A stretch of 64,000 nucleotides of DNA from Allocoleopsis franciscana PCC 7113 (GTDB lineage Bacteria; Cyanobacteriota; Cyanobacteriia; Cyanobacteriales; Coleofasciculaceae): positions 657,501-721,500 of the forward strand of contig NC_019738.1 in assembly GCF_000317515.1 (NCBI RefSeq). The letters are read 5' to 3'. The notes below the pieces were generated by a model. The model worked only from the letters and a program-made list of their open reading frames with translations. It was not told the origin of the DNA and ran no database searches. Position 1 is the stretch's first letter. Each line of letters starts with the position of its first letter. The position numbers were made by a program, and so were the translations under genes. This document shows positions 1 through 64,000 of the stretch, in pieces.

Positions 1-154
1 CGGTAATGGAATGGGTAGAAGACCGCTTTGGAGTGGATGAACCTCGATTCTCTCCCATCAGATGATTAAAGATTTGCCGTTGGCAACTTGTACCTAACAC
101 CTGAGTTAGCGCACTGCCAGATACGGCTAACTTGAACATGTCTCGACGCCGCAT
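1..154 (-). CDS. Start of a Tat/lipoprotein-like secreted protein (3' end outside window)
   Basis: Only the first 51 codons are in the window. The ATG at 154-152 lies 3 nt after the TGA of the Wzc-like gene, so translation is probably coupled. The start reads MRRRDMFKLAVSG, with consecutive arginines, followed by a short hydrophobic stretch and a lipobox-like LGTSC with the cysteine at residue 24. That layout fits a Tat- or Sec-exported lipoprotein. The visible part after the cysteine is polar and shows no domain. Its place as the last visible gene of an exopolysaccharide operon suggests a role in polymer export or modification, which is inference only. Confidence 0.6.
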   Translation of the reverse strand, partial: MRRRDMFKLAVSGSALTQVLGTSCQRQIFNHLMGENRGSSTPKRSSTHSIT

Positions 155-157
155 AGC

Positions 158-2215
158 TCAGGATTTGACCAAAGAATCGTTCGAGCGATAGGCATAAGGC
201 TTGGAGTTGGCTTCCACACCATTAATCACTAAACCCAAAACTTGAGCCTGATGCTGAGCCAGTTGATCCAAACTTTCATTTACCGAGTTACTGTAACTTG
301 TACCGGGTCGGACGACAAACAAAACGTTAGGGACAACATTAGCCATCAGGGCCGTTTCACTCGTCAGACTGACGGGTGCGCTGTCAATTAAGACGTAATC
401 ATACTTATTGGCTGACTCGGCAACCGCCAGACTCTGCTCGAATCGCCCCCGCCGCACCAGCTCCACAATCTTCCCCTTTTTGGGCGAGGTGGGTAGTAAA
501 TCTAAACCCCCTTCTAGGGATACGGGCTGTTGAACCTCGTTGGCAAAGCGGGGTGCATCAGCTAATTCCACCTCTCGACCATAACCCAATCGTCGGCTCA
601 GTTCGGCTTTACGGAAATCCCCATCCACTAGCAGTACACGGAAGCCTAAATCCGCCAAGGCTCTTGCCAAACCTAGGGTAACGGTCGTCTTCCCTTCCCC
701 CATAATCGCACTGGTGATCAACAAGCGGTGGTCTTTCAGGGGTTGTAAACTAATCGCTGATGCTAGCCGCTGAAACTCAACCTCGGTTTCCGTACCCACT
801 TGCCAGCTTAGATTAGAATGCCTGAGTCGGGGAATGCGTACTACAATCGGGAATTTGGTTGCTTGGAGGTCTTTGGGACTCAACAAAGGATTACGACTCT
901 CTAGGAGTAGCACCAGGGCAATACTGCCAATAATCGATGCCATCAGGCCGCTGAGTACGATGATAGACCGCTTAGGACCGGAAGGCTTAGAGTCAACTTT
1001 TGCAGGGTCAAGTACCTGTACGTTGGGATAAGTATCAAAGGCATCAATATTGTTCTGCTGGACTTGGGCGACTAGCCCTTTATATATTCCCTCTGCGACA
1101 TCAACCTGTCGTTGAAGCTCCAACAGCCGAGACTGATTGGCAGGAAAAGTTCTTAGAGTGGTACTCAATTTTTGAATCTCATTCTGGAGTTGCTCCGCCT
1201 GTCGCCGTTGACCACTCGCTTCACTCTCTGCCAGAACGAGTTGCTGGATTAAAGTCGCACGTCCATCACTATTAGTTGACACTGTGGTGTCTACTTGTGT
1301 GCCTGCTGCGGCTTGCGCGACGTAACCCTGAAGTTGACGCTGCAATTCATCGCGCTCGGAGATCAGTTTTCGCACGGCGGGATGGTTATCCGTGAACGTC
1401 GCTCTGAGTTTCACCAAATTGGCGTCCACTTCTGCCAGTTTGTTGCGAACGAACTGGTAGTTCTGGTTTTCTCCCAATCCTAGGGAGCGGATGGCTTGGT
1501 TCGGAGTCAGACTTAACCGACTGGATAGAACTTGGATACGATTTTCACTGGCTTGAGCTTGAGCTAGGGCTTGCGCCTGTACCGACGTCAGATTATTGAT
1601 CGTCGTTACAATTCCCTGGGTTTGTGCTTCACTGTTGACCAAGCCGGTGGACTGCTTCCACTGTGCTACAGCTCTTTGCGCCTGATCCAATCGTGCCTTA
1701 GCTTGATTGAGTTCCTTCTGACTGAACTGCTTGCGAGACGCGCTATCGGCTTGACGTAATTGATTCAGGCGCTGTTGATAAACTTGGAGTAAATTGTTGG
1801 CTCGCCCTTTTGCCAATTCAGGTGTCGAACCACTTACGGCTAGGGAAATGATGGTGGATTGTTCCTGAGGCTTGACTTGGAACAATCGCTTGTACTTAGC
1901 GAGTCTGGAAAACTTAGTTTTCTGTGGGTCAGAGACTAACACCTGTTCCAGTAAAGCATCGCTGGTGAGGATAGATGCCTGTACCTTCAAAGGATTGACC
2001 TCACTAGAAAAACCAGGATCGCCATTTCTGAGAGAACCCAGCGTTCCTAAATTGGCATCTAGATTGCCGCTTTTCTGCGGCAAAATAAGCTGTGCAGTAG
2101 CCGTCCAAACTTTGGGAGAAGTTGCCAACTTACCAGCCGTGGCTGCAATCACGAGCAAATTTAATATGAATAAAGATTTCCAGTGTCTAGTGGCAATTGC
2201 CGCAACTTTACCCAT
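158..2215 (-). CDS. Wzc-like polysaccharide co-polymerase with BY-kinase domain
   Basis: Inner-membrane protein that controls exopolysaccharide chain length and carries a bacterial tyrosine kinase. The 685 residues show a first membrane segment at about 14-32, a Wzz-type periplasmic region with long Gln/Ala-rich coiled coils (about 150-370), a second membrane segment at about 417-438 and a cytoplasmic kinase. The kinase has Walker A SAIMGEGKTT (about 502-511), Walker A' VLLVDGDFRK (about 527-536) and Walker B YDYVLIDSAP near 606. The C terminus has only two tyrosines close together (PYAYRS), a poor Tyr cluster compared with classical Wzc. It heads into a lipoprotein gene 3 nt downstream and lies beside Wzy, Wzx and glycosyltransferase genes, so it belongs to a Wzx/Wzy-dependent pathway. 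Confidence 0.9.
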   Translation of the reverse strand: MGKVAAIATRHWKSLFILNLLVIAATAGKLATSPKVWTATAQLILPQKSGNLDANLGTLGSLRNGDPGFSSEVNPLKVQASILTSDALLEQVLVSDPQKTKFSRLAKYKRLFQVKPQEQSTIISLAVSGSTPELAKGRANNLLQVYQQRLNQLRQADSASRKQFSQKELNQAKARLDQAQRAVAQWKQSTGLVNSEAQTQGIVTTINNLTSVQAQALAQAQASENRIQVLSSRLSLTPNQAIRSLGLGENQNYQFVRNKLAEVDANLVKLRATFTDNHPAVRKLISERDELQRQLQGYVAQAAAGTQVDTTVSTNSDGRATLIQQLVLAESEASGQRRQAEQLQNEIQKLSTTLRTFPANQSRLLELQRQVDVAEGIYKGLVAQVQQNNIDAFDTYPNVQVLDPAKVDSKPSGPKRSIIVLSGLMASIIGSIALVLLLESRNPLLSPKDLQATKFPIVVRIPRLRHSNLSWQVGTETEVEFQRLASAISLQPLKDHRLLITSAIMGEGKTTVTLGLARALADLGFRVLLVDGDFRKAELSRRLGYGREVELADAPRFANEVQQPVSLEGGLDLLPTSPKKGKIVELVRRGRFEQSLAVAESANKYDYVLIDSAPVSLTSETALMANVVPNVLFVVRPGTSYSNSVNESLDQLAQHQAQVLGLVINGVEANSKPYAYRSNDSLVKS

Positions 2216-2278
2216 AAATCTAGTTACCCAAAGATGCTTCTAAAGGCTAAAAATATTAACGACCTTTATTTGGTGATT

Positions 2279-3667
2279 CTAGGAAAATGACACCTGATTT
2301 TCATCTACAATTTGATAGAAGTTTTTCTGGGCTTCCCGATCGCCTGACAACTGCTCCCAGCTTGTGATAGAGGCTTCAGTGGGCTGAGTTTCTGCCAGAA
2401 TGGCACCTAACCAGATAAAAAAGAACCAAAAATACACGGTCATCCAGGTTAAAGGTGTAGCTTGGCACAGCACATATAAGGCTACCAAGCTAGCAAATGC
2501 CTGTTTGCTGGATGGGTTGCCTCGAACGGCTGAACCCCAGAAATTCCAGAGCGTTAAGGCTAGAGCCACGACAAAAACAATAAAACCCACGATTCCGTGC
2601 AAGTAAAGCACGGAGGCATAGGTAGAAAAAGAACCCAGGGCAATTTCGTAGGTATACCATTTCACTGAACCCCGAATAATACCCCATCCCACCCAGGGTG
2701 ATTCTTGCCAAGCCTCTAGGGTTTTGCGAACGACGAGTTCCCGATCTTTCGATGACTCAGCGCGAGCGCCATTGAAAATTTCCCAGGGTTTATTAATTAA
2801 TTGGCTTAAAGTCAGCCCCAAAAGAGCGCAGAGTAATGAGGTGAAAGAGGCTCCCCAAAGAGAACCCTGACGCGCCCACCGACTGCTGAAACAGGCCAGA
2901 ATCAATAGAGCCAAGGGGAAGCAGACCCAAGCCAGACGGCTCTGACTAATGAGCAGAGCGCTTAAGGAACCTGCCAACGCGAATTTTCGCAGGCGTCGGT
3001 CTGTTTCACCCAGGCAGATAAAGAAACAGAGCAGGGCACAAACCCCTAGAATCGGTGGGTCTGGCGTGTACAATTCTGTCCTGGGTAAAGGAATACCAAA
3101 GAAAGGTTGAAATACGGCAAACTTAATCAACAGACTGAGTTTATCACCGGGTATGAGGCGTGCCAGAGGAGGAACCAGAGATGTCTTACCCAATCCGAGG
3201 AAAAGGATGATGAGTTGAATAACAATGGCGGCTAAGTAACCCGTTGCCATCCAAGCAACGGCACGCGTCACCACGCGCACCCTAATTTGATTCCAAAACG
3301 GTAGTGTTAAGCACAGAAAAATAAGGCAGTAGCTTTTCAAAAAGGTGACAGCAAAAGCTGCCGTTTTCTGGAATCCAAATCCAACGCTACCCAGACCGAT
3401 GATAGCTGTCCAAACCATGACTATCGCCATTGCCAGCCACGCCCAAGCACAGGCTGGGAGAGAAGTTTTAATCAGCTTGTTGAAGTCAAAGGTAACGACG
3501 AATAAGCCGACAATCATCACTGGATAAAGCAACGTCTGTATACCGGACAACCACCAGAGCGGTGTGAGAACAATCGTCCAATAAATCACTCGTTCGGGAA
3601 AGGGCAGGGTACCCAGCGGGAAATCTTTCTGCGTGGAACTTTCGGTACTAGGGGTGATGTTCAACAT
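2279..3667 (-). CDS. Wzy/O-antigen-ligase-like polysaccharide polymerase
   Basis: A 462-residue protein made mostly of hydrophobic segments, around ten to twelve, with a larger hydrophilic loop in the second half that contains WGIIRGSVKWYTYE. This is the Wzy_C/O-antigen ligase pattern: sequence conservation is low, and topology and the late loop carry the recognition. It would join repeat units delivered to the outer face of the plasma membrane. It follows the GT2 gene by 12 nt, and the Wzc-like gene begins 63 nt downstream, so all are probably co-transcribed. Polymerase and ligase cannot be told apart by eye; the Wzc neighbour favours polymerase. Confidence 0.75.
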   Translation of the reverse strand: MLNITPSTESSTQKDFPLGTLPFPERVIYWTIVLTPLWWLSGIQTLLYPVMIVGLFVVTFDFNKLIKTSLPACAWAWLAMAIVMVWTAIIGLGSVGFGFQKTAAFAVTFLKSYCLIFLCLTLPFWNQIRVRVVTRAVAWMATGYLAAIVIQLIILFLGLGKTSLVPPLARLIPGDKLSLLIKFAVFQPFFGIPLPRTELYTPDPPILGVCALLCFFICLGETDRRLRKFALAGSLSALLISQSRLAWVCFPLALLILACFSSRWARQGSLWGASFTSLLCALLGLTLSQLINKPWEIFNGARAESSKDRELVVRKTLEAWQESPWVGWGIIRGSVKWYTYEIALGSFSTYASVLYLHGIVGFIVFVVALALTLWNFWGSAVRGNPSSKQAFASLVALYVLCQATPLTWMTVYFWFFFIWLGAILAETQPTEASITSWEQLSGDREAQKNFYQIVDENQVSFS

Positions 3668-3679
3668 TGGCTTTCCACA

Positions 3680-4621
3680 CTATGCGCTGCTGCTACTCTG
3701 AGTTTTTTTGCCAAACAAAGCTCGTAAAGAGCGTCGGGCTTCTTGGGGGATTAGCCACATGCCACAGTACAAGAGAAAATCAATCGGCTTGGGTTCGCCC
3801 AGACGCATAGCTTCCCACAGCAGAGGCAAAAATGCGCTCCACTCGCCCTGTTGGGATGCTCGTGGACCGACCTCCACCATAATAAAGGCTGAATAAGCTC
3901 GTGGTGTTACCAGATTCCGGTTTTCTCGAATCCAAGTCAGCGAGTTTTGCCAATTACTAGTACTACTGACACTACTACGCTTTTCCTCGATGTACCAGAT
4001 AGCCAAAGGCTCAGGTACAAACTCAATCCCTACACCTTCTACAGAACTGACTCGCAACAGCCAGTCCCAATCTTGATGTCTCCGCAAATCTCGAAAAGGA
4101 ACCTTTTGCAGTAAATCTTTTTTAGTAAAAATTACAGAAGTTTGGATTAATCCTTCTCCTGGAAATAGGCTATTTCGGACTAAGAGATATTCGCTTAGGG
4201 GTTCTGATGGTTGTAGAAATCTTTTAGGACGAATAAAATCACCTTTTGGTGTGCGGGCAATCAGACAACTGCCAATAATGGGAAAAGCGTATTGGGAACG
4301 ATGAGCGGTTTCAAGTTGCCGCTCTAGCTTTTCAGGAAACCATTCGTCATCATCATCTAAAAAAGCAATCCATTCTCCCTTAGCTTCGGTAACTCCAGTA
4401 TTACGAGCCTCAGAAGCCCCCCCACTCACGGGAAGTTCTATCACCCTCAATCGCGAATCATCTATTAGTGAAAGCTCCTTCACAGTTGCCTCATCTGGCC
4501 CATCAATGATCACAATCACTTCAATTTCTTTCAGGGTTTGGATCAGGGCGCTTTGAACCGCTCGTTTAGCGAGTGTTGACCGATTTCGTGTTGGTATAAC
4601 TACACTGACAAGAGTTTCCAA
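3680..4621 (-). CDS. Family 2 glycosyltransferase
   Basis: A GT-A fold inverting glycosyltransferase of 313 residues. The N terminus reads VSVVIPTRNRSTLAKRAV, the nucleotide-sugar-binding start of GT2 enzymes. A run of five aspartates in FLDDDDEWFPEKLE near residue 90 supplies the metal-binding DxD-type motif. No membrane segments are obvious, so it is probably a soluble or peripheral enzyme that adds one sugar to the lipid-linked repeat unit. Donor and acceptor cannot be read from sequence. It sits 20 nt downstream of the GT4-type gene and 12 nt upstream of the polymerase gene, inside the exopolysaccharide operon. Confidence 0.88.
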   Translation of the reverse strand: METLVSVVIPTRNRSTLAKRAVQSALIQTLKEIEVIVIIDGPDEATVKELSLIDDSRLRVIELPVSGGASEARNTGVTEAKGEWIAFLDDDDEWFPEKLERQLETAHRSQYAFPIIGSCLIARTPKGDFIRPKRFLQPSEPLSEYLLVRNSLFPGEGLIQTSVIFTKKDLLQKVPFRDLRRHQDWDWLLRVSSVEGVGIEFVPEPLAIWYIEEKRSSVSSTSNWQNSLTWIRENRNLVTPRAYSAFIMVEVGPRASQQGEWSAFLPLLWEAMRLGEPKPIDFLLYCGMWLIPQEARRSLRALFGKKTQSSSSA

Positions 4622-4641
4622 TTGAATTACCTCCTCATGAT

Positions 4642-5685
4642 TTACCGATTAACTGCAATCGCTTTGTAAGCATCAATTGTCTGCCGTGCTAATTCCTTCC
4701 AGTCCAGAGTTTCCAGGGAAGGCTGTTTAGGGCGCGGTGTGTTTAAAGTCCACTTTAAGGCTTCTTCAATCTGGGTGGGTGTAATCTCGCCTTCGTAAGT
4801 ACTTACCCACTGATCACCCACTTGGTTTTGCAGTTCGCTCAACGCCCCTCGCAAAGGTACTAAAACCGGACAATCAAAAGAAAGCGCTAATAAAGCACTA
4901 CCAGAGTTCAAAATTTCTCGGTAGGGCAAAATCACGAGATCGGCAGCTCTAAAATATAATTGCGCTTTGTCATCGGGAATAAATTCCAAGTGCATTCGTA
5001 TCCGAGAATCTGAGGCGGCTTCCCTTTCCAGTTCTTGTATTAATGTCGCAGGTTCGGGGCGACCGGCAATATATAAAATAACCTCTTGTTGGGGGAACTT
5101 GCGGAATGCTTGGATCAGCGCAGGGACGTTTTTGTAAGGTCTAATTCTCCCAAAGAACAGCAACATTTTAGCCTCCGGAGGAATTCCTAATGAAGTGCGG
5201 GCTTCCTGATGACTTACATAATCGGGATATTCGCCTCGATAATGGCTATGAGGAATGACAAAACCAGGAAGATGGCTTAACTTCGGAAAGCGTTCTTGGG
5301 CCGCTTTAATTCCCGCGTGACTGAGACTAATATAACCATCCAAACGGTGGGTGAAGGCTTTCCAAAACCAAGCTTCTAGTTCCGGATAACGTTTCTCATG
5401 ATTCGCTAGATTATGTACTGTCCACACAATTTTAGCGCCCTGCGATCGCGCCCAATCCATTTGGAGTAACAAGGCTTGTATTTTCAGGAAAGCTTTCACC
5501 GGGTTTCGATGATTTAGAGGTACGTCTGGCCAGTGCAGATGCCAGATGGCATATCGATTACGCAATAAGGAAATACTAGAGAACTCATCTACTTTTACTC
5601 CCAAGTCTTTCATTGAGGCGTAAAGGAGCCAATTATAAGGATTTTTATCGCGATTTTTAAAGGCTGGCATCGCTATAATGTTCAT
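4642..5685 (-). CDS. GT-B fold glycosyltransferase (GT1/GT4 type)
   Basis: 347 residues. The C-terminal half carries a GT4-like donor-binding domain: KMLLFFGRIRPYKNVPALIQ begins it, and a long acidic stretch ends in LPYREILNSGSALLALSFD, matching the position of the E-x7-E region of GT4 enzymes. The N-terminal half has the Rossmann-like acceptor domain with IVWTVHNLANHEKR. It probably transfers a sugar during repeat-unit assembly at the cytoplasmic membrane face. The gene lies between the flippase and a GT2 in the same orientation. The substrate cannot be assigned. Confidence 0.85.
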   Translation of the reverse strand: MNIIAMPAFKNRDKNPYNWLLYASMKDLGVKVDEFSSISLLRNRYAIWHLHWPDVPLNHRNPVKAFLKIQALLLQMDWARSQGAKIVWTVHNLANHEKRYPELEAWFWKAFTHRLDGYISLSHAGIKAAQERFPKLSHLPGFVIPHSHYRGEYPDYVSHQEARTSLGIPPEAKMLLFFGRIRPYKNVPALIQAFRKFPQQEVILYIAGRPEPATLIQELEREAASDSRIRMHLEFIPDDKAQLYFRAADLVILPYREILNSGSALLALSFDCPVLVPLRGALSELQNQVGDQWVSTYEGEITPTQIEEALKWTLNTPRPKQPSLETLDWKELARQTIDAYKAIAVNR

Positions 5686-5758
5686 TTCTTTTATCTAGCT
5701 CTTATTCTTCATTTCCGATGTGATGAAATTTCTGGTCCCGGTTTTGGGGCAATCTCTT

Positions 5759-7054
5759 TCATTCTTGACTGTCCTTAAGCAATTGAACTTCTTGCTGATA
5801 AAGGAAGGCTACTATTCCCCAAAGAGCGATCAGGAGCAGTCCATCAGAAGCTATACTCGATAATGCTGCGCCTTTCCAGGAATACAAAGGAATGAGCCAA
5901 AGGTTGATCAAAACATTGAACACGGCGATTATTATTTGTACTCCACTCCGTACCCCCTGAAATCCAGCTCCTGTTAAAGTATCAGCCGCAAAATAGTGCA
6001 AGGCTTTGAGAAAAATTAAAGGTGATAGCCAACGCAAAGCGTCTACTGCCGTCGCGTATTCATCCCCTAAAACGTAGGGAACAAGGGGAGCAAGTAGATA
6101 CAAACCAACTCCAGCGGTTAAACCATAAATACCTGATATTGGCGTTAGGCGTTTGGCGAGATTTAGGCTACCACTGATACCCGATTCTCCCTGCTGAAAA
6201 AACTTGGCGTAAGCCGCTGACAAAATTGAACGGACAGGTACAAATGCCACATCAATTAAACGGTAAGCGGCGGCATAAATACCTGTTGCTTCTAAGGTAG
6301 ATAGACGTGCTAGCATCGTCTTATCTAAGTCGTTATATACGGTTTGAGCAGAAAGACTCACAGAAAAGTAAAATCCTTCAGTCATTTCTGGCTTGATTCG
6401 CCATAATGCCAGTTGGGGATATCCTAAATTCCTATGAACCAGTAGAACGGCGATGAGTGCCGCAACTACTGTGCTGGCGATACTAAAAATAGCCCAATCC
6501 AGAGCAGTTGGATTAGGTAAAAAACTTACCATCGCGATTGCTGCGCCTGTTCTGGTTATATAAGGTAATAGGTTTAACTGAGCTGTTCTACTCAGCCAAT
6601 GAATAGCTTGAAAAGATTGACCCGCTAAATCTAAAATCCTGAGGAAAATCAAGTCTGTTACAGCAACAAGTAACAGCAGGGATATTGAGATTTTGCTCGG
6701 TAAAAATATGGGTTTAATGAAGAGTAATAAAGGAATCAATATCAACCCAGAAACAAGAACCATAAATAGGGCGTTTCCCCAATAATCATTAAACAAGTCT
6801 CGGTTTCTGGATACGTTTTTAACGATCAGATTTCCGGCTCCCAGACTGGCGAAAGGAGAGACAATAGCAACTAGTGCCGTAGCACCAATGAAAGCTCCAT
6901 ATTGTTCAGCTCCAAGGACACGAGCAACAAGCACAAAGTATCCAGCTTGCAAAACCAATCGCAGCCCTTGAGCCAGCATCATCCACAATGTATTGCGAAC
7001 CAAGGAACTTTGACCTAAGCGACTAATCGAGGATTTTAACTTTTCCAAATTCAT
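5759..7054 (-). CDS. Wzx-type polysaccharide flippase (MOP superfamily)
   Basis: 431 residues of evenly spaced hydrophobic segments, about twelve, starting with a short amphipathic N terminus and the segment containing NTLWMMLAQGLRLVLQAGYF. The repeated pattern of segments joined by short charged loops, with LGAEQYGAFIGA early on, is characteristic of oligosaccharide flippases (PF01943/PF13440 type). Its role would be to move lipid-linked repeat units across the plasma membrane for the Wzy-like polymerase encoded downstream. It is the first gene of the tight run 5759-158; the region upstream (7055-7423) probably contains a promoter. Confidence 0.85.
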   Translation of the reverse strand: MNLEKLKSSISRLGQSSLVRNTLWMMLAQGLRLVLQAGYFVLVARVLGAEQYGAFIGATALVAIVSPFASLGAGNLIVKNVSRNRDLFNDYWGNALFMVLVSGLILIPLLLFIKPIFLPSKISISLLLLVAVTDLIFLRILDLAGQSFQAIHWLSRTAQLNLLPYITRTGAAIAMVSFLPNPTALDWAIFSIASTVVAALIAVLLVHRNLGYPQLALWRIKPEMTEGFYFSVSLSAQTVYNDLDKTMLARLSTLEATGIYAAAYRLIDVAFVPVRSILSAAYAKFFQQGESGISGSLNLAKRLTPISGIYGLTAGVGLYLLAPLVPYVLGDEYATAVDALRWLSPLIFLKALHYFAADTLTGAGFQGVRSGVQIIIAVFNVLINLWLIPLYSWKGAALSSIASDGLLLIALWGIVAFLYQQEVQLLKDSQE

Positions 7055-7423
7055 CGTTGAAGGTGCAAACTATTAGAATTAACTTTCTCTACGTACATCT
7101 CACTTTAGCTGTAAGGCATCCCCAAAAACTGACTCAAGTTAAGTAGAATTTCGATTTGGCAAGTGTATGGAATAAAAAAATCGATAGCTGCACCTTCGTA
7201 AAGTAAATATGTATCAGCGATTCTGTACCAAAGTCGAGTATTCCCTAAGAATCAAGTATTCTAATGGAGTCCATAGAGCAATTTCTGGATATAAGCTGCG
7301 GCGCATCTAAATTGGATATGAAAATTTTTGAAGGGGGTGTGGGGTGTAGGGTGTGGGGTGTGAAGGTATACAAATTAAATGCGTAACAGCTTACCCTTCT
7401 GTGCATCAACGACTCCGAACAAT
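7055..7423. other. Non-coding gap inside the exopolysaccharide locus
   Basis: 369 nt with no plausible gene. It separates the GT2 gene at 7424-8383 from the flippase gene, so it may hold a promoter for the downstream minus-strand genes. AT-rich stretches occur at about 7130-7260. The only clear structure is the GGGGTGT heptamer array listed separately. Confidence 0.6.
7334..7361 (+). repeat. Four tandem G-rich heptamers
   Basis: Four head-to-tail copies of (G/A)GGGTGT: three are GGGGTGT and the third is AGGGTGT. Short variable G-rich heptamer arrays of this kind are common in filamentous cyanobacterial intergenic DNA. It lies downstream of the GT2 stop on the minus strand and upstream of the flippase gene. 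Confidence 0.85.
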
Positions 7424-8383
7424 CTACTTGGCTGTGTACTTGACGGAGCCAAGTGATCGCCCAATCACCTGCTTGGAAAGGGGTGCCAGACGCACAGATA
7501 CCAGGGTGAGCAATGAGCGGGGATCACGATAAAAAATTGAGTGATCGGTAGCCCAAGCGCGATCAATAAAATGACGGGCTTGTTCTGCATCACCCGCTGT
7601 CAAAGATAAACGAGCTAAGTACCGATACATATAGGCGTAAGCGGTTGGGAGTAAGGGCGCAACCACCTCGGGAGAGCGTCGGTAGGCAGCCTCAAGCACC
7701 TTTTCGTGAGAATGCTGCATTTGTGCCACGTTGAAGGAAAGTCCAGACGGACGAACACGGTAGCCACATAAAATCTGGGGTAGGCGATGGAAGTGCCAGC
7801 GTCGCGTTGCTGCAATCCTCAGCCAAAAATCGATATCCTCAGAGCTGCGTAATCCTTCGTCAAATTCACCCACCTGATCGAATAGGGTGCGACGGAATAC
7901 GGCATTAGAACCGTGCCCAATAAAGTTTTTGCACAGTAAGGCAAAAAGGGGATCAGACATAACTGGCTTCCCACTGAGGGACATTAAGGTTGGGCGTCCG
8001 TCCTCACGAATGGCTCGTGAGGCACTATATACAACCCCAACATCGGGAGCGCGATCGAGTACAGCGACATGGGTGGCTAACTTGTCTGGTTCATAAACAT
8101 CATCGCCATCTAGGAGAGCAATGTAGGGGGAACGGGAATGGCGGATGCCATAGTTGCGAGCTGAGGAGAGACCTCCATTCTGTTTTTGCAGTAAGTGAAA
8201 GCGTGAATCGCGATCGCAAAAGCGTTTAACCACCTCCGCCGTATCATCGGTAGAACCGTCATCAACAATAATCGCCTCGAAGTCTGGAAAAGATTGATGT
8301 TGTAGAGAGACTAGTGCAGGTTCGATATAAGAGCGTACATTAAAGGCGGGAACAATCACACTAATTTGAGAGACAACAACCAT
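7424..8383 (-). CDS. Family 2 glycosyltransferase
   Basis: 319 residues with a canonical GT2 start, ISVIVPAFNVRSYIEPALVS, then AIIVDDGSTDDTAEVVKRF and the DxD-like ALLDGDDVYEPDKLA. The C-terminal part is helical with SRNLCG-free, tetratricopeptide-like spacing (YAYMYRYLARLSLTAGDAEQ), a tail often seen on cyanobacterial GT2 enzymes. It presumably adds a sugar to the exopolysaccharide repeat unit. It is the first minus-strand gene of the locus and is divergent from the WecG-type gene at 8787. The 369-nt gap before the next gene leaves open whether it is co-transcribed. Confidence 0.88.
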   Translation of the reverse strand: MVVVSQISVIVPAFNVRSYIEPALVSLQHQSFPDFEAIIVDDGSTDDTAEVVKRFCDRDSRFHLLQKQNGGLSSARNYGIRHSRSPYIALLDGDDVYEPDKLATHVAVLDRAPDVGVVYSASRAIREDGRPTLMSLSGKPVMSDPLFALLCKNFIGHGSNAVFRRTLFDQVGEFDEGLRSSEDIDFWLRIAATRRWHFHRLPQILCGYRVRPSGLSFNVAQMQHSHEKVLEAAYRRSPEVVAPLLPTAYAYMYRYLARLSLTAGDAEQARHFIDRAWATDHSIFYRDPRSLLTLVSVRLAPLSKQVIGRSLGSVKYTAK

Positions 8384-8786
8384 TAGATAAACCCATTCCT
8401 ACACTACAAAAGTAGTAATTTTTTATGTTATTTGAAAGAAAAATTGGGTGTACTGAAATTTATCCAGCTCCACTCGGAAAAATTAAATATTCGAGGGTGT
8501 ATAGAACGGGATTAGCAATTGTTAAACCCACCAACTGAATTTTACGAGGAGATAAAAAAAAGACATCCTCCGAAAGGATGAAGATAAATTGTATAGCCAA
8601 TGACTTTAGCCGTTTACGGATAATTAAGCATTCGCCTTCAACCAAGCACTTCAACCCATGAACTTTTAGCAGAGCTGGAGAATCATACTTTTGGAAGATT
8701 TAAGGAATCAAGCTTTTGGGAGACTACATCCGGCTTAAAAACTCTTAACGTCCTATAGAAAGGCATTCTTCATCTGGTTTTATTAG
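8384..8786. other. Divergent intergenic region
   Basis: 403 nt between divergently transcribed glycosyltransferase genes; it must contain promoters in both directions. A 64-codon minus-strand reading frame (8460-8654) shows no protein-like conservation that I recognise. The notable structure is a hairpin followed by a T-run on the minus strand at 8554-8580 (separate entry), which terminates no known gene and so hints at a small RNA from about 8590-8780. Confidence 0.55.
8554..8580 (-). terminator. Intrinsic terminator on the minus strand with no annotated upstream gene
   Basis: Read on the minus strand, CATCCT and AGGATG pair around the loop TTCGG and are followed by TC and eight T residues (A8 on the plus strand at 8554-8561). 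This is a complete Rho-independent terminator. No protein gene lies just upstream on this strand. Confidence 0.7.
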
Positions 8787-10139
8787 ATGACTACAACCAC
8801 AGTCAGACCCGCTGATTTCTCTGCCGATTTCTCTGAAGTAGAGAGGTTGCCGAACCTGAGCGTTCATCTGCTATCTCGGCGCATTACTTGTATGCCCGTT
8901 GCGTCGATCGTCGAAGCAATTAACAGTGCCTGTATTCAGGGAAGGAAGATTACTGTAGCGAATTACAACGTACACAGTTTTAATCTTTCGATGCTACTGC
9001 CCTGGTTTTATAACTTCCTACAGAGTGCAGAAATCACTCATTGTGATAGTACCGGCATCTTAAAAGCATTGGAATTCATGGGGCTGAAATTACCCTTAGA
9101 GTACCGAGCCTCCTACACGGCTTTGATGCCCGCATTACTGGAGCATTGCAACAAGCAGGGTTTTTCCATTTTTCTGCTAGGGTCTAAGCCTGAGTGTCTA
9201 GAAGCAGCGATTGACCAGCTAAAAAGTGAATATCCCAATATTCGTGTAGATGGTCACCACGGCTATTTTGATATTGAAGACCTCGATCAAAATGAGGCTG
9301 TTATTCAAAAAATCAACATTGCCAAGCCTAATATTTTGGTTGTAGGCATGGGAATGCCGCGTCAAGAAAATTGGATTCGACTACATCGTAGCCGTCTAAA
9401 TGTTAATGTCATCATGGCGGGTGGTGCAGTTATCGACCGACTAGCGGGTATCGTTTCAGATTGTCCATCCTTTCTTTCAGAATGGGGTTTAGAGTGGTTC
9501 TACCGCTTATGTCGGGAACCCAAACGTCTAGCCGTTCGCTATTTGTTAGGGAATCCAGCTTTCGTTCTTCTGCTCGCTTTGGCTAAGTTTTACGCCTCTC
9601 CATTAGAAGTAGAGGACATACCGTTTAATAGTACCTCTACTTTAAAACTGCAAAAATACCGACCCAACTCTTCCTCAACACTTAAGAATCAAAATAGGTT
9701 TCTTGCCATTGTCCACCCGGATGATAGGCATCTCGGTCGTTATCTTGTGGAAGCCGGTCTTTTAACTCCACTACAACTTAAAACAGCATTATCTGAACAA
9801 CAGGTGACTGGACTCCGCTTGAGCGAATTGATAGTGAGGAAGAGATGGCTGAAGCAGCAAACGGTTGAATTTTTAATGGAAAAGTTGCTGCTCCGCGAAC
9901 ACGCTGTCGTCCAAACCGATGATAAGCGTCTGGGTCATTATCTCGTGGAAGCGGGTCTTTTAACTCAGGCACAAGTCGAAACCGCTTTATCTGAGCAAAA
10001 GGGCACAGGGCAGCGTTTAGGTGAAGTAATAGTAAGGAAGGGCTGGATTCAAGAACAAACTGTTGAATTCTTGATTAAACAGGTGATTCTCTCAGAAAGA
10101 GCTTTGTTTACTAGAGCCTTGGCCTATAAACAAGGCTAA
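8787..10139 (+). CDS. WecG/TagA/CpsF glycosyltransferase fused to two MshEN-like repeats
   Basis: 450 residues in two parts. Residues about 25-270 form a WecG/TagA/CpsF (GT26) domain: VANYNVHSFNLS, the DSTG segment at about 87-90 in the usual catalytic Asp position, FLLGSKPECLEAA, and GMGMPRQENWI at about 187-197. This family transfers a sugar such as ManNAcA or ManNAc to a lipid-linked acceptor. Residues about 312-367 and 378-433 are two copies, 66 residues apart, of the pattern LGxYLVEAGLLTxxQ...ALSEQ...RLxExIVRK. That pattern resembles the MshEN/GspE N-terminal module, some members of which bind cyclic di-GMP. The gene diverges from the exopolysaccharide operon. The fusion suggests second-messenger control of polymer synthesis, which is inference. 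Confidence 0.85.
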   Translation: MTTTTVRPADFSADFSEVERLPNLSVHLLSRRITCMPVASIVEAINSACIQGRKITVANYNVHSFNLSMLLPWFYNFLQSAEITHCDSTGILKALEFMGLKLPLEYRASYTALMPALLEHCNKQGFSIFLLGSKPECLEAAIDQLKSEYPNIRVDGHHGYFDIEDLDQNEAVIQKINIAKPNILVVGMGMPRQENWIRLHRSRLNVNVIMAGGAVIDRLAGIVSDCPSFLSEWGLEWFYRLCREPKRLAVRYLLGNPAFVLLLALAKFYASPLEVEDIPFNSTSTLKLQKYRPNSSSTLKNQNRFLAIVHPDDRHLGRYLVEAGLLTPLQLKTALSEQQVTGLRLSELIVRKRWLKQQTVEFLMEKLLLREHAVVQTDDKRLGHYLVEAGLLTQAQVETALSEQKGTGQRLGEVIVRKGWIQEQTVEFLIKQVILSERALFTRALAYKQG

Positions 10140-10394
10140 AACTAGAGAGAAATTACAAATCTATTGTTCACAACATTTTCCCAAAATTATATTAGGGAAC
10201 TTAGAACCCTTCGGAACTTAACAGGGGTAATCTCTATCGACTGATATTGAGTGTCGGACTCCTCACCATCAACCGTCAAAACTTCCTTCTATCCTTAAAA
10301 AGAATACCTTGGATATCTGGCAATCTCTAAGTTAGGCTGGGAAAAATCTTGCACCAGTCAACAGAGATTTTTGACCTGAGGACTGCTGCAAGGT

Positions 10395-10892
10395 ATGTCA
10401 ATCGTTCGGTCAAACCCTATGTCCACCGCTGTTTCCTTCCGACTCATTCTTGGATTCTTACTGCTAAACGTTGTTCAGATCGCTGAATCTACTCCGACAA
10501 GGGCACAACCCTTAACGGTGAAAATCTCTAAGGAAGATTCTACTGTCAGTGAACCCACAACCTTTAAATCCACCCTTATAATCGCACAACAGTCTCGCAC
10601 ACGCCGCATTCGGTTTGCACGCGGTGCGAGTTCAGCATTAGTAGAAGATGCTGTCGTGCGAGGGACTAGAGATATCTATCGGCTGGGTGCTAAAGCGGGT
10701 CAGAAAATGACGGTGAGTATCACATCGGTGGAAAATAATGCTGTTTTCGATATTATTTCTCCCAAACAAAAGCTGCTCAAGCAAGAGGCGACTAGCTGGA
10801 CTACTCAATTACCCGCAACAGGTGACTATAGCATCGTCGTTGGTGGAACTCGTGGGAATGCTACGTACAAGCTGCGGGTTGAGATCAAGTAA
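10395..10892 (+). CDS. Secreted protein with PPC-like beta domain
   Basis: 165 residues with an N-terminal signal peptide (hydrophobic LILGFLLLNVVQIAES, likely cleavage near TRAQP around residue 36-38). The C-terminal 95 residues read like a bacterial pre-peptidase C-terminal (PPC) beta-sandwich: VRGTRDIYRLGAKAGQKMTV, then LPATGDYSIVVGGTRGNATY. Such domains occur in exported cyanobacterial proteins; no catalytic motif is visible, so a carbohydrate- or surface-binding role is possible but unproven. An alternative start is the Met at residue 9 (10419). It stands alone between larger gaps. Confidence 0.7.
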   Translation: MSIVRSNPMSTAVSFRLILGFLLLNVVQIAESTPTRAQPLTVKISKEDSTVSEPTTFKSTLIIAQQSRTRRIRFARGASSALVEDAVVRGTRDIYRLGAKAGQKMTVSITSVENNAVFDIISPKQKLLKQEATSWTTQLPATGDYSIVVGGTRGNATYKLRVEIK

Positions 10893-11259
10893 TTAAGTAG
10901 AAATATTTTTAACAAACCACAGAGATACAGAGAACTCTGAAGCGGAAAGAAAAGAGAAGAGTTGAGTTTTTCGCTGCCCTGGAAACGCTTTCTTAGGGCA
11001 ACGGTTTTTGGCATCTTCAGGAGCGAAGAGTGGAGCCAATGCCAACGTATGAATTCAATTTTTTCCCTCATTCATACCTTAGGTAGACGCAAACTCAGTT
11101 GCCTATCTGGTTAGATAAAGTTTACCTTAATCCAAGCTTAACCCTATCTTAATTAATTTTTGAATCTTGTTCAGAACTACGTAAAGAGTGGTTTGCAAAC
11201 AGATTCAAATCAGTTCTTCGGTTGTTTTCATCCTGATTGAGTTATTTAGAAATCGATAA
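10893..11259. other. Intergenic region without a gene
   Basis: 367 nt. Near its left end is ACCACAGAGATACAGAGAAC, a degenerate form of the ACAGAG-rich dispersed repeat frequent in filamentous cyanobacteria. A minus-strand frame over 10826-11071 overlaps the preceding gene and is not credible. The rest is AT-rich and probably contains the promoter of the membrane protein at 11260. Confidence 0.5.
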
Positions 11260-12099
11260 ATGCAGAGAAATCATTACACAGATCTTAAACAAGCTAGTCA
11301 GGAACAACTGGAAAACTCTGACTCGCTACTCAACTCCGCTGTTTCTTCTCGTCAACTTGAAATCCGTTTATCTCCAAGGAGAACGCTGCGATTTTTGCTG
11401 TTTGTGATACTGGGTCTCAACCTCGTCAGTCTAATAGGTCAGTGGACTCAATACTTCCTGCCTGACTATTTTTTGAGGGATCGCTTAGCAGGGATATTTA
11501 ATGTCGATGCCGAGAAAAACATTCCTGCTTTCTATTCGATGTCTACATTGTTATTTTGTTCAATTCTTCTTGCAACAATTGCTTATGCTAAAAAAATAGC
11601 GAGGAACCGCTATGTACCCTATTGGGGCGCGTTATCAATCATCTTTTTATATCTAGCCTGGGACGAAGCTTTCAGCATTCACGAACAAATAATTGAGCCG
11701 TTGCGTTCTACGCTTAATACAAATAGCTTCTTTCACTTTGCCTGGGTTATTCCAGGTTCCATATTAGTTCTCCTCTGCTTGTTAGCCTTCTGGGGATTTC
11801 TCTGTATTCTTCCGAAAAAGACACGCCGTTTATTCCTTGTTGCTGGAACTATCTATGTTGCCGGTGCTCTTGGTATGGAAATGATCAATGGGTACTATGT
11901 AAGTTTATATGGGCAGCAGAACATGGGGTATGCAATACTAACAACTCTGGAAGAGTTCTCTGAGATGGTGGGAATTGCAGTCTTCATCTACGCTCTGTTA
12001 TCCTACATGGGCTTATCAATGGACTTGGATTTGTCTATCCGCATCCTCAAGGATAGAAAGCAAGGCGAAGAGCCTGGTAGGCTGTCAAATCAGCTTTGA
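11260..12099 (+). CDS. Multipass membrane protein of unknown function
   Basis: 279 residues with about six predicted membrane segments at roughly 43-63, 88-110, 119-140, 157-185, 191-210 and 226-252. Polar residues sit in or next to membrane segments: WDEAFSIHE after the third, and TLEEFSEMVG in the last. Such buried acidic and histidine residues are typical of intramembrane enzymes or transporters, but I do not recognise the family. The N-terminal 40 residues are polar and probably cytoplasmic. There is no close neighbour on this strand, so context adds nothing. Confidence 0.7.
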   Translation: MQRNHYTDLKQASQEQLENSDSLLNSAVSSRQLEIRLSPRRTLRFLLFVILGLNLVSLIGQWTQYFLPDYFLRDRLAGIFNVDAEKNIPAFYSMSTLLFCSILLATIAYAKKIARNRYVPYWGALSIIFLYLAWDEAFSIHEQIIEPLRSTLNTNSFFHFAWVIPGSILVLLCLLAFWGFLCILPKKTRRLFLVAGTIYVAGALGMEMINGYYVSLYGQQNMGYAILTTLEEFSEMVGIAVFIYALLSYMGLSMDLDLSIRILKDRKQGEEPGRLSNQL

Positions 12100-12398
12100 C
12101 CCGTTGAAAATTGAGAGTGAGAGCGATCGCTAAACCCCAAAATAGACCACACTCCATGTAAGTGCCGTTCGGAACAAACCTTTAAGGCAATCAAGTTGGC
12201 GACAGTGCATCATAAAGTCTCTCCCATGCTCCCCTTCTATTTTTTCCCTGCTTTACCCCAAAGCTTAGCCTGTCCGCTCATCAGGCATGGCTAGCTGATT
12301 GGCGAGATGTCCGGTACAATGCTGACGAGCAATGCGTAGAACAGTAAATAGCCCTATCGACCCTAAACGTTTAGAGGCTATTTGGCTGATTCAGGAGT

Positions 12399-13748
12399 GT
12401 GGATTTGAGCATATCAGTTGTTGATCGATTACGGCTTGGAGTATCTGTCGGGGTATCAAAAACAGTTACGTCTGTGGTACGTTCCTTACGCTTGGGAGCC
12501 GCGAGTGTGTTGCCAGGGGAGGTGGCTCGTCGTCTCCAGCCGAAGGCGCTACCGCTACTGTTTCAACAAGTCAGGCGAGGGGTCATTCTCGTTGTTGGCA
12601 CTAATGGAAAAACGACGACTTCTCTACTCCTGCGTACCCTTCTTGAGGCTCAGGGTTGGCGAGTCGCGCACAATGCGACAGGTGCGAATTTGATTAATGG
12701 CTTGGTGACGACGCTACTGGAAAATACCAATTTACTGGGTCAGCTAGACGCAGACTATGCCATTTTGGAGGTGGATGAGAATATCCTGCCTCTAATACTG
12801 CGCGATTGTCAGCCTCAGTTCATTTTGGGCTTAAACTTGTTTCGCGACCAGCTCGATCGCTACGGAGAAGTGGATACAATTAGCCGCCGATGGCAAGAAG
12901 CGATCGCACCTTTACCTCCTGACACCAAAGTTATTTTAAACGCTGATGACCCCACGCTCTCCCATCTCGGTCAGCAACTACCCCAAAAAGTTTTATTCTT
13001 TGGTCTGAGTGAACCTGACTTGTATCTAGATGAAATTCCCCATGCGGTAGACTCGATTTATTGTCCCAGTTGTGGACATCCCCTAGATTATGAGGGCGTT
13101 TACCTGTCCCATTTAGGAGATTATCACTGTCCTAGCTGTGGCTTTAGCAAAAGTCAGCTAGCGGTAAATAGTCAGGAATGGCCCCAAATTCTGATTGGTG
13201 TTTATAACAAATACAACACCCTAGCAGCAGGATTAGTGGCGCGGGAGATGGGAATAGATACCGCCGCCATTTATGACACGGTTAAGAACTTCCGTGCTGC
13301 CTTTGGACGTGCGGAAGAATTGGATGTGAACGGGAAGCATGTCAGGATTTTGTTATCCAAGAATCCGGTAGGGATGAATGAAACCATCCGTGCCGTGACT
13401 GACATCCAAAAAAAAGGTGGCGCATCAACTAAACTATTGGTACTCAATGACCGCACACCGGATGGTACGGATGTGTCCTGGATTTGGGATGTGGATACCG
13501 AGAAGCTAGTGGAGTTAGGGGGAACGATTATTGTCAGTGGCGATCGCGTTTATGATATGGCACTACGCCTACGCTATAGCCAAACGGCAGAAGACAATCA
13601 CTTCCGACTGATTGTTAAAGAAGACTTGCAGGAAGCGATCGCTACAGCCTTGGAACTTACCCCAGTCAATGAAACTCTCCATATTTTACCCACCTACTCC
13701 GCCATGCTGGAAGTACGCGGCTTGCTAACGGGTCGGAAAATTCTCTAG
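12399..13748 (+). CDS. murT: MurT: Mur-ligase-like subunit of lipid II isoglutaminyl synthase
   Basis: With GatD it amidates the alpha-carboxyl of D-glutamate in peptidoglycan stem peptides on lipid II. The Mur ligase central domain is clear from VVGTNGKTTTSLLL at about residue 66, and LEVDENILP follows. A four-cysteine zinc-ribbon-like insert (YCPSCGHPLDYEG and YHCPSCGF, about residues 222-252) and the MurT C-terminal region with VGMNETIRA and LNDRTPDGTDVSWIWD separate it from MurC-F. The GTG at 12399 leaves only 1 nt after AGGAG (12393-12397); the in-frame TTG at 12405 has a 7-nt spacing and is the better start. gatD begins 40 nt downstream. Confidence 0.92.
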   Translation: MDLSISVVDRLRLGVSVGVSKTVTSVVRSLRLGAASVLPGEVARRLQPKALPLLFQQVRRGVILVVGTNGKTTTSLLLRTLLEAQGWRVAHNATGANLINGLVTTLLENTNLLGQLDADYAILEVDENILPLILRDCQPQFILGLNLFRDQLDRYGEVDTISRRWQEAIAPLPPDTKVILNADDPTLSHLGQQLPQKVLFFGLSEPDLYLDEIPHAVDSIYCPSCGHPLDYEGVYLSHLGDYHCPSCGFSKSQLAVNSQEWPQILIGVYNKYNTLAAGLVAREMGIDTAAIYDTVKNFRAAFGRAEELDVNGKHVRILLSKNPVGMNETIRAVTDIQKKGGASTKLLVLNDRTPDGTDVSWIWDVDTEKLVELGGTIIVSGDRVYDMALRLRYSQTAEDNHFRLIVKEDLQEAIATALELTPVNETLHILPTYSAMLEVRGLLTGRKIL

Positions 13749-13788
13749 CTTTAACCTGCAACTTGCAACGTTCAACCTTCACCTTGCC

Positions 13789-14628
13789 ATGAATCCCGAA
13801 CAAATGGAATTGACAATTGGTTGGCTTTACCCGACCCTAATGAGTACCTACGGCGATCGCGGGAATGTCATCTGCCTCAAACAACGTGCTCAATGGCGAG
13901 GGATTAACGTCCAAGTGATGCCCCTTGACCAACAAACCCCTGCGGAGACGATGCGTCAGGTGGATATCTTCATGGGTGGGGGTGCTCAAGACCGACAGCA
14001 GGAAATCGTCATGCGCGATTTGCGGGGGATTAAAGCGGAAACCCTGCGGGAGAAACTAGAAGCCGGCACACCGGGCGTATTTACCTGCGGTGCCCCCCAA
14101 CTTTTGGGGCATTACTATGAACCTGCTTTAGGGCAACGGATTGAGGGATTGGGTTTGTTAGATTTTGTCAGTAAACATCCAGGCCCTGATGCCCGCCGCT
14201 GTATTGGTAATGTGGTATTTGAGTTAACGGCTTCCCCCTTAGCCCAAGAGTTAGAACTGATGTTAGGGACAAAGCCTGTGGTGATTGGCTTTGAAAATCA
14301 TGGGGGTCGCACCTATCTAGGGAACGTTGAACCCTTGGGTCGCGTCGTGAAAGGGTACGGGAATAATGGGGAAGACGGGATGGAGGGGGCATTCTATCGA
14401 AATGCGATCGCAACCTATTCCCACGGCCCCTTATTACCCAAGAATCCCTTTGTTGCCGATTGGCTGATTCAGACGGCACTCCGACAAAAGTATCAAACGC
14501 CTGTGTCTTTAAAGCCACTTGATGATACTCTAGCCATGCAGGCACGGGACGCGATGTTTAAACGCCTTGCTCTTACTCACCTAAGTCAAGACACCTTGCA
14601 GTTTTCAAGGCAACAACAAAGCGGCTAA
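13789..14628 (+). CDS. gatD: GatD: glutamine amidotransferase subunit of lipid II isoglutaminyl synthase
   Basis: Class I (triad) glutaminase of 279 residues that supplies ammonia to MurT. The nucleophile is the cysteine in GVFTCGAPQLLG at about residue 100, and IGFENHGGRTYLG is the conserved GatD segment near residue 165. A histidine in YSHGPLLPKNP (about residue 204) probably completes the triad. The N terminus ELTIGWLYPTLMSTYGDRGN matches the family start closely. It lies 40 nt after murT on the same strand, the usual pairing. The last 30 residues extend a little beyond the compact family length and look unstructured. Confidence 0.92.
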   Translation: MNPEQMELTIGWLYPTLMSTYGDRGNVICLKQRAQWRGINVQVMPLDQQTPAETMRQVDIFMGGGAQDRQQEIVMRDLRGIKAETLREKLEAGTPGVFTCGAPQLLGHYYEPALGQRIEGLGLLDFVSKHPGPDARRCIGNVVFELTASPLAQELELMLGTKPVVIGFENHGGRTYLGNVEPLGRVVKGYGNNGEDGMEGAFYRNAIATYSHGPLLPKNPFVADWLIQTALRQKYQTPVSLKPLDDTLAMQARDAMFKRLALTHLSQDTLQFSRQQQSG

Positions 14629-14779
14629 ACTACGGAAACGGTGGTTGCTGACAAAACGCAGCTTTTGGGTGTCAGCAGCAGGGTCGCCACCTCAAATCTC
14701 ATGCCTCCACAAATGATCGAGCGCAATCTTTGCCATGATTAAGTATGGTTTGCCATAACGTAAATTCGCAACCAGGGCT

Positions 14780-15832
14780 ATGACCGAAAAAGAAATCGAT
14801 AGTAGTGCCACTGGCCTTCTTATTCTCATCCTCCCCATTGCATTTTTAATCGTCCTGCTGTTCAAGGCTTGGCCTGTACTGCTGGCACTGTTGCTTCTGA
14901 GTCTGACTCTCAGGGTTTGGCAGAAATATCAATGGCAGCAGTGGAGCAATCGGGTTAATCCCTACTTCAATCAGTTAATTAAAGAAAACCAAGGTTGCCT
15001 GACCGCACTAGACTTGTCTATAAAGGCTAACCTATCGGGTTCAGCAGCAAGGCTATTTCTGGATAGAAAAGCCGAAGAATTTGGTGCTCAGCGCCGAGAG
15101 TATGAAGGTAAGGGTACAGTGTATTACTTCCTTACAGTGAGTTCACTCGGCAGTCTCTTGGAGGAAAGTGAACCCCCGCCTGAGTTAGAAGATGAAGATG
15201 AAGATGATATTGCTACTCTAACCCCAGAATTACCAGCCTCAGAACTGATTGAAACGCTGACGCAGAAAGATTCGCACCCTTCTCATTCTCACGGCGAATC
15301 TTCTATTCCTGGGCGACAAGAACTTCTTGAACCGCCCATCGCAGAAGAATCTGTCCCATCTATTGAGGTATATTCGACCGATCAGGTTGAACTCAAGGAA
15401 GAAGTACCTGTCCCACCTGTTGAAGTATCCACACCTGATCAGGTTGCAATCGAGGAAGAAGAACCCATTTCACCTGTTGAAGTGTCTACGACAGAAGAAT
15501 CCGTTTCACCTGTTGCACTCACCACGAAAGATCCGGTTGAAGCCCACCTCGAACCCTTGAAACCACCGCAGTCCGAACCGACTGCATTATTCAAGGAAAA
15601 AGAGAAATTATCCCAAGATGCACCGCTTCAAAACCAGGAACTTTATAAACCTCTCATCCAAGCCGAACTAGCAAAGCGGCTTGACGTTCATTCCAGTACA
15701 GTTGGGAAACGCAAATCGGACGAAGACTTCCCCGAATGGAGCCAAAGTCGAGATCCTGAAGGAGTTGCTTGGGGATACAACCCAGACAGTAAAGAGTTTG
15801 TGCCACTGGAGAAAATTCCAGAATTAGAGTGA
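14780..15832 (+). CDS. Membrane-anchored acidic-repeat protein with C-terminal HTH-like module
   Basis: 350 residues. Two hydrophobic segments (about 10-30 and 32-48) are followed by a winged-helix-like stretch (LTALDLSIKANLSGSAARLF, about 75-94). Residues about 125-285 are Glu/Pro/Ser-rich with degenerate repeats of VPPVEVST-(x)-DQV, likely disordered. The last 60 residues contain LAKRLDVHSSTVGKRKSD and EWSQSRDPEGVAWGYNPDS, a module I have seen at the ends of cyanobacterial signalling proteins and that looks like helix-turn-helix. The architecture resembles a membrane-tethered regulator, but no function is established. Confidence 0.7.
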   Translation: MTEKEIDSSATGLLILILPIAFLIVLLFKAWPVLLALLLLSLTLRVWQKYQWQQWSNRVNPYFNQLIKENQGCLTALDLSIKANLSGSAARLFLDRKAEEFGAQRREYEGKGTVYYFLTVSSLGSLLEESEPPPELEDEDEDDIATLTPELPASELIETLTQKDSHPSHSHGESSIPGRQELLEPPIAEESVPSIEVYSTDQVELKEEVPVPPVEVSTPDQVAIEEEEPISPVEVSTTEESVSPVALTTKDPVEAHLEPLKPPQSEPTALFKEKEKLSQDAPLQNQELYKPLIQAELAKRLDVHSSTVGKRKSDEDFPEWSQSRDPEGVAWGYNPDSKEFVPLEKIPELE

Positions 15833-15955
15833 GCGTTCAGCGAGAACTGGTGCCGTTTGTTTGTGTAAAGCGAAGTTACCCCAAAGGGTGAATCAACAGG
15901 AAGCTTTGCCAGTACCGCTTAGGCAATCGTGTTGCTTTCCATCAAAGCTAATAGA

Positions 15956-16015
15956 ACCCTAGTGCAGACTATTCCCAGGGATAGTGAGTAAGGAAGTCTG
16001 CCCTAGGGTGTTTTT
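15956..16015 (+). terminator. Large bulged hairpin with T-run, probable terminator
   Basis: Outer stem ACCCTAG (15956-15962) with CTAGGGT (16003-16009), then CAGAC (15965-15969) with GTCTG (15996-16000), then TTCC with GGAA, and a run of five T at 16011-16015. It lies 123 nt after the stop of the acidic-repeat protein gene. Confidence 0.55.
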
Positions 16016-16052
16016 GCGTGTCTCAATCAAGCAAAGAAATGCTTTATGCGAT

Positions 16053-16071
16053 GTCACCTATCTTAGGATAG
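16053..16071 (+). repeat. Short palindromic repeat, copy 1
   Basis: GTCACCTATCTTAGGATAG. The core CTATC-TTAG-GATAG is an inverted repeat. A near-identical copy lies at 16199-16217. Confidence 0.6.
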
Positions 16072-16198
16072 AAATACGGTTGTTCCTCGAATCAGGTCTT
16101 TGTCTAGTTGGCGTTGCCTTCTTTTTCTTGATTGGCAGGCTCTTCCTTGACGTTCAGAGAAGAGTTTAGTTAAGCTTTTTATAGTGCATCTCAAGTTT

Positions 16199-16217
16199 GT
16201 CACCTATCTTTAGATAG
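16199..16217 (+). repeat. Short palindromic repeat, copy 2
   Basis: GTCACCTATCTTTAGATAG, differing from copy 1 only in the loop. The CTATC/GATAG arms are conserved, which suggests that the hairpin rather than the sequence is kept. Confidence 0.6.
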
Positions 16218-16297
16218 ATTTTGGACAAGTAACGACTGTCTTGCTTCTTCCGTTAAATCCTGAAACCACCTTTGGGATAGTGATTTTCCTATAGCCT

Positions 16298-16448
16298 GGT
16301 TCTCAATTGCGCTTAATTAATGACAAAAATAAGGGGAGAATCAAGCTCATGCATGGTGGTTGGGTAAGCAAATACGGCTTAAGCGCACCAAATCTTACTG
16401 ATAGGACAAACCTAAAAAATAGCTGGGAAAGTCACATCAGTTGAGAAC
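16298..16448. repeat. Possible degenerate MITE-like element
   Basis: GGTTCTCAATTGCG at 16298-16311 and CAGTTGAGAAC at 16438-16448 form inverted ends about 151 bp apart. The ends resemble the terminal repeat of the in-frame element at 48546-48702 (TAG-T-GGTTCTCAGTTGCG). The interior is not recognisably shared, so relatedness is tentative. Confidence 0.35.
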
Positions 16449-16510
16449 AATCAAGAATTAAAAATTATCTCAAGCAAGTTTTACGTACCCTAGACACCCA
16501 ATAAAGCAAA

Positions 16511-18220
16511 ATGAATCAATTGAGGCAGTATTCAAAGCAGTTTTTGCTGCTGGTTAAGCCCTATTTTTTTTCAGAACAGAAATGGCGTGCTAGGGGAATT
16601 TTATTGCTAGTAATTTTGTTTACGCTAGGCATCAATTTCTTCAACATAGTTCAAAGCTTTGTTCTGCGAGACTTGATGAATGCCGTTACCGAAAAAAAGA
16701 TACCAGAGTTTTATAATTCGGGTCTGTTGCTATTAGCTACTTTTGCTGTATTCACGCCTGTTCTGACCTTCTTTATCTATACGCAAAACTTGCTCCAACT
16801 CCACTGGCGGCGATGGTTGACCAATCGCTTTATTAACCAATATTTCAACAATCAAGCTTTTTATAAAATTAAGCTCAATGACAAAATTGATAACCCTGAT
16901 CAGCGGATAGGTGAAGACATCAATATTTTTATTCGACAAAATATTGATATTTCAGGACTCCTGCTTAATCATAGTGTTACTATTATCTCTTTTATCGGAA
17001 TTCTCTTCTCAATTGATAAAGCACTTGCCATCGTTGTAATGATATTGGCATTTTTTAGAACAACAATCATTATTATCCTCGGCAAACGATTAGCTCTCTT
17101 AAAATACAGGCAATTGCAGCGAGAGGCTAACTTACGCTATAGCTTAGTTCATGTTCGAGATAATAGTGAATCCATCGCATTTTATGGAGGAGAAACTCAT
17201 GAAATAGGAACAGTAAAACAGCGATTTGGTCACGTACTTGATAACTATAAAAGCACTATTGATTTGCAGCGTAACCTGATGTTTTTTACACAAGGTACGC
17301 AGATGATATTTACAAATTTACCGATCTTCTTTTTAGCGCCTCGATACTTCTCTGGTCAGTTAGATTTTGGGCAGATAAGCCAAGCCTCCGGGGCTTTTGT
17401 CTCAATTTTGGCAGCTCTTGGGTTTATTGTAGATAGCTTCGATCTAGTTAGTAATTTTACGGCTGAGATTAAACGTTTAGGAACCTTTGATGGGGTACTT
17501 ACCAGTTCAAATGCAGCACCCCAGCGAGGAGGGCTAACCATTGATATAGTAGAACATGAGTATCTAGCCCTCCAATCCGTCACATTGGAAACGCCTAACT
17601 ATGAACGAATTCTGATCAAAGATTTATCTTTTAAGCTGCCTCCGGGTGAAGCCATTTTAGTAGTTGGGCCATCGGGCGTTGGTAAGAGTTCTTTAATGCG
17701 AGCCGTTGCAGGATTATGGAATACTGGTACGGGTTGTGTTTTCCGCCCCAAACGAGAGGACATGATGTTTTTGCCCCAACGTCCTTACATGCTTCTAGGG
17801 AATCTACGAAGTCAGTTGTTGTATCCCAATAGCAGCAGCGAAGTAACGGATGAATTCTTGCAAAAGATACTCGAACAAGTCAATCTTGGCGACTTGTCAA
17901 AACGATTGGGTGGATTTGATCGGGAGTTAGAATGGGCTGATATTTTGTCATTAGGAGAACAACAACGGTTAGCATTTGCACGGCTACTGCTTTCTAAACC
18001 CCGCTATGCCATTTTGGACGAATCTACCAGTGCTTTAGATGTAGAAAACGAGAAACACCTCTATCAGTTACTTAAAAAGACAGGAACTACTTTTATTAGT
18101 GTCGGGCACCGTCCCACTTTAATACCGTATCATGAGCAGGTCTTAAAGCTAGGTGGTCATGGCGATTGGCAGCTCATCTCAACTGAAGAATATAGCCCTC
18201 GTAGTAGAGAGTTTGCTTGA
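16511..18220 (+). CDS. ABCD-family ABC transporter (SbmA/YddA-like half transporter)
   Basis: 569 residues with an N-terminal ABC_membrane_2-type domain and a C-terminal ATPase. The membrane part has about five or six helices and the family hallmark LHWRRWLTNRFI...DNPDQRIGEDI. The ATPase has Walker A VGPSGVGKSSLMRA (about 384-397), the signature LSLGEQQRLAFARLLL and Walker B YAILDESTSALD. The architecture matches the YddA/SbmA/peroxisomal ABCD group, which works as a homodimer; bacterial members take up peptides or export small molecules, and the substrate here is unknown. No adjacent gene shares its strand closely, so it is probably monocistronic. Confidence 0.88.
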   Translation: MNQLRQYSKQFLLLVKPYFFSEQKWRARGILLLVILFTLGINFFNIVQSFVLRDLMNAVTEKKIPEFYNSGLLLLATFAVFTPVLTFFIYTQNLLQLHWRRWLTNRFINQYFNNQAFYKIKLNDKIDNPDQRIGEDINIFIRQNIDISGLLLNHSVTIISFIGILFSIDKALAIVVMILAFFRTTIIIILGKRLALLKYRQLQREANLRYSLVHVRDNSESIAFYGGETHEIGTVKQRFGHVLDNYKSTIDLQRNLMFFTQGTQMIFTNLPIFFLAPRYFSGQLDFGQISQASGAFVSILAALGFIVDSFDLVSNFTAEIKRLGTFDGVLTSSNAAPQRGGLTIDIVEHEYLALQSVTLETPNYERILIKDLSFKLPPGEAILVVGPSGVGKSSLMRAVAGLWNTGTGCVFRPKREDMMFLPQRPYMLLGNLRSQLLYPNSSSEVTDEFLQKILEQVNLGDLSKRLGGFDRELEWADILSLGEQQRLAFARLLLSKPRYAILDESTSALDVENEKHLYQLLKKTGTTFISVGHRPTLIPYHEQVLKLGGHGDWQLISTEEYSPRSREFA

Positions 18221-18371
18221 ATGAGAAGGATTTAGGAGAGTGATAGCTTTTGGCAGGAAGCCGGAATTTTCCTGCATTCCCTAACTTCTACAATTCACAT
18301 TTCCTTTCCTTCTCATTCCCTAGAAGTTTTGCAACTCCTGAAACTCCCTTATTGGAATTTTGAAGTGCCGA

Positions 18372-20537
18372 TCAATTAAGCCGGGATAGTTCCTTTAACT
18401 CCTCCCGCTTATTTTTAACTTCCTCACTCCTAACTCTCTCAGAACGCCCCATGTCAGCCGTCAGAGCGTAACTTTGAGCCAACAGTCGTAACCACAGTGC
18501 CGGATTTCGTTGTTCAATCCAAGGCTGAAGATACCGGACGACACCAGGGAACCAACCCTTCAGCAACCAGCTAACGAAGGCATTGCCAGTAAAAATCAAG
18601 TAACTGCCTAGCCAACGAAAAATATCCTTAGCCCCCGCCATTTGCCAAATCCAGGGTAAGAGAGCGGGATTTCGCTTTGCCGCCTTCAGAGCCAGCCGAT
18701 TGAATGTTAACCAGCCAAAGCGGTCTTTAATGAAATCATCAGCTATTTGGGGAGGTTCGTCTGCCAACAGCCCAAAGAAGGTATTCAGCATGGCGTTGAC
18801 TCGCTGGGGTGGGAAATGACGACCTGTTGGCACCATCATGCCCTTAGAAAACAGCCAGGTGACAGAAACGTTGCTTTGATAAGCGCGAATCTGGTTTAAA
18901 TCTCTGGCGCTGAGCAGATTATGTCGCAACGCTGTGTCTAAAAGGTCAGTTAAGCGATAAAGGTTACGGACAAGGGAACCAAAACCGGTGAAGACGAGGG
19001 GAGACTGGAGTGAGGCGGCATCACCCAAAGCAACGAGTCGATCAAAGGCTACAGTGCGATCGCGACTCCCCACACTAAAATGACCAGGAATATAACCAAA
19101 GGTGGGTTTCTTCCACACCAACTTCTCCATATCACATCGACGGTACTCTGGCAGAATGGCAAAGAAATCTTCATACATCTCCAGCAACGAACCGGGATTC
19201 TCAGGATTCACCTGATGATAATGGAACAAATAGATGGTTAGTTCCTCATCAGCACCCGGAAACAACTCCCAAATGAGCTGACGCCCCCGTGAGATGTCCC
19301 CATGACTGTTGAGAACGTCGCCATAATGGGAATCCCAGACTCCAGGCTCAAATCCCTTAGCAATCACCGCCCCTACGGTTGGGCAGACACTATCAAACGC
19401 CCGACCTCCATTCAGTTGCCATGCAATAGGTGATGCCGTCCCCATCGCATCCACTAACAGCCGTCCTGTGGCTTGTCTGTCGGATTGGCTGGGCAAGTGT
19501 TGCAGCTTAACCCTAACTTGATTGGGTTCAATATCGGCTCGGATAAATTCCGTCTCATCCCAGATTTCTCCCCCAGCACTCTTGAGCTTTTCGCCACACA
19601 ACCGCAGTAGTTTCTCAGAATCCATCGCCACATTGAGTACAGTTGGCGTGTGAAGAATGGCGGCTCTCAGATGAGGTGGATTGTTACCATCAAAGAATTT
19701 ATTAAACCCATCGATGTATTCTCTGGCAATCAAGCCTTCAAACTCAGCCGGGGTAAATAAACCCAAATCAATCAAGCTTTGGAACTCATCACGGGAAATA
19801 TTCCACTCCCGGTTCATTCGCCCAAACGGTAATCGCTCAATCAGTAGCACCCGGTAGCCTCGCTGTGCCATGACTGCCGCATGAATCACACCCAAGGCAC
19901 CACCAATATAAATAATGTCGTACATGGAGATTGGCTGCTCAGCCCTCACACCCCAGTCTTGACCCCCCCGTTCTTTAAACACCACTTGCTTGGGCTGCTG
20001 GGGATTACGAACCCCTTCACGCCATCGTTTCTCCCACCAGTAGACACGGTTGAGGTCATATTCTCCATTGGGCATTTTTTGGAAGAACTCAACCGTCTTG
20101 GGATAGTAAGGAGCCAACGCCTCAAAGATTGAGGGTTTGGTGACATCCAGAACAGGCGGTTCAGGATAATGATAAGGGAATTGACGACGTAGAGCGGTTT
20201 CTAGCTGTTGCAGAATTTGGCGTTCGCCAGGAATGGGCGAGATTCCCCAACGAAACGCTTTAAGATAGGTCGTTCGCTGTACGGACCAAATAAAGATGGA
20301 AATTTCCGGAATTGGGGTAGTACTGCTTGTAGGGGTTTGATCGCTGGGGAGTGCATTGTTAAATTTCAAACGGATACCATCAGGAGTGATAATCTTATCC
20401 CCAAGCTCGTGTTGCCAGTCCTGCTGTAACCAGGAGCGAACGGTGGCTGTATCTGGTGTAGGTAATTCTACGTAGAAAAGTTCTTTCATTGTGGTAATCT
20501 CACTGACGCATGAATTAAGAGAAAAGACGGAGGTCAC
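18372..20537 (-). CDS. CruA/CruP-type lycopene-cyclase-family flavoprotein
   Basis: A large FAD-dependent protein. An N-terminal region of about 200 residues starts MKELFYVELPTPD; a Rossmann dinucleotide motif follows at IIYIGGALGVIHAAVMAQRG, then LIERLPFGRMNREWNISRDE, a segment diagnostic for CruA/CruP-like cyclases. LVDAMGTASPIAWQ and the later VALGDAASLQSPLVFTGFGS form the FAD-contact end motifs. CruA cyclises lycopene in some cyanobacteria; CruP is a paralogue of uncertain activity. I cannot separate the two by eye. The GTG at 20537 lacks a ribosome site; the ATG at 20489, giving MKELFYVE, is more likely. It diverges from the 83-residue gene at 20649. Confidence 0.7.
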   Translation of the reverse strand: MTSVFSLNSCVSEITTMKELFYVELPTPDTATVRSWLQQDWQHELGDKIITPDGIRLKFNNALPSDQTPTSSTTPIPEISIFIWSVQRTTYLKAFRWGISPIPGERQILQQLETALRRQFPYHYPEPPVLDVTKPSIFEALAPYYPKTVEFFQKMPNGEYDLNRVYWWEKRWREGVRNPQQPKQVVFKERGGQDWGVRAEQPISMYDIIYIGGALGVIHAAVMAQRGYRVLLIERLPFGRMNREWNISRDEFQSLIDLGLFTPAEFEGLIAREYIDGFNKFFDGNNPPHLRAAILHTPTVLNVAMDSEKLLRLCGEKLKSAGGEIWDETEFIRADIEPNQVRVKLQHLPSQSDRQATGRLLVDAMGTASPIAWQLNGGRAFDSVCPTVGAVIAKGFEPGVWDSHYGDVLNSHGDISRGRQLIWELFPGADEELTIYLFHYHQVNPENPGSLLEMYEDFFAILPEYRRCDMEKLVWKKPTFGYIPGHFSVGSRDRTVAFDRLVALGDAASLQSPLVFTGFGSLVRNLYRLTDLLDTALRHNLLSARDLNQIRAYQSNVSVTWLFSKGMMVPTGRHFPPQRVNAMLNTFFGLLADEPPQIADDFIKDRFGWLTFNRLALKAAKRNPALLPWIWQMAGAKDIFRWLGSYLIFTGNAFVSWLLKGWFPGVVRYLQPWIEQRNPALWLRLLAQSYALTADMGRSERVRSEEVKNKREELKELSRLN

Positions 20538-20648
20538 AAGGAGGCAAAATGCGTTAAGCTTCCGAATACTGAATTATTTAAGATTAGAAAAAAAACTTTA
20601 CATAATTCTCATGTTTGTTAAATTAAAGGGTGCCATTGTTAACTAGCC

Positions 20649-20900
20649 ATGAATTATCCCATCCCAGCTAACCCTCAAGAAGTTGTTGCCCTGCGTCAAA
20701 AGCCGGTTGATGAAGAATTAGTGGCGGCGGCGATCGCGGGCGTGATTCAGATTGCCCGCCAACAGGGTCAGTCCCTAGACGAACTAACCGCCGAAGTTCT
20801 AGCAGAAGACGGCTGGCTCGATTCGGCACAAAGACGCTGGCTGAGCGATATTGTTAAGCAAGCTTGGGAAAGTCTGCCCTCTGTTAAAATCCCGGCCTAA
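20649..20900 (+). CDS. Small conserved cyanobacterial protein
   Basis: 83 residues, no membrane segment and no signal peptide. It is helical with an acidic middle (LDELTAEVLAEDGWLDSAQR) and a tryptophan-rich end (RRWLSDIVKQAWESLP). The composition, codon pattern with a HIP1 site inside the frame, and a clean ATG start support a real gene. I recognise the sequence as a type annotated hypothetical in many cyanobacteria, but know no function. It is divergent from the CruA/CruP-like gene with a 111-nt shared promoter region. Confidence 0.7.
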   Translation: MNYPIPANPQEVVALRQKPVDEELVAAAIAGVIQIARQQGQSLDELTAEVLAEDGWLDSAQRRWLSDIVKQAWESLPSVKIPA

Positions 20901-21109
20901 TGCCTCAGTTTAGCCTTACCCAAGTGGGCACGAGAACGCCGATTGCCAGTAGTGTTGACGATTCAATCTACTGGCAACAATCTGGGCGGCTTTAGACCTG
21001 TGGGTATTGGCGATCGTCGCTATATGAAATCTTGGCGCAAGAAAGCGTTACCTTTGTTAAGGAATTTTTACAATCTCTCAGAGAATCACTCACATAGACC
21101 GCTTTGATC

Positions 21110-21919
21110 TCAGGCTCTTGAGCGAGCAGTCCCTTCGTTGATCTGTATCGGCGTACCCACCGAAGGGCAATCAAAAGACTCCCAGGCATTACCACCACGG
21201 AGGAAAATCTCCATCCAACAGGTAGAGTCACCTTGGGCATTCACCCAACCACTGCTACCCGGTGCAAAGGCTAATTGTCCGGATTCGACGGCAAAGCTAC
21301 CATCACTCTTGGTTGCGTCCTGTTCTCTCTCACCCATTCGTAAACGCACCGTTTCGCCGTCTTGCCCATTGCTAATATCATATTTAATCGTAGTTTTCAA
21401 GTTGCCGTAGCCATCAATATAGGCAATACAGTTGGGTGGCACATCGGGTATATCAGAAGAGGATATTTCTTCACCCAGAGCATCAGGTTGACCCAATGCG
21501 ATCGCCCCAGCGGCTTGGGGAAATAGGTCACGGGAACGGAACTGAGATCCTTCAGCCGCTACCGCCGCCCAGCGCAGATCTTCAGCCACATCCCGCACAA
21601 ATGAGAAAGCATAACCCGCATTCACACCAATTACGCGCACACCCGTCGGTAGACGGGCGAAAGCCAGACGCTCACCCGCATTAGCAGTACGCGCCTGTTG
21701 ATCATCCTCTCGCGGCGCAACATTATGATAAATGATGGTTCCAGGGGGAGCTTGATTCAAGCCCAACTGGGCAATACAAAATCCCGCTGCTAAGGTAGCA
21801 AAAGCCGGGACAGGCGTGAGTACAGGTTCCGCATCTGGGAGATAAAGCTTGATCCGTTGTACGACTTCAGCAAAGGCTAAGTCGCCTAAGCCGTAATCGG
21901 CAATGATGTGAACGAGCAT
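21110..21919 (-). CDS. SAM hydroxide adenosyltransferase family protein (DUF62-like)
   Basis: 269 residues. The start HIIADYGLGDLAFAEVVQRI has the acidic-G-D arrangement of the family that hydrolyses or halogenates S-adenosylmethionine, and YIDGYGNLKTTIKYD near residue 170 matches the DxFGNLxTN segment of its C-terminal domain. HNVAPREDDQQAR probably corresponds to the Asp/Arg/His active-site area, though the match is not exact. The gene starts 12 nt after the GT4 gene stop, so the two form an operon. The C-terminal 100 residues include an Asp/Gly-rich beta domain. Confidence 0.72.
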   Translation of the reverse strand: MLVHIIADYGLGDLAFAEVVQRIKLYLPDAEPVLTPVPAFATLAAGFCIAQLGLNQAPPGTIIYHNVAPREDDQQARTANAGERLAFARLPTGVRVIGVNAGYAFSFVRDVAEDLRWAAVAAEGSQFRSRDLFPQAAGAIALGQPDALGEEISSSDIPDVPPNCIAYIDGYGNLKTTIKYDISNGQDGETVRLRMGEREQDATKSDGSFAVESGQLAFAPGSSGWVNAQGDSTCWMEIFLRGGNAWESFDCPSVGTPIQINEGTARSRA

Positions 21920-21931
21920 GAGGTTTATCTT

Positions 21932-23491
21932 TTATGTATGAGTTAGAGTAGACGATGCAAAATTGCTGGGTTCTTCCGAGGGAGATGTCGGATTAGAACC
22001 AAAGTAAAGGCGGCTCAATTCTTCCAGAGAAACATCGGTTTGCGGTTGGGGGTTACGGAAATAAGGATGAATAGGGAGTAATTCAGAAGACCGACGTGCC
22101 GCAGGTTGAGCCACAATCTGCTCAATCAGAGTCAGGTAGTGTTTGGCGGTACACTCCCAGGTATAATTCTCCAAAACATGCTGCTGACCCCCCGATTGCA
22201 ACTGTTCCCACAGTTGGGCATCACAAATCACCTGTTCAAGTCCCTGTGCAATATCAGCAGGATCTTCTGGGTCAACCAAGATACTATATTCATCATCCCC
22301 CTGTTTTAAGCTTTCACTTAAGCCTCCATTCTGGGTTCCCACCACAGGCAGACCGGCTACGGCAGCTTCCAAAGGACCGAGTCCAAAGGGTTCATAGTAG
22401 GATGTGAGGGCGAATACAGAACGGCGTTTGCTCATCAACCGATAGGTCGCGGCTAAGGCGGGTTGATCCGGTAAACCAAAGGCACTAATCTTGCCCCACA
22501 AGTTGTTTTCGTTCACCACCTCTCGGATGGGGACTAATACCTCTTGTTCAGTTTGAGAGTCGCTGGCTTCCTCGTGCAGTGGATTATCCAATCCTGGGGT
22601 AATCAGCAGCAGATTGGCTCGTTCCTGTAAGGTTGGGCTGATGGCGAAGGCTTGCACTAGACCTAGGATGTTCTTTTTAGGAGCTAAGCGGCTGCTGGCT
22701 ACGATCACAGGCCACTCTCGCCTTGGTTCAGGAATATCTCGTGCCAATCGTTCCATCACGAGTTGATAGGTTGCTTCTTCATGGTCAGAGCGGACTTCGG
22801 CACCGAAAATGGATGAGTCTACTCCGGGCGCAATCACGGCAAAGCGAGCCTTATGGGAAACATCAATGGCTCCCTGATAGGCTTGATGAGAATACTGCTC
22901 AAAGCGTTCCTGTCGCGTACTGGTGATGTTAACCGCTGAGCGATTCATGCTCAGGCGTTCGGCAATGAGGCGGCGTCCGAAATAGAATTGCGGATCAAGT
23001 TCCGGGAGATTTTCTGGGGTAACCTGCCGTTGATCCATCTTCTGGGCACCCAGAGAATGAGCGGTAAAGGTGAAGGGTACGCCCGTCTCCTCTTCAATCA
23101 GAACGCCACAGACTCCTCCATCACCGTAGTGGGTGGTCATCACATCGGGTAAGCCACCTTGGTTGCGATAAAATTTCAGGATGTTAGGTACCCAGTCTGT
23201 GACCAAATGAGGCCAAAGTAACTCTTTACGCAAAAATTCTTTAGGGCCAGCCGGTAACCGGATAATGCGGACGTTATCCACCCCAGAATAAGCGTCAAAG
23301 GGTTCTGCAAATTCGGGCCAGTCGGGTTCTATGATTTGGCGGGTGAGAATATCGACTTTGTGACCCTTTTGAGCCATTTCTAAGGCGACTTGTTTGACAT
23401 AGGTCAGTTGACCACCAAAATCGGGATGTTCGGATAAGTGACTATCACCTGGGTCGAAGTTGCCTTGAGGGTTGAGAAATCCAATGTGCAT
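21932..23491 (-). CDS. GT4 glycosyltransferase, sucrose-phosphate-synthase-like
   Basis: 519 residues starting MHIGFLNPQGNFDPGDSH, with HPDFGGQLTYVKQVALEMA as the glycine-rich acceptor-domain motif shared by sucrose synthase and sucrose-phosphate synthase. TFTAHSLGAQK, VIAPGVDSSIF and, in the C-terminal domain, SRLAPKKNILGLV and YYEPFGLGPLEAAVAGLP (the E-x7-E motif) complete a GT-B fold. There is no C-terminal phosphatase domain, unlike some SPS proteins. Sucrose-6-phosphate or glucosylglycerate-type synthesis is plausible; activity is not provable here. It is the first gene of a pair with the SAM-hydrolase-family gene 12 nt downstream. Confidence 0.82.
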   Translation of the reverse strand: MHIGFLNPQGNFDPGDSHLSEHPDFGGQLTYVKQVALEMAQKGHKVDILTRQIIEPDWPEFAEPFDAYSGVDNVRIIRLPAGPKEFLRKELLWPHLVTDWVPNILKFYRNQGGLPDVMTTHYGDGGVCGVLIEEETGVPFTFTAHSLGAQKMDQRQVTPENLPELDPQFYFGRRLIAERLSMNRSAVNITSTRQERFEQYSHQAYQGAIDVSHKARFAVIAPGVDSSIFGAEVRSDHEEATYQLVMERLARDIPEPRREWPVIVASSRLAPKKNILGLVQAFAISPTLQERANLLLITPGLDNPLHEEASDSQTEQEVLVPIREVVNENNLWGKISAFGLPDQPALAATYRLMSKRRSVFALTSYYEPFGLGPLEAAVAGLPVVGTQNGGLSESLKQGDDEYSILVDPEDPADIAQGLEQVICDAQLWEQLQSGGQQHVLENYTWECTAKHYLTLIEQIVAQPAARRSSELLPIHPYFRNPQPQTDVSLEELSRLYFGSNPTSPSEEPSNFASSTLTHT

Positions 23492-23992
23492 CGCCTAATT
23501 CCTAATACGTCTTGGTTTGGCTGGAGAGTTCTGCCTGAAGAGCGCACTAGAAGAGTTTGGCGATTACATCTGTTGACCTGCGAAAATTTCTGCGAACTGC
23601 TGCGTGCTGACCCTTTGGGTGGTGTGAGGCAGCGCTATCGCTTGTCGTCAGGCTGTCCGTAAGCGCCAGAAAAAAGTATTTCAGGAGGCGATTTGGCGTT
23701 TCCTTGATTCAAGTCGCCCACTTCGATTCAGGCATTTCCTAATGCTTAAGTTAATCATGAGTATCAATGGCTCACCTATACCAAATGACATAAAGCGATC
23801 GCCTTCACAGCCCTAATTCAGCCCTGTCACTTGCAATGTAAGGCTTTTGGGTTTTGCACTGGAAACTAGACTAGGTTAACAATGAATCATCACGCCCACG
23901 CTGCCACTCTTGATTTAGTTGGGCGGTTTTGGTTGCGGACAACATGTGAAACACTAGTACTGTGGAAAAATCGCTCAACTGATAGCCAAAAA
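23492..23992. other. Intergenic region, no gene seen
   Basis: About 500 nt between divergent genes once ispF is started at 23993. A 74-codon frame at 23438-23662 runs antisense to the GT4 start and is not credible. One HIP1-like GCGATCGC lies near 23796. Promoters for both flanking genes must be here; I see no other structure. Confidence 0.5.
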
Positions 23993-24472
23993 ATGAATAT
24001 ACGCATTGGTAATGGTTACGATATCCATCAACTCGTTACAGAACGTCCACTGATTTTAGGTGGCATAGAAATTGCCCATGAGATGGGTTTACTTGGTCAT
24101 AGTGATGCCGACGTTTTGACCCACGCGATGATGGATGCGATGCTGGGTGCTTTGAGTTTAGGGGATATTGGTCATTACTTCCCCCCCACTGACCCAAAGT
24201 GGGCAGGGGCAGATAGTATAGTTTTGCTGAGTCAGGTCAATCAACTCATCCACACCCACGGTTTTTCCATTGGAAATATTGACTCTGTGATTGTGGCAGA
24301 ACGTCCGAAGCTAAAGCCTCACCTTAAGGCTATGCGCGATCGCCTCAGTTCCACACTAGAATTACAACCCGACCAAATCAGCATCAAGGCAACCACAAAC
24401 GAAAAGTTAGGCCCCGTAGGACGAGAAGAGGGAATAGCTGCCTATGCAGTAGCGTTATTGGTGGGTCGTTAA
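23993..24472 (+). CDS. ispF: 2-C-methyl-D-erythritol 2,4-cyclodiphosphate synthase
   Basis: Converts CDP-methylerythritol 2-phosphate to the cyclic diphosphate in the MEP isoprenoid pathway, as a soluble trimer. Starting at 23993 gives 159 residues, the usual length, with the start [14 protein letters not shown], the zinc ligands in GYDIH and [10 protein letters not shown], and the terminal [17 protein letters not shown]. The frame is open upstream to an ATG at 23882, but the extra 37 residues ([14 protein letters not shown] and so on) are not part of the family. The preceding bases GCCAAAAA carry no strong ribosome site, as is common in cyanobacteria. Confidence 0.95.
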
Positions 24473-24528
24473 GCGGAGTTTATTGCTTATAAAGATCGTC
24501 ATCCCGATTTAGCGCCACGTTTAATTTT

Positions 24529-27500
24529 TCATTTATGGCTTAACTGACTTTGCCTTTGATGATGTTTGATGGGGATTTCTATCACAAACTCAGCGCCGTC
24601 TCCGAGTGCTGAATTACACCGCAAATCACCTCCGTGTTTCTCAACAATGATCTGGTAGCTGATGGCTAACCCCAAACCCGTTCCTTTACCCACCGCCTTA
24701 GTGGTAAAAAATGGATCAAATAGCTGCTGCTGTGTCTTCTGCGTCATTCCTATCCCATTATCGGCGATGCAAATAAAGACATGAGTGGGCGAAATAGTAG
24801 GGGAGTGAACGGATGAATTCAGATTTTTGCAGGAGAGTAAAGGGGATGCAAAGCAATTAGCTTGACAATACTCCATATCTCCTTCCTCTTTGCTTCTCTC
24901 CTCCTCAGATAAACTGTGATCTTCCTGTTTATCGGTAAGGACAATACCCGTGGTAATCGTGATAGTGGGTGGGGGATGAATGATGGATTCTTCCTGAGTA
25001 CCATGAGCCTGTGAGGACTGACATCTGCTTTTTTCATCTACAGCATCAATGGCATTCGTCAGCAAATTCATGAATACTTGATTGAGCTGTCCTGGATAGC
25101 ACTCAACTAGGGGTAAGTTGCCATACTGTTTAATCACAGAAATAGCCGGACAACCGGGCTTCCCTTTAAGCCGATTTTGCAGAATCATCAGGGTACTCTC
25201 AATGCCTGAATGAATGTCTACTTGTTTGCTTTCCGACTCATCTAAGCGGGAAAATGTGCGTAGCGATCGCACGATCTCCCGAATGCGCTCAGCACCGATC
25301 TTCATCGAGTCCTGAAGTTGGGTCAGGTCAGTCATCAAAAAATCTAAGTCAATGGCTTCTATATAGTCTTGAATCATCCCCGGAGGATGGGGGTAGGTGG
25401 CACGATACAGTGACAGTAGACCCAAGAGTTCCTGAAAATACCCTTGAGCATGGATGAGATTGCCGTATATAAAGTTAACTGGATTGTTAATTTCGTGAGC
25501 GACACCGGCTACTAACTGACCCAAACTCGACATTTTTTCACTCTGAATCAACTGAGCTTGGGTACGTTGTAACTCGTGCAGAGTTTGTTGCAATTGGGTA
25601 GCTTTTTCTTGGGCTTCCTGAGTGGACCGGCGGCTGGCAGCATAAAGCTCAGCCTGTTTAATCGCAATCAGCAGTTGAGCCTTCACTGCTTGTAACAGTT
25701 CCAATTCCCAATCCGTCCAAGGTCGAGCCTCTTGAGTATGAATACAGTTGATCACACCAATCGTCCCTGAAGGCGTCTGCATCGGCAACGACAACACGGA
25801 GGTACAGCTAAAAGAACGAATAAACGATTGAAAAATCGGGTCACCAATCGTCTCGACATCATCAATGCGGAGAATTTCCAAATTCAGCAGTCTTTGGTTG
25901 AGCGGCCCGATCAGATCAGCGGGATAGCGACCGGTGCGTTCTGCACAATCAAGATTGCGAGCTTCTTTAACCACTTCCCAATAAGAGCGACGCTCATCAG
26001 CGTAATACCAAGCAAACTGGCAGCGATCAATTTGCAGCAAGTGACGGATTTCTCGGACAGCAGTTTCGAGAATTGTGTTCAAGTCCAACGATCTGCGGAT
26101 TTGATTAGACAGGCGATTGAGCAGTTCTTCCCGCTGTGCTCGTTGTCGTAATTTGGCTTCTGAGTTCCGCAAGGCTGCTTCAGCCGCTTTCCGATCACTG
26201 ATGTCTTGGACAACACATAGAAAGTATTGAGGTAGGAGTGTGATACGTCCCGCAGCGCTATTCCCTTGGGGGGTATGCACCAAAGACGCCGTAATTTCCA
26301 CCCAAATCGCCTCACCATCCTGGCGGAGGTAGCGCTTTTCTAGGGAATAGGTTTCAATTTCACCAATTAAGAGCGATCGCAAATACTTCCGATCTACCTC
26401 TCGATCCTCCGGATGGGTAATATCCTGAAGCGTTCGTTGCAATATATCCTCACGGGTATAGCCAACAATATCACAAAACTTCTGATTGACCCGGACAAAG
26501 GAGCCATCCAGTTCGGCATGGGTAATGCCGACAGCCGCCTGCTCAAAGGTGGCACGAAAACGTTCTTCACTCTCACGCAATGCCGCTCCGATTTGTTTGC
26601 GCTTGGTGATATCAATCAAAGAAACCACCGCTGAATAAGGGGTTGTTTCCTGGGGGCGAAAAAGAGGTTGTGAATTGAGGCTGAGCCAAGTGAGGCTGCT
26701 GTCAGGCTTGTAAAGACCGATAATCACATCGGTAAAAGATTGTCCAGTACGCAGCGTTAAATGGAGTGGATGTTCCTCCTGAGAAATCGCCTCCCCCTCT
26801 TCCGTAATAATCAACCAGTGTGACTCCATCAATGTCCGGCCCAACAGTTGATCGGCAGACACCCCCAGAATTCGTTCGGCAGCCGCATTGCAGGTGCGAA
26901 TGATCCCATTAGCATCTTGTAAGATAATGCCTTCTGCCATGGCGGCAATCAAGGAGCGATACCGTTCTTCGGATTCCTGTTGCAACGCTTGTGCCTGCTG
27001 GCGCTCCGCAATCTCCTGCTGTAGCTGTTCAATGGTGTTGCTCAGAGAACCTGTCCCCCAAATCCCTTGGGTGGCTGTTTCCCTAAACCGACAATAACTA
27101 GGCTCACTTTCGCAATCGGGTACTTCAGCGATAGATGGACTTTCTTGGAATTCGGTGGAAATCATAATTCCACCTATTTCACCGTTACGGGTGCGCCAAG
27201 GCTGGATTTCCCACTTCACTCTTTGCCGAGAACCGTCAGGTTTGATGAAATAAGCTGAATCTCCTCGCTGAGTTTCTCCCGCTAAACTTAAAGCGAAAAT
27301 TTTCCGCCATCGTTCAAGCCAGTGAAAAGATGTAGAACTGATGACTGGAGTTTTAGTCCAGCTAGGTAGAGGCGTTAGCGAGTTGGAATCGTTACTGGAA
27401 GTGTTCTCGAAAGATAATCCGCAGGGAGAGGAGTGAGGCGGTGACACTCTCCCTTGCTCATGCAAAAATAGGGGAAATATTTTGTAATATTCGCGACCTA

Positions 27501-27663
27501 CAAGGTCTTGATTTTCCAGAGCGTAATCGCTCAGCCACCGACGAGACGTAAGCAAGTAACGCAGCTCACAATCGAGCATGGCTACAGCGGCAGGCATGTG
27601 TTCTACAAATGCAGAAAACAGCTCTAAATTAGCGAATACCGAGGGTTGACCTTCAAGTTGCAT
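24529..27663 (-). CDS. Multi-PAS/GAF sensor histidine kinase
   Basis: 1044 residues, no membrane segment, so a soluble sensor. Order: a PAS-like region (about 10-160), PAS (about 232-350), PAS with PAC (about 362-490), a phytochrome-type GAF (about 510-685, LQIDRCQFAWYYADERR), coiled coil, HisKA with GVAHEINNPVNFIYGN (phospho-accepting His), and HATPase_c with N box NQVFMNLLTNAIDAVDE, G1 CIADNGIGM and G2 GTGLGLAIS. Between the N and G1 boxes is a polar insert of about 75 residues (many Ser/Glu/Lys) where the family normally has about 20. The GAF lacks an obvious bilin cysteine that I can assign. No response regulator is adjacent. Confidence 0.9.
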   Translation of the reverse strand: MQLEGQPSVFANLELFSAFVEHMPAAVAMLDCELRYLLTSRRWLSDYALENQDLVGREYYKIFPLFLHEQGRVSPPHSSPCGLSFENTSSNDSNSLTPLPSWTKTPVISSTSFHWLERWRKIFALSLAGETQRGDSAYFIKPDGSRQRVKWEIQPWRTRNGEIGGIMISTEFQESPSIAEVPDCESEPSYCRFRETATQGIWGTGSLSNTIEQLQQEIAERQQAQALQQESEERYRSLIAAMAEGIILQDANGIIRTCNAAAERILGVSADQLLGRTLMESHWLIITEEGEAISQEEHPLHLTLRTGQSFTDVIIGLYKPDSSLTWLSLNSQPLFRPQETTPYSAVVSLIDITKRKQIGAALRESEERFRATFEQAAVGITHAELDGSFVRVNQKFCDIVGYTREDILQRTLQDITHPEDREVDRKYLRSLLIGEIETYSLEKRYLRQDGEAIWVEITASLVHTPQGNSAAGRITLLPQYFLCVVQDISDRKAAEAALRNSEAKLRQRAQREELLNRLSNQIRRSLDLNTILETAVREIRHLLQIDRCQFAWYYADERRSYWEVVKEARNLDCAERTGRYPADLIGPLNQRLLNLEILRIDDVETIGDPIFQSFIRSFSCTSVLSLPMQTPSGTIGVINCIHTQEARPWTDWELELLQAVKAQLLIAIKQAELYAASRRSTQEAQEKATQLQQTLHELQRTQAQLIQSEKMSSLGQLVAGVAHEINNPVNFIYGNLIHAQGYFQELLGLLSLYRATYPHPPGMIQDYIEAIDLDFLMTDLTQLQDSMKIGAERIREIVRSLRTFSRLDESESKQVDIHSGIESTLMILQNRLKGKPGCPAISVIKQYGNLPLVECYPGQLNQVFMNLLTNAIDAVDEKSRCQSSQAHGTQEESIIHPPPTITITTGIVLTDKQEDHSLSEEERSKEEGDMEYCQANCFASPLLSCKNLNSSVHSPTISPTHVFICIADNGIGMTQKTQQQLFDPFFTTKAVGKGTGLGLAISYQIIVEKHGGDLRCNSALGDGAEFVIEIPIKHHQRQSQLSHK

Positions 27664-28251
27664 TCATCAAACGCTCAATTGTAGAAAATTTCGCCCTGAG
27701 TCTCTATTTTATTGAAGGAATTGGGTGAGAGTAGTTCATCTATCATGGTCTTCTCTACTCAGATTCACCCGGAAGAAGAAATCTAAACCGCTATACTCAT
27801 CCATAACTTCATAAAGAAGTTTTCAATTTAAAATCGGCACAATAGCTATTGTAAAAAATATATTTAAGTTTACAATTATAATTCTTATAGAAAATGGGCT
27901 TGTCAAAGATTAGTACATTGAAACACAAAATTATAAAATTAATCAGTAACTTTAATATCTCTGACCAAAGAATTAATTTAGCGTTAGCGTGCTGATCATG
28001 AGGGCAATGAGGTCAAGGGCTGAGTCCTTCCTATGTATTTATGAGGCTTCACCTTTGCAATAGGGTCAGAGTTCAGGGAAGGCCAGACTGTGCTTAGGAG
28101 TATGGGGTGAAATCCTACCCAGCACCGAATCAGAGTGGGACTCAATCGTCAAAGATTGGAAAATGAGTGAGTTGATGATAGTTATTACAAGAGCTTACCT
28201 GCTCACTCGCATCCGGTTAAGTACAAATTTATACTCATTTGTCTATTGTCT
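27664..28251. other. Long gap upstream of trpD with a structured 3' half
   Basis: 588 nt. The first 300 nt are strongly AT-rich and hold the promoter of the histidine kinase gene. The second half has consecutive short hairpins: GTGCT (28090-28094) with AGCAC (28121-28125) enclosing TAGGA/TCCTA, then GAGT/ACTC (28133-28143) and CAATC/GATTG (28143-28158). This could be the structured 5' leader of trpD or a small RNA. No tRNA or known riboswitch core could be matched. Confidence 0.45.
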
Positions 28252-29349
28252 ATGAATGACTCTGCTTTGGCGATAGAAAACCAAGACACCGTAGCGTCCA
28301 ACACCCAAACCCCTACCAACTGGTCAACACTACTGCAACAACTCCTCGACCGCCAATCTTTATCTCAGGATCAGGCATCACAGCTTATGCAGGGATGGCT
28401 TCAGGAAGAAATTCCAGAGGTTTTATCCGGTGCAATTCTCGCCGCCATCCAAACAAAAGGTGTGTCCGCCGCAGAGCTAGCCGGGATGGCTCAAGTTTTA
28501 CAAGCTCAATCGTTACAGAAGATGGCGATTGAACATCAAGTTCCAGTTATTGATACCTGTGGTACCGGTGGGGATGGAGCCTCAACCTTTAATATCTCAA
28601 CAGCCGTGGCTTTTGTTGCGGCTGCCGCAGGTGTTCGCGTTGCTAAGCATGGTAATCGTTCTGCTTCAAGCAAAGTGGGTTCGGCAGATGTTTTGGAAGC
28701 CCTCGGCGTGAACCTCACTGCCGAGACGGAAAAGGTTGTGGCTGCGTTAAATGAAGTGGGTGTGACGTTCCTGTTTGCACGGGGTTGGCACCCAGCGCTG
28801 AAGGTAGTGGCTCCCCTGCGGCAAACACTGAAGGTGCGGACGATATTTAATCTTTTAGGCCCACTCGTCAATCCGTTACGCCCTACCGGTCAAATTGTTG
28901 GCGTCTGTGACCCACAATTGGTGATCACGATTGCCCAAGCGTTGTGTCAAATGGGAACCCCCAAGGCTATTGCCCTACATGGACGGGAAAAATTGGATGA
29001 GGCAGGATTAGCCGATGAAACGGACTTGGCGTTATTGTCACAAGGCGAAGTGCGATTATCAACCCTCAATCCTCAACAGCTCGGCTTAACACCAGCACCA
29101 ACAGGGGCGCTGCGAGGCGGAAATGTTGATGAAAATGCGCTGATATTGCGGCATGTCTTGCAAGGAAAGGGAACAACCGCCCAGCAGGATGCTGTCGCCT
29201 TGAATGCCTCCTTAGCTTTACAAGTCGGCGGAATGATCCCACTAGAAGACCATCAAGCGGGGATTGAGATGGCTAAAGAGGTTATTTATAGTGGTGCCGC
29301 TTGGTCGAAGCTAGAGCAGTTAGTCCAGTTTTTGAAGAGCGGGAATTAA
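28252..29349 (+). CDS. trpD: Anthranilate phosphoribosyltransferase
   Basis: Second step of tryptophan synthesis: transfers phosphoribosyl from PRPP to anthranilate. The family motifs are all present: [64 protein letters not shown] and the metal-binding DETDLALL. I start it at the ATG at 28252 (MNDSALAIE) rather than the upstream TTG at 28246. The first 25 residues are a polar extension before the helical N-terminal domain. The gene stands alone, as trp genes usually do in cyanobacteria, and is followed by a HIP1-based terminator. Confidence 0.96.
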
Positions 29350-29432
29350 GGTTTGGGGATAAAAACCTTGGGATTATTCAGGTAAATGTTGCCTGAAACT
29401 CCAACATGATTGCTCATAGCACAGTCCAAAGG

Positions 29433-29485
29433 GCGATCGCATTCTGGCTGGATTGGTTGAAACCATGAGAGGCGATCGCTTTTTT
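29433..29485 (+). terminator. Terminator-like pairing of two HIP1 palindromes
   Basis: GCGATCGC at 29433-29440 and again at 29472-29479; being self-complementary the two copies can pair as an 8-bp stem. Six T residues follow directly (29480-29485). It lies 84 nt after the trpD stop. Confidence 0.5.
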
Positions 29486-29530
29486 CTTGAATGTAAACCA
29501 GCTTATCCCATCGCCTAAGAGCTTGGTGTT

Positions 29531-30532
29531 CTAGCGACTACGAAATTCAACCACATCTTGTTTGATCGAAACGTCATATTGACTGAAGAAGTCTTGACCC
29601 AGTAGCCCCATATCGAGATCGGCTCCACCAATGCTGACTCGCACCTTCTGTTCTACAGCTCCCTCAACGGCAATGGATTCAACGATGCCTGTGCGAAACG
29701 TAACCCCTTTAGCACTTGCGGTATTTGCTGTCACTGTGCCATTGGGAACAATGTTGAGGCTTTTTGCCATGGCTTGGGTAATCACAGTACCGCTTGCCCC
29801 TGTGTCAACTACCATCTCGAAGGTTTGTGTGCCATTAAAAGTAACATCAATAACTGGGGTTCCGCTTTGGCGGCGTTTGATCGGGGCTGTAAACACCCCT
29901 TTTTGGTCTGTATTGGTTTTAGGTGTTGCACCCGGTATTGCTGTCTCAGGGGTTTTGGAGTTAGACGTTGGGCTTGGGGTGGGTGATGATGGCTCAAAGA
30001 CGGCTCCGGGTGAAATAGGAATTTCTGTGTTTGATGAGGCACTGGAACCAGGGCGACTGGCTTTTTGTTGAGCTACGCCTAGATTTCGCTGGTATTGTGC
30101 AATTTTCGGTTGAGCGATCGCATGATAAGAACTCGAAGACGGCACCTTCTTCAATAACCCGATCGCCTCTTGCCAGCGAGTGATTACTAATTGCCAATCA
30201 CCGACAGACTGAGCCGATTCAGCAATTGTTTCAGCACTGTAGGCAGCATCCATCGCCCGATCATAAGCCTGCTTTGGGTCAATGGTGGGTTGGGTTATCG
30301 GTGTAGCAATGGGTGAAGACTTAACGGGTGAAGGTGTAGCGGGACTGGGAGTCGGAGTGTTAGCCACTGGCACCGTCGGTTCCGTTGGACTCCACAAAGA
30401 ATTGACCTGGCTACAAGCCACATGGGTCAGGGATAAGGTGCCTGAAAGTAGAAGGATAGGGGCACGCTTCTGAGAGGGCATGGGCGTTGATGGCTCTGAT
30501 GAACTGTCCATTTTCCAGTTTAAACGTGCCAT
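29531..30532 (-). CDS. Lipoprotein-like protein with retropepsin-type aspartic protease domain
   Basis: 333 residues. After about 25 polar residues comes a hydrophobic stretch with a lipobox-like HVACS, then a Thr/Pro-rich linker, a helical TPR-like segment (about 90-165), a second Pro/Ser linker and a C-terminal retropepsin fold: FEMVVDTGASGTVITQAMA contains the catalytic DTG, and LLGQDFFSQYDVSI closes the domain. Single-domain clan AA proteases act as homodimers. Likely anchored at the plasma membrane or in the periplasm; substrate unknown. It diverges from carA with a 223-nt spacer. Confidence 0.8.
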   Translation of the reverse strand: MARLNWKMDSSSEPSTPMPSQKRAPILLLSGTLSLTHVACSQVNSLWSPTEPTVPVANTPTPSPATPSPVKSSPIATPITQPTIDPKQAYDRAMDAAYSAETIAESAQSVGDWQLVITRWQEAIGLLKKVPSSSSYHAIAQPKIAQYQRNLGVAQQKASRPGSSASSNTEIPISPGAVFEPSSPTPSPTSNSKTPETAIPGATPKTNTDQKGVFTAPIKRRQSGTPVIDVTFNGTQTFEMVVDTGASGTVITQAMAKSLNIVPNGTVTANTASAKGVTFRTGIVESIAVEGAVEQKVRVSIGGADLDMGLLGQDFFSQYDVSIKQDVVEFRSR

Positions 30533-30755
30533 TGAGCGGCGATGCAGTTCCGCTCAAGCTGTCCGAAGAGATTTTCAGACCTCATACTGGGAAAGTGAGC
30601 GTTGTTATCGCCTCATCACAATTAAGCGTCACAAAACCTCTCATGCCTCAGTCAAGCGTGAGATAATAGCACGTCAGTTATTAGTTGTCTGTCGTTATTT
30701 CATCCACTGACTACTGACTACTAACAACCAACCACTCACCACGATATAACTGCTT

Positions 30756-31913
30756 ATGCCTGTTTCAGCAGCTACACCTGCTCTGCTCGTACTGGCAGAT
30801 GGGACATCTTACCAGGGTTGGTCTTTTGGAGCCACTGGCACCGCCATTGGAGAGGTTGTGTTTAACACTGCCATGACGGGTTATCAGGAGGTGGCAACCG
30901 ACCCCAGCTACTGTGGTCAGATTGTCACCTTTACCTATCCCGAATTAGGCAATACAGGGGTCAACCCAGAGGATGAGGAATCTGCACATCCTCATATCCG
31001 GGGCGCGATTGCTCGTAATATTTGTTGGCGTCCAAGTAATTGGCGTTCCACTCAGTCCTTGCCCGACTATTTAAAAGAACGCAACATCCCTGGAATCTAC
31101 GGCATTGATACCAGATCCCTAACCCGAAAACTTCGTTCATCGGGTGCGATGAACGGCGGCATTTCCACCGAAATCCTTGATGCTGGGGAATTGCTGAAGC
31201 AAGTGACGGCTGCTCCTAGTATGGCTGGATTAAATCTGGTTCGGGAAGTGACAACCACAGAAGTCTACGAGTGGTCTGATCCTACCGATAGTCATTGGGA
31301 GTTTGGTCCCGTTGTTGATGGGAACAATCGCGAACTCCTGACGGTTGTAGCCATAGACTTTGGCATCAAACGCAACATCCTGCGGCGTCTAGCCAGCTAC
31401 GGTTGCCGTGTCATCGTCGTTCCAGCGGATACATCTCCAGAGGAAATTCTCAAACATAATCCAGATGGGATTTTCCTCTCTAATGGGCCAGGAGACCCCG
31501 CTGCTGTCAGTGAAGGAATTGAAACCACCAAGGCTTTGCTAAAGCAAGAAAAACCCGTGTTTGGCATCTGCATGGGACACCAGATTCTCGGTCTTTCTAT
31601 GGGGGCAGAAACCTTTAAGCTGAAATTTGGTCATCGCGGCTTAAATCACCCGGCTGGATTACAGCGGCAGGTGGAAATCACCAGTCAAAATCATGGTTTT
31701 GCGATTAACGCTGATACTTTAGACGCTGAGGTGGAAATTACTCACCTCAACCTGAATGACCGCACTGTGGCTGGATTGCGTCATAAATCTTTACCTTTCT
31801 TTTCGGTACAGTACCACCCTGAAGCCAGCCCAGGCCCACATGATGCAGACTATCTTTTTGAGCAGTTTGTGCAAACAATGCGCTCAAGCCAATCCCTGCA
31901 ATCTGCCAGTTAA
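30756..31913 (+). CDS. carA: Carbamoyl-phosphate synthase small subunit
   Basis: Glutaminase subunit that feeds ammonia to CarB for arginine and pyrimidine synthesis. 385 residues with the CPSase_sm N domain ([36 protein letters not shown]) and a class I amidotransferase domain: the nucleophile Cys in [24 protein letters not shown], and the His/Glu of [12 protein letters not shown]. The length and start are normal. carB is not in the window, as is usual in cyanobacteria where the two genes are unlinked. Confidence 0.96.
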
Positions 31914-32334
31914 GCATCTTGCCAAGCTGTTCAATTCCTTAACAAGAGTGAATCGGCTCCTCAGGAAGGATGTCCCTCCTCGCCAGAAAAACCTTGCCAA
32001 AAATTTCAAGGTACTTTAGATTAAACGGGAACTTCTCGCTATACTATTGCATACGGCGTAGGAGTCTGTCCGAAACAAGCCTTAGGCCGCTTCGGCACTT
32101 TATAATAAGGCCGATAAGTCTAGGCAAAGCATCGACCCTACGGTGGAACATACCGGAACCTAAACCTAGGAATAACTCGGCGAGGATCGGGAATGCTGTG
32201 TAAATCCAAAACAAGAGGAATTAATATCTGTTTGGGGAAGCAAGCTCAGCCCAAGACTCCTGGGTTAAAGCCACAGGCTGGGTCGTATAAATGCCAAAAT
32301 TATCATGTTGTTACGCTACAGCTAGGAGGGTGTT
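31914..32334. other. Intergenic region between carA and the STAS gene
   Basis: 421 nt. Plus-strand frames here (31756-32203) overlap carA or are short and unlike proteins. The region is GC-moderate and has several short self-complementary stretches such as CCCAAGACTCCTGGG near 32251, so a transcribed leader or small RNA is possible, but no known family is recognised. Confidence 0.4.
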
Positions 32335-32703
32335 ATTCCTGAGCCACTAACCCTGACAGTCAGCTTAAGGGGCACTCGCGAAGTTAGGGAAAATAGCCAA
32401 CTTTTCCGCCTCACTGGATTGTTAGATGCCTTTTCGGAAGCTACCTTCCGTAAGGTAGTCAGTAAACATATTGATGAGGGACCGACAAATATTGTCTTGG
32501 ACCTTTCCAAGATTGACTTTGTCGATAGCTCTGGCTTGGGTGCTTTGGTGCAGTTAGTGAAGAAAGCTCAAAGCGCCGGGGGCACATTACAAATTGTAAC
32601 GAATCCCCGTGTAACTCAAACCGTCAAGCTGGTACGCCTGGAAAAATTTCTCTCGCTGCAACCCTCTGTTGAGGAAGCTTTAGAGAATATCAAGGGAAGC
32701 TGA
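32335..32703 (+). CDS. STAS-domain anti-sigma factor antagonist, non-standard start codon
   Basis: A single STAS domain. LDLSKIDFVDSSGLGALVQL holds the conserved serine (DSSG) phosphorylated by partner-switching kinases. The frame is open upstream of the TTG at 32419, and the upstream codons read IPEPLTLTVSLRGTREVREN then QLFRLTG, which I recognise as the first strand and helix of cyanobacterial members. A strong ribosome site, GGAGGG, ends at 32330, yet no ATG, GTG or TTG follows in frame: the best candidate is ATT at 32335, with GTT at 32332 or CTG at 32353 as alternatives. It probably takes part in a regulatory switch with a PP2C phosphatase and anti-sigma kinase encoded elsewhere. Confidence 0.8.
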   Translation: MPEPLTLTVSLRGTREVRENSQLFRLTGLLDAFSEATFRKVVSKHIDEGPTNIVLDLSKIDFVDSSGLGALVQLVKKAQSAGGTLQIVTNPRVTQTVKLVRLEKFLSLQPSVEEALENIKGS

Positions 32704-32727
32704 CGAAACCTTGCAGAGAAATTAGAG

Positions 32728-32749
32728 GGCGGGTGGCAAACCCGCCTTT
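32728..32749 (+). terminator. Hairpin after the STAS gene
   Basis: GGCGGGT (32728-32734) pairs with ACCCGCC (32740-32746) around GGCAA, followed by TTTG. A compact GC-rich stem 25 nt after the stop with only a three-T tail. Confidence 0.55.
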
Positions 32750-32842
32750 GCTCTGTGAAGGGAACCGTTGACTTTTGAGCCTTCTAATGTAAGAGACTAT
32801 TCCAGGCAACGCTAAAATTTAGAGAGAGGTCGGGCAAAAGTT

Positions 32843-33313
32843 GTGACATCAGAGGAGGAAGAGAGTTCAAAAGTTTTGACAACTCAGTCGGCGCTCTCGT
32901 GGGCGGAAGTGCGATTCCAGCAATTGAGCACTATCACGATTTCTCCATCCCGCATTCAACAAGTGTCACCAGCCTCCCTGGCGTATTTAGGAGACGCGGT
33001 TTACGAACTTTATATCCGAACCTGTTATCTACTACCACCTAGACGCCCTTGTGACTATCATCAGCAGGTAGTCGCTCAAGTCAGAGCGGAAAGTCAAGCT
33101 AAAATCCTGCGATCGCTCGAACCTCACCTTACCGATCCCGAATTACAAATTTTACGACGTGGGCGCAATGCCGCCACAGGACATCCCCGACGTCTTGACC
33201 GCAAAATTTATCAACAAGCGACGAGCTTGGAGACGTTACTCGGATACCTATATCTTACTGATCCCCAGCGTCTGACTCAGCTATTGGCTCATTTAGACCT
33301 CGATCCCCGTTAA
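32843..33313 (+). CDS. mrnC: Mini-ribonuclease III
   Basis: Matures 23S rRNA ends. 156 residues consisting of the RNase III catalytic domain alone, without a dsRNA-binding domain, as expected for Mini-[23 protein letters not shown] is the conserved segment with a catalytic Asp, and later [15 protein letters not shown] and [15 protein letters not shown] (in place of the EAxxGAxxLD element) complete it. It starts at a GTG with a polar leader of about 20 residues; MTSEEEESS is not conserved. rlmB begins 23 nt downstream, a sensible pairing as both act on 23S rRNA. Confidence 0.9.
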
Positions 33314-33336
33314 TAAAGTCATAACACTCTAACAAG

Positions 33337-34623
33337 ATGCCTAAACCAGACCGCCGCCCTCACGCTACCGGCAAACCCAAGCGAGGGAAACCCTTTCGTG
33401 ACTCGCGTGAGAATCGCAAATTTTCCTCGGCTCAAGATAAACCCTCTGACCGACAAGAGCGCAGCTACACAGACAAGCCCAAGCCGGGAAAGCCCTCTCG
33501 CCCTCAATCCTCTGGCCCAAAACTACGCCATTCCCAAGGAGCTCCCGCAGACCGAATAGAGCGGCGTCATGCTGGTAAGGGTAAGCCCCATCCCCAAAAG
33601 TCCGGGTCTCGACCAGAGCCAAGGGGGGCTAAATTTGAGTCACCCTATGAGGCTAGACACAGAGACAGGGATACAGACAAAGATAGAGATAGAGATAGAG
33701 ATAGAGGGGGGAACACCTACCCAACACAGGCTAAGCGACACATTCCATCCAAGTCGGTACACAAAGAGCGTCAAGATTCGCCCAATTTTGAGCCAACTCA
33801 TCCCGATGCAACTTCTGGGACGGATACATCGGAGGACACTGACTTAATTTATGGGCGTCATCCCGTCCTTGCCGCCTTGGAAAACCAGCGCCAGCTAAAC
33901 CGAGTTTGGATTCTGCCCCAACTGCGCTACGATCCCCGTTTTCATTCCTTATTGCTCCAAGCCAAAGCGAACGGTACGATCATTGATGAAGTAGAGCCAC
34001 GCCGCCTCAGCCAAATTACGGAGGGAGCCAATCATCAAGGTGTTGCAGCTCAAGTCGCCCCTTACCCCTATCAGGATTTAGGGGATTTAATCACAAAGGC
34101 TAAATTGTCAGCCGAGCAACCGGTACTCATCGTGTGTGATGGGATCAACGATCCCCATAATTTAGGAGCCATTATTCGCACGGCAGAAGCCCTAGGTGCT
34201 CAAGGTTTAATTATTCCTCAACGTCGAGCGGTCGGTGTGACCTCCACTGTCGTAAAAGTCGCCGCAGGAGCTTTAGAAACATTCCCTATTGCCAGGGTGG
34301 TCAATCTCAGTCGCGCTCTAGAGGACTTAAAAGCCGCTGGCTTTTGGATTTATGGCATGGCAGCAGGAAACGGTAAACTACTACACACCGTTCAATTTAC
34401 AGGCCCGATAGTATTAGTCGTAGGCTCAGAAGGGAGTGGCTTGAGCTTGCTCACGCAACGCTGCTGTGACGTTCTGGTTTCAATTCCTCTACAGGGCAAG
34501 ACCCCCAGCCTCAATGCCTCAGTAGCGACAGCAATGACTTTGTACGAGACTTACCGCCAGCGTTGGTCAAATATACTTTACCTGGACACTCTGCCCAAAG
34601 ATACGTTCAAAAAAGAAGTGTGA
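33337..34623 (+). CDS. rlmB: 23S rRNA 2'-O-methyltransferase of the SpoU/TrmH family (RlmB-like)
   Basis: 428 residues. The last 260 form the enzyme: substrate-binding domain from [15 protein letters not shown], then the SpoU motifs: [20 protein letters not shown] (motif 1), [14 protein letters not shown] (motif 2) and [19 protein letters not shown] (motif 3) forming the trefoil knot. RlmB methylates G2251 in E. coli 23S rRNA. The first 165 residues are a low-complexity Arg/Lys/Pro/Asp-rich extension, probably disordered and RNA-binding, with a DR repeat encoded by the hexamer array at 33682-33705. It follows mrnC by 23 nt. Confidence 0.92.
33682..33705 (+). repeat. Hexamer microsatellite inside rlmB
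   Basis: Four copies of GATAGA encode alternating Asp-Arg. Being a multiple of three, length changes would keep the reading frame and only vary the disordered N-terminal extension. Confidence 0.85.
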
Positions 34624-34694
34624 GGTAGTATAAAAAAATGTAAAAATCGCGATATAAAAAGACAACATAGTATCCCGTGTATCAGGAAAACAGC

Positions 34695-34982
34695 ATGAAA
34701 GAAGTTTTGATCAAGATTCTCCAATTCTTGGGATTGGCTTTTTGGGTTGAAATTGTTACCGACAATCCCCGCTGCACTTACTACTTCGGACCTTTCTTTA
34801 ACGAGCAAGAGGCAGTGGCAGCCCAGGGCGGATACATTGAAGACTTAGAAAACGAAGGGGCACAAGGCATGATCGTAAAAATACTGCGCTGCAAACCGAA
34901 TAACCTGACGATTTTTGAGGAAGACTTGGGGGAGCAACTTGAGTTTCAATCCATGCATACCTTCAGCCGACAAGCGTCTTAG
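34695..34982 (+). CDS. DUF1816-domain protein
   Basis: 95 residues from the ATG at 34695; the frame opens earlier at a GTG (34677) but homologues begin near MKEVL. The DUF1816 core is AFWVEIVTDNPRCTYYFGPF followed by NEQEAVAAQGGYIEDLENEG and GMIVKILRCKP. This small soluble domain is widespread in cyanobacteria and may occur with phycobilisome or stress genes; no activity is known. It stands 71 nt after rlmB and could be read through from it. Confidence 0.8.
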   Translation: MKEVLIKILQFLGLAFWVEIVTDNPRCTYYFGPFFNEQEAVAAQGGYIEDLENEGAQGMIVKILRCKPNNLTIFEEDLGEQLEFQSMHTFSRQAS

Positions 34983-35048
34983 TCTACTGAGGTAGGACAA
35001 AACTTCCGGTCAATCAGGGTGTTAGAATCGTCAGCCGCCGGGGGTTCA

Positions 35049-35981
35049 CTAAGTTAGGACTTGAGGATTGATTTGAATCCATCCATCAATGTCCCTGAGT
35101 ACCTGCTGGGAAATCTCCCAGGGAAAGAGGTGGGCTGTATTGGGGTAGCACTGCCACTGGCTATTCTTGAGATGTTGAGCCGTCTCGCGACTCGATTCCA
35201 TCGTGATGTGCCTATCCCCTGCCCCAGCCATCACTAAGCAGGGACATTGAATTTTTTCTAAGTCAGGAAGCCTATTATATCCAGATTTCAACGCAAGGTT
35301 AAGCGCTCTTGTGGCAGCGGCTGAGGTTTGTAAATAGGCTGACATGGCTTCAAAGGCGAGGTACTCATAAGCCTGAGGCGTATGTTGTTGGATTAGGTAG
35401 CGATAAAGCGATCGCTTGCCAAACGTGTCAATATTCCACTGCCACCCAGGCACCACCCGATTGATCAGCGAAGCAATCCCCGTGTAAAGATTATCCTCCC
35501 AGCTAATGGGTGGATGACTCCCTCTCGGTCGGGCGGCTGTGGCGATCAAAATCATGCCGCTGACTCGTTTGGGGAGTTTTAGGGCGAGTTCCATGGCGAG
35601 AATTCCTCCCAGTGACCAGCCAAGGACAAGACAACGGTCAATCTGAAAGCGGTCTAGAAGAGCTTCCAAGTCAATCAAGTGATCAGTCATCATAAAGTCG
35701 AACTGAGCTCGACTATTGCCGTATCCCCGTAAATCGGGAGCGAGAGTCAGGAAGCGGTGGGAGAGGTGATTGGTAAAGACGGACATACTCCTACCCAATC
35801 CCGGATGACCGTGCAGACAGAGTATGGGAAATCCTTCGCCTTTGACATGAACGTTAAGGTTGATAGATTGAGAAGATACTTCAGGCACAGATACTAGCTC
35901 TAAGGTTCTAGCTGGACTATTGAACTCATTCCAGCTTAATCCGTTGTAGCGACGAAGATAGGTGAAATAGGCTGATCGCAC
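35049..35981 (-). CDS. Alpha/beta hydrolase
   Basis: 310 residues, soluble. ILCLHGHPGLGRSMSV supplies the oxyanion HGxPG element, LAPDLRGYGNS follows, and the nucleophile elbow is VLGWSLGGILAM. An acid in AGAGDRHITME and a histidine in PNTAHLFPWE complete the triad. The family includes esterases, epoxide hydrolases and lactonases; the substrate is not predictable. The predicted GTG start at 35981 lies directly next to a 12-bp inverted repeat (35984-36017), so that hairpin would be in the leader. The first 40 residues are weakly conserved, and a start further inside is possible. Confidence 0.82.
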   Translation of the reverse strand: MRSAYFTYLRRYNGLSWNEFNSPARTLELVSVPEVSSQSINLNVHVKGEGFPILCLHGHPGLGRSMSVFTNHLSHRFLTLAPDLRGYGNSRAQFDFMMTDHLIDLEALLDRFQIDRCLVLGWSLGGILAMELALKLPKRVSGMILIATAARPRGSHPPISWEDNLYTGIASLINRVVPGWQWNIDTFGKRSLYRYLIQQHTPQAYEYLAFEAMSAYLQTSAAATRALNLALKSGYNRLPDLEKIQCPCLVMAGAGDRHITMESSRETAQHLKNSQWQCYPNTAHLFPWEISQQVLRDIDGWIQINPQVLT

Positions 35982-35983
35982 CC

Positions 35984-36017
35984 AGATCCCCGACTTTTCG
36001 CTTGTAGTCGGGGATCT
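35984..36017. repeat. Perfect 12-bp inverted repeat
   Basis: AGATCCCCGACT (35984-35995) and AGTCGGGGATCT (36006-36017) around a 10-nt loop. This ATCCCCGACT hairpin type recurs in many cyanobacterial genomes. It lies just upstream of the hydrolase start and could also act as a bidirectional transcription stop. Confidence 0.8.
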
Positions 36018-36039
36018 GTTCGGGAGAATTTAAGAGGTT

Positions 36040-36142
36040 ATACCAATTTCCTAAAATAGCGCTACACATCGACCCCCCCAACCCCCCTTAATAAGGGGGG
36101 AGCTAGAGCAGCATCTGTAGCAAACATTTATGAAATTGGTAT
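36040..36142. mobile_element. Short palindromic element (MITE-like), 103 bp
   Basis: Terminal inverted repeats ATACCAATTTC (36040-36050) and GAAATTGGTAT (36132-36142), 11 bp, perfect. Inside, CCCCCCTTA-A-TAAGGGGGG (36082-36100) forms a second perfect hairpin. Ends of the TATACCAATTT type mark a common cyanobacterial non-autonomous repeat. It sits between the VWD-protein fragment and the hydrolase. Confidence 0.65.
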
Positions 36143-36158
36143 TAGTGGAAACTGTGCT

Positions 36159-36674
36159 CTAAAACCGTATGCCAGGGATTTTAATACCACCTGGAACAGG
36201 TAGTGGTGGAACTGGAATCTTGTTACCGAGTTCTTGAAGGAGTCTGTCTTTAGCTGTATCAAGGAGGGCGTTCGCGGCAGATTTGGCAAAACTGGCATCT
36301 CCTGTTTGACCGACATCGAAGATGCAGCCATCCATCAGTTCTGATTCTACTCCTGCTTGGCGACAAATCTCTTCGGCTTTGCGGATTTGAGGGGGTAGCA
36401 ACGAGTTTAGGGATAGGTAGGAATTCGGGAAGCTGCGGTTGGTAAATGTGCCTGTATCTTTACCGGGTGGGTAGTCAAACAAAGATTCGGCTTGACTAAT
36501 GCGCCAACTATCTCCGAATTCTTTGTAAACTACGTCAAAGAAGATTTTTTCTGCCTGATTAAGGAGCGCAGGTACGGGTAGCACATTCCTCAATGCCTGA
36601 CTTACTTGCCCGTAGGTTGAGTTTTCTTTGGTAGGAATCACGAAAGCCGCCGCGATCTCTCCTTTATAATCCAC
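36159..36674 (-). pseudogene. C-terminal fragment of a VWD-type secreted protein
   Basis: 171 residues whose last 150 align well with the C terminus of the 1059-residue VWD protein at 40263-43442: FGDSWRISQAESLFDYPPGK against FGDSWRISQQESLFDYAPGK, then the CRQAGVxSExxxGCxFDVG block and the end PVPGGIKIPG. Homology begins at STYGQVSQ; the VWD domain itself, the signal peptide and the rest of the large paralogue are absent. The frame starts at a GTG overlapping the last 11 nt of the upstream small gene. It looks like a remnant left by recombination, although a short expressed protein is possible. No export signal remains. Confidence 0.7.
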
Positions 36675-36870
36675 GTCCCGGTTTGCAATCTACAAAACCT
36701 AATGCCTCTGTGTCTAGGAAACTGGCGATCGCCATCTCAATGACTGCTTCAATTGGATATTCAATTTCAGCAGCACGAGCAATTAGAGCAGAGCGAATTC
36801 GTTCAGGTAAGCGTTTCAAGATGATTTCGGCATCAGCGGGAGAAAGTTGCTCCTGATGTTTGGCTTGCAT
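36664..36870 (-). CDS. Small protein with ribbon-helix-helix-like pattern
   Basis: 68 residues. ILKRLPERIRSALIARAAEI followed by PIEAVIEMAIASFLD has the strand-helix-turn-helix rhythm of ribbon-helix-helix regulators or antitoxins, an assignment made by eye only. The last residues, FVDCKPGRGL, overlap the start of the VWD fragment and may come from the recombination joint. It begins 4 nt after the GIY-YIG gene, so the two are surely co-transcribed. Confidence 0.6.
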   Translation of the reverse strand: MQAKHQEQLSPADAEIILKRLPERIRSALIARAAEIEYPIEAVIEMAIASFLDTEALGFVDCKPGRGL

Positions 36871-36874
36871 AGCT

Positions 36875-37252
36875 TCACCTTTCGGTTGGAATTTGGACGT
36901 TGTAAGGGGGTTCTGTGGCTCTCAAGATGATGGCTTCTAGCTCCAATAGTAACGCAGGGTTACCCCAGTGAGAAATTGTCTGCATTGCAATCCGAATGTC
37001 CTCATCACTATATTTGTCTAGCCATGCCCATAAAAAGGCTTTGTGCCCACCACTGAAGCGTCCACGTAGACTCTTGGTTTTACCGATGTAAAGTAATCCA
37101 TCAGTTTTGTGTCTGATTGCATAGATGCCAGGACGAGTAGGAATGTTGTCAAACTCGCGGCTCAAGGGCTGGCATTGCTCAAAGGGAGTGAAGGCGATTG
37201 CATCCAGGATTTTTCGAGCCTGGGCTTGCAGTTCAGAGTCGTTTGTCGGCAT
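36875..37252 (-). CDS. GIY-YIG nuclease-domain protein
   Basis: 125 residues. The GIY-YIG core reads RPGIYAIRHKTDGLLYIGKT followed by SLRGRFSGGHKAF with the catalytic Arg, and LLLELEAIILRATEPPYNVQ carries the conserved Glu and the terminal Asn. The N-terminal 35 residues are a helical lead (AQARKILDAIAFTPFEQCQP). Stand-alone GIY-YIG proteins act in DNA repair, as homing nucleases, in restriction or in phage defence. Here it precedes a possible ribbon-helix-helix protein by 4 nt in a repeat- and IS-rich stretch, so an accessory role is likely. Confidence 0.85.
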   Translation of the reverse strand: MPTNDSELQAQARKILDAIAFTPFEQCQPLSREFDNIPTRPGIYAIRHKTDGLLYIGKTKSLRGRFSGGHKAFLWAWLDKYSDEDIRIAMQTISHWGNPALLLELEAIILRATEPPYNVQIPTER

Positions 37253-37533
37253 CCAAGCAAGAAGGCTGATTGCACAGAAATTATGTTCCCATAAATTTTG
37301 TCACAGCCTAACATCAAGCTATAGAGTTGGTTTTGGAAAACCCAAATAGAGACTGAGTTACCAGAAAATTGAGGCTAGGTGCATTTAAGGCGCTCGCACC
37401 CTCAACTTGCTGCAACAAGGAGCGATCGCGTTTGTTGAGTGTTGGTGCCCGATACGTCATGCGATCGCTCATAAGGTTAGGTGAAAATAGGGAAAGAGCG
37501 ATCGCACCTAACTTAGCTGAACAAGAGGAGCGT
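37253..37533. other. HIP1-dense spacer
   Basis: 281 nt with three GCGATCGC octamers within about 85 nt (near 37422, 37461 and 37498) and an 8-bp inverted repeat GTTAGGTG (37476-37483) / CACCTAAC (37505-37512). No gene. Confidence 0.6.
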
Positions 37534-38235
37534 TCACTCCCATTTAGCCAAGTAGCCTCCTAAATTAGAACTTTTACTGTCGCGTTCGGTGTATCCCCCA
37601 GCATAATCAATCACGCACATCGTGCGGTACCGAGCGTGAGAGCCACAGGCAACTCCAGCCACTCGATAATCTGGGTCAACAATGCTTTTTCTGTGACCGC
37701 GACTAGGAACCCCGTCGTCAATAAGTAACTGCATCACTACAGATCGAGCCTTGTTCATCCCGTAACTAATATTTTCGCCCCATGTTGTTTGAAAGGAGCC
37801 GTAGCGATTGATTCTAGTGCCAGGATTGCTGCCATCACTGCCATCGTGACCGATACTGCCTTTTGGTCTTTGGTCGTTGACGTGATCTCTGGCAGCTTGG
37901 GTCAGTCCTCTAGAGCTAGTCAGGGGGGGTTTAGGAGGAGTTAAGCGCAGAAATTGAATGGTTTCATCGATTACACTCGAACCTTCCTGAGTTCGGATTG
38001 AGTTTCTTGTACGCTCAATCAAGTCCGCGTAGGCGGATGGGTTGGAGCGCACTTGGTTGATCTCATCAAGCACCGCCTGTCCTAAATTATCTGCCTGAGC
38101 CAGGAGAATAGTTGTTTTAGGCGAAAGTTCCGCTGGGGTGTAGTTGAGGTTTGTACTTGCCACAACCCAGCTAGTGGAAGAGAAAGTGGCTAGTAGGGTA
38201 AGTGGAGCAAATGCCCAAAATTGAACTCGGCGCAT
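37534..38235 (-). CDS. Secreted CAP (SCP/PR-1) domain protein
   Basis: 233 residues with a signal peptide (WAFAPLTLLATFSSTSWVVA, cleavage near VVASTN). The CAP domain spans about 60-225: VLDEINQVRSNPSAYADLIE, LTQAARDHVNDQRPKGSIGH with a conserved His, TTWGENISYGMNKA with Glu, RGHRKSIVDPDYRVAGVACG with the second His, and VIDYAGGY. The two His/Glu sets line the CAP cavity. Bacterial CAP proteins are exported, sometimes proteolytic or lipid binding; the role here is unknown. It is upstream of the IS5-type element and in line with other secreted-protein genes. Confidence 0.88.
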   Translation of the reverse strand: MRRVQFWAFAPLTLLATFSSTSWVVASTNLNYTPAELSPKTTILLAQADNLGQAVLDEINQVRSNPSAYADLIERTRNSIRTQEGSSVIDETIQFLRLTPPKPPLTSSRGLTQAARDHVNDQRPKGSIGHDGSDGSNPGTRINRYGSFQTTWGENISYGMNKARSVVMQLLIDDGVPSRGHRKSIVDPDYRVAGVACGSHARYRTMCVIDYAGGYTERDSKSSNLGGYLAKWE

Positions 38236-38430
38236 AGTCTACCTCACGAATTATTGACATGATTCAATAGACATCTCCGAAAATAGCCAAAAGCAGTCTC
38301 TGACTGCTTTTGAAGTATTTAACGCAGCCGGGTAATTTGAACCATTTCAACGTTTTTATTAGGGCTACAGCTAATTCAAATCAATAATTATCCCAAATAT
38401 ATCTATTTTTTATCTAAAATGTTTATCGAT

Positions 38431-38961
38431 TTAGTCGCAGACTGAGCTATTTATAAATAACGTCCCAATCCTTAATCTGACTAATCCACACACTAGAAGA
38501 ATTATTCTCTGATAACTCTTGGCTCTTAGGCGAAACCTTTCTTGGGCTACACGGAAAATCTTTAGTAATCTAATTACGTGTTCAACAAATATTCTCTCAC
38601 TCGCTTTCTCTCGATTTTTTTGTTTTTCTTCTTGGCTTAATTCCCTGGCTCTCGGCTTTTTTTGAGGAGTTTCTATTTGGACTTCTCCTATATAGCCTTT
38701 ATCTCCTTTGAATTTTTGTGTTGGAGCTAACTTGGATTGACCTTCTCTCCAAATATTTATGTCGCTAGTCGGCCCTGGCTTTCCCACTATAACATCTACA
38801 ATCTCTTGTCCATTTGGTGTGACAATTAATTGATTTTTCAAAGTATGGTTTTTCTTTTTGCCTGAATAAAACTTTTTTTGTTCTTGATAGTCCTTGGGTC
38901 TCGGTATTGGCTGTTCACAGCTATCCACTATTAACTCCAACTCGGCGAGAATTTCTTGCAC
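38431..38961 (-). CDS. IS5-type transposase, second frame (DDE domain)
   Basis: Catalytic part of the transposase. ELIVDSCEQPI holds the first Asp, GKPGPTSDINIWRE the second and SERIFVEHVIRLLK the Glu, the DDE triad of the IS5/DDE_4 group. A basic stretch follows, and the C terminus has LVCGLVRLRIGT. The start codon assigned to the open frame (38961) is only formal: the frame runs upstream to the A8 run at 38981-38988, where a -1 slip from the first frame gives a continuous protein through NPGEYKWVQEILAELE. It should therefore be read as the C-terminal half of one polypeptide. Confidence 0.85.
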   Translation of the reverse strand: MQEILAELELIVDSCEQPIPRPKDYQEQKKFYSGKKKNHTLKNQLIVTPNGQEIVDVIVGKPGPTSDINIWREGQSKLAPTQKFKGDKGYIGEVQIETPQKKPRARELSQEEKQKNREKASERIFVEHVIRLLKIFRVAQERFRLRAKSYQRIILLVCGLVRLRIGTLFINSSVCD

Positions 38962-39341
38962 CCATTTATACTCACCGGGATTTTTTTTACTTGTTCCAGC
39001 AGACTAGCAGACAGCAATTCCCTCAATAGCTCTGACCAGTAGTGAAATATGTCATTCGCTGTTGATTCACTAACTCCGAACTGGACTCCTAGCATCTGGA
39101 ATGTTGGCTCCGGGTGTAGATATACCAAAGTTAATATTATTTGGTCTTTGACTGATAGTTTTGGTCTTCTACCTCCTCCTGCCTTGTTTATCCTTACTTT
39201 TCTTTGCTCAATCTCGATATCTTTCTGTTGATGTAATAATTCAGCGGCAGCTATTAATTGCTGTAACTGTTCGTACTCTAGTCCAATTAATCGTTTACTT
39301 TCTTGTTGATTTTTTTCAAGGTACTCTGGTATATTACTCAT
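38931..39341 (-). CDS. IS5-type transposase, first frame (DNA-binding part)
   Basis: 136 residues. A coiled N terminus (LGLEYEQLQQL-like, LIGLEYEQLQQLIAAAELL) is followed by the helix-turn-helix Tnp_4 segment: GGGRRPKLSVKDQIILTLVY and TFQMLGVQFGVSESTANDIF. Near the end, VKKIPVS is encoded over A8 (T8 on the plus strand, 38981-38988). The remaining nine or so residues in this frame (CKKFSPSWS) are not transposase-like, while the -1 frame continues the family sequence. Unshifted product may act as a regulator, as in other frameshifting IS elements. Confidence 0.85.
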   Translation of the reverse strand: MSNIPEYLEKNQQESKRLIGLEYEQLQQLIAAAELLHQQKDIEIEQRKVRINKAGGGRRPKLSVKDQIILTLVYLHPEPTFQMLGVQFGVSESTANDIFHYWSELLRELLSASLLEQVKKIPVSINGCKKFSPSWS

Positions 39342-39513
39342 TTTACTGTAAAAATTAAAAAGTAAATTATAATATTACCACTTTATTTTCGGTTTTTAAT
39401 TATATTTCGGAGATGTCTAATACGTTTTCTAGATTGGGTAGCTGCACCACAATGGAATCTTTGAGTTAAAGTCAGATGCGATCGCCTTTTAATCCAGCAG
39501 CAACAGAGATGAT

Positions 39514-40086
39514 TTAGGGGATTTGGCAGGCTTCATAGGTTTGACATCCAGTTGAGCCAAGCCTCACCATCAACAAGTCAGGGAATTGGATGCGATTACC
39601 ATCGCTGCTAATCGTTCCTGCATTATTACCATTGGCAAATTTGATTTGAACTTGTTGACCGGAGACTGTGCCAGTGAAGGTGTCTCCAGAAATGCCGGAT
39701 ACAAGCTGTAGTTGATTACCATTCTGAGTCAGGCTGTTTTTATGCTTAAAGTCAGGTTTGCCGCTATTGTCAATGATGACGGCAACCCAATCCCCAGTTA
39801 AGTTTTGAGTGGCAGTTTGCGCTGGTTTAGGGTTAGGAGTTGGTGCAGATGTAGGGGTAGTCGAAGGCATGGGACTGGATGTAGTCTGTGGTGCTTCACT
39901 GGTGGGGGGAGTTGTGGAATTGTCTCCTGAGTCAGGCATGGTGAATTCTGGGCGTTGAGCTATCTGTATTGATTGAGAGACAGCGGGGGAGATGAGGATG
40001 GGCGTTAAAATTCCAACTCCTAAGACTGTTGGTAGGCTAACAAGTACTGTTGCCGAAAATTGAAGCCGATGCATAAATTTCCTCAA
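39514..40086 (-). CDS. Secreted protein with Pro/Thr linker and small beta domain
   Basis: 190 residues. The signal peptide (LVSLPTVLGVGILTPILIS) ends near VSQSIQIAQ. A Ser/Thr/Pro linker spans about 45-90, and the last 95 residues form a Gly/Asn-rich beta domain: NLTGDWVAVIIDNSGK, LTQNGNQLQLVSGISGDTFT, TGTVSGQQVQIKFANGN. This resembles small lipocalin-like or avidin-like barrels in exported bacterial proteins, but I do not assign a family. A cysteine pair in GCQTYEACQ near the end could form a disulphide. It follows the palindromic element and the VWD gene on the same strand. Confidence 0.7.
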   Translation of the reverse strand: MRKFMHRLQFSATVLVSLPTVLGVGILTPILISPAVSQSIQIAQRPEFTMPDSGDNSTTPPTSEAPQTTSSPMPSTTPTSAPTPNPKPAQTATQNLTGDWVAVIIDNSGKPDFKHKNSLTQNGNQLQLVSGISGDTFTGTVSGQQVQIKFANGNNAGTISSDGNRIQFPDLLMVRLGSTGCQTYEACQIP

Positions 40087-40112
40087 AGATTAGTGACGAT
40101 GTAGCGTTCATC

Positions 40113-40230
40113 CGCCAGGGGTTTCAACCCCTGTCTCATAGCTAAAGTCCTCTTAAGAGGACTAATAATCAGGAGTTGAGTCGTCTTTAGACGACTTTGG
40201 CTATAAGATGAGGGACTTAAGTCCCTGGCG
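40113..40230. repeat. Multi-hairpin palindromic repeat, 118 bp
   Basis: Outer arms CGCCAGGG (40113-40120) and CCCTGGCG (40223-40230), second arms TAGCTAAAGTC and GACTTTGGCTA, and two inner perfect palindromes AGTCCTCTTAAGAGGACT and AGTCGTCTTTAGACGACT. The whole can fold as a four-arm structure. It lies between the VWD gene and the 190-residue secreted protein gene. Confidence 0.8.
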
Positions 40231-40262
40231 ATTTGCAGGAGAATGAAACAGCCCTAATTGCT

Positions 40263-43200
40263 CTAAAAAGGCAAGCCAGGGATTTTAATACCACCTGGAA
40301 CAGGAATGCGATCGCGAATTTGTTGTTCAACCCGATCCCTGACGACATTGGTGAGGGCGTTAGCTGCAACTTTGGCAAAATCGGCATTTCCAGTTACACC
40401 CACATCGAAGAGGCAGCCTTCTAACCGCTCTGAAGGTACTCCGGCTTGCCGACAAGCAGCTTCTGCGGTTTGTACCTGAGCAGGCAATAACATTCTTAGT
40501 ACCTGGAAGCCATTGGGAAATGCACGATTCGTGTAACTTTCTGTGTTTTTACCTGGGGCGTAGTCAAAGAGAGATTCTTGTTGGCTAATCCTCCAACTAT
40601 CGCCAAACTGCTTGTGCAATTGCTCTAGAAACAGGGATTCGACTTGGTTGAGCGGTATGGGCACCCAATGGGTGAGATTCTGGGTAATCTGGCTAACCTG
40701 ATTAATGGTTGATTGTGGAGGTAAAATTTTCCCATCACGGCTTTTTAGGTCATCATCCGGGTTGCCGTTGAAGTTACCGAGTAATCCAATGAGCTGTCCC
40801 TGCCGTGTCTGCGGTAAAGCGGGGTTGATATCTAATAGGGCAGAACTTCCAAAATTGTCTACTTTGACACCTACCCGTTCACCTGTAGGCCACTCAACGA
40901 TGTAACTGCCTTGATTCACTTGAGAGATAGAGCCGCCTCCTGGTAAAGATAGAGAGCCGCCTTGTATCACTGTTGGTTTTCCATCAACTCGTAGGGAATT
41001 GGTGGTGTCTGAGTCGGGGAAATCTTTGACATAGAAGGCTACGCGAGTGTTACCAACTTTCATCGCGGCTGCGGTATTTAGGGCGACTTGGGATGAAGCA
41101 GGAACAGCCGCTTCACGGACTTGGATTTCAAAATTACCATCGGTGGATTTAGCAAGGATGAATTCTCCAACTGCATGGTGGTCGTATTTTAGGCGATCGA
41201 AGGTTACTAGGTGAGGTTCACCCCAAGTTTCCCCTCCTCCATCCTGTGGTTTAGGGTCATTTTTATCGTTAACAACAATTCTTTTTGCATACTCTACAGA
41301 ACCTACCTTCTTGGTTTCAGGACTCCACGTTTCACAAGCACCTTTAACAGAGCCAAATTTAGGAGAAATAACTAAATCTGAATCGCCCCTGTTTATTGAT
41401 TGATAAACATTTTGTGACTCTAAACTAACAGCCGCACGGCGCATTTGAGTAGAGATATATTTTGTGCTGGGATTTTGAGCGCTGTATAAAGTTACTTGTG
41501 AGTAGTAAAGAGGCTTTATTGGTATTATCTTTCGATTGGCTTCACCACCTATGTAACTGAGCGTACCGTTGAGGATTGAATCAATCTTATCCAAGACCTC
41601 TCCAATTTTTTGCAGTGCTGAGTCTTGTTCAAGCTTTGCTGCTTGCAGTGTCCTCCTCGCTTCATTCCATTGGTCAGAAGCACGATCCATGTTTCTTTGG
41701 GCTGATGCCAGTTCTGAATCCAATTGAGCGGCAGATGTTAAACCAGTTCTCTGCACACCGTTCTTTGCCTGAAATGCCCGAAAGTAAGTCTCTCTTGCAT
41801 CATCCAAGATTCTGGCAGTTTCATCTACTTGGTTTTGCAATCTAGCTATTTTTGATAGTTCAGCAGCCTCTCCAATTTTTCCTTTCACTCCCATAGCAAT
41901 CATAAGAGCATCGATAATATCCGACATATCAACTGATCCGCCCTTGCTACGAGTCTGAATTATGACATTATTCCAACGTCCTGTTCTATTATCTGCTAAA
42001 TCTAGTGATGGTTTGTCTATATCAAAAGTAAATTTTTCTACATAGAAAGGCATCCATGCTTCCATTGCTTTAAGAACCATGTTGACTGCAAACATACCAA
42101 TCGAAACTGCCAGAGAAACCGCCGAACCACCTCCAGGGATTGCTATACTCATTGCTGTTGTAATCAGACCAGCAAGGAAAGTTACGGACTGATATAGAGG
42201 ATCGTCTTTTATAGCTCCGTAATCATAAAGCTGACAGTACCTAGCCAATACATCAGGATTCGTCGTATCTAGAAGCTTCTTAACTATAGAAGCCTGTTTC
42301 ATTTGTGTTTTTGTCAGTGAATGCTCTTTCAGGAAAGAATCTTTGACGGCAAAGGTCTTTAGAGGGTTAAATGCTACTAGTGAATTCTCATTCAGGGTAT
42401 CACTAGAGAGTGTAAGAAGTTGAGAGACTCTTTTGAGCAGAGAATCAAGTGTTTCAATCATGCCGCTGTTTGCTACTATTCCATCTAAAATTTGAATATC
42501 GGGTTTCTGTCCATTCAAGATTGGAGCAGTCCCTGCTAAGATTGCCTTGAGAGAATTAGGATTGCGAGGGTGATCTAATAAATACTGAACTGTAGCAAGT
42601 GGCAAGGCTTCCTCTGGCAAACTTTTCGGATCGCCAAGCAACTCAGCACGCCTAACACCAAAAGCTTTATACATCTGGTCAGCAAACTCCTGCTGTTTGG
42701 CAAACATGCGTTGTGTAGTGCCAGGTGCTGGAGTTAGCGGGTCGATCTTGAAGCTCAAGACTGAACAGGTTGTATTCCCACTAGATATAGATAGTTGTAC
42801 ATTCCCTCCTACTACACCCTTAGTTGGATGTATTGGAACAGCTACACCAACATTGCCGTTTTCGAGGCGTCTGGCCACTGTTGGGAAGAGTTCGTTGCTG
42901 CCCTCAGAGTTGACCCTGGCAACCAACTCTTTGAAGCTTGTTGGCACGCCTTTAACGATGACCTCTTTTGCTGGCTGGGCAGAAGCAGTTAGTAAGGTAG
43001 GATTACAAGGTTCATTACTTGTACCACTGCTTCCCGGAACAAGCCTACTCGGTTCTGGAGTGCGATCGCTAGAGCTAGGAGTATTTATAGGTGCAGAAGG
43101 TGATGGCTGAGGAGGGCTAGAGTTACTGGGTGGATTAGAAGTTTCTGGCTTAGTAGTAGGCTCAGACCCCTCAAATTCTGGTCGAGTTGACTGGAAATAA

Positions 43201-43442
43201 GGAGAAAAATCAAGCGCTGGGGCAGTATTTTGTGTTTGCTCTTTGGGAGGAATAGCAGCAACTGCACGATCGCCAGAGTTCCTAGCCAAGTTCGCATAGC
43301 AAAGATTGGAAGTAAAACCGAGAACCGAACAGAGTGTAAAGGAGAGAGTGCGGTGGAAAAAAGTGCCTGGGTCAATGAAAGAACTTGCGATCGCAGCAAC
43401 TAAACCCATAAAAGCGATCGCAGCGAAGCGAATCTGGCGCAT
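40263..43442 (-). CDS. Large secreted VWD-domain protein
   Basis: 1059 residues. An N-terminal hydrophobic segment (IRFAAIAFMGLVAAIASSFI) is followed by a Pro/Ser-rich linker (about 75-145), an Ig-like or beta region, a long helical section (about 250-680) with a hydrophobic hairpin near 425-455, then the VWD domain from WGEPHLVTFDRLKYDHHAVG to LIGLLGNFNGNPDDDLKSRD (about 745-925). The last 140 residues contain a C8-like block, TAEAACRQAGVPSERLEGC, and end in PVPGGIKIPG. VWD domains are typical of animal extracellular proteins and are sporadic in bacteria. An adhesive or matrix role is plausible. A C-terminal copy exists at 36159-36674. Confidence 0.8.
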   Translation of the reverse strand: MRQIRFAAIAFMGLVAAIASSFIDPGTFFHRTLSFTLCSVLGFTSNLCYANLARNSGDRAVAAIPPKEQTQNTAPALDFSPYFQSTRPEFEGSEPTTKPETSNPPSNSSPPQPSPSAPINTPSSSDRTPEPSRLVPGSSGTSNEPCNPTLLTASAQPAKEVIVKGVPTSFKELVARVNSEGSNELFPTVARRLENGNVGVAVPIHPTKGVVGGNVQLSISSGNTTCSVLSFKIDPLTPAPGTTQRMFAKQQEFADQMYKAFGVRRAELLGDPKSLPEEALPLATVQYLLDHPRNPNSLKAILAGTAPILNGQKPDIQILDGIVANSGMIETLDSLLKRVSQLLTLSSDTLNENSLVAFNPLKTFAVKDSFLKEHSLTKTQMKQASIVKKLLDTTNPDVLARYCQLYDYGAIKDDPLYQSVTFLAGLITTAMSIAIPGGGSAVSLAVSIGMFAVNMVLKAMEAWMPFYVEKFTFDIDKPSLDLADNRTGRWNNVIIQTRSKGGSVDMSDIIDALMIAMGVKGKIGEAAELSKIARLQNQVDETARILDDARETYFRAFQAKNGVQRTGLTSAAQLDSELASAQRNMDRASDQWNEARRTLQAAKLEQDSALQKIGEVLDKIDSILNGTLSYIGGEANRKIIPIKPLYYSQVTLYSAQNPSTKYISTQMRRAAVSLESQNVYQSINRGDSDLVISPKFGSVKGACETWSPETKKVGSVEYAKRIVVNDKNDPKPQDGGGETWGEPHLVTFDRLKYDHHAVGEFILAKSTDGNFEIQVREAAVPASSQVALNTAAAMKVGNTRVAFYVKDFPDSDTTNSLRVDGKPTVIQGGSLSLPGGGSISQVNQGSYIVEWPTGERVGVKVDNFGSSALLDINPALPQTRQGQLIGLLGNFNGNPDDDLKSRDGKILPPQSTINQVSQITQNLTHWVPIPLNQVESLFLEQLHKQFGDSWRISQQESLFDYAPGKNTESYTNRAFPNGFQVLRMLLPAQVQTAEAACRQAGVPSERLEGCLFDVGVTGNADFAKVAANALTNVVRDRVEQQIRDRIPVPGGIKIPGLPF

Positions 43443-43545
43443 AACTTATCCAATAGGTTGAGTAATTTTTGCAGCGTTTACCTAATACCTGGTAGATGCG
43501 CGAGTTATTTATTCCGTGCAGTCAAACAGAAACAGTTGAGTACTT

Positions 43546-44013
43546 CTACAACCGCAGAGGAGGTACTCCTTTGACTCCCTCTCGCAAAGCTAGAAGCTTA
43601 CTCATAACGGGAACCACATCTTCCCGTCGCCTAAGCGTAAATAGCATGACATCACATTCACCCCCATCTGTAGCCGTACAGACGACAGGTAGACTCTTTT
43701 GCATACTTGAAGTAATGTACTTTAGCCTTCCAGCACGGCGCTGGGTTTCTAGGCGTTCACTAACTTTCTGACAACGAGTTAACGGACTATATCCACTCCG
43801 GCTAAACGCACCAGAACTCCATTCAATCCAACGCTCTACACTACCCCCAGCATTTTGATACATTGTCATTGGCACACCTGTCGAAGTATCGCAGTAAAAT
43901 CCCCTTTGATCTGGAGCAGGATTGCTTTGTGCTTGACTGGGTTCGGTGCTAATCGTCAAACCAGGAGTTATTGCTACTACCGTCAAAACTGGTGTAAGTG
44001 ATTGAAGTTTCAT
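43546..44013 (-). CDS. COP23-domain secreted protein
   Basis: 155 residues with a signal peptide ending near PSQAQS. The mature part fits the COP23 (circadian oscillating protein 23) pattern: RGFYCDTSTGVPMTMYQ, IEWSSGAFSRSGYSPLTRCQ, VSERLETQRRAGRLKYITSS, PVVCTATDGGECDVMLFTLR, with four cysteines that could make two disulphides. COP23 proteins are membrane-associated or exported in cyanobacteria, of unknown activity. It is 14 nt downstream of the gene at 44027, so the two are probably co-transcribed. Confidence 0.82.
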   Translation of the reverse strand: MKLQSLTPVLTVVAITPGLTISTEPSQAQSNPAPDQRGFYCDTSTGVPMTMYQNAGGSVERWIEWSSGAFSRSGYSPLTRCQKVSERLETQRRAGRLKYITSSMQKSLPVVCTATDGGECDVMLFTLRRREDVVPVMSKLLALREGVKGVPPLRL

Positions 44014-44026
44014 AGATAGTTAATTG

Positions 44027-44698
44027 TCAATTTCCCTTGCTCAGTTGAAACGTATCATTAGGGCAATTAGGCGTTGTGACCTTACCTGTAATGACTGTTG
44101 CATTCAAGTTTTGACTGTTCGTTGGATTTGCACCTTCAAATGTTACAAAATCAATACCTCCCTTATTCCCCGACAAGGATAAATTAACTTGACCATTGGG
44201 AGTAATTGTTCCCCTAATGCTCGTATCACCGTAGCCATTTGTCCCACCACCAAAATACAAACTTCCTTGGGTCTGGGTTATATTGACTGAATCTTTACCC
44301 TTCAAAGAACACTTATCTTGTTCTAGTCGATAAACAGGGTAGGTTAGAGTCCACACCACATTGTTGGCTGTATCATTAACGTTTTGAGCGCTATTGTTGG
44401 CTTGAGAAGATTGATTAGTTGCTGGTGATGTTTCTTGTGAAGCAGATAGGCTAGAGGATTGATTCCCATCACCTTTCTGATTAGTGCCAGAGCCATAGAT
44501 ATTGGTAGTGCTTGAATCGCCTCCTTTACCTCCTTCGCCTCCTTTAACATCACCGACTTTGCCTCCTTCAACTGAAAATGTCGGGCTATTTTGATTAAGA
44601 AGTAAAGCTCCACCGCCTAAAACAATTAAAGCAAGCAAACCAACCAACCCAAAACCCGTAAAACTAAACTTTCCAGTGTTGTTCTGAGTCATAATCAC
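44027..44698 (-). CDS. Membrane-anchored Gly/Ser-linker protein
   Basis: 223 residues. A short cytoplasmic start (MTQNNTGKFS) precedes one membrane segment (GLVGLLALIVLGGGALLL), then a Gly/Lys repeat region (KGGEGGKGGDSS), a Ser/Gln/Asn linker and a beta-rich C-terminal domain of about 110 residues with two cysteines (DKCSL and PNCPND). No family is recognised. The frame starts at a GTG; the ATG two codons later (MTQNNT) is the more likely start. It sits between the COP23 gene and the 110-residue secreted protein gene on the same strand. Confidence 0.65.
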   Translation of the reverse strand: MIMTQNNTGKFSFTGFGLVGLLALIVLGGGALLLNQNSPTFSVEGGKVGDVKGGEGGKGGDSSTTNIYGSGTNQKGDGNQSSSLSASQETSPATNQSSQANNSAQNVNDTANNVVWTLTYPVYRLEQDKCSLKGKDSVNITQTQGSLYFGGGTNGYGDTSIRGTITPNGQVNLSLSGNKGGIDFVTFEGANPTNSQNLNATVITGKVTTPNCPNDTFQLSKGN

Positions 44699-44731
44699 AA
44701 TCCTTGTTTGGTCACTATGGATAATTCAACG

Positions 44732-45064
44732 TCAGCGTAAATTCACACGAATAGGGAGGACTTGTTGAGCACCGATAGGATTAAGGTCATATAAACCTGC
44801 TGATGGTCCGACAAATGACAAAGTAGAATTGACAGCCCACCAAGCACCTTCAAAACTAGGAGTACCTCTATACCTATGCCACCAACCCTGATAGCAACCT
44901 ATTTGGCGATTAGGATCGAAATAATAGGCACGGTATCCCTTGACTACGTTAGGAAGATTACGAGCGCACATAGCTTGAGCCTGTGCCTCATTAGGTCGCA
45001 AAACAGAAAAACCCAAAGGTAGAAGAACACTGCATCCAGCAATAACTAACTGTTTGAAGTTCAT
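44732..45064 (-). CDS. Small secreted protein
   Basis: 110 residues with a clear signal peptide (LVIAGCSVLLPLGFSVLR, cleavage near EAQAQA). The mature 80 residues are aromatic-rich (GYRAYYFDPNRQIGCYQGWW, FEGAWWAVNST) with two cysteines (AMCARN and IGCYQG). No family recognised. It is the first of the run of secreted-protein genes reading leftward (45064 to 43546), with 33 nt to the next gene. Confidence 0.65.
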   Translation of the reverse strand: MNFKQLVIAGCSVLLPLGFSVLRPNEAQAQAMCARNLPNVVKGYRAYYFDPNRQIGCYQGWWHRYRGTPSFEGAWWAVNSTLSFVGPSAGLYDLNPIGAQQVLPIRVNLR

Positions 45065-45394
45065 AATTGTTCTGCCTTCTTCGAGTACTTTCTGGTAAGT
45101 TCATTTGTCATCAAATGAGAGAAAAATACCTGGCGAATAGAATTCGCGGCTACACAAACGAAGTCCGCCGTCGCGGACTAATATATAGCCTGCGTAGGCA
45201 GGCTTTGTTTGTATAGCCCCAGACTTCCAGTCTGAGGGCAATCTGCTTTTGATGTAGATGTCGCTCGTGTTACTCATTGCTTTACATCTTGCAAAGTATC
45301 TCTCAGGTTCAGCCAGCACAAATCCGGATCAGTTGCAAGTTCCCGCGAAGTGATCTGAAAATGTACTTGACAGTTTGTAAAGCAGGAGACAGAT
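45065..45394. other. Divergent spacer with structured repeat
   Basis: 330 nt. Most is taken by the multi-hairpin repeat at 45132-45240. Minus-strand frames at 45101-45319 and 45274-45600 cross the repeat or the start of the STAND gene and are not credible. The promoter of the STAND gene should lie at about 45280-45390. Confidence 0.55.
45132..45240. repeat. Multi-hairpin palindromic repeat, about 110 bp
   Basis: Four hairpins in a row: GCGAAT/ATTCGC (45133-45147), AGTCCGC/GCGGACT (45162-45179), AGCCTGC/GCAGGCT (near 45187-45204) and CAGACT/AGTCTG (45220-45234), plus an enclosing pair GGCTACACAAAC with GTTTGTATAGCC. This family (CAGACTTCCAGTCTG with GGCTACACAAAC) is widely dispersed in cyanobacteria. 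Its layout is like the repeat at 40113-40230, but the sequence differs. Confidence 0.8.
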
Positions 45395-48300
45395 GTGCAA
45401 ACTCTCAAAGCCTCTCCAGAAGGACTCGACAGAATTAAGAAAGCGAGAGAAGAAAAAGGTTGGGCAATAGATGACAAACGCTCCCGATGGCTCAGGGAAG
45501 CCAGTAAAATTCTGGAACCAGAGAAAAACTGGGAAGAAATAGACCAATTTGCCGTCTCGATTGGAACTTGGAAGCGGTTTCTAAAGGGAGAAGCGGTCAA
45601 ACCTCACTATTTCCGAGCATTTTGCCAAGTTTTAGGGCTAAACTGGGAAGAAGTTGTCGCTGGCACTCCAACTCAACCCAATCGTAAAAAGACAAGCACT
45701 ACCCCCCGCAAAGATTGGGGAGAAGCGCCCGATGTCCCCTATTTCGTTGGACGCACCAAAGAACTAGATCAGTTACAACAATGGATTATTAAAGAGCGCT
45801 GCCGACTGGTGGCGCTCTTAGGTATGGGGGGAATTGGCAAAACCGCTCTATCCGTCAAGCTGGTACAACAAATTCAAGGTGAGTTTGAGTACATCATCTG
45901 GCGAAGTCTCCGCAATGCTCCACCTTTCCCAGAGATTGTGACAGACACAATCAAATTCCTATCCAACCAACAAGAAACCGATTTACCAGAAACCGCAAAC
46001 GGTAAAGTATCGCGACTGATTCATTATTTACGCTCCTCACGCTGTCTGCTCATCTTCGACAATGCCGACACAATTTTCCGTAGTGGTGAGTGCGCTGGGA
46101 ACTACCGAGAGGGATATGAAGAGTATGGTGAGCTATTCAGACAGATAGGAGAAACACCCCATCAAAGCTGCTTGCTGCTAACCAGTCGCGAGAAACCGAA
46201 AGAAGTTGCATTTTTTGAAGGGAGACAAGAGGGGAGACAAATTAAATCCTTAAAACTGGAGGGATTGGAGAAGCCAAATGTGCAAGAACTTTTTCAATCC
46301 AGGGGGACGTTCTCTGGTTCAGACTCCGAATGGAATGAACTTATGACGCTCTATGCAGGAAACCCTTTAGCGTTGAACGTCGTCGCTGCAACAATTCAGG
46401 AATATTTTGGCAGTAATCTTGCTGAATTTTTCAAATTAGGTGCAGCCGTTTTTGGTGATATTCGTCATCTAGCCGATGAACAATACAGTCGCTTGTCAGA
46501 TTTAGAAAAAGAGATTATGTACTGGTTGGCAACTAATCGCGAACCCGTTTGTTTACTAGAATTGCGAGATGATATTATACCACCGATCGCACCTGCACAA
46601 TTAATAGATGCTCTAGAATCTCTGGCACGTCGCTCTCTAATCGAGAAAGCTTCGCTACTTGATAAACCTGCCTCATCCTTTACTCAACAACCTGTAGTCA
46701 TGGAGTACATGACTAACCGATTGATAAATCTGGTTTTTGAGGAAATTGTTACAGAAAAAATGGCACTTTTTAACCGCCATGCTTTGATAAAGGCTCAGAC
46801 AAAAGACTACGTTAGAGAAACGCAGATTGTTCTCATCCTGAAGCCAGTTCTAGATAAGCTTTTAGATAAATTTGGCAACCAAAATACACTAAAACTTCAT
46901 TTGAAGCAAATTCTTGCAACCCTAAGAGAGCAATTCCCCCACAAATTAGGGTATGCAGGCGGAAACATCCTCAATATTCTGTGTCAGAGCAACATTGATT
47001 TGAGTGGAGAGGATTTTTCGGAGTTAAAGGTTTGGCAAGCTTACTTAGATGGAGTACACTTGCATGATGTCAATTTTCGTAACTCTAACCTAGATAAATC
47101 TGTTTTTTCGGAAATATTCGATAGTATTTTGTCAGTAGCTATTAGCTCAGATGGAACGCTTTTAGCTACAGGTGATACTGATAATAAAATTCATGTATGG
47201 CGCGTTGCAGACGAGCAACTCCTTTTTACCTGTGAGAGACACGCTAATTGGGTAAGAGCTGTTGCCTTTAGTCCAGATGGTAAAATTTTGGCTAGTGGTA
47301 GTACTGACCAAACCGTGAGGTTGTGGGACGCATCCAACGGGAAGTGCCTGAAAACTCTGCAAGGACACACCAATTGGATATGGTCACTTTCCTTCAGTTC
47401 AGATAGCCAAATTCTTGCCAGTGGCAGTGATGACAAAACCGTGAGATTATGGAATGTCAGCACAGGTGAACGCCTACAAACATTGCCGGAACATTCGCAT
47501 TGGGTAAGGTCAGTTGCGTTTGGTTCAGATAGTAGTACGTTGGTGAGCGCGAGTGTCGATCAAATTGTCAGATTATGGGATATCCGTACAGGTGAATGCC
47601 TCGAACATTGGCAGGAACGCAATCATGTAGTACGGTCAATTGCCTGTCGTCTCGATGAGAACAAGCTGGTTATTGGCACGGATGACTATAAGGTGATTTT
47701 ATTGGATATCCACACAGGAGAACACCTCAAAACCTTCGAGGGACACACCAATCGAGTTTGGTCAGTCGCCTTTAGTCCTCAAGGTAATATGCTTGCCAGT
47801 GGGAGTGCAGATCACACGGTGAAATTATGGGATATCCACACTGGCAGATGCTTGAATACGTTAAAGGAAGAGGGTTATCGAGTGCGATCGCTCGCTTTCA
47901 CTCCAGATGGTAAAATACTTGCTACAGGCAGTGATGACCAAAGCGTGAGTTTATGGAGCGTCCCTGAAGGTAAGCGCCTGAAATCTTTGCAAGGTTACAC
48001 TCAGCGAGTTTGGTCTGTTGCCTTTAGTCCAGATGGTCAAACGCTAGTCAGTGGTAGTGACGACCAGAAGCTAAGATTGTGGGATGTTAACACGGGTGAA
48101 TGCCTGCAAACGTTGTCAGGGCACAAAGGGCGGGTGCGATCGGTTGCCTTCAGTCCAGACGGTGATACTATAGCCAGTGCTAGTAATGACCAGAAGATAA
48201 AATTGTGGGATGTCAGCACAGGAAAGTGCCGCTTAACGTTATCCGGGCACAAAGATTGGGTGTCATCATTAGCATTCAGCCAAGATGGTACAAAGCTAGT

Positions 48301-49153
48301 CAGTGCTAGTGATGACAAAACCGTAAGATTATGGGATGTTTCCACTGGTCAATATCTTAAAACTATAGGCGAACACGGCGATTGGGTTTGGTCAGTTGCC
48401 GTCAGTCCAGATGGCAGCATACTTGCTAATACAAGTGAGAATAAGACGGTGTGGTTGTGGGATATCAACACAGGTGAATGCCTCCACACCTTACAGGGAC
48501 ATACTAATAAAGTGCGTACAGTTGCCTTTAGTCATCAAGGTAATATAGCGGATCTCACATCAGTGCAATACAGTCTGACCTCTCCCCCAACCCCTCTCCT
48601 ACAAGGAGAGGGGAGTAAGAAGTTTTCTCCCCCTTACCTACAAGGGAAGGGGGCTGGGGGGTTAGGTTTTTCTGATGTACTTCACGCAACTGAGAACCAC
48701 TATATCCTTGCCAGTGGAAGTGATGACCAAACGGTAAGGTTGTGGGATGTCTGTACTGGTGAATGTCTGCAAATTCTTCAGGGACATACCAATCAAATCA
48801 GGTCAGTTGCCTTTAGTCCGAATGGTCAAATTGTTGCTAGTGGAAGTGATGACCAAACGGTGAAGTTGTGGAACGTTTGTGATGGTAAGTGTCTGCAAAT
48901 GTTGCACGGGCATACCAAGTCAGTATGGTCAGTGCATTGGAGTCCGAATGGTCATACTCTTGCTAGTGGTAGTGAAGATGAGACGATTAAGATTTGGGAT
49001 GTAACAACGGCTGAGTGCCTGAGAACTCTGAGAGCTAAAAAACCTTATGAAGGCATGAATATTACTGGCGTTACAGGTTTAACGGAGGCGCAAAAAGCTA
49101 CGCTAAAAGCTCTAGGTGCGTTGGAAGAGGGAGAGTGTTTATCTCTGGCATGA
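45395..49153 (+). CDS. STAND ATPase with 14 WD40 repeats (NB-ARC/WD40)
   Basis: 1252 residues. The N-terminal 85 residues are the cyanobacterial vWD40-type helical start ([33 protein letters not shown]), likely an adaptor. An NB-ARC ATPase follows, with P-loop [16 protein letters not shown] (about 143-158) and LLIFDNAD as Walker B. A short pentapeptide-like stretch ([19 protein letters not shown]) leads to 14 WD40 repeats (about 570-1205), enough for two seven-bladed propellers. Such proteins act as signal sensors, and some STAND ATPases are anti-phage. Repeat 12 is split by a 53-residue insert encoded by a MITE. Starts at GTG 45395. Confidence 0.9.
48546..48702. mobile_element. 157-bp MITE-like insertion in frame within a WD40 repeat
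   Basis: Imperfect inverted ends: TAGCGGATCTCA on the left and, read from the right, TAGTGGTTCTCA, with similarity continuing for about 30 bp. A TA dinucleotide flanks both sides (48544-48545 and 48703-48704), as for IS630/Tc1-type targets. Removing element plus one TA restores GGT-AAT-ATC-CTT, that is [10 protein letters not shown], a normal WD40 repeat. The interior has two hairpins, CCCCTCTCCT/AGGAGAGGGG and CCCCCTTACC/GGGAAGGGGG-like. It adds 53 codons without a stop. Confidence 0.82.
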
Positions 49154-49248
49154 GGACAGCTTGCATACTTCTCAATCACCAATGCTGCTGACTGCTCCAT
49201 CCCAGCCTTATACTGAAGTAGCATTTGGAGTCAGAAAGGAGAGGCTGC

Positions 49249-50724
49249 ATGGCATCCATCCGTGAGTTGCACACACAACTCATTTGTAAAGAACGTTCGG
49301 CTGTTGAAATTACCCAAGAAGCCCTAGACCGAATTCAGCTACTAGAGCCGCAATTACACAGCTTTTTGTGCGTGACAGCAGAACAAGCCTTGGATCAGGC
49401 GCGTCAAGTGGATGCCAAAATCGCCGCCGGGGAAGAAATTGACCTATTGGCGGGGATTCCCATTGGCATCAAAGACAATATGTGTACCAAGGGGATTCGC
49501 ACCACCTGCGCCTCTAAGATTCTGGAAAATTTTGTACCCCCCTATGAGTCAACAGTGACGCAAAAGTTGAAAGCAGCGGGTGCAGTCATGGTGGGGAAAA
49601 CGAACCTAGATGAATTTGCGATGGGGAGTTCTACCGAAAACTCCGCCTATCAAGTGACCGCTAATCCCTGGGATGTATCACGAGTGCCTGGGGGTTCCTC
49701 TGGCGGATCGGCATCAGCGGTAGCAGCACAAGAGTGCGTGGTGGCACTGGGTTCTGACACTGGCGGCTCAATTCGTCAACCCGCTTCGTTCTGCGGCGTG
49801 GTGGGCATGAAACCCACCTATGGGCTGGTTTCTCGTTATGGTTTGGTCGCCTTTGCCTCTTCTTTAGATCAAATTGGCCCCTTTGGGCGAACGGTAGAAG
49901 ATACGGCGATTTTATTAAATGCGATTGCAGGTTATGACCCCAACGATGCCACCAGTCTCAAGGTGCAAATCCCAGACTACCTCAAAGCGCTTCAGCCGGA
50001 TCTTCAGCCTAGGGGACGCATCAAGATTGGCGTGATTAAAGAAACCTTTGGGGAAGGTTTAGATCCCGTTGTCGAGCAAACCATTACCAAAGCGATCGAT
50101 CAACTGCAAACTTTAGGGGCTGAAATCCATGTCGTCTCCTGCCCCCGCTTCCGTTATGGGTTGCCGACTTACTACATCATTGCCCCTAGTGAAGCCTCAG
50201 CCAACCTCGCTCGCTACGATGGTGTCAAGTATGGTATCCGTGTCCCTGATGCAGAAAATCTGCTTGACATGTACAAGAAAACTCGTGCGGCTGGGTTTGG
50301 TGCAGAGGTCAAACGCCGGATTATGCTGGGAACTTATGCCCTGTCAGCAGGATACTACGACGCTTATTACCTCAAAGCCCAAAAAGTTCGGACTTTGATC
50401 AAACAAGACTTTGAGAATGCCTTTAAACAAGTCGATGTCTTGGTGTGTCCCACAGCACCGACGACGGCTTTTAAAGCTGGGGAAAAGACAGAAGACCCCT
50501 TGAGTATGTATCTAGGGGACTTGATGACGATCCCGGTGAGTCTTGCTGGGTTACCAGGGATGAGCATCCCTTGTGGTTTTGATGAAAGTGGACTCCCCAT
50601 TGGTCTACAGCTTATTGGCAAAGTCTTGCGCGAAGACCAGTTGTTTCAGGTGGCTTATGCTTATGAGCAATCCACACCCTGGCATCTGCGATCGCCTCAG
50701 ATCAAGTCGGCGGCTAACCCTTGA
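49249..50724 (+). CDS. gatA: Glutamyl-tRNA(Gln) amidotransferase subunit A
   Basis: Amidase subunit of GatCAB, which makes Gln-tRNA from Glu-tRNA; cyanobacteria lack a glutaminyl-tRNA synthetase. The frame opens at 49225, but the ATG at 49249 (MASIRELH) fits the family and has the ribosome site AAAGGAGAGG a few nucleotides upstream. The Ser-cisSer-Lys triad is seen in [29 protein letters not shown] and [17 protein letters not shown]. The C-terminal region has [10 protein letters not shown] and [12 protein letters not shown]. Full length (491 residues). gatB and gatC are not adjacent. A strong terminator follows. Confidence 0.96.
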
Positions 50725-51058
50725 GCTATTTGGGCAGGGTGTTCTGCCTCTAGTCCCGTTCCCCAGTGGAAGGTCTATAATCTTCCCGATCTCCCTGACT
50801 CAAGAGGGTAAGGGAGTCTTGAGTCATTTTTTCTCAATCCAATAGCAGTGACATCACTTAAGTTTGTAGTAGTACCTTAGTACTTATCATCAAACGCATC
50901 GCGGCTAAAAACCCTTTAGTCAGCGACATTTCCAGTCCTTAGTCTTTTAAGGGCTGGTACCCCTATATGTAGAGTTAGCTGATTAAAAACCCTCTAAATA
51001 TAGTGCCTAAAATCCGTTAGTCTAGTTTTATCTTCTGTATTCTCATCGGCTGAAACCC
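50725..51058. other. Spacer between gatA and dnaE-N
   Basis: 334 nt. Its left third contains the gatA terminator; the remainder is AT-rich with short direct and inverted stretches (AGTACCTTAGTACT near 50868) and presumably the dnaE promoter. No gene. Confidence 0.6.
50796..50832 (+). terminator. Strong intrinsic terminator after gatA
   Basis: Perfect 10-bp stem TGACTCAAGA (50796-50805) / TCTTGAGTCA (50817-50826) followed by six T residues (50827-50832). Flanking CTCCC and GGGAG offer an alternative pairing. Confidence 0.88.
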
Positions 51059-53713
51059 ATGTCCTTCGTTGGCCTGCATATTCATAGCGATTACAGCTTG
51101 CTGGATGGTGCTTCTCAGCTGCCTGAACTAATTGATCGAGCCTTGAAATTGGAAATGCCTGCGATCGCGCTAACCGATCACGGAGTGATGTACGGCGCGA
51201 TCGAACTGCTCAAAGTCTGCCGGGGTCGGAATATTAAGCCGATTATCGGGAATGAGATGTATGTGATTAACGGTGACATTGAGGATAAAAGTAAGCGTTG
51301 CCGTAAATATCATCAAGTTGTCTTGGCAAAAAATACCCAAGGCTACAAAAATTTAGTTAAGCTGACTACGATCTCTCACCTCAAGGGTGTCCAAGGAAAA
51401 GGCATTTTTTCCCGTCCTTGCGTTAACAAAGACCTACTGAAGCAGTACCGCGAAGGTTTAATTGTCACCAGTGCTTGTTTGGGAGGCGAGGTTCCGCAAG
51501 CCATTCTCAAAAACGACCCACAGCTTGCCCGTGAGGTGGCTCAATGGTACAAACAGGTCTTCGGTGATGATTATTATCTGGAAATTCAAGACCACGGTTC
51601 CATTGAAGACCGGATCGTTAACGTTGAAATCGTCAAGATTGCCCGTGAATTAGGGATTAAAATCGTTGCGACCAATGATTCTCACTTTATCTCCTGCTAC
51701 GACGTAGAAGCTCACGATGCCTTGCTGTGTATTCAAACCGGTAAGCTAATCAGTGAAGACAAACGGATGCGCTACAGCGGCACCGAGTATCTGAAATCTG
51801 CTGATGAGATGGCGAAACTATTTCGGGATCATCTGCCGGATGAGGTGATTCAAGAAGCGATCGCCAATACTGTTGAAGTTGCGGACAAAATCAAACCCTA
51901 TGACATCATGGGGGAACCCCGCATCCCTGATTACCCTGTCCCGAAAGGCCACACCGCTGATACTTACATCGAAGAATTGGCATGGGACGGACTCTTACAA
52001 CGCTTAAAATGTCGCTCTCGTAGTGACATTAATCCTGTCTATAAACAGCGTCTGGAGTATGAGCTAAAAATGCTCCAACAGATGGGATTTTCTACCTACT
52101 TTTTAGTGGTTTGGGATTACATTAAATTTGCTAGAGATAACAATATCCCCGTCGGGCCAGGAAGAGGCAGCGCCGCTGGTTCTCTGGTTGCTTACGCCTT
52201 AAAAATTACTAACATTGACCCTGTTCATCATGGACTTTTGTTTGAGCGTTTTTTGAATCCAGAACGGAAATCGATGCCAGATGTTGACACAGATTTCTGC
52301 ATTGAGAAACGCGACAAAGTGATTGAATACGTTACCGAAAAGTATGGCAAAGAACGAGTTGCCCAGATTATTACCTTTAACCGCCTCACTTCTAAAGCCG
52401 TACTGAAAGACGTTGCCAGAGTATTAAATATCCCCTACAAAGAAGCTGACCAAATGGCCAAGCTAATTCCTGTCGTGCGGGGTAAACCAACTAAACTCTC
52501 GGTAATGATTTCGGAAGAAACACCTGCCCCAGAGTTTCGAGAAGCTTACAAAAATGACCCCAGAGTTCAACACTGGGTAGACATGGCGATCCGAATTGAG
52601 GGAACCAATAAAACATTTGGTGTGCACGCGGCTGGTGTTGTAATTTCGGCAGAGCCTTTGGATGAAATTGTGCCGCTGCAAGTGAACAATGATGGTTCTG
52701 TCATCACCCAATATTTCATGGAAGACTTGGAATCATTGGGACTGTTAAAGATGGATTTTTTGGGGCTGAAAAATCTAACAACTATTCAAAAAACAGCAGA
52801 ATTAATTAGTAAGAGCGAAAACTTTGCGATTGATTTAGATGAACTGGCAATTGCTGAACGAAAAGCTTTTAGTATCTTAGCAAAAGGTGAAATTAATAAA
52901 TTACCCATAGATATTAAAAAAACATACAAACTCTTAGAACAGGGGGATTTAGAAGGTATATTTCAATTAGAATCTTCGGGAATGCGCCAGATTGTCCGAG
53001 ACTTAAAACCTTCTAGTATTGAAGATATTTCTTCAATTTTAGCGCTTTACCGACCTGGTCCTTTAGACGCGGGTCTAATTCCGAAGTTTATCAACCGCAA
53101 ACATGGTAAAGAAAAAATTGAATATCAACATCAATTATTAAAACCTATCCTGGAAGAAACTTACGGCACTCTTGTCTATCAAGAACAAATCATGAAAATG
53201 GCTCAGGACTTAGCAGGATATTCCTTGGGTCAAGCAGATTTGTTACGAAGAGCCATGGGCAAGAAAAAGGTTTCTGAGATGCAAAAACATCGGGAAACCT
53301 TTATTGATGGATCGGCTAAAAATGGTGTTCCGAAGAGAATTGCCGAAGATTTATTTGAGCAAATGATTCTGTTTGCTGAATACTGTTTGAGTTACGACAG
53401 TGAAATTTTAACAGTTGAATATGGCTTGATGCCCATTGGTAAAATTGTTGAGGAAGGAATTGAATGTACCGTTTACAGTGTAGATAGCCATGGCTACCTG
53501 TACACACAACCCATCGCACAGTGGCATCACCGGGGACAACAAGAAGTCTTTGAGTATGATTTAGAAGATGGTTCAGTGATTCGAGCGACGAAAGACCATA
53601 AATTTATGACGAGTGAGGGTCAGATGCTCGCGATCGATGAGATATTTGAGCGAGGGTTAGAACTAAAACAGGTTAAGCGATCGCAACCTGTACTGGTTGA
53701 TATTGCTCGTTAA
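51059..53713 (+). CDS. dnaE: DNA polymerase III alpha subunit, N-terminal half, with split-intein N fragment
   Basis: 884 residues: an N-extein of 775 residues and a 109-residue intein N half starting at Cys776 (TGT at 53384). The extein has the PHP domain ([20 protein letters not shown]) and the polymerase III palm with [13 protein letters not shown] and [13 protein letters not shown] carrying the catalytic aspartates. It breaks at FAEY, the known cyanobacterial DnaE split site. The intein half starts [15 protein letters not shown], with the block B pair T69 and H72 in [10 protein letters not shown], and ends in a longer tail ([14 protein letters not shown]) than the best-known Nostoc form. 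A separate dnaE-C gene with the intein C half must exist elsewhere; protein trans-splicing then rebuilds the enzyme. Confidence 0.96.
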
Positions 53714-54058
53714 GGCTATCCCAAAAAATACCATCTTGAGAGTTACAGCCGCTTTCATCCAGCTTCAACGAGATGCATCTCCAGAAAGTCAATCTTTCTA
53801 CTGGAGGAATAGGAGATACTACCGGAGATTGATTCACTCGGCTACGCCTTTTGATTAAGCTTTAACAGTCTCACTGCCGCAGATGAAGTTTCTGTGAACA
53901 CTCAAGATTAGAGGAGACGCTAGCGAAACCCGTCGGATATCCTGCGTGAAGAGACTTAGCAGATTGACCTATAAATCTGACTCAAGAATCTGGCACGTGG
54001 GCATCTCAGTCGGTACATTGAGCAATAGCTGGAAAAGCAAGGTTTACTTGCTGACTCA
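53714..54058. other. Spacer downstream of dnaE-N, no gene
   Basis: 345 nt. CTCCAGAAAG with CTTTCTACTGGAG (near 53779-53807) can form a hairpin without a T-run. No other structure or reading frame of note; the first part may encode the 3' end of the dnaE transcript. Confidence 0.5.
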
Positions 54059-54601
54059 TTGGTTAAATCATCCACCCAGTTTAACTATTCACAGGGAATT
54101 AGTAACGTGAGGAAGACGAAAGTTGCGTACATCCTTTGGTGTACCTGTTTTGTGGGCTTGGCTGGCGTCCATCGTTTATATAGTGGTAAGTATTTGAGTG
54201 GGTTAGTCTGGTTGTTTACTTTGGGCTTTTTGGGAATTGGTCAACTGATAGATTTGGCTCTAATTCCAGGAATGATTGAAGAAAAAAACCTTAAAGATAA
54301 GTGGCTTTCCCACCGCTCTAATAATCACATTGCTATTATCCCAGAAGTGGTGGTTGGCACAGCCAATGAAATTCGCCCAACGTTTAGAGAACCCACGAAT
54401 AAAGTAGAACTATCAGATATCCAGACAATTTTTCAGTTAGCTAAAGACAACCAGGGCAAAGTCTCACTTGTTGATTGTGTTATTGCCACAGGAAAACCCG
54501 CTTCAGAACTGAGGAAGGCTCTTGAATACTTATGTCTGGAAGGTTTCTTAGCAGTAGATAACTACCCAGAGCCAGGTTCATTGGTTTATAAACTGGTATA
54601 G
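54059..54601 (+). CDS. TM2-domain membrane protein
   Basis: 180 residues from a TTG at 54059; the GTG at 54107 (VRKTKVAYIL) is an equally good start and closer to family members. The TM2 domain is two membrane helices joined by a tight turn: KVAYILWCTCFVGLAGVHRL and YSGKYLSGLVWLFTLGFLGI, then GQLIDLALIPGMIEEKN. The soluble C-terminal 100 residues contain a helical region (VELSDIQTIFQLAKDNQGKV, GKPASELRKALEYLCLEGFL) that looks like a winged helix. Function unknown; TM2 proteins are common in cyanobacteria. Confidence 0.8.
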   Translation: MVKSSTQFNYSQGISNVRKTKVAYILWCTCFVGLAGVHRLYSGKYLSGLVWLFTLGFLGIGQLIDLALIPGMIEEKNLKDKWLSHRSNNHIAIIPEVVVGTANEIRPTFREPTNKVELSDIQTIFQLAKDNQGKVSLVDCVIATGKPASELRKALEYLCLEGFLAVDNYPEPGSLVYKLV

Positions 54602-54623
54602 AAGTTTATTGATATCCATCTCT

Positions 54624-55244
54624 TTAGGCTAGGCTGAGCATTCTTAAAAAGGTTTTTAGGCTATGAGTTTCTGGAGTTTTTCCTGAATAAGATGAAGGCC
54701 GAGGGAAGACTTTTGCGGCAACGCCAGATGGGTATTCATCAGAACGTAAGGCTAGAATATCTAGAGAAGTTGCCAAAAGTATCGGAATTCCTGCGGATAT
54801 ACTCAAGCCTGTGAGTTCTAACCTTGGCAGAGATACATTTTGCTCAAATTGAAACTCGCCATCTTGGAGGTTGAACAGGGTGCAAACTTGCTGTCGTACT
54901 TGAGTTAGAAAAAGCTGTTTTAATTGTTCGGCTTGTAACACGCCTTGATCAAATAAGTATTTTCCTAGGGGCTTATCCGTTGGACACAATTGGGCTAATT
55001 TATAAATTACGCGATCGCTCACCCACTGACGTTGTTCAATTAGCTTCACTAAGCCTTGTTCGTCTAAGCCGTTAGCGGCTGCAACAATACAACCCTGCTC
55101 CACCCAAATATAATGAACACGGCTCTTGCTGGTTGGTGATTCTGATAAAGCCCGAACAGTTAGCAAACCGCTTTTATGCCCTTGCTCAATGAATTGAAGA
55201 ATTTCGCATAAAGAGAAGTCGGAAAAGGAACCTGTAGTAGACAT
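54624..55244 (-). CDS. PATAN/DUF4388-domain protein
   Basis: 206 residues. The N-terminal SFSDFSLCEILQFIEQGHKS and GLLTV with the later GCIVAAANG match DUF4388 (PATAN), found in cyanobacterial response regulators and phototaxis or motility signalling proteins. The middle segment KPLGKYLFDQGVLQAEQLKQ resembles the MshEN-like repeats of the glycosyltransferase at 8787. LFNLQDGEFQFEQNVSL follows, as usual for the family. There is no receiver domain. It converges with the TM2 gene with a 22-nt gap between stops. Confidence 0.8.
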   Translation of the reverse strand: MSTTGSFSDFSLCEILQFIEQGHKSGLLTVRALSESPTSKSRVHYIWVEQGCIVAAANGLDEQGLVKLIEQRQWVSDRVIYKLAQLCPTDKPLGKYLFDQGVLQAEQLKQLFLTQVRQQVCTLFNLQDGEFQFEQNVSLPRLELTGLSISAGIPILLATSLDILALRSDEYPSGVAAKVFPRPSSYSGKTPETHSLKTFLRMLSLA

Positions 55245-55940
55245 AACCCTATAATTTAAATCAGAGAATGAGATGGAAAAATTAAGGGGGGTTTACCATC
55301 ATTCAGAAGGTAGCTTGTATTATCAAAAGGCGGCTTGCAGGCTTAACTGAATTTTCGTTATTTCAGGTAAGCCAACCTTTGGTAGTAAGTACTGAAGGAA
55401 TTACTAAGACTTGAGTTGTTCAGTTATTTTAGCCCTAGCGTCTTATATCTCAACGAGAGCTGCAATTCTTCACTTCTCAAACTAGTCAAACTTTCCTGGT
55501 TTTTAAGTAATTTGATTCACCACGATCTAAGACCTCGATCATTGACAAAAAGCTAAAATTATGAATTAAAAATGCAGTTCAGTATGACCGTTGAGCAATG
55601 GGTTGCTTAAGATTGAGACAAACTTTCGCCATCCTGCACTAGTGCAGCGCGGCAAAAATAACCCACCAGTCTAAAAAGGTTAAAAAGCTTAGTGTACAAG
55701 CGTTCTTACCTTCTTCCTCCTGCCTTCTTTCTACTCCTACGGAGAACGCTACGCGAACTGCCTTCTTGCATTAGAGTCACTTTCTCGGCTTTCACACCTG
55801 AGAGGGAGTTCGTTTCAACCTCTGGCAATAACCATGAAGTTAGGCGTAATGGTGTAAGGCATTACAGAAATTTACAAACTTATGTAATGGTCATGCCACC
55901 TTGAATATACGCCATCTTCAGTTTTGAAGAGGGAAAAACT
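55245..55940. other. Long intergenic region
   Basis: 696 nt with no credible gene; a 70-codon frame at 55692-55904 has no protein-like features. A fragment of the dispersed motif CTCCTACGGAGAACGCTACG lies at about 55734-55753, flanked by two CTGCCTTCTT copies. The region just before 55941 should hold the promoter of the repeat protein. Confidence 0.5.
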
Positions 55941-58900
55941 ATGTTTCACAATTTAGGAATAGTGCTGGGATTGTACAGCACTCAATTCTGGCTGGCAAAA
56001 GTACGAGTCTCTCCGACCGTGACTCCGCCAGCCAACCCGCCAACAGAGGCAGCGCTGGTATTTTCCGGGCCTCAGTTTCTGATGGCTTTGGTTGCAGGGG
56101 TACTCATGGCCTTTGCCTTCCAATTTTTGTTAACAAACTTCACCCTGGCGGCGGGAATTTCCTCCGGGGAAAATCCTGTGGATGCTGATTCCGATGATAG
56201 TTGGGGTCATGCCGTTCGGGAAGTTGAATCCAAGGTCGGGTTATGGGCGTTAATCACCGTTAATATAGCTTTATTTATCGCTTGTTTTCTGGCGGTGAAA
56301 CTCGCTCTGATTAATAGTGTGACCTTGGGAGCTATTACGGGTGTTGTCATCTGGTCGGCCTACTTTTTACTACTCCTTTGGGTGAGTTCTACAGCAATTG
56401 GTTCTATCGTCGGTTCCGTTGCTAACACGGCATCTTCCAGCTTACAAGGAGTCATGGCTGTAGCCGCCACCGCTCTGGGTGGAAGGGCTGTGAACGCTCA
56501 AGTTGTGAATACTGTAGAGGCATCTGTAGCTGCTGTTCGACGTGAATTGAGTTCGGCGGTTGACCCGACAAGTGTTCGGGAAACCGTGCAAGATTACATC
56601 ACCGATCTACAACTACCAAAATTAGACCTGAAACAAATTCGCAATGATTTTGAGAAGTTGCTGACAAGTTCAGAATTGCGATCGCTCGCGGATAGTGATG
56701 TTCTGCAAAATGTGAACCGTCAGACATTTGTAGATTTAATCAGCAGTCGCACAGACTTATCCAAACAAGACGTTAATCGAATTGCAGACCAACTTGAAGG
56801 TGCTTGGCAACAAGTATTAGGGGTGCAACAAAAAGCCGATCCCCAGTCACAATTGCTCAACTTCCTCCAGTCTGCTAGTCCAGAAGAACTCACCTCCGGT
56901 CAGCTTGGCGATAAGCTAGGTCAACTGGTTGGAGTCGGTTCTAGCAAAGCAGAGAACGGTAATGGCTCCAATGGCGGAAATGGAAATGGCTTGATGGAGC
57001 AAGGCTTGCAACTGGGTATCAGTGCTCTCGTAGGTAGAGTTCTGTCGCGGACAGATTTGTCTGATGTTGATGTGGAAAAAATTTCCAGCCAGTTGCAACA
57101 GTTTAAAGAGCAAGCCACAGAGCAAGCTAAAACACTGTCTTCTAAGGTGGCTGATCAGTTACCTGGACAATCCTTTAATACGATTAAGGCCGATGTTGAA
57201 AACTACCTGCTCAATTCCAAACCTTGGCACCTAAACCGAGAGACAATTAAGCAGGAATTTAAAGACGTTATCTACGACCCAGAGGCAGCTCCAAAAGCGG
57301 TTCGGGAGCAATTAGAGCAACTGAATCGAGACGCTTTTGTGAAGATGATGGAATCACGGGATAATTTCACATCGGATCAAATCGCGGATATTGCCGAGCA
57401 GTTGGAAGGTATCCGGCAGGAAGTGTTGGAAACAGTTCAAGGTGCTGAGTCTGAAGAACAATCCCAAGATTTGCGGAGTCGAGTTGAAAATTATCTGCGC
57501 TCAACGGGTAAAGAAGAACTCAATCCTGAGGGAATTGAGCGCGATTTTAAAGCACTTTTGGAAGACCCGGATGCTGGTGCTGATGCGCTCTCACATCGCT
57601 TCTCGCAGTTCGATCGCGACACCTTAGTCAATCTGCTTTCTCAACGGGAAGACTTTAGTCAAGAGGAAGCCGATCAATTGGTTGGTCAGTTAGAAAGCAT
57701 ACGCGATCGCATTTTGTCAGACGCTCAAAATCTGCAATACCAAACGAAATTTAAAGCACAAGAGTTAGGGCAAAAGATAGAATCCTATCTACGCCATACC
57801 AACAAAGAAGAGTTAAATCCTGAGGGGATTAAGCAAGAATTACAAACATTCCTCGATGATCCTCAGGCAGGGGTGAAAGCGCTTCGAGAACGGCTCTCGC
57901 AATTTGACCGCGATACACTGGTGCAATTACTGAATCAGCGTGAGGACTTGAGCGAGGAGCAGATTAATCAGTTTATCGATCAGTTTGGAGAGGTGCGTGA
58001 TAATATCCTCCATGCACCGCAAGAATTAGCGGGAAATGCGAAGGAGCAGTACGATCGCATTACCAGTCAGATTGCTGAATATCTGCGGAATACAAACCTT
58101 GATGAACTTGACCCGGAAGGGATTAAGCAGGATTTAACAAAACTCTTAGACGATCCAAAACAGGGAACTTTAGCTCTCAGAGAACGACTTTCTCATCTGG
58201 ATCGGGAAACCTTGGTCAAACTTCTCAGTCAACGGGAAGACTTGAGCGAGGAGCAAGTGAATCGGATTATTGATCGCGTGCAAGATGCCATCCGCAGCAT
58301 TACAAAAGCACCGAGACGTTTAGCCAGCCGTGCTAAGAATATGGCACAGGATTTTCAATCCACTTTTGAAGAATACCTGCGGAACACGAACAAAGAAGAA
58401 CTTGCTCCCGAAGGTATCAAGCGCGATCTGCAACAGTTATTCAACGATCCGCGAGAAGGTTTGAAGAGTGTGGGCGATCGCCTCTCCCACTTTGACCGAG
58501 GTACATTGGTTTCTCTGCTGTCGCAACGGGAGGATATTTCGGAAGAGGAAGCCAACCGAATTGCAGATAATATCGAGTCGGTTCGTCATCAGTTTGTCGA
58601 ACAAGCTCAAGCGGTTCAGCACCAAATGCAATCGGTGATTGATGGCGTTTTTGGCAAAATTCGCCATTACCTCAACTCGCTTGACCGTCCCGAACTCAAT
58701 TATGAGGGGATTAAGCGAGACTTCCGCAAAGTGTTTGACGACCCAGAAGCGGGATTTGATGCACTACGCGATCGCTTGAGTCAGTTTGATCGGGATACTT
58801 TGGTGGCTGTTATGAGTTCCCGTGAGGATATTTCCGAGGCAGATGCTAATCGGATTATCGACCAAATTGAAGGGGTGCGAGATAGTGTGTTGCACCGTGC

Positions 58901-59090
58901 TGAACGCCTCCAAGAGGAAGCTGAAAAACGGGTTAAGCAGCTCAAGCACAAGGCTAAGGAGCAAATGGTAGAAACTCGCAAAGCGGCTGCAACAGCGGCT
59001 TGGTGGCTCTTTGGTACAGCGCTTACTTCTGTGGGTGTAGCGGCATTTGCTGGAGTAATGGCGGTACGAGGTCTAGCCTTTTTTGGTTAA
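55941..59090 (+). CDS. Membrane protein with about eight tandem helical repeats
   Basis: 1049 residues. Three or four N-terminal membrane segments (about 10-175) and one C-terminal segment (ATAAWWLFGTALTSVGVAAF) bracket a soluble region of repeats, about 80 residues each. A unit reads YLRNTNKEELxPEGIKxxLxxLxDDPxxG, then FDRDTLVxLLSQREDxSEEEANRI and an amphipathic joining helix. Units start near residues 217, 315, 425, 515, 610, 705, 805 and 905; the last five are most alike and the second is degenerate, with an Asn/Gly-rich break (NGNGSNGGNGNG). Coiled-coil content is high. The family seems cyanobacterial; no function is known. A terminator follows. Confidence 0.85.
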   Translation: MFHNLGIVLGLYSTQFWLAKVRVSPTVTPPANPPTEAALVFSGPQFLMALVAGVLMAFAFQFLLTNFTLAAGISSGENPVDADSDDSWGHAVREVESKVGLWALITVNIALFIACFLAVKLALINSVTLGAITGVVIWSAYFLLLLWVSSTAIGSIVGSVANTASSSLQGVMAVAATALGGRAVNAQVVNTVEASVAAVRRELSSAVDPTSVRETVQDYITDLQLPKLDLKQIRNDFEKLLTSSELRSLADSDVLQNVNRQTFVDLISSRTDLSKQDVNRIADQLEGAWQQVLGVQQKADPQSQLLNFLQSASPEELTSGQLGDKLGQLVGVGSSKAENGNGSNGGNGNGLMEQGLQLGISALVGRVLSRTDLSDVDVEKISSQLQQFKEQATEQAKTLSSKVADQLPGQSFNTIKADVENYLLNSKPWHLNRETIKQEFKDVIYDPEAAPKAVREQLEQLNRDAFVKMMESRDNFTSDQIADIAEQLEGIRQEVLETVQGAESEEQSQDLRSRVENYLRSTGKEELNPEGIERDFKALLEDPDAGADALSHRFSQFDRDTLVNLLSQREDFSQEEADQLVGQLESIRDRILSDAQNLQYQTKFKAQELGQKIESYLRHTNKEELNPEGIKQELQTFLDDPQAGVKALRERLSQFDRDTLVQLLNQREDLSEEQINQFIDQFGEVRDNILHAPQELAGNAKEQYDRITSQIAEYLRNTNLDELDPEGIKQDLTKLLDDPKQGTLALRERLSHLDRETLVKLLSQREDLSEEQVNRIIDRVQDAIRSITKAPRRLASRAKNMAQDFQSTFEEYLRNTNKEELAPEGIKRDLQQLFNDPREGLKSVGDRLSHFDRGTLVSLLSQREDISEEEANRIADNIESVRHQFVEQAQAVQHQMQSVIDGVFGKIRHYLNSLDRPELNYEGIKRDFRKVFDDPEAGFDALRDRLSQFDRDTLVAVMSSREDISEADANRIIDQIEGVRDSVLHRAERLQEEAEKRVKQLKHKAKEQMVETRKAAATAAWWLFGTALTSVGVAAFAGVMAVRGLAFFG

Positions 59091-59498
59091 TAGTTTAACG
59101 TTTCCCTAGTGAATTTTAAAATTTGAGCCTCCTGAATTGGGGGCTTTTTCTTTGGCTATGGGGTGATGGATGCAATGGCAAAGAGTTGCGTTTCCGTTAA
59201 ATTGCGAGTCCTACTTCAGAGACGCAACTGCTTACTGGAGTTTAGACTACGATGGCAAGGAGTGCCGAGTAGAGAAGCAGTAATTACGGCAAAAAAATTA
59301 GTCAAGTTCGCGAGTGCCAATCGCGAATAAAACTCAGCGCAATGAAACTGACATGAAATGATACAGACTTAAGCTCAAGCCGGGATGATTGCCCAGAACA
59401 AAAACTCTCGCGTGTGTCTCTCCGGTTCTGTGTTTCCGTGTCTACCCTAATCAAGAGCATCCAACCTGACATGTATAAGTCATGGGAAAGGGGAGAAA
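59091..59498. other. Spacer before the transposase
   Basis: 408 nt holding the terminator at 59127-59153 and, near its right end, the left arm of the hairpin at 59490-59531. CTCTCCGGTTCTGTGTTTCCGTG near 59419 is a degenerate ACAGAG-type repeat on the other strand. I could not find convincing inverted ends for the IS. Confidence 0.5.
59127..59153 (+). terminator. Terminator after the tandem-repeat gene
   Basis: GCCTCC (59127-59132) pairs with GGGGGC (59139-59144), one G-T wobble, around TGAATT, followed by TTTTTCTTT. Confidence 0.8.
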
Positions 59499-59531
59499 AT
59501 GATAATTAACCAAAATCGATCATTTCTCCCC
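59490..59531 (+). promoter_or_regulatory. Hairpin covering the transposase start codon
   Basis: GGGGAGAAAATGAT (59490-59503) and ATCATTTCTCCCC (59519-59531) form a 13-bp stem with one bulged A. The first arm contains the GGGGAG ribosome-site-like run and the ATG at 59499. A transcript that includes both arms would hide the start. Confidence 0.6.
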
Positions 59532-60842
59532 TGCATGAACTATAAACAACTTCAAGAATTTCGCCAACAAGTTTACGACTTAATTAACTTCGCGCAGGAT
59601 GCTACTTTTGAGTTGACTGATGCTGTACTCACAACTCGCAATGTCTATAGCCTAGCTGAATTTTCTTTAAGTCCCTTTTTTCGACGGAAGTGGCCGAGCA
59701 TATATGAAGCTCTACAAGACTGTAGACCGAATCGCAACAAGTTAATGCGCCTGTATATCAAACAGATACTAGTGCAGGAGCGCCCCGTTTTAGCCGTAGA
59801 TCATACGGCTTGGGCAAGAGTTCATTCACCAACATTGCAAGACCGTACTTACTGCCATCAGCCAAGTGCGATCGCTTCCAACAAACCGATTAGTATCGGT
59901 CAAGGATACAGTACCATAGCTTGGATACCCGAACATAAGGGCAGTTGGGCATTACCTTTGAGACATGAGCGGATTACCAGTTGGGAGAATCCGATTAGCA
60001 AAGCTGCTTGGCAAATCAAACAAGCTTGTAAGTATTTGCCACTACGTCCGATGATTTTACTCGATAGTGAATATGGCAATGCTTCCTTGCTCAATCAAAC
60101 AGCCCAGATAGAAGCCGACTTTTTGATGAGGATTCGTTCTAATCGTTGTTTATACTCAGCACCTCCTGCCTATACAGGTAAGGGACGACCCAGAAAACAT
60201 GGTCAAAAATTTAAGCTCAACGACTCATCAACTTGGTGGGAAGCTACTGAAATGGTTGAAGTTGAGGACTCAAGGTTTGGGCAACTTCGAGTCCGGATGT
60301 GGCAAGACCTGCATTTTTCTGGTAGTGCTTCAATTGCTATGCAATTAATTTTAGTCGAACGTATCCTGCCGGAGCAATCACACTCAAAGTCTCAACCGTT
60401 ATGGTTGGTGTGGGTAGGTCAGGAAATGCTGCCCCTGCCTGAGATTTGGCGACAATATTTACGTCGCTTTGCTGTTGACCACTGGTATCGTTTTCTTAAA
60501 CAACGATTACATTGGACAGTTCCTCAACTGAGTACTCCATGCCAATGTGAAAGGTGGAGTGATTTAATGCCCATATTGACTTGGGAATTATGGTTAGCTA
60601 GAGACTTGGTGGCACAACACCACCTTCCTTGGCAAAAACCCCTGTCAAATTTAACTCCTGGGCGGGTGGCTGAGTCGTTCGCATTACTTTTACCGGAGAT
60701 TGGCACACCGGCTGTCTCTCCCAAACCCCGTGGAAAGTCTCCGGGTTGGCAAGCCGGGAACAAACGTACTAAAAAAACTCGTTACCCAGTAGTGAAAAAA
60801 GGAAAAACACCACACAAAAAACGGACAAAAAAAGCTGCTTAA
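59499..60842 (+). CDS. DDE transposase (IS701/IS4-like, cyanobacterial type)
   Basis: 447 residues. An RNase H-like core is suggested by LAVDHTAWARVHSPT (first Asp), MILLDSEYGNASLL (second Asp) and the late RRFAVDHWYRFLKQRLHW with an acidic position before it. The C terminus is very basic (KTRYPVVKKGKTPHKKRTKK). I recognise the protein as the type found in many copies in filamentous cyanobacteria and annotated as a putative transposase. The reading frame is intact. Translation may begin at 59499 or at the ATG at 59535 just after the hairpin. No clear terminal repeats were found, so the element borders are not set. Confidence 0.82.
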   Translation: MIINQNRSFLPCMNYKQLQEFRQQVYDLINFAQDATFELTDAVLTTRNVYSLAEFSLSPFFRRKWPSIYEALQDCRPNRNKLMRLYIKQILVQERPVLAVDHTAWARVHSPTLQDRTYCHQPSAIASNKPISIGQGYSTIAWIPEHKGSWALPLRHERITSWENPISKAAWQIKQACKYLPLRPMILLDSEYGNASLLNQTAQIEADFLMRIRSNRCLYSAPPAYTGKGRPRKHGQKFKLNDSSTWWEATEMVEVEDSRFGQLRVRMWQDLHFSGSASIAMQLILVERILPEQSHSKSQPLWLVWVGQEMLPLPEIWRQYLRRFAVDHWYRFLKQRLHWTVPQLSTPCQCERWSDLMPILTWELWLARDLVAQHHLPWQKPLSNLTPGRVAESFALLLPEIGTPAVSPKPRGKSPGWQAGNKRTKKTRYPVVKKGKTPHKKRTKKAA

Positions 60843-60909
60843 TCTCTATTTTTTCTCTGGCTGTTCTTCTTTCTCAGCTTTTGTTATCGCTGAGTTAGTT
60901 TGTCGTAGT

Positions 60910-61059
60910 CTAATCTCCAGTGCTTACTGTTATGGTTTTCTGGTCAAAGACAAATTCGCTATAGTCAGCTAAGTTATCGAGTCCTAAGAGATTGAGGAGA
61001 ATTTCAATAATTAGCCAGAAGCTGATTTGAATGAGTGTCTTTTGCCACTGAGTTTGCAT
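60910..61059 (-). CDS. Small conserved hydrophobic-core protein
   Basis: 49 residues from the ATG at 61059, preceded by AGGAAGG with a 9-nt gap, a good ribosome site; the frame is open upstream to 61179 but that part is not protein-like. Sequence: basic start MQTQWQKTLIQ, one membrane segment (ISFWLIIEILLNLLGL) and an acidic end (DNLADYSEFVFDQ). I have seen similar short ORFs in cyanobacterial genomes without function. It faces the transposase gene end to end. Confidence 0.55.
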   Translation of the reverse strand: MQTQWQKTLIQISFWLIIEILLNLLGLDNLADYSEFVFDQKTITVSTGD

Positions 61060-61422
61060 ATTAGCTGACCTTCCTAATCTATGCCCTTGAGGTTTGAACT
61101 GGCGGTTTGAAAATTGTGTTAGGGATAGTAGATGAGATCGCCTGGAACTATTGATATAAGCTACATCCTTGAATCCCACTACAGGTTATCTCGCCTTGGG
61201 TCTAGCTGGAATCAAGAAATTTACTGAACTTTTTTGGAGAAAGCTTAGGGATTTAAGGGAAATTACGGATGAATTTTAGGGGTGTGGTACGTAGGGAGCG
61301 ATCGCACCTAAGGTGAGTCATTGATAATCAGGTAGTGAGGCTCAGCTCGCTCCACAGCCAACCTCTTCAACATAGCGATCGCTTTGATGTAAATTAAGCC
61401 ATGATGTGTTTACGAGCAAATA

Positions 61423-61767
61423 GTGGAAGCTCAGCCAAGACAGATTCAGAACTATCTGACAGCAGACGGGAGAAGCCCTTTTGAAGAATGGCTTGATTCT
61501 CTGCGAGATACCAGAGCTATAGATAAAATCGAGAAAAGACTTAAGCGAGTCGCGTCAGGTAATTTGGGAGACTACGCTGGAGTTGGAGAAGGAGTCTATG
61601 AACTAAGAATTGATTATGGCCCAGGATATCGGGTCTATTTTGGGCAAATAGGGTCAATAATAGTACTTCTCCTATGTGGCGGAGATAAAAGTACTCAAAA
61701 ACAGGACATTCTTAGAGCTAAGGAATATTGGAGAGATTATGAAAGAAGTGAAAACCCAAAGAAGTAG
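61423..61767 (+). CDS. RelE/ParE-superfamily toxin (HigB/Gp49 type)
   Basis: 114 residues. IDKIEKRLKRVASGNLGDYA followed by VGEGVYELRIDYGPGYRVYF and LLLCGGDKSTQKQDILRAKE is the pattern of phage-Gp49-like addiction-module killers, ribosome-dependent mRNA interferases. The residues Arg in ELRIDYG and GYRVYF and the Lys of GGDKSTQ sit where the family has conserved basic residues. It starts at a GTG (61423). The antitoxin gene overlaps its last 29 nt, the usual toxin-first order of HigBA-like modules. Confidence 0.88.
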   Translation: MEAQPRQIQNYLTADGRSPFEEWLDSLRDTRAIDKIEKRLKRVASGNLGDYAGVGEGVYELRIDYGPGYRVYFGQIGSIIVLLLCGGDKSTQKQDILRAKEYWRDYERSENPKK

Positions 61768-62059
61768 GAGCTACCACGAGTATTTAATTTCATCTCTTAA
61801 AGACCCCGAAAGGGCTGCTGGTTATATGGGGGTTATGCTGGAATTGGACGAAGAAGGTTTTGAACCTGAACTGCTGCGATCAGCACTTAAAGATGTTGTA
61901 GATGCTCGTGAGCAGATGAACAATCTGTCGGAAGAAGCTAAAAAGCGTTTCGAGAAACTCGATAAGATGCTGTTAGAAACAAAAGCTGCTGAGCTTCAAA
62001 GTCTTATTGAGTTTTTGGATGCACTGGGGTTTCGCCTTGCGATCGTAGCCAAAGATTAA
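61739..62059 (+). CDS. HigA-like antitoxin (HI1420 type)
   Basis: 106 residues from the ATG at 61739, which follows GGAGAG at 61730-61735; the frame opens earlier (61676) only inside the toxin gene. SYHEYLISSLKDPERAAGYM and LLRSALKDVVDAREQMNNL are typical of antidote proteins paired with Gp49-like toxins. The usual helix-turn-helix is weak; instead the C terminus is a coiled helix (LIEFLDALGFRLAIVAKD), so DNA binding is uncertain. Co-translated with the toxin by overlap. Confidence 0.8.
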   Translation: MKEVKTQRSRSYHEYLISSLKDPERAAGYMGVMLELDEEGFEPELLRSALKDVVDAREQMNNLSEEAKKRFEKLDKMLLETKAAELQSLIEFLDALGFRLAIVAKD

Positions 62060-62093
62060 TTGATGATGGCGTAGAGAGTGCGATCGCATCAGA

Positions 62094-62465
62094 TCAAAGT
62101 GATATACCTAGAATCGCACAGAGAGATTGAGCCAGTTCTTGTAGATAGCTATCCTCCAAATGACCAAGCACTCTAATAATTCGAGATTTGTCAATGACTC
62201 GAATCTGTTCACAAAGAACTACTGAGTCTTGGCTTAAGCCTCCAACTCCTGCTGGAACGAACACATGAGAAGGCAAAAGTTTACGTCGTATCTTTGTTGT
62301 AAACGGGGCAATGATAGTATGAGGACTAACGGCATTAGCCCGATCAATTTGTAGAATCACTACAGGTCGTATTCCTGCCTGCTCTGTACCCACCACTGGG
62401 TTAAGATCGCATAAAACTACATCTCCTCGTGCTATGGGGGAACTGGTTGGAGGGGTTGCTACCAC
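62094..62465 (-). CDS. MazF/PemK-type mRNA interferase toxin
   Basis: 123 residues. IARGDVVLCDLNPVVGTEQA followed by GIRPVVILQIDRANAVSPHT and IIAPFTTK is the MazF fold signature, with the conserved Arg of the PGIRPVVI-like strand; later VLCEQIRVIDKSRIIRVLGH completes the barrel. MazF enzymes cleave single-stranded RNA. Its start overlaps the stop of the DUF2281 gene by 7 nt, so the pair is co-translated. It is convergent with the HigA-like gene (35-nt gap). Confidence 0.92.
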   Translation of the reverse strand: MVATPPTSSPIARGDVVLCDLNPVVGTEQAGIRPVVILQIDRANAVSPHTIIAPFTTKIRRKLLPSHVFVPAGVGGLSQDSVVLCEQIRVIDKSRIIRVLGHLEDSYLQELAQSLCAILGISL

Positions 62466-62689
62466 TGAATTTCTCCACGAGCGAGACGTTCCTCGTAGTC
62501 TTCTAAATTCGGTAAGTAATCAGTGAAGTCTGACTCAGCAATTTCCAGGGCTTCATTGAACTGCATCCACAAGGCAGCACGTTTGCTGTCGTTTCTCATC
62601 AGCAGAAATTCTATGAAGTCATTCACTTGCTGGACAAGCGGTTCCGGCAGTTTGCGAATCTTCGCTATGGTTTCTTCCTGTACAGTCAT
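62459..62689 (-). CDS. DUF2281-type antitoxin
   Basis: 76 residues. ETIAKIRKLPEPLVQQVNDF with IEFLLMRN is the DUF2281 pattern (helical antitoxin that pairs with MazF or VapC toxins); the acidic C-terminal half (ALEIAESDFTDYLPNLEDYE) is the likely toxin-binding tail, ending in ERLARGEIQW. The ATG at 62689 lies 4 nt after the TAA of the reverse-transcriptase gene, with AGAAGG of that gene serving as ribosome site. Thus the RT gene, this antitoxin and MazF could be one transcript. Confidence 0.88.
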   Translation of the reverse strand: MTVQEETIAKIRKLPEPLVQQVNDFIEFLLMRNDSKRAALWMQFNEALEIAESDFTDYLPNLEDYEERLARGEIQW

Positions 62690-62693
62690 TTTT

Positions 62694-64000
62694 TTACCTT
62701 CTCAAAGGACATATAATTTTTAAGCATTTACCAACAGCATCACGGTACTGCATATATTCGTTTTCTGTAACTCCCCAGGCTATGTTTTGATCTGAACCTG
62801 GATGCGAGACTGTGTTGCGATTCCTTCTGTCAAAAAGGTTACGAATATCTATGCATATTTCATGAGGTACAAACTTAGAAGTAAGGTAGTTGACGGCATC
62901 ATCTGCTTCGTACTTTTTCTTTTTGTTTTCATCAAGCAGCAGACAAATTGCATGAATTTCGTTAAGAAGGTGATTCAGTGCAACTGAATAAGAGCCAATC
63001 TTCTCGTGAAATATACGCAATCGTATTTGTTCGATAATTTGTGATGCGTCTGAAAGAAAAATTAATTGCCCACCTAACAATTCGTAGTAACCCGGATAAT
63101 CTGATAGTATTTTAGCTTCCTGATATACAGTGGCAATATGGCTGAAAGCTTCGCTACATGTAAGCTTTTTTAAAAGATTTCTGTTTTTGAAATGTGTTTG
63201 ACAGAGAAACTTAATGATTAAATATAAGTCTCTGGTTGTTAGTTGATTTTTAGTATGCAGAAATTTTAAGAATCTATTTAAAGTTTTTTGATTTTTAGAA
63301 ATTATTAAAATAATCTCTCGTGGCATCACTTTTACTAAATCGAAGTTAAACTTATTGAATATTTCTTCAATTCTATTTTTATTTTCTTCGGTTTCTAAAA
63401 GTTGACTTATCGATTCATCATAAACTTCTTTTAGTATTTCTTCTTGAAGAGAGCCATCGTATCCAAGCGAAATATCTATACTTGAATTTTTTAACTTTTG
63501 TAGTTCATCAAAAATGTGGTCTATTTTTTTATGGGGAGCTTCCTCATTATCATCATCATTAGATGGATATTCAGGCGACACTTTTTTCAAATCTTTCAAT
63601 AATTCTTCCTTTTGTTCTAAGTTATTGAGCCAGTAGAGCTTTGTTTTCGTATTGAGTCTTAGTCCTGAATTATAATGCAGTACATCGGCTATTTGTGATG
63701 TAAGTGAATCAGCAATAGCTTCCTTCTTTTTCTGTTTTGTGGATTCTAAAAAATTTATGATTATAAATATATCGTCAACAAAGCGAATTACTTTATGTTC
63801 TTTTATTTCAGTTGGATATTTACTAATTTCTGTATCAATTATTAAATCACTAAAAAGTAAATATACATGACCTATGAAACCCGAAATAATATCGTTATCA
63901 GATTGCGGGATACCTCCTTGCTTACCAGATATATAGTTGAAATAAAAAGTAATTTGCTCCTTGGTTGAAGCATCAAATCGCAAGCTTTCTTTAATACTAG
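62694..64000 (-). CDS. AbiA-like reverse transcriptase with C-terminal HEPN-like domain (5' end outside window)
   Basis: The frame stays open to the window edge; the TTG at 63983 is not the true start (SIKES precedes it). Counting from there, GGIPQSDNDIISGFIG (about 23-38) matches RT motif 4 and VIRFVDDIFIII (FVDD at 68-71) is the catalytic motif 5. Residues about 130-330 are helical without motifs, like the alpha-repeat part of Abi polymerases. The C-terminal 60 residues carry RNTVSH (389-394), an Rx4H HEPN-type RNase motif. This order, RT then helical repeats then HEPN, is that known for AbiA abortive-infection proteins. Composition is visibly more AT-rich than flanking genes, a sign of transfer. 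It reads into a DUF2281/MazF pair 4 nt downstream. Confidence 0.82.
   Translation of the reverse strand, partial: SIKESLRFDASTKEQITFYFNYISGKQGGIPQSDNDIISGFIGHVYLLFSDLIIDTEISKYPTEIKEHKVIRFVDDIFIIINFLESTKQKKKEAIADSLTSQIADVLHYNSGLRLNTKTKLYWLNNLEQKEELLKDLKKVSPEYPSNDDDNEEAPHKKIDHIFDELQKLKNSSIDISLGYDGSLQEEILKEVYDESISQLLETEENKNRIEEIFNKFNFDLVKVMPREIILIISKNQKTLNRFLKFLHTKNQLTTRDLYLIIKFLCQTHFKNRNLLKKLTCSEAFSHIATVYQEAKILSDYPGYYELLGGQLIFLSDASQIIEQIRLRIFHEKIGSYSVALNHLLNEIHAICLLLDENKKKKYEADDAVNYLTSKFVPHEICIDIRNLFDRRNRNTVSHPGSDQNIAWGVTENEYMQYRDAVGKCLKIICPLRR

Follow-up and report, generated by a model that had tools for sequence, protein, structure and literature searches.

An intact AbiA gene probably inserted beside a DUF2281-MazF module in a toxin-antitoxin island of Allocoleopsis franciscana PCC 7113

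The reverse transcriptase (RT)-like gene that precedes a DUF2281/MazF gene pair in Allocoleopsis franciscana PCC 7113 is an intact, standard AbiA, a member of a known family of antiviral polymerases. AbiA was very probably inserted into a toxin-antitoxin (TA) island, AbiA and DUF2281-MazF being independent of each other and any co-transcription of them an accident of joining. The tempting interpretation of the locus as a single "RT + HEPN + MazF" system is removed as unsupported.

Organisation of the locus

The 64-kb stretch of DNA analysed (the window) belongs to a genome of 7.97 Mb in 9 contigs. It includes three consecutive genes on the minus strand, the first of which, abiA, is cut by the window edge, so that only the C-terminal 434 of 642 codons lie inside it (62694 to 64000; RT palm from before GGIPQ, helical domain and HEPN domain). 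This gene is followed by those for a DUF2281-type antitoxin of 76 aa (62459 to 62689) and a MazF/PemK-type endoribonuclease toxin of 123 aa (62094 to 62465). The TAA of the RT-like ORF at 62694–62696 is separated by a 4-nt gap from the next ATG at 62687–62689, and the DUF2281 and MazF ORFs overlap by 7 nt. Thus, the gene order and the apparent operon spacing described in the original prediction are borne out by the ORF coordinates, and the GGIPQ, FVDD and RNTVSH motifs reported for the RT gene were all found.

Extension of the gene to the right with the rest of the genome, proposed in order to find the RT N terminus and any upstream partner, gave the full AbiA of 642 aa, which starts with an ATG at C1:722122 (equivalent to window position 64622). 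The gene directly before it, which ends 17 nt ahead of AbiA, is a truncated Phd/VapB-like antitoxin gene (minus strand; L002:3139-3384, equivalent to 64639-64884). Its product gave weak matches to Phd and VapB models, below cut-off, and the N-terminal Phd-like part is kept. Homologues of this antitoxin end with DDFDEPL(A/P)xEFW..., and a PIN toxin gene that overlaps the antitoxin stop comes next. The antitoxin here ends with DNFDEPLPSDICLLSIQ before its stop codon, the C-terminal tip being lost, and there is no PIN gene after it at the locus.

Further genes of this kind are found nearby. A TA-like pair on the plus strand (61423 to 62059), convergent with mazF, consists of a RelE/HigB-like (RelE/HI1419-type) toxin (TIGR02683, 126 bits) and an antidote-like ORF that scored under the TIGR02684 cut-off. 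The antitoxin-AbiA-MazF cluster is preceded by three consecutive small XRE-family HTH genes (L002:3502-4631, minus strand). A DDE transposase ORF (DDE_5) was located at 59499-60842 (plus strand), and the stretch of ~59238-60918 that includes it is absent from the same-genus genome G001 and is therefore probably an insertion sequence.

AbiA and its HEPN domain

The TIGR04499 (AbiA) profile matched the protein at 610.5 bits (cut-off 250), covering residues 13-634 of 642, and the PADLOC AbiA model gave 409.6 bits for the gene, the best non-AbiA model (UG9) giving 44.9. Together with the structural match to PDB 8oz7 (Lactococcus AbiA), these scores confirm the AbiA-like assignment made from the motifs. 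Grouping with group II intron or retron RTs was not seen in the family-model scores, as group_II_RT_mat gave 30.9 bits, far under its cut-off of 300, and no retron model scored near the AbiA score.

An AlphaFold model of AbiA built from 23 homologues had a pLDDT of 88.3 and a pTM of 0.90. When this model was used in Foldseek, the top matches were all 8oz7 (E 2e-16), and the VIA alignment with 8oz7 extended over all three domains (Z 26.6, rmsd 3.4, 540 residues aligned, model range 6-642); the next VIA entry, at Z 17.9, matched the RT part only. The structure search recovered 8oz7, which was not recovered from PDB sequences by phmmer with the single protein or by profiles A1 and A2. L. lactis AbiA (PDB 8oz7, PMC11077055) and the cyanobacterial protein have the same architecture of RT-like, helical and C-terminal HEPN domains over the whole length at 16–17% identity in the structural alignment, and share the catalytic aspartates and the R-x6-H motif in the same register (RNSNPVSH and RNRNTVSH, respectively). 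Unlike that of L. lactis, the cyanobacterial gene is chromosomal and its 3' end is fused to a TA module.

The 23 homologues, which are 23-70% identical and come from Cyanobacteria, Chloroflexi, Nitrospirota, Bacteroidota and Bacillota, were all called AbiA by PADLOC (23/23). The RT catalytic aspartates D185, D283 and D284 are invariant in these 23 sequences. The sole long low-confidence loop in the model, residues 349-358, lies between the RT and helical domains and holds Tyr352, and 18 of the 23 homologues have a tyrosine somewhere in this loop. The priming tyrosines of L. lactis AbiA, Tyr298/Tyr303, are in the corresponding disordered loop (PMC11077055), so that in both proteins the flexible linker between the RT and helical domains contains a tyrosine. 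Tyr352 is a candidate priming tyrosine by analogy, the loops being equated by position between domains and not by residue-level alignment.

The R-x6-H of the HEPN domain (R600/H607) is invariant in 23/23 homologues (alignment A2). The domain had been described as an HEPN RNase. While the HEPN assignment stands, with R600/H607 intact, the RNase part is doubtful, as RNase activity was not seen with L. lactis AbiA and its R581A/H588A mutant kept full defence; polymerase-dead and priming-dead mutants lost defence (PMC11077055). HEPN mediates the dimer of L. lactis AbiA (PMC11077055), and by homology the HEPN of this cyanobacterial AbiA may also be structural. The invariance of R-x6-H across phyla appears unusual for a functionless motif and would count against a purely structural HEPN. 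Hence, a puzzle remains in that the motif is invariant in several phyla, yet dispensable for defence in Lactococcus.

The most likely function of the cyanobacterial AbiA, by analogy with that known for L. lactis AbiA (PMC11077055), is phage defence. AbiA would form an HEPN-mediated dimer, as in Lactococcus, and its RT-like domain would produce untemplated DNA covalently primed on a linker tyrosine (candidate Tyr352), by which phage development would be blocked.

The DUF2281-MazF module and conservation of the pairing

The recognition of a MazF-type toxin with a DUF2281 antitoxin was supported by Pfam, both matches being above cut-off. PF02452 (PemK/MazF) gave 106.7 bits against a cut-off of 23.1 for the toxin, whose gene is overlapped by the antitoxin gene upstream, and PF10047 (DUF2281) gave 27.2 bits, just over the cut-off of 26.5 and for residues 8-36 only. 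This MazF is the only PemK_toxin match in the Allocoleopsis franciscana PCC 7113 genome. Close MazF proteins were found in 14/388 genomes of the class, this one included, and in the 13 others (13/13) a DUF2281 gene lies directly upstream of MazF, overlapping or abutting. Stand-alone cyanobacterial DUF2281-MazF/PemK modules share the antitoxin-toxin order and the 7-nt overlap, and those of 12 genomes are 45-65% (antitoxin) and 71-83% (toxin) identical to the module here, the 13th being more distant; in contrast to them, the leader/promoter is here replaced by the abiA 3' end. In two published accounts, DUF2281 is mostly paired with PIN/VapC (PMC4963859, PMC12654330). Judged from these comparisons of sequence, DUF2281-MazF is a conserved stand-alone type II TA module.

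AbiA was matched in 9/147 genomes of relatives, with Allocoleopsis franciscana PCC 7113 counted in. A single-sequence scan of genome contigs found no AbiA, and an alignment query of the contigs found 35 loci, two of them weak and some duplicates of the first set; the sample is small (~35 loci) and some loci are cut by contig ends. Neither MazF, DUF2281 nor the upstream antitoxin was found by tblastn in the ~35 other AbiA loci. A Pfam scan of 74 small proteins near AbiA loci revealed no PemK among the top 25 of 47 families; a DUF2281-like neighbour of low score might lie among the others, but tblastn found none. In the closest AbiA relatives (70%, 66% and 61% identical), none of the ORFs listed next to AbiA is a TA gene, and AbiA was not found within ~1.5 kb either side of MazF in any of the 13 MazF homologues.

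Thus, the AbiA-DUF2281-MazF order was present in 0 of ~35 AbiA loci and 0/13 MazF loci of relatives. The neighbourhood survey, put forward in the original prediction as the check on a composite defence unit, showed the order to be conserved nowhere among the loci examined, and the proposal of such a unit is not sustained. Since DUF2281 is always by MazF in these homologues and no relative examined has the pairing, the TA pair is a conserved stand-alone module and AbiA usually stands alone. With the AbiA-TA pairing absent from every relative examined, the cluster appears to be a mosaic formed by chance within a TA island. The nearest AbiA is only 70% identical, so that a recent lineage with the combination could be absent from the collections. 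No AbiA relatives were detected on plasmids, in phage records or on viral contigs at the sensitivity used.

In the AbiA loci of relatives, the gene is split by frameshifts in L063, L064, L068, L081, L087 and L093, and in an Anaerolineae MAG (L084:5973-7246) it is interrupted by ORFs resembling an insertion sequence.

Junctions and origin of the cluster

The GC content of AbiA is 32%, against 46% for DUF2281, 45% for MazF, 49% for the upstream antitoxin and 46% for the window. At the 3' junction (62690 to 62720, minus strand), recognised by the end of AbiA homology and a leader match, abiA passes into antitoxin leader-like sequence. At the DNA level, AbiA resembles its relatives up to 17-22 nt (about 20) before the stop codon, and they do not share its C-terminal tail CPLRR. 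After the similarity ends, the sequence is AGGTAAAAAAATGACTGT here and AGGTAAAAATATGACTGT before the stand-alone antitoxin of genome G020; the segment AGGTAAAAAAATG, which includes the AbiA TAA, matches the leader AGGTAAAAATATG of the stand-alone DUF2281 gene. A TATAAT is located further upstream of the matching leader in G020. The end of similarity and the leader match therefore place the AbiA TAA inside an apparent old antitoxin leader. The 5' junction sequence was found neither elsewhere in the genome nor in the other loci compared, and because it is unique, a mobile-element remnant was not identified. In G001, the flanks 60919-61308 and 67026-67619 are kept with 1.45 kb between them, compared with 5.7 kb here, and this genome has neither AbiA nor MazF. 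AbiA is an AT-rich cassette whose junctions appear to be recent, and we infer that the cluster was joined by recombination within an island of TA and regulator genes.

According to this reconstruction, an intact AbiA would have entered the TA island by illegitimate recombination or horizontal gain. It would have landed between the Phd/VapB-like antitoxin, which has lost its last few codons and its PIN toxin, and DUF2281-mazF, whose own leader and promoter would have been lost at the insertion. DUF2281-MazF would act as a separate type II TA, in which mRNA is cleaved by MazF unless DUF2281 holds it, and would be co-transcribed with AbiA by accident of joining, with no conserved two-effector system. 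Seen in this way, the locus shows that 4-nt "operon" spacing can arise through recombination into a TA island.

An SD-like AGAAGG is present ahead of the antitoxin ATG, and this and the 4-nt gap fit a working operon, so that joint regulation is possible. Promoter and terminator scans gave sites no commoner than in shuffles (promoters 9 vs 9.1). As DUF2281-MazF is without its own leader and no promoter signal exceeds chance, it is probably read from the upstream AbiA transcript. No Rfam families were found in 6 kb around the locus, and when the sequences upstream of AbiA in the closest relatives were inspected by eye, no obvious element common with this locus was seen; hence an upstream ncRNA partner of the RT, for which a search had been proposed, is not suggested.

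AFZ16538.1, which we take to be an accession of Allocoleopsis franciscana PCC 7113, is, with WP_015180701.1, probably the AbiA gene of this locus, the neighbourhood content being the same. AFZ16538.1 / WP_015180701.1 is listed in Table 1 of PMC8934634 (myRT) as reclassified AbiA with co-occurring MazF and HTH_XRE, in a table row only, without HEPN analysis, junctions or a test of neighbourhood conservation. The earlier remark that no described RT-HEPN system with this TA pair was known to its author is thus probably superseded, and the RT-HEPN fusion was already described as AbiA (PMC3710099, PMC11077055).

Joint action of AbiA, DUF2281 and MazF as a composite defence operon, in which AbiA might, for example, serve as the phage sensor and the mRNA interferase be set free as a second effector, would account for the tight spacing, the apparent single transcript and the intact ORFs and motifs of the three genes. 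However, the pairing is absent from the other AbiA and MazF loci, AbiA alone defends in a surrogate host (PMC11077055) and the junctions appear to be recent, and this is the least probable of the readings considered. An unlikely arrangement is that AbiA occupies the toxin position of a VapB/Phd-like operon, with the truncated antitoxin as its putative DNA-binding repressor and MazF passively downstream. It is consistent with the 17-nt distance, the kept N-terminal Phd-like part and the PIN toxin that takes the AbiA position after homologous antitoxin genes, but the antitoxin model scores are below cut-off and the arrangement is known from a single genome.

A captured hybrid operon, with AbiA in the toxin slot of the truncated Phd/VapB-type repressor, reading into DUF2281-MazF and with a possibly catalytic HEPN, is highly improbable; if true, one antitoxin-controlled transcript would supply both an mRNA interferase and a polymerase that makes untemplated DNA, and hence a two-layer antiviral response. 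It is also quite unlikely that the locus is decaying and AbiA an inactive remnant in this host: AbiA is broken in several relatives by frameshift or insertion, and AbiA here has lost its last ~5 residues and its native 5' region, but the full 642-aa ORF, all invariant residues and a complete fold of high confidence are retained. Insertion of an intact AbiA into the TA island is the preferred explanation.

Some other AbiA loci lie near different TA genes, such as YefM-YoeB in L072. In L063, L064 and L065 (Calothrix group), a 601-aa gene, presumably DUF262-like, is located ~200 nt upstream of AbiA (~2930-4765) and is a possible clade-specific neighbour.
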